Shown piece after piece: positions 1-32,710 of a DNA stretch of 32,710 bases (position 1 is the first letter of the stretch; each line of letters begins with the position of its first letter). The stretch comes from Chloroflexota bacterium (GTDB lineage Bacteria > Chloroflexota > Dehalococcoidia > Lucifugimonadales > UBA3495). Made by a program: the position numbers and the translations under genes. A model generated the notes under the pieces. It searched no databases, was not told where the DNA came from, and worked only from the letters and a program-made list of their open reading frames with translations. The stretch is taken from contig JAPPCX010000023.1 in assembly GCA_028875655.1 (NCBI GenBank), forward strand, positions 1 through 32,710, written 5' to 3'.

Positions 1-257
1 CTGCGGTTGGGGTTCGCGTAGCCGACGCCCTGGATGACGGCGACCTTGCCCTCATCGTAGAGCCTCTTCAACGGGCCCATATTGGGGTTGAGGCCCACGT
101 ATCCGTCGATATCCAGGGCCTGGCCCTCAGGTACGCGGACGGACGGGCGGTTGTCGTAATACAGGGGGTCGCCATGGGGCACCAACGTGTTCAGCGCGTC
201 GTTGCCGCCGGAAAGCTGGAGGACGACCAGCACCGGGTCTTTCTTGGTTGCGGTCAT
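1..257 (-). CDS. DUF1501 family protein, C-terminus cut by window edge
   Basis: The first 85 codons are present; the rest lies beyond the window. The protein begins MTATKKDPVLVVLQLSGGND and continues with an ALNTLVPHGDPLYYDNRPS stretch, the typical start of DUF1501 (sulfatase-like fold) proteins. The ATG at 257 has a strong Shine-Dalgarno sequence (AAGGAG, 7 bases upstream). It lies directly downstream of the DUF1800 gene on the same strand. The two families are almost always encoded together, so this is very likely one two-gene operon. The biochemical function of both families is unknown. No signal peptide is visible, although many DUF1501 proteins carry a Tat signal. Confidence 0.88.
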   Translation of the reverse strand, partial: MTATKKDPVLVVLQLSGGNDALNTLVPHGDPLYYDNRPSVRVPEGQALDIDGYVGLNPNMGPLKRLYDEGKVAVIQGVGYANPNR

Positions 258-288
258 TTTTTATCTCCTTACTGAATCGGTGGAGACG

Positions 289-312
289 CTGGGGCGGCTG
301 ACGTCGCCCCAG
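289..312 (-). other. Intercistronic hairpin between the DUF1800 and DUF1501 genes
   Basis: A perfect 8-bp inverted repeat (CTGGGGCG / CGCCCCAG) with an 8-base loop lies between the two genes. No T-run follows on the minus strand, so it is not a classical terminator. An mRNA-processing or stability hairpin is possible. Confidence 0.45.
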
Positions 313-339
313 CCAGGCCTGTCCTTTACCGGAGTCCGG

Positions 340-1746
340 CTACGCGAACTGGTATTCCTGGGTGCTCACAATGAGTTGGAGGGTCTGGGCGATAGCCTCT
401 GAGTATTCCGGAGTGCCAGGAGTCGGGTTTCCACTGTTGTTGGCGTAGGCAATCAGCTGGTCGCGAGTTTCCGGAGCCAACTCGTACGCGCCCACCATTT
501 CCAGGCAGCGGTCCACGATGCCCTCAGCGGTGGTGATTTCCTCGCTGCGCAGGCGGGATACGATCTCCTGAACGCCGGGGAGGCTGGTGTTGCCTACCTG
601 GTCCGCGGCGAAGTTGATGCGCTCCACCAGCGTGCCGGAGTCGATCCACTCGGCGCCGGTGTGCCAGCCTTCGACGGTAGGCGGGTTCATCAGGTCCTGG
701 CCCATGTAGCGAATGGTGTTGGCCAGCGGCTGCAGCCCCAGCTTGGGCGACGTGAAGTCCTGCACCAGCCGCATCGTGCCGATCACCACTTCGGTGGGGC
801 TCTTCACTTTCTCGAAGCGGGCGTTCTTGAAGAAGTCCGAATTGAACATCACCCGCAGCATAGCGGTCAGGTCGTAGCCGGAATCGAAGTAGGTCTGCTC
901 CAGCAGCGCGATGGCGTCGGGGTCCCGGGGCGGCGTGTTCTGCCAGGCGGGCACCTGTACTTCGTCAGCCACGAAGAAGTTGTACAGGTGGCGGGAGACG
1001 AACCGGGCGGCCGACTGCTGCCGGCAGATAATCTCAACGATGTCGTCGCCGTTGAAGTTGCCGGTCTCGCCGAGGAAGGTCTTGTCCTCCTCGTCGTGGT
1101 CGTAGGGGTTGTAGATGAACCCCGACTCATAGCGGCCGTAGGGGTACCTCGGGACGGCGTTGGTGATCGTCCAGCCGGTGAAGGCTCGGGCCGCTTCTTT
1201 CACGTCGTCTTCAGAGTAGTTGGCTTGGCCGTCCATTCCTACGCCCATGGAGAACAGCTCCAATAGCTCTCGGCCCCAGTTCTCGTTGATCGCGCCCTTG
1301 TGGCTCATACAGTTGTCCAAGTAGAACACCATGGCCGGGTCGCGGGACAACCCCTTGAGCAGAGTTTCAAAGCTGCCCATGCCCAACTCCCGGAACATGT
1401 CCAGTTGGAGCTGGATTTGCCGGCCATGCTCGCACTTGGAGTTGCCGGTGCAGAGGATCCCGTGCCAGAACAGGGCCATCTTTTCCTGCAACGGGCGGCG
1501 GGTGTTGATCATCCTGTAGGTGAGGTAAGCCTGGTTCACTTCCAGGGCGTTCATCTCTTTCCAATCGACGAAATGACGCTCGAGAATATCCATCTCCAGG
1601 TCCGGCTGGGCGCCGGGAGTCAGCAGTTCCTCGACGGTCGCTTCGTAGCCTTTCGCGGCGCGTTCTTCTATCTCAGCGTAGGACGCGCCAAAGCCGGCGC
1701 GACGCATCAAGTGCGCCATCTGGGCAATTTCCTGGTTGCTGGGCAT
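340..1746 (-). CDS. DUF1800 family protein
   Basis: A protein of 468 residues, about the usual length for DUF1800. Recognisable family segments are the N-terminal HLMRRAGFGAS, then MALFWHGILCTGNSKCEHG, and later NENWGRELLELFSMGVG, EAARAFTGWTI and PPTVEGWHTG. The start at 1746 (MPSNQEIAQ) is preferred over an upstream in-frame ATG at 1869 because AGGAGG lies 8 bases before it, and because a sigma70-type promoter lies further upstream at 1868-1897. The family function is not established; it is typically linked to DUF1501, and the next gene (ATG at 257) is a DUF1501 member. The roughly 115-base leader between the promoter and start is longer than normal. Confidence 0.9.
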   Translation of the reverse strand: MPSNQEIAQMAHLMRRAGFGASYAEIEERAAKGYEATVEELLTPGAQPDLEMDILERHFVDWKEMNALEVNQAYLTYRMINTRRPLQEKMALFWHGILCTGNSKCEHGRQIQLQLDMFRELGMGSFETLLKGLSRDPAMVFYLDNCMSHKGAINENWGRELLELFSMGVGMDGQANYSEDDVKEAARAFTGWTITNAVPRYPYGRYESGFIYNPYDHDEEDKTFLGETGNFNGDDIVEIICRQQSAARFVSRHLYNFFVADEVQVPAWQNTPPRDPDAIALLEQTYFDSGYDLTAMLRVMFNSDFFKNARFEKVKSPTEVVIGTMRLVQDFTSPKLGLQPLANTIRYMGQDLMNPPTVEGWHTGAEWIDSGTLVERINFAADQVGNTSLPGVQEIVSRLRSEEITTAEGIVDRCLEMVGAYELAPETRDQLIAYANNSGNPTPGTPEYSEAIAQTLQLIVSTQEYQFA

Positions 1747-1867
1747 TGCGAATACCTCCTGCAGTTGTCGCGACGGTTTCGGTGCGAACGGGTTGGGCTT
1801 TCGACGGATACCGTAGCGGCCACGACAAGACAGCGTGCCCACGCGACGGTTCCGGGCAGATGCACGC

Positions 1868-1897
1868 ATACTACTCGCCGGCGGGTTAGGGTGTCAA
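1868..1897 (-). promoter_or_regulatory. Predicted sigma70-type promoter for the DUF1800-DUF1501 operon
   Basis: On the minus strand TTGACA (1897-1892) is followed after 18 bases by TAGTAT (1873-1868). It is well placed upstream of the DUF1800 start at 1746. Confidence 0.6.
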
Positions 1898-1946
1898 GGC
1901 AGAACGGCTCTCACACCAACCTACAAACACCGCCTCACGCTCCAAA

Positions 1947-2372
1947 TTATCCACCGCGTCGCCGCTTGTGTTGCCTCAGGATACAGTCGTCCATAATGAC
2001 GCCGAGACCCGCGGCTTCGGCCCTTTCCGCGGCCGCCTCATCCACCACGCCATCCTGCATCCATAAGTAGCGGGCCCCGATGGCGATGGCCTCGTCGGTT
2101 ACGCCACCGGCAAACTCGCTGCGACGAAATACGTCCACCAGATCGATTTTGACACCCTGTTCCTGCGCCGCCGCTGACGCCGATGCCAGATCGTCATACG
2201 ACTGTTCTCCCAGAGCCTCTGCACGATTCAAGGCCGGGTTCACGGGAATGATGCGGTAGCCCTGGGACTGCATGTAAGCCGAAACGCCGTGGCTGTCCCG
2301 GGCGGGGTTGTCCGACAGCCCGACTACCGCGATGGTCTTTACGTTGTCGAGGATTTCGTCGATGAGGTCCAT
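1947..2372 (-). CDS. CoA-binding protein (YccU-like)
   Basis: A protein of 141 residues forming a single Rossmann-type CoA_binding_2 domain. It opens with a beta strand and glycine turn (KTIAVVGLSDNPARDSHGV, residues 12-30), followed by GYRIIPVNP and, near the C-terminus, LWMQDGVVDEAAAERAEAAG. These are hallmarks of the small YccU-type family. By family it binds CoA or a similar nucleotide in the cytoplasm; the cellular role is unknown. The ATG at 2372 has GGGAG 8 bases upstream. A perfect 29-base palindrome lies between it and the preceding cupin gene. Confidence 0.88.
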   Translation of the reverse strand: MDLIDEILDNVKTIAVVGLSDNPARDSHGVSAYMQSQGYRIIPVNPALNRAEALGEQSYDDLASASAAAQEQGVKIDLVDVFRRSEFAGGVTDEAIAIGARYLWMQDGVVDEAAAERAEAAGLGVIMDDCILRQHKRRRGG

Positions 2373-2394
2373 ATCGATACTCCCGGTACTATCG

Positions 2395-2423
2395 GCAGGG
2401 GCAGGTTTTAAACCTGCCCCTGC
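2395..2423. repeat. 29-base palindrome (REP-like)
   Basis: Two perfect 14-base arms (GCAGGGGCAGGTTT and its complement) flank one central base, in the gap between the cupin and CoA-binding genes. It lies 22 bases upstream of the CoA-binding start. It looks like a dispersed intergenic palindrome and could fold in transcripts of either strand. There is no U-tract. Confidence 0.7.
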
Positions 2424-2446
2424 GCTGGCCCAACTCGCAAGTGGAT

Positions 2447-2821
2447 TCAGCGGCTGGCGGTGCTGTCGTTGGTGGTGATGGTGATGTGGCCCATGTAGCC
2501 GTCGGCAGTGGCGCCATGCCAGTGGTTTTCACCGGCTTTGACCTGCACCACGTCGCCGACGCCAACGTGGTGTTCCTCGGTCTCCGTGGCAACGATGCCA
2601 TTCCCCACCGTAATCACCAGGATCTGGTCGCTGCTGTGGCGGTGCCAACCCGTCTGCGCTCCCTTCTGGAAGTTGACGACGCTGGCGTTGAAAAAGTCAC
2701 TTTCGCCCTCGGGAATAATAGGCTGGCGGGTGCGATGCACCTCGCCGCCGGTCCATCCGGGCACCGGCTCGGCGGGGCCCAGCGGCACATGTTCTACGTT
2801 GGCGATTCGTACTACGCGCAT
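2447..2821 (-). CDS. Small cupin-domain protein
   Basis: A 124-residue single-domain cupin. Motif 1 is seen as GWHRHSSDQILVITVGNG (His-x-His then Gln, around residues 58-75) and motif 2 as GDVVQVKAGENHWHGA (around 89-104), giving the His residues expected to bind a divalent metal. The reaction cannot be deduced; members include quercetin-type dioxygenases, isomerases and binding proteins. The ATG at 2821 is preceded by AGGAGG. It follows the toxin-partner gene on the same strand with a short gap and may be cotranscribed from upstream. Confidence 0.87.
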   Translation of the reverse strand: MRVVRIANVEHVPLGPAEPVPGWTGGEVHRTRQPIIPEGESDFFNASVVNFQKGAQTGWHRHSSDQILVITVGNGIVATETEEHHVGVGDVVQVKAGENHWHGATADGYMGHITITTNDSTASR

Positions 2822-2859
2822 GGTTTAGCCTCCTAAATTTTGGTGCGGGTTGGTTTCGG

Positions 2860-3084
2860 TCAGGCCGGCACAGCGGCACCAAGTTGGGCGAGCAACTCAG
2901 CATCGGTATCGAATTCCAGTTCCAACAGGCCGCGGGCCAGTGCGTAAGCTACTTGACGGTCCTCGTCGTCGCCGGTGGCCAGCAGTTCCCGTATATCTCC
3001 CACTAGTCCGGCACGTAGTTCAGGACTGCGCTCAATCACCTCGCGCGCACCGATTTTCCAATCTTCCGACAGTGGCATGGTCAT
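2860..3084 (-). CDS. Small helical protein, putative antitoxin partner
   Basis: A 74-residue, acidic, mostly helical protein with segments IGAREVIERSPELRAGLVGDI and VAYALARGLLELEF. The ATG at 3084 is chosen because AGGAA lies 7 bases upstream. An in-frame GTG at 3114 would overlap the preceding gene. It sits 10 bases after the stop of a HigB/RelE-like toxin, the position expected for an antitoxin in toxin-first modules. Unlike the usual partner of this toxin class it shows no Xre/Cro helix-turn-helix, so the antitoxin role rests on position alone. It could instead be an unrelated small protein. Confidence 0.62.
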   Translation of the reverse strand: MTMPLSEDWKIGAREVIERSPELRAGLVGDIRELLATGDDEDRQVAYALARGLLELEFDTDAELLAQLGAAVPA

Positions 3085-3094
3085 GTTCAGTTCC

Positions 3095-3409
3095 TCAGCG
3101 AATTTGGTACTCACGCCAGCGTTCTTTTGCCCTGACTATGTCGCTGAGTTGGCTGCCTTTGTCCCCACCGCCCAGCAGAACCACCAGGACCGGGCCATCC
3201 CAAGCGAAATAAATCCGGTAACCGGGGCCGAAATCGATCCGACGCTCAATAACGCCTTCACCTACTCCCCGAACATCTCCCAGATTTCCCTGCTCCATCC
3301 GAGCCACAACGCTAAGAATGCGGCGTTTCACCGGCAAAGACAACTCTTCCAGCCACAAGTAGAAAGGTCGTCGTCCTCTATGGTCGATGTAGGCGCGAAC
3401 CTCCAGCAC
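3095..3409 (-). CDS. HigB/RelE-like toxin (addiction-module killer protein family)
   Basis: 104 residues. The RRPFYLWLEELSLPVKRRI start, the central GNLGDVRGVGEGVIERRID stretch and the FGPGYRIYFAWDGP core match the Gp49/HigB-like branch of the RelE/ParE superfamily. Members are small mRNA-cleaving toxins acting at the ribosome. The GTG start at 3409 lacks a Shine-Dalgarno sequence. A TAGAAT hexamer ends only 6 bases before it, so the transcript may be leaderless. The gene precedes its presumed antitoxin, the order seen in higBA-type loci. A hairpin separates it from the upstream SMP-30 gene. Confidence 0.82.
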   Translation of the reverse strand: MLEVRAYIDHRGRRPFYLWLEELSLPVKRRILSVVARMEQGNLGDVRGVGEGVIERRIDFGPGYRIYFAWDGPVLVVLLGGGDKGSQLSDIVRAKERWREYQIR

Positions 3410-3432
3410 GTCGCTATTCTATCACGCTGCCC

Positions 3433-3467
3433 GGATGCGGCGAGCGTGGCTAACGCCGGCCGCATCC
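3433..3467. repeat. Intergenic inverted repeat
   Basis: Perfect 9-base arms GGATGCGGC / GCCGCATCC enclose a 17-base loop, in the 75-base gap between the SMP-30 stop and the toxin start. There is no U-tract. It may limit read-through into the toxin gene or act as an operator. Confidence 0.5.
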
Positions 3468-3484
3468 GCAATGTGTGTACCGGA

Positions 3485-4387
3485 CTATTTCACCGGCACG
3501 GGCGTGCCGGCGATCTTGATGGGCACGCTGCCCATGGTCTTACGACTGGTGAAGTACAACGTTTTCCAGTCGTTCCCGCCGAAGCACAAGTTGGTGGTGG
3601 CCGGCTGACTGTGAACCACGATGCCCAAGGTCTCGCCGCCGGCGTTCATGATGTGCAAGCCGCCGGCACCCCCGCAATAGACGTTGCCCTCGGTGTCCAC
3701 CTTCATGCCGTCCGGCACACCCTCACGCTCACCGCGCATATCCGCGAACAAGCGCTGGGTTGCCAGCGATACGGTGCCGTCGTCCTGCACGTCAAAGGCC
3801 CGGATGATGCCCTTACGCGAGTCGTTGACGTAGAGAACCGTCTCGTCCGGTGAGAATGCCAGTCCGTTCGGCACCACAAAGTCGCCGACCAGCAGTGTCA
3901 AGGTACCGAGGTCGGCGGACAGACGATAAACGCCGGAGATGGTCTGCTCCCACTGCTCCCGGGGTCGTCGGAAGGTCCACGGGTCCGTGAAATAGATGCT
4001 GCCGTCGGACTTCACCACCACGTCGTTGGGGCGGTTGAGTTGCCGGCCCTGGAATTGGTTGGCCAGCACGGTGGTGGACCCGTCGTGCTCCAGGCGGCTG
4101 ATGCGTCGGCCGTCGTGCTCCGCTGCGATCAATCTGCCTTGCAGATCGCGGGTAAGGCCATTGTGTCGATTCACCGGTTCCGCTTCAACGGTGACGCCTG
4201 ACCCTGGGGTATAACGCATTCGGCGGTTGTTGTGAATGTCGCTGAACAGCAGGTATCCGCCGTCGCTCCACCACAGCGGCCCCTCGGCAGGCCCTTCCGA
4301 GCCGCCGAACCCGGAGCCGTGTTCTTCGATGGGAGCGTCGGTGTCGATTATCGCGTCCAGGGCGGGGGAAAGCTTCTCAATGGGCAT
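3485..4387 (-). CDS. SMP-30/gluconolactonase/LRE family protein
   Basis: A 300-residue six-bladed beta-propeller hydrolase. The divalent-metal ligands of the family are visible: Glu36 in AEGPLWW, Asn121 in NRPNDVVV and Asp189 in YVNDSRKG, together with the conserved DGMKVDTEGNVYCGG segment near the C-terminus. Members hydrolyse sugar lactones or related esters in the cytoplasm; the substrate is not predictable. The start at 4387 (MPIEKLSPAL) has AGGAGG 7 bases upstream and is preferred over the ATG at 4408. A promoter lies at 4457-4485, and a small hairpin (ATCCGGC / GCCGGAT, 4407-4427) sits in the leader. Confidence 0.88.
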   Translation of the reverse strand: MPIEKLSPALDAIIDTDAPIEEHGSGFGGSEGPAEGPLWWSDGGYLLFSDIHNNRRMRYTPGSGVTVEAEPVNRHNGLTRDLQGRLIAAEHDGRRISRLEHDGSTTVLANQFQGRQLNRPNDVVVKSDGSIYFTDPWTFRRPREQWEQTISGVYRLSADLGTLTLLVGDFVVPNGLAFSPDETVLYVNDSRKGIIRAFDVQDDGTVSLATQRLFADMRGEREGVPDGMKVDTEGNVYCGGAGGLHIMNAGGETLGIVVHSQPATTNLCFGGNDWKTLYFTSRKTMGSVPIKIAGTPVPVK

Positions 4388-4456
4388 GGTTGCGCCTCCT
4401 GATGGCATCCGGCCCCGTGAGCCGGATTCTGGGATGCAATTTGCGTTGCCGTTGCC

Positions 4457-4485
4457 ATTGTAGGCGGCGGGTTGGCGGGGCGCAA
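4457..4485 (-). promoter_or_regulatory. Predicted promoter for the SMP-30 gene
   Basis: Minus-strand TTGCGC (4485-4480), a 17-base spacer and TACAAT (4462-4457) form a good sigma70-type promoter about 70 bases upstream of the start. Confidence 0.55.
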
Positions 4486-4493
4486 CGGCGGAA

Positions 4494-4529
4494 TAGGCGA
4501 AAGTCGCCGGCCTGCCGCTAGGCGAAAGT
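4494..4529. repeat. 11-base direct repeat in the divergent intergenic region
   Basis: TAGGCGAAAGT occurs at 4494-4504 and 4519-4529, a 25-base period, between the divergent SMP-30 and methyltransferase genes. Repeats spaced about two helical turns apart can bind a regulator, but none is identified. Confidence 0.4.
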
Positions 4530-4591
4530 ATTGGCGTTTCGTGTTCAATAAGGCCGACTCATTGGATTAATTTTTTGAATCTCGCCAAAGT

Positions 4592-5422
4592 ATGCGCAAC
4601 TGGATCAACCAAATCCACCAGGGCGATTGCCTCACCCTCCTGTCCAAGATGCCGGAGGCTTCTGTCAATCTGGTGGTCACTTCGCCGCCATACAACCTGC
4701 TGAACAGCAGCGGCAACGGCATGAAGAACGGGAACGGTGGGAAGTGGTCGCGGGCCGCCCTGATGCAGGGTTATGCCAACCATACGGATTCCATGCCCCA
4801 TGCGGATTACGTCGATTGGCAGCGTCGATGCCTGAACGAATTGCTCCGTGTACTCACCCCGGACGGCGCAATTTTCTACAATCACAAGTGGCGAGTGCAA
4901 AAGGGATTGCTACAGGACCGCGCCGATATAATCGACGGGTTTCCGGTCAGGCAGATCATCATCTGGCAGCGTTCCGGCGGTTTTAATCACAATCCCGGCT
5001 ACTTCCTGCCCACCTATGAGGTCATCTACCTGATCGCCAAACCGGAGTTCCGGCTGGCGCCCAAGGCCGGCAGCGTGGGGGACGTGTGGCAGATCCGGCA
5101 GGATCGCGGCAATCCGCACCCCGCGTCCTTCCCGGTGGAGTTGGCCCGGCGCGCCATCGCGGCCACCACTGCCAAAGTCATTCTGGACCCGTTCGTCGGC
5201 AGCGGAACCACCGCAGTAGCGGCCCTCATGGAGGGACGGCAATACGTGGGAATCGACCTCTCTGAAGAATACTGCCGGTTCGCCCGGCAGAGAGTTGACC
5301 AGGTATCGCAGGAACTGGAGCGTAGTAGTCTGCCTCCCGACGTCCCTTCCCCGCTGGAGGTCAAAGCGCTGCTCGAAAACGTGCCGGAAAGGGAGGCCGC
5401 ACCGCGGGATATCGGTCGATAG
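4592..5422 (+). CDS. Solitary beta-class DNA methyltransferase (N6-adenine or N4-cytosine)
   Basis: 276 residues. Motif IV TSPPYN (residues 30-35) comes before the SAM-binding motif I DPFVGSGTT (199-207), with YVGIDLSEEYCRFARQR following. This is the order of beta-class amino-methyltransferases. The Ser in SPPY fits either N4-cytosine or N6-adenine methylation. No restriction endonuclease or specificity subunit is adjacent, so it is probably an orphan enzyme (CcrM-like role) or a remnant of a restriction-modification system. Roughly 35 residues between motif IV and the next core strand form a Gly/Asn-rich loop that could contact DNA. The ATG start at 4592 has no clear Shine-Dalgarno sequence. 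Confidence 0.9.
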   Translation: MRNWINQIHQGDCLTLLSKMPEASVNLVVTSPPYNLLNSSGNGMKNGNGGKWSRAALMQGYANHTDSMPHADYVDWQRRCLNELLRVLTPDGAIFYNHKWRVQKGLLQDRADIIDGFPVRQIIIWQRSGGFNHNPGYFLPTYEVIYLIAKPEFRLAPKAGSVGDVWQIRQDRGNPHPASFPVELARRAIAATTAKVILDPFVGSGTTAVAALMEGRQYVGIDLSEEYCRFARQRVDQVSQELERSSLPPDVPSPLEVKALLENVPEREAAPRDIGR

Positions 5423-5499
5423 CGGCGGGCGATGGTACAATCACCGGGAATTGCCTCGCGCAATCAACCCGTTACCCAGTCATATAGAGAGGTTTACCG

Positions 5500-6426
5500 G
5501 TGCCTGACCAAGAATTCGACGTACTAATCATCGGCGGCGGCATGGCCGGTCTGACTGCTGGCATCTACGCTTCCCGCTACGGCCTGAACACTGCCATCGT
5601 CGAGCAGATGATGGCCGGCGCACAGATCATCAACCTTGAGAAGATCGAGAACTTCCCCGGGTTCCCCCAGGGAATCGCCGGCTACGAGTTGGGGCCGGCA
5701 ACCCAGGAACAGGCCATGAACGCCGGAGTCGAGGTCCTGATGGACACCGTCACCGGCATATCGGTCGATGGCGATTACCTGCGCGTTACCGGGGACATGG
5801 GCGGGAGCTATCGTGGCAAAGCCGTCATCATGGCCGCCGGTTCGTCACTGAGGTCGTTGGGAATTCCCGGCGAGGAAGAGTTCGAGGGACGGGGCGTGTC
5901 CCACTGCGCCACCTGCGACGGCCCGCTGTACATGGGTCAGACCGTCGCTGTGGTGGGCGGCGGCGACTCTGCCGCGGACGAGGCCCTTACCCTAACCGAG
6001 TACACCGAACGGGTTATCCTTTTCGTTCGCGGCGATTCCCTGGACGCCCAGCAGGTTCTACAGGACCGCATCTCCGCGAATCCAAAGCTGGAAGTGCGGT
6101 ACGGGGCCGAGGTGGTGGAGATAGTAGGCGAGGATACCGTAACCGGCGTCCGGGTCCGCACTGCCGACGGCGAGACCGTTGAGCCGCTGAGCGGGCTGTT
6201 CATCTACGTGGGCCTTGATCCCAACTCGGCGCCGGTGGCCGATCTCGTTCCGCTTGACAATGCGGGACACATCCCGGTCGGCCTGTCCATGGACACCCCA
6301 CAACCGGGACTGTTCGCCGCCGGGGACATCCGGCAGCAGTCCGCCGCCCAACTGGTGGCGTCGGCCGGCGACGGAGCGACGGCGGCCATCGCGGCCGTTC
6401 GCTACATCAACGGCAAAGAGTGGTAA
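5500..6426 (+). CDS. trxB: Thioredoxin reductase-like NAD(P)H:disulfide oxidoreductase
   Basis: 308 residues, standard TrxB size. The FAD-binding motif is IIGGGMAGLTAGIYASRYG (residues 10-28), the redox-active pair is C136-A-T-C139, the NAD(P)H site is VVGGGDSAADEA (151-162), and the C-terminal FAD motif is GLFAAGDIRQ. It should reduce thioredoxin or a thioredoxin-like partner with NAD(P)H in the cytoplasm. The GTG start at 5500 has AGAGAGG 7 bases upstream. The next gene starts 9 bases after the stop, so the two are probably cotranscribed. A thioredoxin-like lipoprotein with a putative selenocysteine lies about 3 kb downstream but would be extracytoplasmic, so it is not an obvious direct partner. 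Confidence 0.92.
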   Translation: MPDQEFDVLIIGGGMAGLTAGIYASRYGLNTAIVEQMMAGAQIINLEKIENFPGFPQGIAGYELGPATQEQAMNAGVEVLMDTVTGISVDGDYLRVTGDMGGSYRGKAVIMAAGSSLRSLGIPGEEEFEGRGVSHCATCDGPLYMGQTVAVVGGGDSAADEALTLTEYTERVILFVRGDSLDAQQVLQDRISANPKLEVRYGAEVVEIVGEDTVTGVRVRTADGETVEPLSGLFIYVGLDPNSAPVADLVPLDNAGHIPVGLSMDTPQPGLFAAGDIRQQSAAQLVASAGDGATAAIAAVRYINGKEW

Positions 6427-6435
6427 GGCATAGCC

Positions 6436-7266
6436 ATGCAGATTACCGAGCACGTGTACAGCACTCACATCGCTGAAGACCCCAACACCTACGGGGCGAT
6501 GCACCCGGGCGGCACGCAAATTTACTTTGTTGGCGACCCGTCCGACCGCATGGTTATGATCGACTCCGGTGAGCCGTACCGACACTGGCGTTACCAGATC
6601 GTGGAATACTGGCAGGAACTGGGCAGCCCGACCATCGATGCTATCCTCATCACCCACGGCCACGGCGACCACATCGGCGGCCTTGACCGGCTACAGGAAG
6701 CGTTCGGTTGCACGGTACGCTGCCATCCCAAGCTGGCCCCCAGGTTGCAGCACATCCTGGGCGGCGATTCCGTCGCCGCCTTATCGACGCGGGAGATCAT
6801 CCGCGCTGGCGGAGAGGTCGCCCTGCGTCCATTGTTCACGCCGGGGCACGAGGAAGATCACGTTTGCTATTTCCTGCGGCCCGACCGGGTGCTCTTCAGC
6901 GGCGACAACCTGCTGGGCAACTCGTCGTCCAGCGTGCGCAACCTGAAGCAGTACATGAACTCCCTGGAACGCATGGCCAAAACGCGCCCGGTGGTAGTCT
7001 GCCCCGGACACGGCAATACCATCATGCGCGGAGAGCAGAGAATCCAACAGCAGATGGCGCACCGCCAGGGTCGAGAGGACCAGGTGGTATCAGCCCTGGG
7101 AGACGGGGCCGCCACCGTGGAAGAGATTGTCGGCTCCGTTTACCCACGCAACCTGCGCAAGTCTCTGCGCGACGCCGCGGGGCGCAACGTCCGCACTCAC
7201 CTCGCAAAACTGCGTGAGGAGGGCCGGGTCACCGAACGGCAAGCCACCTACAGCCTCGCGGAGTAA
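6436..7266 (+). CDS. MBL-fold metallo-hydrolase, LACTB2-like
   Basis: 276 residues. The zinc-binding signature H74-G-H-G-D-H79 is followed by TPGHEEDHVCYF (third His region), SGDNLLG (bridging Asp) and VVCPGHG (final His). The C-terminal 70 residues (QMAHRQGREDQVVSALGD to the end) look like the winged-helix tail of LACTB2-like proteins. Family members hydrolyse thioesters or act as RNases; the substrate is unknown. It starts 9 bases after the thioredoxin reductase, and a small membrane protein gene starts 8 bases after it, suggesting a three-gene unit. Confidence 0.88.
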   Translation: MQITEHVYSTHIAEDPNTYGAMHPGGTQIYFVGDPSDRMVMIDSGEPYRHWRYQIVEYWQELGSPTIDAILITHGHGDHIGGLDRLQEAFGCTVRCHPKLAPRLQHILGGDSVAALSTREIIRAGGEVALRPLFTPGHEEDHVCYFLRPDRVLFSGDNLLGNSSSSVRNLKQYMNSLERMAKTRPVVVCPGHGNTIMRGEQRIQQQMAHRQGREDQVVSALGDGAATVEEIVGSVYPRNLRKSLRDAAGRNVRTHLAKLREEGRVTERQATYSLAE

Positions 7267-7274
7267 GACCCGCC

Positions 7275-7481
7275 ATGCTGGACCGCGGCCCTTTCATCCT
7301 CAGGGCGACCGGGCCGCCAGGGGCGCTCGGCTGCGGCTTGGCGCTGTTCTTCCTCGGCCTGTTCCTGCTGACGCCCGTGGCGGTATTCCTCATCAAGGGA
7401 ATCGGCTGGATGCTCATCGTGATCGGAATTCTATTGTCGGCGTTGGCACTCTGGGGGTGGTTTCGGCGGCGGAGACTCTGA
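7275..7481 (+). CDS. Small two-helix membrane protein
   Basis: 68 residues with two hydrophobic segments (about 17-40, LGCGLALFFLGLFLLTPVAV, and about 42-62, IGWMLIVIGILLSALALWGW) and a positively charged RRRR C-terminus that would face the cytoplasm. No family is recognised. It lies 8 bases after the metallo-hydrolase and probably belongs to the same transcript. The 66 bases between its stop and the convergent VOC gene show no clear terminator. Confidence 0.7.
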   Translation: MLDRGPFILRATGPPGALGCGLALFFLGLFLLTPVAVFLIKGIGWMLIVIGILLSALALWGWFRRRRL

Positions 7482-7547
7482 CCCGAACTGACCCTAATGA
7501 CCCGCGCATTGTGAGCTCGTCGAACCACGAACGGGTCATGCCGGCGG

Positions 7548-7967
7548 CTATTCCTCCATCAGGCCCGACCCATCGCGTTGCAGCAGTTCAATGCGCACGT
7601 CATCGGGGCCGCGGACGAAGGCGATGCGGACGCCGGGCCGGATGGTGCGCGGTTCCGTGTAAATCTCTGCGCCCTTGCTGCGCAGGTCTTCCACCGCGCC
7701 GTCGATGTCGTCCACGCGGAAACCGAAATGGTCCAACCCCAGGTGCGGGTCGCGCGGGCTGAGGTCGATGTGCTCCTCGGGCCGAACGGACGCAATGAAA
7801 ATCGCCAGTCCGTTGATGTCCAGATCCACCCGGGGCGCGCCGTCGCTCTGGACCAGGCGCAACACGGTGGCCCCGAACATGGTTTCGAAGAAATCGGCCA
7901 TCCCTTCCGGGTCCTTGGTGCGGACGTGAATGTGGTCGTAGGTGTAGGTGTACGTGGGAGTGGTCAT
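7548..7967 (-). CDS. VOC (glyoxalase/dioxygenase) superfamily protein
   Basis: 139 residues, a single VOC module pair. The first half has YDHIHVRTKDPEGMADFFETM, and the second half has LGLDHFGFRVDDIDGAVEDL followed by IAFVRGPDDVRIELLQ. The His in DHIHV, the His in LDHFGF and the Glu in RIELLQ are the usual metal ligands. The chemistry (isomerase, dioxygenase, or resistance-type binding) cannot be told from sequence. The start at 7967 has AGGAG 10 bases upstream; the in-frame ATG at 8075 would run into the promoter of the divergent aminotransferase gene and is rejected. Confidence 0.86.
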   Translation of the reverse strand: MTTPTYTYTYDHIHVRTKDPEGMADFFETMFGATVLRLVQSDGAPRVDLDINGLAIFIASVRPEEHIDLSPRDPHLGLDHFGFRVDDIDGAVEDLRSKGAEIYTEPRTIRPGVRIAFVRGPDDVRIELLQRDGSGLMEE

Positions 7968-8075
7968 CTGATAAGACTCCTGGAGTGGGAATTTCCCGTC
8001 AATCCTACTATACCCGCTAAGAGCCCGACGCCGATACGGCGCCGTTTCCTTCGGGCAGCAATTCGCTAGCTCCAT

Positions 8076-8103
8076 TTGACACTACCCAGCATGGCACTAG
8101 AAT
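8076..8103 (+). promoter_or_regulatory. Predicted promoter for the class III aminotransferase
   Basis: TTGACA (8076-8081), a 16-base spacer and TAGAAT (8098-8103) lie about 30 bases upstream of the GTG start. This is one of the best sigma70-type matches in the window. Confidence 0.65.
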
Positions 8104-8133
8104 GGCCATAATTGAGGCTAACGGAGGCTGGAC

Positions 8134-9438
8134 GTGGTCGATAACTACTCGGAAGAAGAACTGCTGGACTTGGCGCGTCGGTACAGTTTCCGCAGCCGCA
8201 TGGACCGCAGCGGGGTGACCGGCCCGATATTCGTGTGGGGGCGCGGCTCGGTGGTGCGCGACATCAACGGGAAGGAATACCTGGATTTCAACTCCGGTCA
8301 GATGTGCGCCGCGCTGGGCCACAACCACCCGCGCATCGTGCAGGCGTTGCAGGAAAGCGCGGAGACGCTGATCCACAGCCACATGACCATGTTCAACGAC
8401 CGGGAGATCATCCTGGCCAGTCGCCTTGCGGAGATCACGCCGGAGGGACTGAACCGCAGCATGTTCCTGACCTCCGGGAGCGATTCCAACGAAGCCGCCA
8501 TGGCCATCGCCAAGCGCTACACCGGCGGCTACGAGGTTGCCAGCCCGGTGGTCAGTTTCCACGGCATGAGCGACGCCGCCCGCGCCGTTACTTTCTCGGG
8601 ATGGCATGGCGGCTATGGCCCCTATGCACCGGGCAACTACCCGATCATCGCGCCCTATCGTTACCGCTGCGCGTTCTGCCAGGAGCGGCCGGCGTGCGAC
8701 TACACTTGTTTGGACACCAGTTTCGAGCTGCTGGACGCCCAAGCCGACGGAAGCATGGCTGCCGTCATCACCGAGCCGCTGTTCAGCGCCGGCGGCGTGA
8801 TTGAACCGCCGCCCGGCTGGCTTCAGGAGCTCAAGCTGCGTTGCGAACGGCGGGGGATGCTGCTGATCCTGGACGAGGCGCAGACGGGGTTGGCCAAGTT
8901 AGGGTCAATGTGGGCATCCGAGCAGGAAGGCGTCGTGCCGGACATTTTCACCATCTCGAAGCATTTTGGCGGCGGCATTGCCATCAGCGCGACCATCACC
9001 ACCGATGAAATCGAGGAACACGCCGTGGAAACCGGGCTGGTCGTCGCCCACTCCCATTCCAACGACCCACTGACCTGCAACGCCGCCATCGCCAGCCTGG
9101 ATATAATCCTGGAAGAGAACCTGGTGGACGTGGCCGCGCGGATGGGCCGATATTGGCGCGGACACCTGGAGCGACTGCAAGAGCGGCACGAACTCATCGG
9201 TGACGTGCGCGGACGGGGCCTGTTACAGGGGATTGAGTTCGTGACCGACCGGGAGACCAAGGAACCGGCCTACAGCCAAGGCCAGCAAATCGGACGCTTA
9301 CTGCTGGAGAGCGGGCTGATTGTCAGCGTCCGCCGGCGCGGGTCGGCACTGCGCTTCGTGCCGCCTTTCACGACGACTGAGGCCCAGATGGACCTGGCGG
9401 CGGACATCCTGGACGCCGCAATTGGGGCGGTTGCGTAA
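8134..9438 (+). CDS. Class III (acetylornithine/dialkylglycine-type) PLP aminotransferase
   Basis: 434 residues, full length for the family. PLP-binding features are TSGSDSNEAAMAIAKRY (113-129), LDEAQTG with Asp247, and the Schiff-base lysine K276 in FTISKHFGGG. The C-terminal ALRFVPPFTTTE substrate-domain motif is present. A Cys-rich insert C179-x2-C182-x5-C188-x3-C192 is seen, resembling inserts in dialkylglycine-decarboxylase-like members; whether it binds metal is unknown. The amino donor and acceptor cannot be assigned. The GTG start at 8134 has GGAGG 6 bases upstream and a promoter at 8076-8103. Confidence 0.9.
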   Translation: MVDNYSEEELLDLARRYSFRSRMDRSGVTGPIFVWGRGSVVRDINGKEYLDFNSGQMCAALGHNHPRIVQALQESAETLIHSHMTMFNDREIILASRLAEITPEGLNRSMFLTSGSDSNEAAMAIAKRYTGGYEVASPVVSFHGMSDAARAVTFSGWHGGYGPYAPGNYPIIAPYRYRCAFCQERPACDYTCLDTSFELLDAQADGSMAAVITEPLFSAGGVIEPPPGWLQELKLRCERRGMLLILDEAQTGLAKLGSMWASEQEGVVPDIFTISKHFGGGIAISATITTDEIEEHAVETGLVVAHSHSNDPLTCNAAIASLDIILEENLVDVAARMGRYWRGHLERLQERHELIGDVRGRGLLQGIEFVTDRETKEPAYSQGQQIGRLLLESGLIVSVRRRGSALRFVPPFTTTEAQMDLAADILDAAIGAVA

Positions 9439-9458
9439 CCCAATGGCGCTGGTATTAT
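9431..9458 (+). promoter_or_regulatory. Predicted promoter just upstream of the thioredoxin-like lipoprotein
   Basis: TTGCGT (9431-9436), a 16-base spacer and TATTAT (9453-9458) end only 8 bases before the ATG at 9467. No Shine-Dalgarno sequence fits in between, so a leaderless mRNA is likely. The -35 element overlaps the end of the aminotransferase gene. Confidence 0.5.
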
Positions 9459-9466
9459 AAAATTGT

Positions 9467-10186
9467 ATGATTGCGCCGTATTGGACATTGCTCAGTGCTT
9501 GGCGTTCGCTGCCGCTCATCTTGGCGGCATTTGCCATTTTGCTGCTCGGCTGCGCCGGGCCGCAGTCTCAGCCGTCCGATTCCGACGGGCGCGCAGTGGT
9601 AGCGTCTTTGCGCCCCTTGGCCACGCCGGAACCCGCTTACCTGCAATATGAGAGCTGCCGGATTGACTTGGCGCTGGTGGCCCCCGCGCAGCCGGAATTG
9701 CTGGCCGGCGGCGCGGGGGCTAGCCCGTCGGCGGATACGACTCGTGCGCCGCTTGCTGCCGGCCAGCGGGAGGAGTCAATCGCGTTTCAAGCTCAATCGC
9801 TGGACGGCCGCCCCATATCTCTGGGCGATTCCTACGGCTCTCCTACTCTGCTGGTGTTCTGGGCTCCTTGGTGACCGCACTGTGGGCGGGAGTTGCCCGC
9901 CGTTGCCGCTCTTTACCGTGAGAAGCTGCGGGCTGCCGGCGTCCATGTCATCGGCGTTTCCCAGTACAGCACCACGATGGCGGAGACCTCCGCTTTCGCC
10001 GAACGCAATCGGCTGACATTTCCCAACCTGTACGACGCCAATGCGGAACTGGCCGCAGCCTACGATGTCCAAGCGCTGCCCGGCTACGTCTTCCTGGACC
10101 GGCAGGGAAAAATCTCCCAGCGCAGTTCCGGTGCCCGGGGCGTGGCTTTTATCGAACGTAGGCTCAACGAACTCCTTGCGGAATAG
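9467..10186 (+). CDS. TlpA/AhpC-TSA-like thioredoxin lipoprotein, candidate selenoprotein (UxxC)
   Basis: Read through one in-frame TGA (9872-9874), this gives 239 residues. The N-terminus is a lipoprotein signal: a hydrophobic stretch ending LLLGC, with the lipidated Cys at residue 29. A disordered linker follows, then a thioredoxin fold with LLVFWAPW-U136-PHC139-GRELP, VIGVSQYSTTMAE, the FPNLYDANAELAAAYDVQALP cis-proline segment and GYVFLDRQGKI. The TGA falls exactly at the first Cys of the CxxC active site, and the frame is intact on both sides (405 bases before, 312 after). A GC hairpin lies just 3' of it. The expected role is thiol/selenol redox chemistry on the outer face of the membrane. 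The alternatives are a Cys-to-stop mutation or a sequencing error. No selenocysteine machinery is visible in the window. Confidence 0.78.
9885..9901 (+). promoter_or_regulatory. Candidate bacterial SECIS hairpin
   Basis: GGCGGG (9885-9890) pairs perfectly with CCCGCC (9896-9901) around an AGTTG loop. The loop begins 17 bases after the in-frame TGA and has a G in its second position, within the described spacing for bacterial SECIS elements. The lower stem is weak, and GC-rich DNA often forms such hairpins by chance. Confidence 0.4.
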
Positions 10187-10220
10187 CGCGGCCGATCCGA
10201 TAACGCCCGACCGTACAGGG

Positions 10221-10850
10221 TCACCGCTCCCACGCCCGCACCACGCCGCTGATGTGCGACGTGTCGTTGTACAGGTGCATGACGGCGTTGTCGGGGTAGG
10301 TGTAGATCACCGTCAGGGAGCAGTTGGACATGGCAAATTTCCAGTTGGCTTCCAATGGTAAACCGAGCAGCGAGACAATGCCCGCCCGCAAGCTTCCGCC
10401 GTGCCCGACGATCAAGGCGCTCTGATCCATGTGGGCGTCCTTGACCCGTTGGACTATGCTGGCCAGGCGAGCGCTGGTCTCGCGGATGGTCTCGCCGCCG
10501 GGCGGAGCGAAATCCAGGTCATTGGCCATGGAAGGCTCATACAGCTCGGGGTACTTGTCGCGGTATTCCGCTTCGGTCAGACCCTCGAATACACCTTTGT
10601 TGTACTCGCGCAGTTCCTCGGTGAACGTTACGGGAACGTCTCTTTCGCCGACGGCGACGCGGGCGGTTTCGGAGGCTCTCGACAGATCGGATGAATAAAC
10701 CGCGTCTATGGGTACCGACGCGAGACGCCGTGCCAGCATCCGCGCCTGCTCGCGCCCGCGCTCCGACAATGATACGTCGGTATGCCCCTGGATTCGTCCC
10801 GCAACGTTCCATTCGGTTTCGCCGTGCCGGGTGATGTAGATAATTCCCAT
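10221..10850 (-). CDS. cobC: Histidine phosphatase, probable alpha-ribazole phosphatase
   Basis: 209 residues. The catalytic R-H9-G motif is in YITRHGETEWN, with LSERGREQA, SSDLSRASETA and the second catalytic histidine in LIVGHGGSLRA. General members include phosphoglycerate mutases. The position at the 3' end of a B12 operon supports dephosphorylation of alpha-ribazole 5'-phosphate or of adenosylcobalamin 5'-phosphate, the last nucleotide-loop step. The ATG at 10850 has AAGGAA 6 bases upstream and begins 24 bases after the aminotransferase stop. The role is inferred from context, since sequence alone does not separate CobC from broad-specificity phosphatases. Confidence 0.83.
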   Translation of the reverse strand: MGIIYITRHGETEWNVAGRIQGHTDVSLSERGREQARMLARRLASVPIDAVYSSDLSRASETARVAVGERDVPVTFTEELREYNKGVFEGLTEAEYRDKYPELYEPSMANDLDFAPPGGETIRETSARLASIVQRVKDAHMDQSALIVGHGGSLRAGIVSLLGLPLEANWKFAMSNCSLTVIYTYPDNAVMHLYNDTSHISGVVRAWER

Positions 10851-10874
10851 GCCGTTTCCTTATATCCTATTCCG

Positions 10875-12014
10875 TCATTCCGGCCTTGAGCCGGAATCCA
10901 CCAATGCAGCGATGGCATCGGCCAAACGCACACAGTCCACCACAGGCCGCAGGCCGATGCGGATACAGTCCGGTAGGCCGAACGAGGCGCAGTCCCGCAC
11001 GAACAGTCCCTGCCGCGCCAATCGGTCGCGCAGTGCGGCAGCATCACCAACCTGGGCCAGCACGAAATTGGCCGCAGTCGGATAACACCGGATGCCCAAC
11101 GCTCCCAGGCGTTCGACTACGCAGTCTCGGGATGCCGCCACCGCCTGCCGCGCCCGCTGCAAATACTCAGCATCCGCAAGGGCCACTATCCCGGCCGCTT
11201 GCGCCAAGCCGTTCACGCTCCAGTCGGGTTGCAACGCCTGCAAACGAGCGATCACCGGCGGCGCGGCAATGGCATAGCCCAACCGCAAGGCAGTAAGCGC
11301 GTAGTCCTTGGTCATGGAACGCAGGGCTACCACGGAGCCATACCGCGCCGCCAGATTTATCACTCCGGCATCCGCATGGCGTTCCGACAGGTTGATGTAT
11401 GCTTCATCCACGACCAGCAGGCCGCCTACCCCCGCAACCGCGTCTGCCAACGCTGCGAGCTGTGATCGACTGATAAGCGCGCCGGTCGGGTTGTTGGGAT
11501 TGCATACAAAGGTCAGGGCGGGCCTTTCGGCTGAGATCAGTTCAGCAGCGACACCCATGTCCCACGAGAACCCCCGAGAACATCGGGTTGCCGTCAGCGT
11601 TACAACCTTCCCGCCCGCGATGCGAACCGCACCGTCGTATTCCCCGTAGGTTGGCGTCAGGAGGAGGGCAGCAGGGACATGGCCCGTGGAAGTTGCGATG
11701 TAGGCCCGGGTCAACAGGTGGATGATTTCCGTCGAGCCGTTGCCGACGATCACCGAGCCGGTCGCTACGCCATCCTCTACGTGATGGGCGGCAATAGTCT
11801 CGGTTAAGGCGAGGCAGTGGGGGTCTGGATATGCGGCCAGATCAACGGCGGCGATGGCTTCGGCAACGCCGGCCGGCGGCCCCAATGGGCTGACGCTGGC
11901 GGAGAAGTCCAGGCAGTCCTCCATGCGCATGCCCAGGGCACGCAGTTCCGCCTCCTTGATGCCGCCGTGGACGGGGCGGAGTGGAGCGGCGTCGTTGTCG
12001 GGTTGACTGCCCAT
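10875..12014 (-). CDS. cobD: HisC-like aminotransferase, probable L-threonine-O-3-phosphate decarboxylase
   Basis: 379 residues in the class I/II PLP fold. Visible motifs are VHGGIKEAELRALG at the N-terminus with LDFSASVSPLGPP, NGSTEIIHLL, FVCNPNNPTGALI, VVDEAYINLSE and the PLP-lysine region RSMTKDYALTALRLGYA. LDFSAS(I/V)SPLGPP is typical of CobD, which makes aminopropanol phosphate for the corrin side chain, rather than of HisC. The start at 12014 (MGSQPDND) is chosen because it lies 10 bases after the Uma2 stop; the ATG at 12143 would overlap Uma2. The final codons are formed by a repeat-like palindrome (10877-10897). Confidence 0.86.
   Translation of the reverse strand: MGSQPDNDAAPLRPVHGGIKEAELRALGMRMEDCLDFSASVSPLGPPAGVAEAIAAVDLAAYPDPHCLALTETIAAHHVEDGVATGSVIVGNGSTEIIHLLTRAYIATSTGHVPAALLLTPTYGEYDGAVRIAGGKVVTLTATRCSRGFSWDMGVAAELISAERPALTFVCNPNNPTGALISRSQLAALADAVAGVGGLLVVDEAYINLSERHADAGVINLAARYGSVVALRSMTKDYALTALRLGYAIAAPPVIARLQALQPDWSVNGLAQAAGIVALADAEYLQRARQAVAASRDCVVERLGALGIRCYPTAANFVLAQVGDAAALRDRLARQGLFVRDCASFGLPDCIRIGLRPVVDCVRLADAIAALVDSGSRPE
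10877..10897. repeat. Palindrome forming the 3' end of the cobD-type gene
   Basis: Arms ATTCCGGC / GCCGGAAT around CTTGA, preceded by CCGTC. It is related in form to the other GTCATTCC palindromes of this window and here encodes the last residues of the aminotransferase. Confidence 0.55.
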
Positions 12015-12024
12015 TTGCGAAGAA

Positions 12025-12612
12025 TCAGCGATTGCCGCGAGCCAATGCGCGAATGGGGTCGCCGAAAAGCTGCTCCAGCGGCAGCGCAAACCCCGGTATG
12101 GTCGCCGTGGTAAGGGTGTCATCGCGGCCCAGCCTTCGCTCAACGTATTCGCCCCCAGATAGTTCCAGGACAGTTAGAACGTCGTTGACCGGGTCCAGTG
12201 TCCAGTATTCGGGGATGCCGGCGCTGGCGTACAAATCTCGCTTCATCACTAGATCCCGGTTGCGGTCGGAGGACAATATCTCGACCACCAGGTCAGGTAT
12301 GCACTCAACGTAGCCGCTGTGAATCAGGTGCAGGTTCTCGGACCGCAGGTAGATGATGTCGGGCGTCGGCGCATACAAGTCGGACAACGCCAGACCGGTG
12401 TTGCTGAACGCCAACCCCGGTGCGGGCTGTACGGCCATCATCAGGTTATTAATCATCCTGACCAGAAAGTCCATGAGGAACTGGTGTTCAATTGTGGCCG
12501 GCAGCATTTGATACACCTCGCCGTTGATGAGTTCCCACAACCCCCCATCCGTTTCCGGCAGGTCGCGGTACTCGGCCAGCGTCATCTGCGTCCCGTCTTG
12601 TATGGTGGTCAT
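12025..12612 (-). CDS. Uma2 family protein (PD-(D/E)XK-like fold)
   Basis: 195 residues. The N-terminal MTLAEYRDLPETDGGLWELINGEV region, then PDIIYLRSE, the core PDLVVEILSSDRNRDLVMKRDLYASAGIPEYWTLDP and the C-terminal strand with a GFALPLEQLF ending are diagnostic of Uma2. The fold carries nuclease-type acidic and lysine residues (D and E of LVVEILS, K of VMKRDLY), but no biological role is established. The ATG at 12612 has AGAGG 6 bases upstream and is preferred over 12648. It sits inside the B12 operon between cbiB and the cobD-type gene, with no visible tie to cobalamin chemistry, and is probably a passenger. Confidence 0.88.
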   Translation of the reverse strand: MTTIQDGTQMTLAEYRDLPETDGGLWELINGEVYQMLPATIEHQFLMDFLVRMINNLMMAVQPAPGLAFSNTGLALSDLYAPTPDIIYLRSENLHLIHSGYVECIPDLVVEILSSDRNRDLVMKRDLYASAGIPEYWTLDPVNDVLTVLELSGGEYVERRLGRDDTLTTATIPGFALPLEQLFGDPIRALARGNR

Positions 12613-12649
12613 CTCGCACCTCTCACCCGGTTGGATGGGCGCCCTCATT

Positions 12650-13636
12650 CTACCACCACGGCCAGAAGGACCACCGCAGCCAAATGAGGCCGATTGCTAC
12701 CCCTGCGGACAGCACGGTAGTGCCGTATAGCGCGCGGGTTGCGTTGCCAATGTGCTTCGGCAGTGGTTCGGGCGCGGGGTCTCCCAGGCGATAGTGGCCG
12801 AGCTTTTCCAGCGTAACGCCCAGGCCCCCGGCCATGGCCGCCATGGTCCAGCCTGCGTTGGGCGACTCGGTGCGCCTGTGGTGCGCCAGCATGATGCGCC
12901 ACGCCGGGCCGGCGGCCATACCCGGCAGAATGGCGGTCGCTATCCAAAGCATCCCCGCAGCAAGCCGGGCAGGTATCAGGTTCACCAGGTCATCCAGCCT
13001 GGCAGATGCCTTCCCCAGGTATTCGTAACGACCGCGGTAGCCGACCATGCTATCCAGCGTGTTGATGGCGCGGTAGGCAACAGCACCGGGAAGACCGAAT
13101 AGGGCAAAGGCCAGCAGCGGGCCGACAATGCTGTCGGTGATGTTTTCAGCGACGGACTCGATCGCGCCGGCCGCCATCTGCCCTACGGTGAGTTGAGAGG
13201 TATCGCGGCTCACCAGGGCGGACATCTGCCGGCGCGCTGCATCAACGTCGCCCGATGACAAAATCCGCCCGACGTCGGCGGCGACGCGGTGCAGCATCCG
13301 CACCGAGAACGTGGACTTGAGCAAAGCTGCGACCACCACCAGATACGCCAACGGATGCAGTTGCATCAACCCGAAACTTGCCGCCCATGCCGCAGCAGCC
13401 CACGCCGCCGGTATCAGCAAGGCCATCACACCGCCGGCGGCCAGTTGGACGGTTGATGACGAATGCGGGCCCGGTGCGATGCGCTCCGCCAGCGCCACGG
13501 TTTTACCGATCCACACGGTGGGATGCAACCGGTTGGGCGGCTCGCTCAACGCCAGATCAAGCAGCAGCGCCAGCAACAGGGCCAGCGCGTCCAGGGGAAC
13601 GGGCAACGTGTTGATGGTGTGCCCCAGCGCGTCCAT
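12650..13636 (-). CDS. cbiB: Adenosylcobinamide-phosphate synthase (CbiB/CobD membrane protein)
   Basis: 328 residues with several membrane helices. Characteristic segments are ALLLDLALSEPPNRLHPTVWIGK near the N-terminus, GAIESVAENITDSIVGPLLAFALFGLPGAVAYRAINTLDSMVGYR in the middle, LGKASARLDDLVNLIPARL, and the NAGWTMAAMAGGLGVTLEK end. It attaches aminopropanol (phosphate) to adenosylcobyric acid at the membrane. The ATG at 13636 abuts the cobS stop at 13638, indicating translational coupling. Its substrate is supplied by the cobD-type enzyme two genes downstream. Confidence 0.94.
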   Translation of the reverse strand: MDALGHTINTLPVPLDALALLLALLLDLALSEPPNRLHPTVWIGKTVALAERIAPGPHSSSTVQLAAGGVMALLIPAAWAAAAWAASFGLMQLHPLAYLVVVAALLKSTFSVRMLHRVAADVGRILSSGDVDAARRQMSALVSRDTSQLTVGQMAAGAIESVAENITDSIVGPLLAFALFGLPGAVAYRAINTLDSMVGYRGRYEYLGKASARLDDLVNLIPARLAAGMLWIATAILPGMAAGPAWRIMLAHHRRTESPNAGWTMAAMAGGLGVTLEKLGHYRLGDPAPEPLPKHIGNATRALYGTTVLSAGVAIGLIWLRWSFWPWW

Positions 13637-13637
13637 T

Positions 13638-14519
13638 TCAGTAGGCCGAGTAAGAGAACCAGCCGTACTCGAGAGCGAAGGGCCAACGGAATTCCGTCAA
13701 AATCCCTCCCCCGTAACCTATGGTGAACCCCATCCCGTCCAGTTCTAGGCGCCACAACAGGATCAGCAGCAAAACCAGCGCCAGCGTTTCCATGATCTCA
13801 TTGGCCGCGCCGTAGCAATCACCCGTCAACCCTCCCCCCAGTCGCCTCGAAGCCCTCCAGCCCAAGAGCAACGAAACGACCGAGACCACGACCAAGGTCA
13901 CGATTCCCGCCAGCCCCAGCAAGAACCACGCTACGGCAGCTACGGTAAGCAAGGCAAATCCGGTCGCCAGCCACGGCCTCCCGCTCGACGCAAACGCGCT
14001 GCCGATTCCCTGCGGCCGGCCGTAGGGGAAAACGGTCAGCAGCAGCGTCATCGCCCACCGTGCCACGACTGGGAAAAACAGTAATCCACCCAGGCCCGGC
14101 ACCATGGTCAACAGCGAAAGCAACGCTGAGTATTTGACCAGCAACACGCTCACGCATCCGGCCACAGCGAACGAGCCCACGCGCGAATCACGCATGATCT
14201 CCAGCCGCCGTTCCACCGTATGGCCCCCCCACATGGCGTCGCAAAAGTCCATCAGGCCGTCGAGGTGCAGAAACCGATTTGCCGCCGCCATCGCCATCAC
14301 CAGCAACGCCGCCAGGACGGGTGTAAAAACCGGCGCCCCCAAGGCCAGCGCCCACAGCAACACCAACCCCAGCAGCAGCAGGCCGTACAGCAAACCCACC
14401 AACGGGTACCAGCCCCGGGATCTGGAAATCTCGACGTCGGTTGCGGATGAGAGCCCGACCGGCAGTATGGTAAGGAACGAGAGCGCTACCAGAAGCGGGG
14501 CGTAGATGGCTCGAATCAC
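13638..14519 (-). CDS. cobS: Adenosylcobinamide-GDP ribazoletransferase (cobalamin synthase)
   Basis: 293 residues with multiple membrane helices. The N-terminus (ALSFLTILPVG) and the motif FLHLDGLMDFCDAMWGG, followed by ERRLEIMRDSRVGSFA, are diagnostic of CobS. The acidic residues of HLDGLMDFCDA bind the Mg needed for joining adenosylcobinamide-GDP with alpha-ribazole (phosphate). It follows cobT with a 17-base gap and abuts cbiB. The C-terminal tail after about residue 245 is longer and more hydrophobic than the minimal family core. Confidence 0.94.
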   Translation of the reverse strand: MIRAIYAPLLVALSFLTILPVGLSSATDVEISRSRGWYPLVGLLYGLLLLGLVLLWALALGAPVFTPVLAALLVMAMAAANRFLHLDGLMDFCDAMWGGHTVERRLEIMRDSRVGSFAVAGCVSVLLVKYSALLSLLTMVPGLGGLLFFPVVARWAMTLLLTVFPYGRPQGIGSAFASSGRPWLATGFALLTVAAVAWFLLGLAGIVTLVVVSVVSLLLGWRASRRLGGGLTGDCYGAANEIMETLALVLLLILLWRLELDGMGFTIGYGGGILTEFRWPFALEYGWFSYSAY

Positions 14520-14536
14520 TTTCAGAGCAGAGAGCG

Positions 14537-15604
14537 TTAGTCGTCGCGGTCGGAGACGCCGGCTTCGGCGAAGCTTGCCATTTCGGACAGGATTTTCGCG
14601 GATGCCTCCACGATGTGCATGGCCAATGCCGCGCCGGTACCCTCGCCCAGGCGCATTTCCATGTCGAGCAGCGGCGACAATCCCATAGCCTGCAATCCCA
14701 CGTTATGGCCGGGTTCCACGGAGCGATGAGCTGCGATGTACCGATCAGCGATTTGCGGGCAGAGCCGCCACGCGATCAATGCCGCCGCTCCGCTGATGAA
14801 TCCGTCCACGATGACGGCGCAGTTGCGGGACGCCGCGCCCAGCATGACGCCGGCCAGCACGCCGATCTCGTATCCGCCGACCTTGGCGAGCACGTCCAGC
14901 CCGTCGTTTCCGTCGGGCCGGTTCACTTCCAGGGCACGGCGGATGGTGGCGATTTTGGCTGCCAGCGCATCGTCGTCAACGCCGGTGCCGCGCCCGGTCA
15001 CCGTGGCACCGTCGGCGCCGGTGATGGCGGCGGTGATGGCGGCGGATGGCGTGGTGTTGCCAATACCCATGTCGCCGCCGGCGATGAGGTTGGCCCCGGC
15101 GTCGGCGCTGGCGTTGGCCGCCTTGATGCCGATTTCCAGGCACCGTACCGCATCGTCGCGGTTCATGGCGGGGCCGACGGCGATGTTTGCGGCCCCGTAG
15201 CCGACCTTGGCGATGGTGAGGCCGGGCTGCGGGTCGAGGTCAACCGCTACGCCGGCGTCAATTACGGTGATGTTTGCGCCGGCGTGTCTGGCCAGAGCGT
15301 TGATGGCCGCGCCACCGGCCAGGAAATTGAACACCATCTGGGGCGTAACTTCGGCGGGGTAGGCCGAGACGCCCTCGGAGGCGACGCCGTGGTCGCCGGC
15401 GACCACGATGACCGCCTTGCCGGTAATTTGCGGGATCGGCTCCCCGAAAATCCCAGCAAGTTGAATCGACAGGGATTCCAGCCGGCCCAAGCTGCCGGGC
15501 GGCTTGGTCAATACACCCTGCCGGGCCTCGGCGGCGGCTACGGCTGCGGCGTCCAGCGGGCCGATGGCGGCGATGGTCTGGTCAACCGATGTGGAGATGG
15601 TCAT
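14537..15604 (-). CDS. cobT: Nicotinate-nucleotide--dimethylbenzimidazole phosphoribosyltransferase
   Basis: 355 residues, standard CobT length. Motifs include TKPPGSLGRLESLSIQLAGI (around 34-53), VVAGDHGVASEGVSAYP, FLAGGAAINALARHAG, GGDMGIGNTTPSAAI and the catalytic Glu321 in RLGEGTGAAL. It makes alpha-ribazole phosphate from nicotinate mononucleotide and dimethylbenzimidazole, or another base. No bluB or bza gene for base synthesis lies in the window. It is followed by cobS after 17 bases. Between it and cobO is a 51-base gap holding a dispersed-repeat-like sequence. Confidence 0.95.
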   Translation of the reverse strand: MTISTSVDQTIAAIGPLDAAAVAAAEARQGVLTKPPGSLGRLESLSIQLAGIFGEPIPQITGKAVIVVAGDHGVASEGVSAYPAEVTPQMVFNFLAGGAAINALARHAGANITVIDAGVAVDLDPQPGLTIAKVGYGAANIAVGPAMNRDDAVRCLEIGIKAANASADAGANLIAGGDMGIGNTTPSAAITAAITGADGATVTGRGTGVDDDALAAKIATIRRALEVNRPDGNDGLDVLAKVGGYEIGVLAGVMLGAASRNCAVIVDGFISGAAALIAWRLCPQIADRYIAAHRSVEPGHNVGLQAMGLSPLLDMEMRLGEGTGAALAMHIVEASAKILSEMASFAEAGVSDRDD

Positions 15605-15606
15605 AC

Positions 15607-15650
15607 TGTCACCCTCACCCTAGCCCTCTCCCATCAAGGGACAGGGAACA
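15607..15650. repeat. Dispersed-repeat-like sequence between cobO and cobT
   Basis: On the plus strand it reads CACCCTCACCCTAGCCC, then TCTCCC, then CATCAAGGGACAGGGAAC. This resembles the CCCTCACCCTA-type intergenic repeats common in many bacterial genomes, with a short CCC/GGG fold. Identification is by resemblance only. Confidence 0.35.
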
Positions 15651-15655
15651 AATTT

Positions 15656-16225
15656 TCAGAATTCAATCCCCGGTTGTGCCTTGATACCGGCGTCATAGGG
15701 ATGCTTGACCACGTTCATCTCGGTGACCAGATCGGCGTACTCCACCAGGGCTTCGGGAGCATGGCGGCCTGTGATGATGACGTGCTGCATCTCAGGACGG
15801 GCTTTGAGGGCGTCAATCACGTCCTCAACGGGCAGCCAGCCGTAGTGCATGGGGTAGGTGAACTCGTCCAGGATCACTAGGTCGTGTTCGCCGGAAGCGA
15901 TTACTTCCTTGGCGTCTTCCCACAGGGCGCGGGCCAGATCGGCGCTGGCTTCCAGATCCTGGGATCGCCAGGTGAAACCGTCGCCCATGGCGCGCACGGT
16001 CACGCCCATTTTTTCGGCGGCGCGCTGCTCGCCGAAGTTGGCAGTGGTGTGCTTGATGAACTGGAGCATGATCACCTTCATGTCCCGGCCCCAGGACCGC
16101 ATGAGCACTCCCATGGCGGCGGTGGTTTTGCCCTTGCCGTTGCCGGTGTTGACGATTACCAGCCCCTTGTTGATGCGAGGGCCGCGCACGGACTGGGGGC
16201 CGTGGCGAGTTTCTTGCGTTGTCAT
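15656..16225 (-). CDS. cobO: Cob(I)yrinic acid a,c-diamide adenosyltransferase (CobA/CobO type)
   Basis: 189 residues. The P-loop is [13 protein letters not shown] (residues 27-39), followed by [33 protein letters not shown] and [22 protein letters not shown], all diagnostic of the CobA/CobO family. It transfers the adenosyl group from ATP to the cobalt of corrinoids. The ATG at 16225 has AGGAG 8 bases upstream, 25 bases after the cobB stop. The N-terminus carries the short basic extension usual for aerobic-type CobO. Confidence 0.95.
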
Positions 16226-16250
16226 TTGGAGGTCTCCTTATGCGAGGAAA

Positions 16251-17624
16251 TCATCCGCCGGATGTGGCGGCGCAGGTATCAACGAAGCGGCGGGCAAGGC
16301 CGGGCCGACTGCCCAGGTGGACGTGGATGTAGGAGGCCCAAACGCTCCCTTGTCTGAACCCTTCAGGTCGGCCGGCCTGGTTGACCACGCGGTAGGCGGC
16401 GGATTCTTCGCCGGGCGGATTCTGGAGCACCGACCAATGAAACTCATGGCCACGCACCTGCTCGCCGGCGCGGAGTAATGGCCCCTCGGCGCAGGCTTCC
16501 ACCTCACGGTAGCCGAGATGCAGTCGCCTGCCTTCCATGGATGACACCACGGGGATCGCGCCCACCATGGGGAACTGCCGGCCGTCCAGATCCGAAAGGC
16601 TTTTGCCCAGGTACATGAGGCCGCCGCACTCGCCGTACACCGGCAAGCCGCGCTGGATCGCGGACCGGATGGAAGGGAGCATGCCATCGTTGCGGGAAAG
16701 GTCCTCCGCGAACAGCTCGGGAAAACCGCCGCCCAGGTAAACGCCGCTCACGCCGTCAGGCAGGCCCGAGTCATCAAGCGGCGAGAACGGAATTACCTCG
16801 GCGCCCCAGGCCGAAAGCAGGTCCAGCGAGTCCTGGTAATAGAACGAAAAGGCGCGATCCCGTGCCACGGCGATGGCGGCGCGGGCCGGCTGACGTTCAT
16901 CGGGGAACACCTGCGAACCGGTATTGGACGGTCGGCCGGCGGTTTTGGCGATGCGGACGATGGCGTCAAGGTCAATGGTCTGCTCGATCTGGGCGTTGAG
17001 CGCGTCGTACCATTCGCTGAGCACCGTGCCCTCGACGGTGGGTATCAGGCCGAGATGGCGCTCCGGCTGAATCAGGTCATCGCGGCGGGGCAGCCAGCCG
17101 ACCACGGGCAGGCCGGTGGTGGCTTCAATCTGCGGCTGGCAGAATTCCAGGTGCCGCTCGCTGCCGACGCCGTTGAGAATCACGCCTGCGATGCGTAGGT
17201 CGGGGTCGAACTGCTGATAGCCCAACACTTCGGCGGCCACGCTGCGGGCGACCTTGCCGGCGTCGGCTATGAGAATTACGGGGGCGTCCAGCAGCTTGGC
17301 AAGCTCGGCGGTGGAGCCGTCTTCGTCAAGGGAAGAATGGCCGTCGAAGACACCCATGACACCCTCAACGACGGCGATGTCTGCTGCGCCGGCCGCGCGG
17401 TGGAATAGCTCAGCAGCGACGGGATGGGGGAGCAGCCAGGTGTCCAGGTTGCGGGAAGGCACGCCGCACGCGATAGTGTGATACGTGGGATCAATGTAAT
17501 CGGGGCCCGCCTTGAAAGGCTGCACGCGCAAGCCCCGGCGGGACAGCGCTCCCATGACGCCGCTGGCGATGGTGGTTTTGCCGACCCCTGAGCGCACGCC
17601 GGCGATGACGATAGCGGAGGTCAT
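16251..17624 (-). CDS. cobB: Cobyrinate a,c-diamide synthase
   Basis: 457 residues. The N-terminal dethiobiotin-synthetase-like ATPase has the Walker A AGVRSGVGKTT (8-18), then KAGPDYIDPTYH and GVMGVFDG. The C-terminal class I glutamine amidotransferase domain has YLGGGFPELFAEDL and the nucleophile Cys333 in PVYGECGGLMYLG, with the histidine in SYIHVHLGS near the end. It amidates the a and c carboxylates of cobyrinic acid using glutamine and ATP. The ATG at 17624 lies one base after the stop of the upstream unknown gene, so the two are tightly coupled. This family is named CbiA in anaerobic pathways. Confidence 0.94.
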   Translation of the reverse strand: MTSAIVIAGVRSGVGKTTIASGVMGALSRRGLRVQPFKAGPDYIDPTYHTIACGVPSRNLDTWLLPHPVAAELFHRAAGAADIAVVEGVMGVFDGHSSLDEDGSTAELAKLLDAPVILIADAGKVARSVAAEVLGYQQFDPDLRIAGVILNGVGSERHLEFCQPQIEATTGLPVVGWLPRRDDLIQPERHLGLIPTVEGTVLSEWYDALNAQIEQTIDLDAIVRIAKTAGRPSNTGSQVFPDERQPARAAIAVARDRAFSFYYQDSLDLLSAWGAEVIPFSPLDDSGLPDGVSGVYLGGGFPELFAEDLSRNDGMLPSIRSAIQRGLPVYGECGGLMYLGKSLSDLDGRQFPMVGAIPVVSSMEGRRLHLGYREVEACAEGPLLRAGEQVRGHEFHWSVLQNPPGEESAAYRVVNQAGRPEGFRQGSVWASYIHVHLGSRPGLARRFVDTCAATSGG

Positions 17625-17625
17625 G

Positions 17626-18075
17626 CTACGGGTGGTCGCCGGATGCGCCGAATTCGTTGGCGGAAAGGGCGATTTTGTCGGGATATTTGTCCAGCAGAGC
17701 CATGAAGAACTCGTGGCGAGGCGGGTTGGTGGCGTCGATGTCGGACTTGCGCAGGTAGATCCGCATGGCGGGGTTTCCGTCGCCGTCGCGCATCCACAGC
17801 TGGTACGACGGTAGCCCCTGGTCGTTGGTGGTATGGATAAATTCGGCCTCGCGGATCTTGGACATGTCCAGGTGCATGTGAGTACCGCCGGGTGCCATCA
17901 GCGTGACGATGCGGCCGTCCGGGGTGAACCGGAGATCGTCGAAGTCCATGTACACCTCGGCGGAAGCGGCGGTGCTTTCCAGCATCACCACGACCTCGTT
18001 GAAGCCGATTCCATCGGCGCCGTCTCGACATTCTTCAAGTATGTTCCGGAGGGTGGAAACGGTGCTTTCGGGCAT
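17626..18075 (-). CDS. Unknown protein, first gene of the B12 riboswitch operon
   Basis: 149 residues, soluble, with no signal peptide. The ATG at 18075 (MPESTVSTLRN) has AGGAG 9 bases upstream; an in-frame ATG at 18321 would lie inside the riboswitch leader and is rejected. The sequence alternates strands and short helices: NEVVVMLESTAASAEVYMDF, then GRIVTLMAPGGTHMHLDMSK, then a SYQLWMRDGDGNPAMRIYL strand pair and a closing FFMALLDKY helix. The C-terminal half faintly resembles the heme-handling HutX/ChuX fold, but this is only a hunch. Position between the riboswitch and cobB, with a one-base gap, argues for a job in corrinoid or cobalt handling. I do not recognise the family. Confidence 0.75.
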   Translation of the reverse strand: MPESTVSTLRNILEECRDGADGIGFNEVVVMLESTAASAEVYMDFDDLRFTPDGRIVTLMAPGGTHMHLDMSKIREAEFIHTTNDQGLPSYQLWMRDGDGNPAMRIYLRKSDIDATNPPRHEFFMALLDKYPDKIALSANEFGASGDHP

Positions 18076-18247
18076 GGGCGGCGCTCCTGATTGGGCGTGG
18101 AGAGTAACAACGCGGGCGGTCGGACGGATTATAACAGCGGCGGCGAGGGGCCGGGCGAACCGGTGGCGAATGGAATGCGCGCCCCGACAGCTCGGAGGAG
18201 GAGGAGACCGACCCGTCGGAGCGGCGCAAGGAAAGTGCTGACCTGGG

Positions 18248-18282
18248 AAAAATAAAACCCGGCTGCACTTGTACAGTCGGGT
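18248..18282 (-). terminator. Rho-independent terminator of the cobalamin riboswitch
   Basis: On the minus strand CCCGACTG and CAGCCGGG form a stem with one mismatch around an 8-base loop, followed by TTTTATTTTT. It lies between the aptamer and the first gene. Its 3' arm is also complementary to leader segments at 18321-18330 and 18352-18360, which can form an antiterminator. Confidence 0.88.
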
Positions 18283-18365
18283 AACGATGGCGGGTCGGCT
18301 TTCGAGGGGAGCCCCAGGCACAGCCGGGTTCGTCCGCCCACTCGTTCCACGAAGTGCAGCTGGAA

Positions 18366-18600
18366 CACACCCGCTGGCAGGCCTCCTGGCTGATGGCTGT
18401 AGCGACGCGCCTCCGCCTTCCCATCCGCTTGATAACGAACAGTGGCTGGAACCGGGGACTGGAGATCAATCCCGGTTGGAGGGCGTCTCGCCAATTACAG
18501 TGGCGGGACCGCACCGGATTTGCACCGGATTTCCTTTTCAGCTCGCCTTACGCCGCACTGTCGCAGCGACGGACGAGCCACCGGCGGGAGTTGGTGGATT
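18366..18600 (-). promoter_or_regulatory. Cobalamin (AdoCbl) riboswitch
   Basis: Read on the minus strand, the leader contains AAAGGAAATCCGGTGCAAAT, then GGTGCGGTCCC and the B12 box GCCACTG (18504-18498). Further on are GGGAAGGCGGAGGCG, GCCATCAGCCAGGAGGCCTG and CC. These are the conserved core blocks of the cobalamin riboswitch. It heads the B12 biosynthesis operon and is followed by an intrinsic terminator. High B12 is therefore expected to terminate transcription before the first gene. The boundaries are approximate, especially the 5' edge. Confidence 0.95.
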
Positions 18601-18617
18601 CAATTGTTAACGCCTAG

Positions 18618-18646
18618 ACGTTAGCAACATTCCGACCCTTTGTCAA
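18618..18646 (-). promoter_or_regulatory. Predicted promoter of the B12 operon
   Basis: Minus-strand TTGACA (18646-18641), a 17-base spacer and TAACGT (18623-18618). The predicted start of transcription, about 18611, falls just before the riboswitch. The -10 is weak, the -35 perfect. Confidence 0.5.
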
Positions 18647-18647
18647 C

Positions 18648-18666
18648 TTGACGCTGTGAGCGTCAA
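18648..18666. promoter_or_regulatory. Inverted repeat, possible operator
   Basis: TTGACGCT-GTG-AGCGTCAA is a perfect 8-base inverted repeat covering the -35 of the rightward promoter. It starts one base from the -35 of the leftward B12 promoter. This is the size and placement of a dimeric regulator site; the regulator is unknown. Confidence 0.5.
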
Positions 18667-18677
18667 TCGGGTACATT
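18648..18677 (+). promoter_or_regulatory. Predicted promoter for the ferritin-like gene pair
   Basis: TTGACG (18648-18653), an 18-base spacer and TACATT (18672-18677), 40 bases upstream of the ATG at 18718. A TATACT hexamer at 18683-18688 is an alternative -10. It is back to back with the B12 operon promoter. Confidence 0.45.
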
Positions 18678-18717
18678 GCGCCTATACTCCGTACATTAGG
18701 GAACGGGAGGCAGAAAC

Positions 18718-19812
18718 ATGACGATATTGCAGGATCGCCCCACCGCCGAGATGGAAGAGGCGGTCCACAACGGTTTCGACCTTTCGTGGCTGCAACAGTT
18801 GAAGCAGCAGATTCCCGGCGCCGCCGAAGAATTGGCGAACGACCCGACCCTGGCCGAGCACACGCCGGAGTTGCTGGACGAATCGCCCAACCAGACCCAG
18901 CGCACCCGGGGCGCATTGCCGCGCCAGGGCGTTCCTCAGTATGCGGCCTACACCTTCCGCGACAAGAAGGAAGTTTGGGGATACAACCTGACCAAGCTGT
19001 ACCAGGAGGCCGTTTCCCGCCAGTGGTCATCAGCGACCGACATCCCGTGGGACACCCTGCGCCCCCTGCCCGATGACGTCGAAGCCGCCCAGTGCCAGCT
19101 GGCAACCTTCTTCGCCCAGGTGGAGTTCGTAGCGGCGGACGTGCCGGGACGTTTCATCGCGCAGATGTCTCCCGACTACCACGAAGTGCGCATGTTCCTG
19201 CTCACCCAGGTGATGGACGAATCGCGGCACATGGAGGTATTCCGCAAGCGGGCGCTGGCCAACGGCGGCGGACTCATGCGGATGATCGACTCGGTCAGCG
19301 ACGTCACCGGCGGCAGCACCGACAACGCGCGGGAATTCACCGAAATGTCCAGCCGCTTGCACATCGTCGGCGAAGGCAACGTGCTCACCCTGTTCCGCCT
19401 CGGCGAATTGATGGCGTACAATGACGCTGAGAAAGCCATCTACCGCCGCGCCGCCCAGGACGAGGCGCGCCACGTCGCTTTCGGCGTCCTCCACGCTCGC
19501 TACATGAACGAATGCACGCCTGAGCGCCGCGAAGAAATCCACGCCTACCTCGACGAAGCCGAGGACCGTCAGGCCACCGGCAACGGCGGGGAGAACCCGG
19601 CGGCCCGCAGCGCCAACCTGACCGCCGACTCGCTGGCCATCCTCCTGGGTGGCGGCGCCGACAAAGCCGACGAAGGCAAGAAGATCCTTGCTGCCATCCG
19701 CCAACGGCAGGTCAAGGAATACTTCCAGCGACTGAAGTCCTGCGGCTTTGACGACCGCATTGAGAACGGTCGCGTCAACCCGGCCCTGCTGGAGGTTTAC
19801 AAGGCGGCGTAA
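18718..19812 (+). CDS. Ferritin-like diiron protein with complete ligand set
   Basis: 364 residues. A four-helix diiron core is visible, with carboxylate and histidine ligands E136 (AQVEFVAAD), E168-x2-H171 (MDESRH), E219 (VGEGN) and E249-x2-H252 (QDEARH). This is the pattern of the R2/BMM/AurF-like ferritin superfamily, so an O2-activating di-iron oxygenase or oxidase is expected. No radical-site tyrosine or RNR context supports calling it ribonucleotide reductase. The ATG at 18718 has GGGAGG 7 bases upstream. A catalytically incomplete paralogue follows. It is transcribed away from the B12 operon with a shared control region. The substrate is unknown. Confidence 0.85.
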   Translation: MTILQDRPTAEMEEAVHNGFDLSWLQQLKQQIPGAAEELANDPTLAEHTPELLDESPNQTQRTRGALPRQGVPQYAAYTFRDKKEVWGYNLTKLYQEAVSRQWSSATDIPWDTLRPLPDDVEAAQCQLATFFAQVEFVAADVPGRFIAQMSPDYHEVRMFLLTQVMDESRHMEVFRKRALANGGGLMRMIDSVSDVTGGSTDNAREFTEMSSRLHIVGEGNVLTLFRLGELMAYNDAEKAIYRRAAQDEARHVAFGVLHARYMNECTPERREEIHAYLDEAEDRQATGNGGENPAARSANLTADSLAILLGGGADKADEGKKILAAIRQRQVKEYFQRLKSCGFDDRIENGRVNPALLEVYKAA

Positions 19813-19844
19813 TCCGGCCTGCGATCAGTATCAGCAATCCCAAT

Positions 19845-19871
19845 GGCCCGCCGCCTCCAAGTCGGCGGGCC
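19845..19871 (+). terminator. Terminator-like hairpin between the two ferritin-like genes
   Basis: GGCCCGCCG (19845-19853) and CGGCGGGCC (19863-19871) form a perfect 9-bp stem followed by GTTTCG. The T-run is short, so partial termination or mRNA stabilisation that sets the ratio of the two proteins is more likely than a full stop. Confidence 0.5.
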
Positions 19872-19891
19872 GTTTCGCTACGGTGAGCATC

Positions 19892-21088
19892 ATGACGACT
19901 CAAAACGACGGCCAGAACCTCAACGGCGCGCCCACGGACGACAGCGACCCCACCGGCCACTACCGTTCCTCGGCTGCTGAGCGCGTGCAACAGAACGTCG
20001 TAGAGAGCGACGGCTCCCCCCAGCCGGCTGAAACCGCCTCAGACGTCCAGCCGGAGGAAGAAACCGTCCAGTCGCCAACCGAACGGTTCCCGTGGATGAA
20101 GGACACCCGCCAGTGGGGTGCGCGCGCTCCCTTGACCCCGCACGGGCTCACCGTCGAATCAATAGCCACCGGCGTGTACGGCGAAATACCCGACGAGAGC
20201 CGCGAGATGACCCGGATGCCGCGCGGGTCGTTCGCCACGCCGGGAATACCTCGCCTCGACAACTACTCCGTGAACCGCAAGGACGAGCTGTGGTCGGACA
20301 ACGCGGCAACTCTTTACGAAGAAGCGATCCAACGGCGCTGGAACGCCATGCAGGACATCGCGTGGGACGAACTCCCAACGCTGACCGAGGAGTTGGAACT
20401 GGCCTGGTGCCAGCTGTGCACCGAGCTGGGGCAGCACGCCACCGCCGAGATTGACACCATCGGTCAATGGCTCCACCGCATGAACTACGCCTACATCGAG
20501 CCGAAGATGTTTCTGGCGACCCAGGAGTTCGACTCGGCGCGGCACTTCGAGACGATGCGACACCGGGCGCTGTGCAACGGCGGCGCGTTGGGCCTCGAAT
20601 CCCCGGGCCTGATGAGCCGCAGGATGCTGGAGACGCGGGCGGGTTGGCCGGAAGTCTCCGTGTCGCTGTACATTGCCAGGGGCACGCTGACGCTACTGCT
20701 GTACCGGTTCGGGATGCACTATGCGACCAACCCGGTTGACCGGCGGATATTCGGCCTGTGCTTGCAGGACAAGGCTCGCCACATGGCCTACGGGTTGGGA
20801 ATGTTGAAGCTGACGGTGGCAGTCAAAGGTGTGGATTTCGGCGTCTCCCTGCGCCGCATCCTGGGCTCCATCGAAAAGGACATGGCCGGCGAGCTGAAAG
20901 ACCCGGTGCTCTGGGAGGCGCTGGCGATAATCGCCGGCGGGTCGGTGCGACGGATGGCGGAAGGAAAATCCGCTGTGGATCGGCTGCGCTCGGAATACGT
21001 GCGTCAGTACGTGAAGCGGTTGCAGTACACGGGCATTGACAAGCAGGAAAGCGCGTTGCATCCCGACCTGGCGGCGGTCCTGCAGTAA
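19892..21088 (+). CDS. Ferritin-like paralogue lacking all four carboxylate metal ligands
   Basis: 398 residues, starting at the ATG at 19892 (MTTQNDGQNLNG). An acidic, low-complexity N-terminal stretch of about 65 residues precedes a ferritin-like core. The core aligns without gaps to the upstream protein around the metal site: CQLCTELGQH-A183, EFD-S215-AR-H218, IAR-G264, and QD-K294-AR-H297. Both histidines are kept, but each Glu ligand has become Ala, Ser, Gly or Lys. The other core residues are well kept (KMFLATQ, RHRALCNGG, YRFG), so the fold is under selection. This resembles the inert beta subunits of bacterial multicomponent monooxygenases and PaaC next to PaaA. A structural partner of the upstream enzyme is the simplest reading. 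Confidence 0.84.
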   Translation: MTTQNDGQNLNGAPTDDSDPTGHYRSSAAERVQQNVVESDGSPQPAETASDVQPEEETVQSPTERFPWMKDTRQWGARAPLTPHGLTVESIATGVYGEIPDESREMTRMPRGSFATPGIPRLDNYSVNRKDELWSDNAATLYEEAIQRRWNAMQDIAWDELPTLTEELELAWCQLCTELGQHATAEIDTIGQWLHRMNYAYIEPKMFLATQEFDSARHFETMRHRALCNGGALGLESPGLMSRRMLETRAGWPEVSVSLYIARGTLTLLLYRFGMHYATNPVDRRIFGLCLQDKARHMAYGLGMLKLTVAVKGVDFGVSLRRILGSIEKDMAGELKDPVLWEALAIIAGGSVRRMAEGKSAVDRLRSEYVRQYVKRLQYTGIDKQESALHPDLAAVLQ

Positions 21089-21092
21089 TTCG

Positions 21093-21788
21093 TTGCTGAT
21101 CTCATCCGCCAATCTGCTGCCCGACGACGTTCCCGCCTTCATCCGGTTGGCCGTGCTGTGCGCCATCTCGGCGGGCGTGGCTATATGGGTCAGCGGGTGG
21201 TTCCAATCGGTGGCCGCGACGGTGTTCGGAGACCCGGCGCCCAGAGCCCAGGGCCGGCTGTACGGCAACCCGTTACGGCACCTGGACCCGGTTGGCATCG
21301 CAGTAGCGACGGTGTCCGGGCTGGGTTGGGGTCGGCCAATTCCCGGCCCGCCGGGACGACAGGGTCGTTGGCCGTCGGTGGCGATAGCGGCTGCTGGACC
21401 CCTGGGCAACCTGAGCGTTGCGTTCGTCCTTGCCGCCCCGGTGAAGGCGGGCTGGCTATCGTGGGCTATCCCGTCGCCGGACAGCCTCACGCTGGTGATG
21501 ACGGGAGGGTTGCGGGCAGGAATCTCCGACGTCGTCGGACTGCTCATCATCTACAACCTGCTGCACGCCGTGTTCCAACTGCTCCCGCTTTCCCCACTGT
21601 CCGGATACCGGGTCCTCGCCGTGTTTTTGCCGGACGGCGCAGCGGAAACGCACCAGAGGTTTCAGCGATTCGCGCCGATCCTGCTGGTGGCGCTGATTGC
21701 GGCTGACTTTGTGCTGAGGCCGGCAATCCTCTGGTCAACTATCCTTCCCGCCGCCCAGTGGCTCGCCGGATTGGCTACGGGATTCTGA
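21093..21788 (+). CDS. Site-2 protease (M50) homologue without catalytic motifs
   Basis: About 231 residues from a TTG at 21093; an ATG at 21036 would overlap the previous gene by 53 bases, so the start is uncertain. Several hydrophobic segments are present. The family landmarks FGDPAPRAQGRLYGNPLRHLDPVG, AAAGPLGNLSVAFV and YNLLHAVFQLLPLSPLSGYRVL place it with YwhC-like M50 intramembrane proteases. The zinc site is missing: the position of HExxH before the GDP motif reads SGWFQ, and the third ligand Asp of PPLDG is Ser in SPLSG. It is therefore probably a non-proteolytic membrane binding protein. It directly follows the ligand-less ferritin gene and may share its transcript. It ends 5 bases from the convergent reductase gene. 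Confidence 0.75.
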   Translation: MLISSANLLPDDVPAFIRLAVLCAISAGVAIWVSGWFQSVAATVFGDPAPRAQGRLYGNPLRHLDPVGIAVATVSGLGWGRPIPGPPGRQGRWPSVAIAAAGPLGNLSVAFVLAAPVKAGWLSWAIPSPDSLTLVMTGGLRAGISDVVGLLIIYNLLHAVFQLLPLSPLSGYRVLAVFLPDGAAETHQRFQRFAPILLVALIAADFVLRPAILWSTILPAAQWLAGLATGF

Positions 21789-21793
21789 TCGGA

Positions 21794-22588
21794 TCAGGAA
21801 GTAGGTCCGAAACGCTCGGTTCTGATGGAGGGTTCGGGTATGCCGACCGCAAGCAAAGCATCGGCGGCGGTTTCGACAAATCCGGTTGGGCCGCATACGT
21901 AACACAACGGGGTGACGACATCGCCGTTGAGTGTCGCCAATTCGGCAAGGCACTCCTGCAGCATGGCAGGGTCGATGCGGCGGCTGTATCCTACCCATCC
22001 AGCCGGCTGCTGGCGAGTGAGCGTATAGCTCACCCGAACTGACGGGTTGCCCTGGGGCAGCGCATCAAGCCATGCTCGGTAGATTATGTCGTCCGATGTC
22101 CGAACGGAGTACAAGAGCAACGCTGGTACTGCCCCTGCTATGGCCTCACGGTGCGCCAGAATCGAGCGCAGCGGGACGATTCCGGAGCCGCCAGCGACGA
22201 GGAGCAACGGCCCGCCCATTTCCGCCGTCCACGTGAACGGCCCTCCAATGGGGCCGCGCACTTCCAGCACATCCCCGGGCTGCACTACCTCGTGGAAGTA
22301 CGGCGAAACCTCGCCGTCAGGAATCAACTCTACGGTAAGGTCAATGGTCCCGGTCGGGCCGGATGGAGGCGACGCCACCGAATAGGAACGCTGGGCCTGG
22401 TAACCATCGGGCGCGGTGAGGCGAACATCGTAGTGCTGGCCGGCTGTGAAGGGACGCGGCTTGGCCAGTCGCAGGGTGAAAGTCCGTGCCCGGTAGGTCT
22501 CGACGACTACCCGCTCCACGACAGCGGATTGCCAAGGCGTAGGGGCGGGTCTTGTGCCCGCACCCCCAGGTTCAGAGTGCGCGGGCAT
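21794..22588 (-). CDS. FNR-like flavin oxidoreductase without iron-sulfur domain
   Basis: 264 residues. The FAD-binding motif is RSYSVASPPSG, the NAD(P)H domain starts at LLLVAGGSGIVPLRSIL, and CYVCGPTGFVETAADAL is the usual C-terminal motif. The chain ends with RTERFGPT and lacks the plant-type 2Fe-2S domain found in many relatives. The ATG at 22588 directly abuts the stop of the molybdopterin oxidoreductase gene, so the two are translationally coupled. It most likely exchanges electrons between NAD(P)H and the molybdoenzyme. The direction of electron flow is unknown. It lies convergent to the M50-like gene. Confidence 0.9.
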   Translation of the reverse strand: MPAHSEPGGAGTRPAPTPWQSAVVERVVVETYRARTFTLRLAKPRPFTAGQHYDVRLTAPDGYQAQRSYSVASPPSGPTGTIDLTVELIPDGEVSPYFHEVVQPGDVLEVRGPIGGPFTWTAEMGGPLLLVAGGSGIVPLRSILAHREAIAGAVPALLLYSVRTSDDIIYRAWLDALPQGNPSVRVSYTLTRQQPAGWVGYSRRIDPAMLQECLAELATLNGDVVTPLCYVCGPTGFVETAADALLAVGIPEPSIRTERFGPTS

Positions 22589-23194
22589 CTAGTCGCCCCA
22601 GTAGCGCTGTTCTTTCCACGGGTCCCCGTACATGTGGTAGCCGTACTGCTCCCAGAATCCGGGCTGATCCTGGGGCATGAAGCGGATGCCCCGCAGCCAC
22701 TTCGCGGACTTCCAGAAGTACAAATGCGGCACCACCAAGCGGGCGGGGCCGCCATGTTCAGGGGCGATGGCCTGACCGTCGAACTCGAAGGCGACCATGC
22801 CGCGACCTTCGATTACGTCCCAAGTGGGCAGGTTGGTAGTATAGCCGCCATAGGAGAAGGCCATCAGGTAGGGCGGAACGTCGCTGACGCCGGCGGCGGC
22901 CAGCAGGTCGTCAATGGTCACGCCCTTCCACGTGGTGTCCAGCTTGCTCCACTTGGTGACGCAATGGATGTCGGTGAAGATTTCGGTTTCGGGCAAGCTG
23001 CGGAACTGTTCCCAATTCCATTCACCGAGGGGTTCGCCATCTACTCCGACGAGGGTGAACGTCCATTGATCCAGTGGGATCCGCTGGGTTGGTCCGGCAG
23101 TGAGCACGGGGAAGCCGCGCTCCAGGTACTGGCCGGGCGGAATGGGACGCGGCGGCGTTTCACGACGCCGGCCGAAAAACCCTCGTGTGACCAT
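22589..23194 (-). CDS. Molybdopterin-dependent oxidoreductase (sulfite oxidase/YedY fold)
   Basis: 201 residues, only the Moco-binding domain of the sulfite oxidase family. The Mo-ligand Cys78 is in DIHCVTKWSKLDTTWKGV, followed by LMAFSYGGYTTNLP, GGPARLVVPHLYFWKSAKW and a C-terminal GYHMYGDPWKEQRY. The N-terminus is basic but has no hydrophobic Tat signal, so the protein appears cytoplasmic, unlike MsrP. There is no heme or dimerisation domain. Paired with the FNR-like gene, it forms a two-component redox enzyme. The substrate (sulfite, sulfoxide or other) cannot be told. The ATG at 23194 has GGAGAT-type spacing upstream, and a perfect TATAAT lies at 23260-23255 but without a good -35. Confidence 0.9.
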   Translation of the reverse strand: MVTRGFFGRRRETPPRPIPPGQYLERGFPVLTAGPTQRIPLDQWTFTLVGVDGEPLGEWNWEQFRSLPETEIFTDIHCVTKWSKLDTTWKGVTIDDLLAAAGVSDVPPYLMAFSYGGYTTNLPTWDVIEGRGMVAFEFDGQAIAPEHGGPARLVVPHLYFWKSAKWLRGIRFMPQDQPGFWEQYGYHMYGDPWKEQRYWGD

Positions 23195-23292
23195 AGGGAT
23201 TTATCTCCATAGAGGTGTGCGCGGGATCCAGACCAGGTTGAGGATGGCGACCACATTATACGATACGGCGCCCCGCAGCGGTTTGCTGCAAC

Positions 23293-23321
23293 TTGCCCAC
23301 GCCGGGACGCATCGTTACAAT
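23293..23321 (+). promoter_or_regulatory. Predicted promoter for the MFS transporter
   Basis: TTGCCC (23293-23298), a 17-base spacer and TACAAT (23316-23321) lie 39 bases upstream of the GTG start. It is divergent from the molybdoenzyme operon. Confidence 0.5.
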
Positions 23322-23360
23322 CAGCGCATTGTCTTTTTCGCCCCTCGGAGGATATTGCCT

Positions 23361-24599
23361 GTGCAAGCCGCCACACCGGCCGCGCCCGAAGCATCCGGTA
23401 TCAAGAACAACCGCGTATTCGTCCTCGGCAGCCTTTCGGTGGGACACGGCCTGTCCCACATGTTCGACCAGGGGCTGCCCCTGCTGATTACCGAGATCGC
23501 GGCAGCCATGGGGCTTACCACCTTCATGACGGCGACGCTGTTCGCGGTGCGGCAGACCGGGTCCAGTTTCACCAGCCTGGGCGGCGGGCCGCTGACGGAC
23601 GCTCTCAAGTCATACTGGGGGTTGATCCTCACGGCGTGCATGCTGGGACACGCCGTAACCTACGCCGCCATGGGCGGGTCTCCGAATTTCGTGGTCGTCG
23701 TCCTGATCATGCTGTTCGTGTCGATCCCCGGATCCCTTTGGCACCTGCCTTCAGCGGCGGCGATTTCGCAGCGATTCCCGGACCGGCGGGGCTTCGCAAT
23801 ATCCATGAGCGGCTTCGGGTCGAACCTGGGCAACGTCACCGGCCCGGTGCTGGCGGGCTTGCTGCTTGGCACCGGATTCCTGATCTGGCGGCACGTCTTC
23901 TTCATATACGCTGGGCTGGCAATCCTGATGGCTGCGATGGTCTGGTGGTCGCTGCGCGGGGTAGGACGCGAAGGGGACGCGGCGGGAATCGGCGACTTTG
24001 CGGAGCGATTCCGTTACGCCGCCCGGCTGCTGAAAAACCCCGTGGTGATGGGTCTCGTTCTCGCGGCCCTGCTGCGGGGGATCGGGTTGAACGCGCTGTT
24101 CAACTGGACGCCGTTCTACCTGCGGGAAACGCTGGAGATGAGCGCCTTTGAGGCCGGCGTGCATTACGCTCTCATGACCGGCATGGGCATCGTCTCCGCG
24201 CCCTTGTTGGGATGGCTTTCGGACAAATGGGGCCGCAAAGCGGTCATGGCGCCGGGCTTCGTCGTGGCGGCCCTGTTGTCGATGGCAGTGGTCAGCGTTG
24301 GCGGAACCCTGCTGCTGATCCCCGTTATGGCAGGACTGGGGCTGTTCAGCTTCGCGCTGCACCAGATCATCCAGGCATCGGTGCTGGACTATGCGGGACA
24401 AGGCCGGGAAGCCACCGCCATCGGCCTGCTGTTTGGCATCAACGGAGTGATCGGCATCGGGTCACCCTTCCTGGCGTCGGCGATCATTGACTACACGGGC
24501 AGCTACGGGGCGGTGTATTACTACGCGGGCGTCCTCACGCTGATTACGGCGGCGATAATCGCGGTGATGCCGTTGCGCCGGCCGGCCAGCAGCGAGTAA
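23361..24599 (+). CDS. Major facilitator superfamily transporter
   Basis: 412 residues with about 12 hydrophobic helices. The GTG start at 23361 has GGAGG 9 bases upstream, and a promoter sits at 23293-23321. Family features are a short polar N-terminus, GSLSVGHGLSHMFDQGLP at the start of helix 1, the loop GGGPLTDALKSYWG between helices 2 and 3, and GWLSDKWGRKAVM (the D-x-x-G-R-K signature) in the second half. The layout is like sugar-phosphate or drug antiporter MFS proteins; the substrate is unknown. The epimerase gene starts 24 bases after its stop and is probably cotranscribed. Confidence 0.88.
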   Translation: MQAATPAAPEASGIKNNRVFVLGSLSVGHGLSHMFDQGLPLLITEIAAAMGLTTFMTATLFAVRQTGSSFTSLGGGPLTDALKSYWGLILTACMLGHAVTYAAMGGSPNFVVVVLIMLFVSIPGSLWHLPSAAAISQRFPDRRGFAISMSGFGSNLGNVTGPVLAGLLLGTGFLIWRHVFFIYAGLAILMAAMVWWSLRGVGREGDAAGIGDFAERFRYAARLLKNPVVMGLVLAALLRGIGLNALFNWTPFYLRETLEMSAFEAGVHYALMTGMGIVSAPLLGWLSDKWGRKAVMAPGFVVAALLSMAVVSVGGTLLLIPVMAGLGLFSFALHQIIQASVLDYAGQGREATAIGLLFGINGVIGIGSPFLASAIIDYTGSYGAVYYYAGVLTLITAAIIAVMPLRRPASSE

Positions 24600-24623
24600 T
24601 TGCAGGGCAAGGAGGCAGTGGAA

Positions 24624-25601
24624 ATGGCAACTCTGGTAACCGGCGGGACCGGTTTTGTTGGCGCCAACATAGTCAAAGAGCTGGCGGCGCGGGGCCACGA
24701 CGTAGTGAGCCTGGACGTGCTGCCCGTTGACGAATTGTTGCTGGGATTCATGGGTGAGCTGGCAGAACAGGTGACCTTCCTCCACGGGGATATTCTCGAC
24801 GTGGCGGCCCTGGACGCTCTGCGCTCCGCCCACAACTTCGAGAAGATCGTCCACGCCGCCGTGTTCACCGTGAACCGCACCGACCTGGAAACTGCCCGCA
24901 GCAAGGACATCTTGGACATCAACCTCACTGGCACGGGCAACCTCCTGGAGATGGCTCGGTTGTGCAACGTAGATCGCTTCGTGTACATCAGCTCCGGCGC
25001 GGCCTACGGACTTTGCCGCGACCCCGACCAGACCTACAACGAAGACGACGCGCCGCAACCGGGAAACCTCTACGGCATTACCAAGTTCGCCAGCGAACAA
25101 CTGACCCGACGCTACGGTGAGTTGCACGGGTTCAGCACGGTGAGCCTCCGATTGAGCACTCCTTACGGGCCGATGGAACGGGTCACCGGACACCGCGGCA
25201 ATATGTCCACTCCCTACCAGTGGACAAGCCAGCTGTTGCGCGGCGAACCTATAGAATCCAACGACTCCGACCACGGCAGAGACTACACCTACGTGCTGGA
25301 CACCGCTTCGGCGGTGGCGACGGTGGTTGACGCCGATCACCTGCCCCATGACCTGTACAACGTTACCAACGGAATGCCCGTAACCGAAGGACAGATCCAA
25401 CGCACGCTGGCGGCACTGTTCCCGGAAACGATGCAACTGATACCAGCAGCGACGCCGGCTGTTAGTTCACTGGGGCCAACGCGAGGACCGCTATCCGGCT
25501 ACCGACTGTGGCATGACCTCGGCTGGACGCCGCAGTACGACCTGGCCGGGGGCCTGACCGACTACGTGCGCTGGCGGCAAGAATCGGGATTCCTGGACTA
25601 G
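24624..25601 (+). CDS. NAD-dependent epimerase/dehydratase (extended SDR)
   Basis: 325 residues. The NAD motif TGGTGFVGAN (residues 6-15), a Asp-Val binding adenine region, VYISSGAAYG and the catalytic Tyr-x3-Lys in YGITKFASEQL are typical of UDP-sugar epimerase-like extended SDRs, as is SLRLSTPYGP. The ATG at 24624 has GGAGG 8 bases upstream; a TTG at 24600 is less likely. Neighbours suggest catabolism of an organic acid or sugar derivative rather than envelope synthesis, but the substrate is unknown. It is followed by a 166-base gap rich in small repeats. Confidence 0.88.
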   Translation: MATLVTGGTGFVGANIVKELAARGHDVVSLDVLPVDELLLGFMGELAEQVTFLHGDILDVAALDALRSAHNFEKIVHAAVFTVNRTDLETARSKDILDINLTGTGNLLEMARLCNVDRFVYISSGAAYGLCRDPDQTYNEDDAPQPGNLYGITKFASEQLTRRYGELHGFSTVSLRLSTPYGPMERVTGHRGNMSTPYQWTSQLLRGEPIESNDSDHGRDYTYVLDTASAVATVVDADHLPHDLYNVTNGMPVTEGQIQRTLAALFPETMQLIPAATPAVSSLGPTRGPLSGYRLWHDLGWTPQYDLAGGLTDYVRWRQESGFLD

Positions 25602-25616
25602 GGGACCTGACATTTC

Positions 25617-25732
25617 CCGTCATTCCCGGCCCCACCGTCATTCCCGGCCCCCTACCGTCATTCCCGGCCCCCACCGTCGTTCCCGCGAAAGGATGTCACC
25701 CCGTACTTGATACGGGGCGGGAATCCAGAGAG
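25617..25732. repeat. Tandem GTCATTCC repeats plus palindrome
   Basis: Four imperfect copies of an 18-20 base unit starting CCGTCATTCCCGGCCCC begin at 25617, 25635, 25655 and 25675. The last continues into a fold with arms TTCCCGC / GCGGGAA enclosing CCCCGTA / TACGGGG. It occupies the gap between the epimerase and the HpaB-like gene. It resembles dispersed intergenic palindromes that have expanded locally. Confidence 0.75.
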
Positions 25733-25767
25733 CATGCAATGAGCCTAACGTCTTTGAGGAGAGAATG

Positions 25768-27255
25768 ATGGCGCTGAAAGTAGAAACATCCCCCGGCGCC
25801 ATGACCGGCGCACGCTACATCTCCAGCCTGCGCGACGGGCGGGAAGTCTGGCTGGACGGCAAGAAGGTTGACGACGTGCCCAGCCACCCTGCCCTGGCCG
25901 GCATGGTTCACGAGTTGGCCCGCATCTACGACCTGCAACATTCCGAGCTGTATCAGGACGATATGACGTTCATCTCCCCGGATACGGGAAACCGATGCAG
26001 CACGTCGTGGTTGCTGCCACGCAGCCATGAAGACCTGAAGCGGCAGCGACGCAACAGCGAAATCTGGAACGAGGAATCGTGGGGGCAGCTGGGCCGCAGC
26101 CCCGACATTCTGGCGCCGCACATCATCAGCCTGGTGGCCATCAGCGACGCGCTGGGGCAGGTGAAACACCCGCGCTGCGATTTCGGCGAGAACATTATCA
26201 ACTATCATCGCTACTGCATGGAGAATGACCTGTTCCTGACCCACGCCCTGGGCGACCCCCAAGTGGACCGCAGCCAACAGCCGCAGAACGAAACCCGGGA
26301 CGAGGGCGAAACGGAAGTCGCCCTGCACGTGGTGGAGGAAACCGCCGACGGCGTAATCGTCCACGGCGCCAAGCAACTCGCCACCGCCGCGCCCATCAGC
26401 AACGAGACCTATGTGTCGCTGTCCGCCACCTTCATGCGCCGCTCCGACCAAAGGTTCATCCTGGCCTTCTCGATTGCGACGGACACGCCGGGTCTGAAAA
26501 TCCTCTGCCGTGAGCCGGTGTCCCAGTGGCCCGGCAGCTACGGCCATCCCCTGGGCGCGGTGTACGACGAGCAGGACGCCATGCTGTTCTTCGATCACGT
26601 GCTGGTGCCGTGGGATCGCATCTTCATGCTGTACGACTCCGGCCCCCTGCTGCAACGGCTAGGTTCAGAGACCAACTTCCGGGGCTGGGGCAACCTCTGC
26701 CGCATCCACCAGCGCATGAAGCTGATGACCGCCGTTGCTACGCTCATCGCCGAGGCTATCGGAGTCATTGAATACCGGGAGGTGTCGGCCAAGTTGGGCG
26801 AGATGGCGATGCACACCGAGATGTGGCGGCACGCCATGGACGGCGTGGAGCACAACTCCTACCTTGCCGACAACGGGATGATGTCCCTGGGGTCAACCTC
26901 GGGCATGAACATCTACTTCGCCCAGATGTCGCAGCGGATGGTTGAGTTGCTACGGGAGATTTCCGGCTCCGGCATGATTATGCAGCCCAGCGAGGCCGAC
27001 CTGGCCAACCCGGAGTTCCGGCCCTACCTGGACCGTTACATGCCGGGCCGGGGCGTGGGCGTGGAGTACAAGTCGCGCCTGTTCCGTCTGGCACACGACC
27101 TCGCGGCCTCGTCGTTCGGTATGCGCCAGGAAATCTACGAATACTGGCACGGCGGCGACCCCAACCGCAACCGAATCAACCTCCTGCGCAACTACGACCA
27201 GACCGACATCACGGAGCGCATCAAGGCCCTGATCTCCGAGCCGCTGCGGTCGTAA
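25768..27255 (+). CDS. HpaB-family FADH2-dependent aromatic hydroxylase
   Basis: 495 residues, the length of 4-hydroxyphenylacetate 3-monooxygenase oxygenase components. Family segments are TGARYISSLRDGREVWLDGKKV (13-34), a PRSHEDLKRQRR stretch, NYHRYCMENDLFLTHALGDPQ, VVEETADGVIVHGAKQLATAAPISNE, FFDHVLVPWDRIF and a C-terminal Arg-rich SFGMRQEIYEYWHGGDP. It probably hydroxylates a phenolic ring or a related activated acid; 4-hydroxybutyryl-CoA dehydratase is a distant alternative but the Cys/His iron-sulfur ligands are not obvious. Two ATGs are adjacent (25765, 25768); the second has the better spacing (6) from GAGGAG. No HpaC-type flavin reductase is adjacent. A LigB-like dioxygenase gene lies convergent to it. 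Confidence 0.88.
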   Translation: MALKVETSPGAMTGARYISSLRDGREVWLDGKKVDDVPSHPALAGMVHELARIYDLQHSELYQDDMTFISPDTGNRCSTSWLLPRSHEDLKRQRRNSEIWNEESWGQLGRSPDILAPHIISLVAISDALGQVKHPRCDFGENIINYHRYCMENDLFLTHALGDPQVDRSQQPQNETRDEGETEVALHVVEETADGVIVHGAKQLATAAPISNETYVSLSATFMRRSDQRFILAFSIATDTPGLKILCREPVSQWPGSYGHPLGAVYDEQDAMLFFDHVLVPWDRIFMLYDSGPLLQRLGSETNFRGWGNLCRIHQRMKLMTAVATLIAEAIGVIEYREVSAKLGEMAMHTEMWRHAMDGVEHNSYLADNGMMSLGSTSGMNIYFAQMSQRMVELLREISGSGMIMQPSEADLANPEFRPYLDRYMPGRGVGVEYKSRLFRLAHDLAASSFGMRQEIYEYWHGGDPNRNRINLLRNYDQTDITERIKALISEPLRS

Positions 27256-27263
27256 CCTGCTCT

Positions 27264-27357
27264 TGTCATTGCGAGCGGAGCGTGGCAATCTCGTTAGCGT
27301 AGGAAATATCGCGCAAGCAACGAGATTGCCACGTCGCTACCGCTCCTCGCAATGACA
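27264..27357. repeat. Large imperfect inverted repeat (GTCATTGCGAG type)
   Basis: Arms of about 35-40 bases begin TGTCATTGCGAGCGGAGCG and end with the complement CGCTCCTCGCAATGACA. They share GTGGCAATCTCGTT / AACGAGATTGCCAC in the middle. It fills the 115-base gap between two convergent genes. This form matches a dispersed palindromic repeat known from many bacterial genomes, and it may terminate transcription from both sides. Confidence 0.8.
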
Positions 27358-27370
27358 GCGTGGGCTTTGC

Positions 27371-28366
27371 CTACCCCCACGTCGCAAACCCCATGGCGCA
27401 ACCCGTGCCGGCCGGCGAGCGGTAACATGGCACGTAGTCCACCACGTCCATGTCCAGATGCTCGGTGGCGCCGGTTACCACGATCCAGTTGCGGATTTCG
27501 GAGCTGCCGGAGTTGATTTTTTCTCGCGGCAACGCCATCAGCTGGTCAACGCTCTTGGCCTGCATTCCAGCCAGTGCCTGCTGGTCCAGCTCTTCGTCCA
27601 CCACGAAGTGACTCAGGCCGCCCGACGCCAGGATGCCCACCCGTATGTCCTTGTCCCAGGACTCGATGGCCTCGCGTAGCGCCTGCCCCAGGTTGTAGCA
27701 CCGCTTGGGCGTCGGCTGGTTGGGCGGGTAGTAGGTGTTGAGCATCACCGGCACCGTGGGAATGATGCCGTCGGTCATCAGGCGGTTATAGACGTACCCG
27801 AAGGCGTGGCCGATGCCGCCCTGCTCGCCCCGGCCTCGGGTTGGGTCAAGGAACCTGGAACTGCCCACGTCGAACTCGGCGTCCATCAGGCCGTTGATGA
27901 TGTGCAGACCCAGCGCGGAGTCGGTGGGCACGTGCTGATCCTCGGTGTTATAGCCGATCAGATGCCGGCCGCCGGTGGATGGCCCGGCCTCGTGACCGGT
28001 GACCTTCACTTCGTCGCCCCAATAGACGCAGAAGGCCGGCATGTTATCGTCCAGCAGGTACTCATGCTGGTCGTCGCCAACCATAACGAGCACGTCCAAG
28101 TTGGCGTCGTAAAGCTTCTTGGACAGATGCGCAATCGCCTTCTGATTCCGCAGGTGACGCTGCTCGAACTTCTCCGGCGTAATCTCTTTGGCGATGCGCT
28201 CGGTGTCGGTGCGGGCCAGCAGGTCCTCGTAGTTGGAGGTGATGCCGTCGGTGCCGATAAGCTCAAGGTGTCCCTTGTCGCGCTCGCCCCGGCCGGCCCA
28301 GCCATCGGCGGGCGTGCTGAGCTGCGGGCTATGGGATGATGCCAGGCCAAAAACTAGTTCTGCCAT
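27371..28366 (-). CDS. Class III extradiol ring-cleavage dioxygenase (LigB-like)
   Basis: 331 residues. His12 in GLASSHSPQL, the DVLVMVGDDQHEY region and the GILASGGLSHFVVDEELDQ motif are the Fe(II) and catalytic positions of the LigB superfamily. The whole C-terminus (DYVPCYRSPAGTGCAMGFATWG) resembles gallate or protocatechuate 4,5-dioxygenase. It should open a dihydroxylated aromatic ring with O2. No separate LigA-type small subunit is seen. The ATG at 28366 has AAGGAG 7 bases upstream. It lies downstream of the amidohydrolase gene on the same strand and opposite an aromatic-hydroxylase-like gene, consistent with a shared aromatic pathway. Confidence 0.88.
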   Translation of the reverse strand: MAELVFGLASSHSPQLSTPADGWAGRGERDKGHLELIGTDGITSNYEDLLARTDTERIAKEITPEKFEQRHLRNQKAIAHLSKKLYDANLDVLVMVGDDQHEYLLDDNMPAFCVYWGDEVKVTGHEAGPSTGGRHLIGYNTEDQHVPTDSALGLHIINGLMDAEFDVGSSRFLDPTRGRGEQGGIGHAFGYVYNRLMTDGIIPTVPVMLNTYYPPNQPTPKRCYNLGQALREAIESWDKDIRVGILASGGLSHFVVDEELDQQALAGMQAKSVDQLMALPREKINSGSSEIRNWIVVTGATEHLDMDVVDYVPCYRSPAGTGCAMGFATWG

Positions 28367-28420
28367 TGTCCGGCTCCTTTGTTTGGTGGTTGATTGTTGC
28401 GTATTCTAACGCATCGGTCA

Positions 28421-28449
28421 CTGGATTCCCCCTTTCGCGGGAATGACGG
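28421..28449. repeat. Small GTCATTCC-type palindrome
   Basis: GGATTCCC and GGGAATGAC flank CCTTTCGC in the gap between the amidohydrolase stop and the dioxygenase start. It is of the same type as the copies at 10877 and 25617. Confidence 0.6.
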
Positions 28450-28469
28450 TGATGGTGCGACTGCCTGGG

Positions 28470-29486
28470 TTAAACGGTGATGTTGTACACGCGGGCGGCG
28501 GTATCGTGGAACAACGAAGCGCGCTCAGCGGCGGAATAGCCGGCGGAAAGCCGTTTGAAGGCGTTGTACAGCACGTTGTAGGAATAGGATGGCTTGTCCA
28601 CCGGGAAGTTGCTTTCAAACATGCAGCGGTCCGGCCCGAACTGCTCAATACAATAGTTCATCAGTGGGCCGAGAGTTCCCGCCAACTCCTCGGATCCGAT
28701 GGGTGTCTCCCGCTCGTCCCACCGGTAGCCGTAACGAACCTGACCCACACCGCCCAGCTTGAGCACCACGTTGGGACACTGAGCTACCTCCGCCAATCCT
28801 GCCCTCCACGCGGGCAGCACCTCGTCGTCCCGGTTGGCGTAGGGGCCGACGCGCACCAGGCCACCGATGTGGTTCAGCACGATGGTGAGATCGGGGACGG
28901 CTCTTGCCAGTGCCGCCAGATCGGGCAGTTGCGGGTGATACAGCGAGTTCTCCAGCACCAGTCCCATGTCGGCCATCACCCGGGCGCCGGCCCGGTAACC
29001 GTCGGTGGACAAAGCGCCCCGAATATCCCGCTGTGCCAACTCCGGGCTCGCGTCCCAGCCCGTCGAATGGCGAATGCCCCGGAACCGGGTCGGGCTGGCC
29101 GCTTGCATCGCTTCCAGCACTGGACGCACGGCGTCACCGAGTTTCAGGTCGGCGTGTCCGATGATGGCAGCGGCGGCGCGCGTCTGTCCGTGGCTGCCGG
29201 TGGCGCTCTCCGCGGCGATGGTTTCGATATATTCCACCTCGCCAACCGGCCGCATCTCTTCGGGGCCATCCTGGCGATACTCGCACCGCACCTCGATGAA
29301 CACCGTGGAGCGCACGTTATGTCCGCTGTTCACGTCGGCGCTCAGCTCCGGCAGCAGGTAGCGTTGGTACGCCGCCGGCTCAGGCCGGGAAATCCAGAAG
29401 TGATGGTGCGGGTCGCAAATCGGGATATCCGGCTCCAGGGTCTCTTCGGGCGTCAATGCCAGCCAGTCTTCACCTTTTAATGCCAT
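28470..29486 (-). CDS. Amidohydrolase family 2 protein (LigI/lactonase-like)
   Basis: 338 residues, TIM-barrel metal hydrolase. The N-terminal metal motif is ICDPHHHFW (H27-H29), and the barrel continues with STVFIEVRCEY, IIGHADLKLGD, RFRGIRHSTGWD, LTIVLNHIGG and the C-terminal CMFESNFPVDK (Glu/Asn-type end of the barrel). This subgroup includes 2-pyrone-4,6-dicarboxylate and sulfomuconolactone hydrolases and sugar lactonases. The next gene is a ring-cleavage dioxygenase, so hydrolysis of a ring-fission lactone is a reasonable guess. The ATG at 29486 has GAGG 8 bases upstream; an in-frame GTG at 29495 is too close to it. Confidence 0.87.
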   Translation of the reverse strand: MALKGEDWLALTPEETLEPDIPICDPHHHFWISRPEPAAYQRYLLPELSADVNSGHNVRSTVFIEVRCEYRQDGPEEMRPVGEVEYIETIAAESATGSHGQTRAAAAIIGHADLKLGDAVRPVLEAMQAASPTRFRGIRHSTGWDASPELAQRDIRGALSTDGYRAGARVMADMGLVLENSLYHPQLPDLAALARAVPDLTIVLNHIGGLVRVGPYANRDDEVLPAWRAGLAEVAQCPNVVLKLGGVGQVRYGYRWDERETPIGSEELAGTLGPLMNYCIEQFGPDRCMFESNFPVDKPSYSYNVLYNAFKRLSAGYSAAERASLFHDTAARVYNITV

Positions 29487-29593
29487 GTCGTCCACCTCAA
29501 CAACGTTCCTGAAGCAGATACTAACACGCCCGGCCCCAGGATCAGGTCAGGGTCCTGAATCAGAACTGCGTCCGCAACATTGTGCGATTAGGC

Positions 29594-29673
29594 GCTGCGA
29601 TGGGGTACTATACTGTGTGACAATTTTCATACGGCTGCGATGGGGTACTATACTGTGTGAGAATTTTCATACG
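29594..29673 (+). repeat. Two tandem 40-base copies with promoter-like sequence
   Basis: GCTGCGATGGGGTACTATAC and the following TGTGTGACAATTTTCATACG are repeated at 29594-29633 and 29634-29673, with essentially one difference (C/G). Each copy holds a TATACT hexamer. In the second copy this lies 17 bases after a TTCATA from the first copy, so the duplication may create or duplicate a promoter. The downstream gene starts at 29712. Confidence 0.8.
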
Positions 29674-29711
29674 GTTGACATGGATTGCCGTCGGGATGGA
29701 AAGGAGGGGAC

Positions 29712-30608
29712 ATGGCCGATAAGCAGATTCTGTGCGGGTTTGGCGTTGACCTGGACGCCGTTGGCGGTTGGCTCGGATCCTACGGCGGCGAGGACTCGCC
29801 CGACGACATCTCGCGCGGCCTGTTCGCCGGCGAAGTCGGGACGCCCCGGCTGCTGAAGCTTTTTGAACGGCTGGGCATCAGGACCAGTTGGTTTATCCCC
29901 GGCCATTCCATCGAAACATTTCCCGACGAGTGTCGGATGATCGTGGAGCAAGGTCACGAAATCGGGATGCACGGTTACTCCCACGAAAACCCCATCTCCA
30001 TGTCGCCGGAGCAGGAGGAGGCGGTGTTGCTGCGCTGCATCGACCTGATCACCGAGCTTTCGGGACAGCGGCCCCGGGGCTATGTGGCGCCCTGGTGGGA
30101 ATTCAGCCACGTCACCAACGAGTTGCTGTTGAAACACGGCATCAAGTACGACCACAGCCTGATGCACAAGGACTTTGAGTGCTACTACGTGCGGGTCGGC
30201 GACCGCTGGACCAAGATTGACTACGCAATGCCGGCGGACCACTGGATGCACGCGCTGAAGCGGGGCGAGGAAACCGACCTGGTGGAGATACCCGCCAACT
30301 GGTACCTGGATGACCTGCCGCCCATGATGTTCATCAAGAAGTCGCCGAACAGCCACGGGTTTGTGAATCCCAGGGACATCGAGCAGATGTGGCGCGACCA
30401 GTTCGATTGGGTGTACCGGGAGTACGACGAGGCGGTTTTCCCGATAACCATTCACCCGGACGTCAGCGGCCGGCCCCAGGTGCTGCTGATGCTGGAGCGC
30501 ATCGTCGAGCACATCCGCTCCCACGACGGCGTGCGGTTCGTCACGCTGGAAGAGATGGCCGACGACTTCCTCGCGAAACATCCGCGTCAAAAACCGGAAG
30601 CCGGCTAG
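29712..30608 (+). CDS. Polysaccharide deacetylase family protein
   Basis: 298 residues, NodB-homology barrel. The metal site is seen as D13/D15 in [11 protein letters not shown] and H87-x3-H91 in GMHGYSHE. Family members also show [18 protein letters not shown] and the [11 protein letters not shown] end motif. The full-length layout matches PuuE/HpPgdA-type enzymes that hydrolyse C-N bonds in small molecules, so a cytoplasmic amide hydrolase is as likely as a cell-wall deacetylase; no signal peptide is present. The ATG at 29712 has AAAGGAGG 6 bases upstream. Tandem 40-base repeats with promoter-like sequence precede it. Confidence 0.87.
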
Positions 30609-30673
30609 CGGTATCCCCTGACTGACACATTGCAATCGGTAAGATGCGCCCACCAATCCACGGGAGCGGATAC

Positions 30674-31060
30674 GTGACTACTATCAACATCCAGGACCAA
30701 ATCGAAGAGTTATTCGCTGATGCTCGTCAGCTCCATAATCAAGCAGTTTATCAACTGGAACGCGGCGACGTCCGCGACGCAGCGGAAAAGGCGTGGGGCG
30801 CCACCAGGCGCGCCACCGATGCCGTGATTCTGGCCCGCACCGGCGAAGAACCCTCCACTACCGCCGCTACCACCAACAACCTGGATTCTCTTGCCCGCCG
30901 AACGCCGGATGCCAGGCGGTTGCAGGGCCGGTACTACAGCCGGATTCACAACCTGCATGGGCTGTGCTTCTACGCCGGATTTTGCAACGATCAGACCGAG
31001 CGCCGCATCCGTGAAACCGCAGCTTACATCGACGACGCTGAAGCGCTCGCCGACGGGTAA
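30674..31060 (+). CDS. PaREP1/HEPN-like small helical protein
   Basis: 128 residues from a GTG at 30674 with GGGAG 7 bases upstream; an ATG at 30644 is an alternative. The pattern ARQLHNQAVYQLERGDVRDAAEKAWGATRRATDAVIL is typical of PaREP1/HEPN-like all-helical proteins. RYYSRIHNLHG supplies an Arg-x5-His spacing like the HEPN RNase motif. No nucleotidyltransferase partner is adjacent, and the decarboxylase gene starts 10 bases downstream. The function is unknown. It may be a toxin-like RNase or a simple helical binding protein. Confidence 0.65.
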   Translation: MTTINIQDQIEELFADARQLHNQAVYQLERGDVRDAAEKAWGATRRATDAVILARTGEEPSTTAATTNNLDSLARRTPDARRLQGRYYSRIHNLHGLCFYAGFCNDQTERRIRETAAYIDDAEALADG

Positions 31061-31070
31061 GGAGACCAAC

Positions 31071-32069
31071 ATGCGCAGTATCGACATTCACGCCCACCTG
31101 ACGCCCCAATGCTTCTGGCGCGCCACCGAGGATGGTGGCGACTGGCACACCCTCAGGCGCGAACGTGACGCCATCGGCCGCCCGCTGCTGGTGTTGGGCG
31201 GCGAAGGCCGAGGCCAACTGCCGCCCAAGTCGAGCTGGACGCCGGAACAGCGGCTGGCCGATATGGACTCTCTCGGCGTGGACGTGCACGTTATTTCGCC
31301 CTTCAGCGGGTTCTACAACTACGAGCTGGATGCCGGCGTGGCCCTGGCCACCTCCCGTGAATGTAACGACGAAATCAGCGAGATGATGCTGTCCTGGCCC
31401 GACCGCTTCTCCGGGTTGGCCACCCTGCCGATGCAGGACGTTCCCGCCGCCATCGCCGAGCTGGAGCGGGTCATGGTCAACCTCAATTTCAAAGGCGCCG
31501 TGATCGACGACGAGATCAATGGCAAGCTGCTGGACGAGCCCGAATTCATGCCCTTCTGGAAGTCCGCCGAGCAACTGGGCGCGGTGATCCTGTTCCACCA
31601 GGGCGGCGAGACCATCGTGGACCGGCACATCAAGCGTTACCACCTGCCCAATTCCGTGGGCAACCTGGCCGACCGCACGCTGACCTTCGCTTCCCTGGTG
31701 ATGGGCGGCGTGATGGACGCCTGCCCCGACCTGCGCATCTGCCTGTCCCACGGCGGCGGATTCGCCTGCTACGGCGCCGGCCGCATGGATCGGGGATGGG
31801 AGCGCATACCTGCGGCGGACCGCCTGGCATCCTTGCCGCCCAGCAAGTACCTGGACAAGTTCTACTACGATTGCATCGTGTACACCGAGCAGGCGCTGCG
31901 GTTCCTGATTGACTCAGTGGGCATTGAGCGAGTGCTGTTCGGCACCGACTGGCCCTACGACATGGCGCAGGACTGGCCCGTGTCCTGGATTCTGAGCCTG
32001 GAAAGCATTACCCAGGAAGAGAAAGACGCCATACTGTGGAAGAACGTGGAGAACCTGCTGGGCATCTAA
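31071..32069 (+). CDS. ACMSD-like amidohydrolase/decarboxylase
   Basis: 332 residues. The metal motif is D5-I-H7-A-H9 at the N-terminus, and the family core shows LATLPMQDVPAAIAELERV, ILFHQGGE, LRICLSHGGGFACYGAGR and FGTDWPYDM (catalytic Asp). These are signatures of the aminocarboxymuconate-semialdehyde/orsellinate/carboxyvanillate decarboxylase branch. It would remove CO2 from an aromatic acid or ring-fission product. The ATG at 31071 has AAGGAG 6 bases upstream. Together with the HpaB-like hydroxylase, ring-cleavage dioxygenase and lactonase-like protein it suggests a lignin- or humic-type aromatic route, but the order of steps is not provable here. Confidence 0.9.
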   Translation: MRSIDIHAHLTPQCFWRATEDGGDWHTLRRERDAIGRPLLVLGGEGRGQLPPKSSWTPEQRLADMDSLGVDVHVISPFSGFYNYELDAGVALATSRECNDEISEMMLSWPDRFSGLATLPMQDVPAAIAELERVMVNLNFKGAVIDDEINGKLLDEPEFMPFWKSAEQLGAVILFHQGGETIVDRHIKRYHLPNSVGNLADRTLTFASLVMGGVMDACPDLRICLSHGGGFACYGAGRMDRGWERIPAADRLASLPPSKYLDKFYYDCIVYTEQALRFLIDSVGIERVLFGTDWPYDMAQDWPVSWILSLESITQEEKDAILWKNVENLLGI

Positions 32070-32132
32070 CCGTTGCCCAGACCGGAAAAATCGGAAAACC
32101 TTGCCGAATTTCAAGGAGTTGAAGTCCCGACA

Positions 32133-32710
32133 ATGAGATACGCAATCGCAACCGCCGGAAACGCGAGAATTATGGCGATGTTCGCCGTCGCCGCCATGAT
32201 GATGGTCTTAATGGCGGCCTGCCAGGAATCACCTGTACCCCCGACGCAAGGCGAATCGGAAGCTGATCCCCAAGCGATGGCGGCTATGGCCAATGAGGGG
32301 AATCCGGGCGTATTTGACGACCGTGTCCTGTTCGGGCAGTCCGCCGCCTTCAGCGGCCCGGCGCAGGCGCTGGGCAATGAAATGCGCCTGGGAATTCAGG
32401 CGGCGTTCCAGGAACAGAACCAGGCTGGCGGAGTCCATGGCCGTATGCTTGAGTTATCAACTCTGGACGACCAGTATGAACCGCATTTGGCCTACTCCAA
32501 CACCCTGAACCTGATTAACCGGGAGGGCGTTTTCGCGCTGATTGGTGAGGTCGGGACGCCGACCTCGCGCTCGGCGTCGCCATTGGCGAACGCGCAAGGG
32601 GTGCCGTTCATTGCTCCCTTTACCGGCGCTGGTTTCCTGCGGCAGGCCGAGTTGGAGAAGCAACTGTCTTTGATGTCAAGCGGAAATAGCGGTGATTGCA
32701 GGGTCCATGT
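32133..32710 (+). CDS. Branched-chain amino-acid type ABC substrate-binding lipoprotein, cut at the edge
   Basis: 193 codons reach the window end. A hydrophobic Met/Ala-rich signal ends MAACQ (lipidation Cys at residue 30), and a spacer leads to VLFGQSAAFSGPAQALGNEM and RLGIQAAFQEQNQAGGVHGR. ALIGEVGTPTSRSASPLANAQ and GVPFIAPFTGAGFLR follow. This is the start of a LivJ-like Peripla_BP_6 protein of an ABC importer. After about residue 172 (AELEK) the sequence, QLSLMSSGNSGDCRVHV, no longer looks like the family, which normally continues with VVNLRASY. The gene may be disrupted there. The ATG at 32133 is 14 bases after AGGAG, a long spacing. Confidence 0.83.
   Translation, partial: MRYAIATAGNARIMAMFAVAAMMMVLMAACQESPVPPTQGESEADPQAMAAMANEGNPGVFDDRVLFGQSAAFSGPAQALGNEMRLGIQAAFQEQNQAGGVHGRMLELSTLDDQYEPHLAYSNTLNLINREGVFALIGEVGTPTSRSASPLANAQGVPFIAPFTGAGFLRQAELEKQLSLMSSGNSGDCRVH

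Follow-up and report, generated by a model that had tools for sequence, protein, structure and literature searches.

A predicted ResA/TlpA-like selenolipoprotein defines a genus-restricted thioredoxin subfamily in Chloroflexota

Introduction

Thioredoxin-like and peroxiredoxin-like selenoproteins with a UxxC active site are abundant in marine metagenomes (PMC2398784), where the original prediction for the present locus had placed the UxxC thioredoxin-like ones, and the UxxC selenoproteins of the thioredoxin fold have been catalogued as cd02966, PF00578 and PF08534 types (PMC13188914). The same source lists NF041057, the Rcas_1661 family, as DsbG-like with a UxxC motif, and models the bacterial SECIS (bSECIS) as a stem of 4-16 bp with an apical loop of 3-9 nt, a G in the first two loop positions, a UGA-to-loop distance of 16-37 nt and a minimum free energy of at most -7.5 kcal/mol (PMC13188914). 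In the literature on sponge or Chloroflexi selenoproteins, we found nothing specific to the family described here. The member studied here lies in a window of 32,710 nucleotides, the entire contig C3 of a 123-contig assembly (3.45 Mb, 97%-complete) of a Chloroflexota bacterium. Standard annotation splits this gene in two, and the active site is lost.

Results

Examination of the open reading frames showed that the frame starting at ATG 9467 is open to the TAG stop at 10184-10186 apart from a single TGA at 9872-9874, which confirms the predicted pair of open stretches reading WAPW-TGA-PHC. With the TGA read as selenocysteine (Sec), the gene (9467..10186, + strand) encodes 239 residues, and the read-through product runs MIAPYW...LLLGC-AGP..., then a linker, then ...LLVFWAPW-U-PHCGRELPAV.... 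Its first section (9467..9553, +; sequence MIAPYW...LILAAFAILLLGC) is a signal peptide ending in the lipobox L-L-G-C, with the lipobox cysteine at residue 29. The signal and lipobox that characterize bacterial lipoproteins are kept in relatives: a hydrophobic-x-G/A-C lipobox, judged by sequence, occurs across the aligned homologues for which the N-terminus is covered. Judging from this signal sequence, the protein would be exported and attached to lipid. A low-complexity, Pro/Ala/Ser-rich linker follows (9554..9766, +), with pLDDT below 50 over most of its length and PTYTPRP-type repeats in most relatives.

The remainder (9767..10183, +; residues about 101-239) is a ResA/TlpA-type thioredoxin domain of the AhpC-TSA/Redoxin group according to Pfam, AlphaFold and Foldseek. 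The Pfam AhpC-TSA match extends across the TGA (residues 105-218, 3e-23, 82.4 bits against a gathering score of 26) and Redoxin matches as well, so that the fold does continue past the TGA as had been proposed. From residue 100 onwards the AlphaFold model has a high pLDDT (about 85-96), and in Foldseek it most resembles ResA proteins (TMt 0.84-0.88). ResA is also among the nearest solved structures by sequence, together with a pneumococcal thioredoxin that is a surface lipoprotein. The putative Sec codon (9872..9874, +) specifies residue 136, the first position of the active site W-A-P-W-U-P-H-C, and a helix begins immediately after it at residue 137. The codon of the resolving Cys 139 of the UxxC motif (TGT, 9881..9883, +) is invariant in all homologues, as is Pro 205 at the cis-Pro position. 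A Pfam score above gathering, the thioredoxin fold, an active site placed where a helix begins, and the cis-Pro position together mark the protein as TlpA/ResA-like.

The nearest named database record is a homologue with 85% protein identity (L057) from the metagenome-assembled genome 'Chloroflexi bacterium isolate SB0662_bin_27', around which the gene neighbourhood is kept from a methyltransferase through CbiB. A cobalamin riboswitch (window 18359-18600, - strand, 93 bits) lies beside an apparent cobalamin biosynthesis cluster on the minus strand (about 10875-17624).

To compare the codon among relatives, we searched 99 related genomes. Every close homologue from the same genus holds exactly one TGA, and it falls at the same codon in 21 of 21 genes from 14 genomes, namely the source genome and the 13 others of the genus sampled; cysteine occurs at this codon in none of the 21, and the stop position does not vary. 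Since the TGA is shared by 21 genes in 14 genomes, three of them single-contig (G003, G007 and G010), it is not a sequencing error. Outside the genus, identity falls to ~30-35% for the best matches in the family, order and phylum, and these carry Cys, with the exception of a separate WASWUGC type; the in-frame UGA thus occupies a redox position that aligns with Cys in homologues, as expected of a selenoprotein gene. The 20 Sec genes form one group with 100/100 support in an unrooted tree that also includes a limited sample of 40 Cys sequences, as would fit one change from Cys to Sec with later duplication. One same-genus genome carries two selenoprotein genes of the family in tandem (L098, G008:C144:39500-45500), with the divergent motifs WAPWUERC and WAPWUGYC. 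Elsewhere in the order, other families have two WASWUGC ResA-like candidates of the known UGC type (L099 and L100). A TGA in a distant match from the phylum (L131) was set aside: it sits upstream of an ordinary CPDC protein, outside the coding part.

Substitution rates were compared on either side of the TGA. Against the 86%-identical orthologue, dN is lower than dS on both sides, with dN/dS at 0.45 upstream and 0.12 downstream (downstream dN 0.04, dS 0.34), and against four more distant relatives the downstream dN is less than half of the upstream dN; therefore, the part after the TGA is the more constrained of the two. The frame after the TGA is also intact in all full-length homologues. This comparative sequence evidence demonstrates in-frame translation beyond the UGA.

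A GC stem-loop had been predicted to start 11 bases after the TGA, and the hairpin GGCGGG-AGUUG-CCCGCC does have its first paired base at the 11th position. Its core (9885..9901, +) comprises a 6-bp stem (9885-9890/9896-9901) and the apical loop AGUUG (9891-9895). The hairpin, of 6-7 bp, stands 16 nt from UGA to loop and passes all published bSECIS criteria (5-nt loop with G at position 2, 6-bp stem, 16-nt spacing, -12.9 kcal/mol). In isolation, the 25 nt fold to -12.9 kcal/mol against -6.9 for shuffles (z -2.5), 195 of 200 of which are less stable, whereas the energy in a 54-nt window is unremarkable against shuffles (z -0.16). Since that energy alone is ordinary, the case for the hairpin rests on conservation and not on stability.

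Three of the hairpin's base pairs have changed at both partners among the 15 sequences compared. None of 500 shuffles attains the observed covariation score or count of compensated cells, and every slid register scores lower than the true one; two of the five measures do not stand out, being reached by 38 and 64 of those shuffles. The CGGC-type paralogues pair only in a register shifted by one base, and this makes the RNAalifold consensus of the full set of 15 a weak one (-4.35 kcal/mol). Synonymous codons within the hairpin are frozen (Arg is CGG in 20/20 and Leu is TTG in 20/20), while the rest of each gene uses various Leu and Arg codons, and in the window's ORFs TTG makes up 18% of Leu codons and CGG 30% of Arg codons. 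These counts come from related genes and are non-independent, yet dS is 0.8-1.7 against all but the nearest relative, i.e., most synonymous sites are highly diverged. The Cys homologues (n=40) show no such hairpin, and their mean energy at this place is -4.0 kcal/mol, compared with -11.7 for the Sec genes. An Rfam search of the hairpin region returned a chance match only. The conservation and compensatory changes seen across the family demonstrate RNA-level selection on this predicted SECIS.

The genome encodes the complete Sec apparatus for which a search had been proposed. A tRNA-Sec with a UCA anticodon (selC) was found on contig C63 (66.4 bits), and selA (C52, 553 bits), selB (C40, 361 bits) and selD (C89, L053, 378 bits) all score above curated cut-offs; selD has an in-frame TGA of its own in the motif CAGUAAK. 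Matches to the tRNA-Sec model over the cut-off occur in 54 of 60 related genomes, although those below about 55 bits may be tRNAs with a long variable arm. A second match in the source genome (G000:C2:15408-15495, - strand, 54.9 bits) was rejected as selC, having the anticodon loop CUGUAAA and not CUUCAAA, and is probably such a tRNA.

We sampled the selenoproteome of this genome through one family, the AhpC-TSA-type genes, and found an in-frame TGA in 6 of 11. Four have it in a UxxC motif: the window gene, a paralogue on C72, a lipoprotein-like TWUPEC gene on C52 and a GVWUPYC gene on C31. A thioredoxin-NHL-like gene on C2 has its TGA at CUxxC, and a peroxiredoxin gene on C111 at the probable peroxidatic position. 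The five further candidates, on C111, C31, C2, C52 and C72, correspond to loci L083, L089, L090, L091 and L087, respectively. A hairpin with an AGUUG-type loop follows the TGA in five of the six genes, the window gene included, and in four of these at 16 nt (i.e., in four of the other five candidates, three with that spacing); the stem in the TWUPEC gene has only 3 contiguous pairs. By comparison, 0.5% of random TGAs (n=4,024) have an AGUU-capped stem of >=4 bp in range.

Discussion

Taken together, the evidence leaves little doubt that the gene encodes a selenoprotein, which we predict to be an exported, lipid-anchored thiol-disulfide oxidoreductase of the ResA/TlpA-like kind with U136 of UPHC as its nucleophilic residue. 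The central proposal of the original prediction, that the TGA encodes Sec in an extracytoplasmic lipoprotein, is accordingly upheld by the Sec genes, the genus-wide TGA and the conserved hairpin, and UGA recoding is well supported by comparative evidence. Considering the Sec machinery and the hairpin, insertion would depend on SelB: a SelB-GTP-Sec-tRNASec complex would recognise the A-G-U-U-G loop 16 nt past the UGA, and Sec would be inserted there during translation, while a product made without insertion would end at residue 135, ahead of the active site. From fold and motif, the U-x-x-C pair would then cycle outside the membrane between selenenylsulfide and selenol/thiol forms, and disulfides or other oxidised molecules at the cell surface would be the substrates that it reduces.

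Other readings of the TGA fare poorly. A single substitution turning TGC or TGT into TGA would account for one genome, leaving an ordinary CPHC thioredoxin, but the same codon in 14 assemblies, single-contig genomes and within-genome paralogues among them, refutes a sequencing or assembly error and makes it vanishingly improbable. It is extremely improbable that translation truly stops at residue 135 and that what follows is a separate gene or a remnant in decay. An in-frame TTG at 9893 does give a mechanical downstream ORF of 97 aa; however, a product restarted there would be without the active site, and the downstream frame is both intact in full-length homologues and under stronger constraint than the upstream part. 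Finally, UGA could be read as Trp, Cys or another residue through suppression or a code change, and in-frame TGAs do recur in the genome. We consider this very improbable, since TGA is an ordinary stop in 6 of the 23 window ORFs, the in-frame TGAs examined align with Cys at redox-active positions, and the full Sec apparatus is present together with a SECIS-type hairpin.

A further alternative concerns function only and is compatible with Sec, namely that the protein is the thioredoxin of cytochrome c maturation (ResA/CcmG) in a Sec version and reduces apocytochrome c. ResA is the closest solved structure and the genome encodes cytochrome-c-assembly proteins. However, that role already has a candidate, because a Cys homologue with the motif WASWCGPC (C44:2092-2505) lies ~3 kb from a Cytochrom_C_asm gene (C44:5667-6266). 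In addition, at 78.5 bits the protein falls far short of the 170-bit cut-off of the NCBIfam ResA model (NF002854), which places it outside that family. We therefore regard a cytochrome c role for this selenoprotein as unlikely.

How an exported selenothiol would be kept reduced is a testable question raised by this genome. The DsbD_TM (DsbD/CcdA) and VKOR families had no match in the 97%-complete assembly, despite several extracytoplasmic thioredoxin-like lipoproteins. Three kb upstream of the selenoprotein gene is a thioredoxin reductase-like gene (5500-6426, +) with a CATCDG motif, 97% conserved in the same-genus genome G006; it is not adjacent to the selenoprotein gene, has no visible signal peptide and is possibly linked to thiol metabolism. 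Tentatively, these always-Sec, surface-tethered thioredoxins, which are genus-wide and multicopy in several genomes and of which no Cys version was found, might belong to an extracytoplasmic selenium redox system that lacks DsbD/CcdA yet is fed by some electron donor.

The original prediction also held that a TlpA-like selenolipoprotein would be unusual and would imply Sec metabolism in this lineage. The Sec metabolism was found; the novelty was overstated, as UxxC TlpA-like types and NF041057 were already known. With both the thiol-disulfide isomerase-like and Trx-like 1 selenoproteins (cd02966, COG0526) and the Prx-like thiol:disulfide oxidoreductases (PF00578) of marine metagenomes and deltaproteobacteria, the family shares the TlpA/AhpC-TSA-group thioredoxin fold, Sec as the first residue of UxxC and a SECIS directly downstream (PMC2398784, PMC13188914, PMC1794560). 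The present family differs in being a genus-restricted clade with a lipobox and a long tether, to which individual catalogued metagenome sequences may belong. Members of NF041057 are likewise thioredoxin-like (seleno)lipoproteins with Sec in UxxC, but that model matches only 1 of 18 family members weakly (E 0.006) and leaves the window protein unmatched at E 0.01. The locus for which it is named, Rcas_1661, is from Roseiflexus, also of the Chloroflexota. The ResA-like, UGC-containing TlpA family NF041054 (WAxxUGC_long) has Sec at the same position of a ResA-like domain, but its motif is UGC and not UPHC, and our protein scores 50.7 bits against its cut-off of 300. The Bacillus ResA structures, including the CPHC variant 3c71, share the fold as noted above, but have Cys in place of Sec and are only 24-27% identical. 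The family is therefore new as a subfamily, restricted to its genus, but belongs to a kind of selenoprotein already known: a Chloroflexota clade of predicted Sec thioredoxins that brings with it natural covariation data for a bacterial SECIS.
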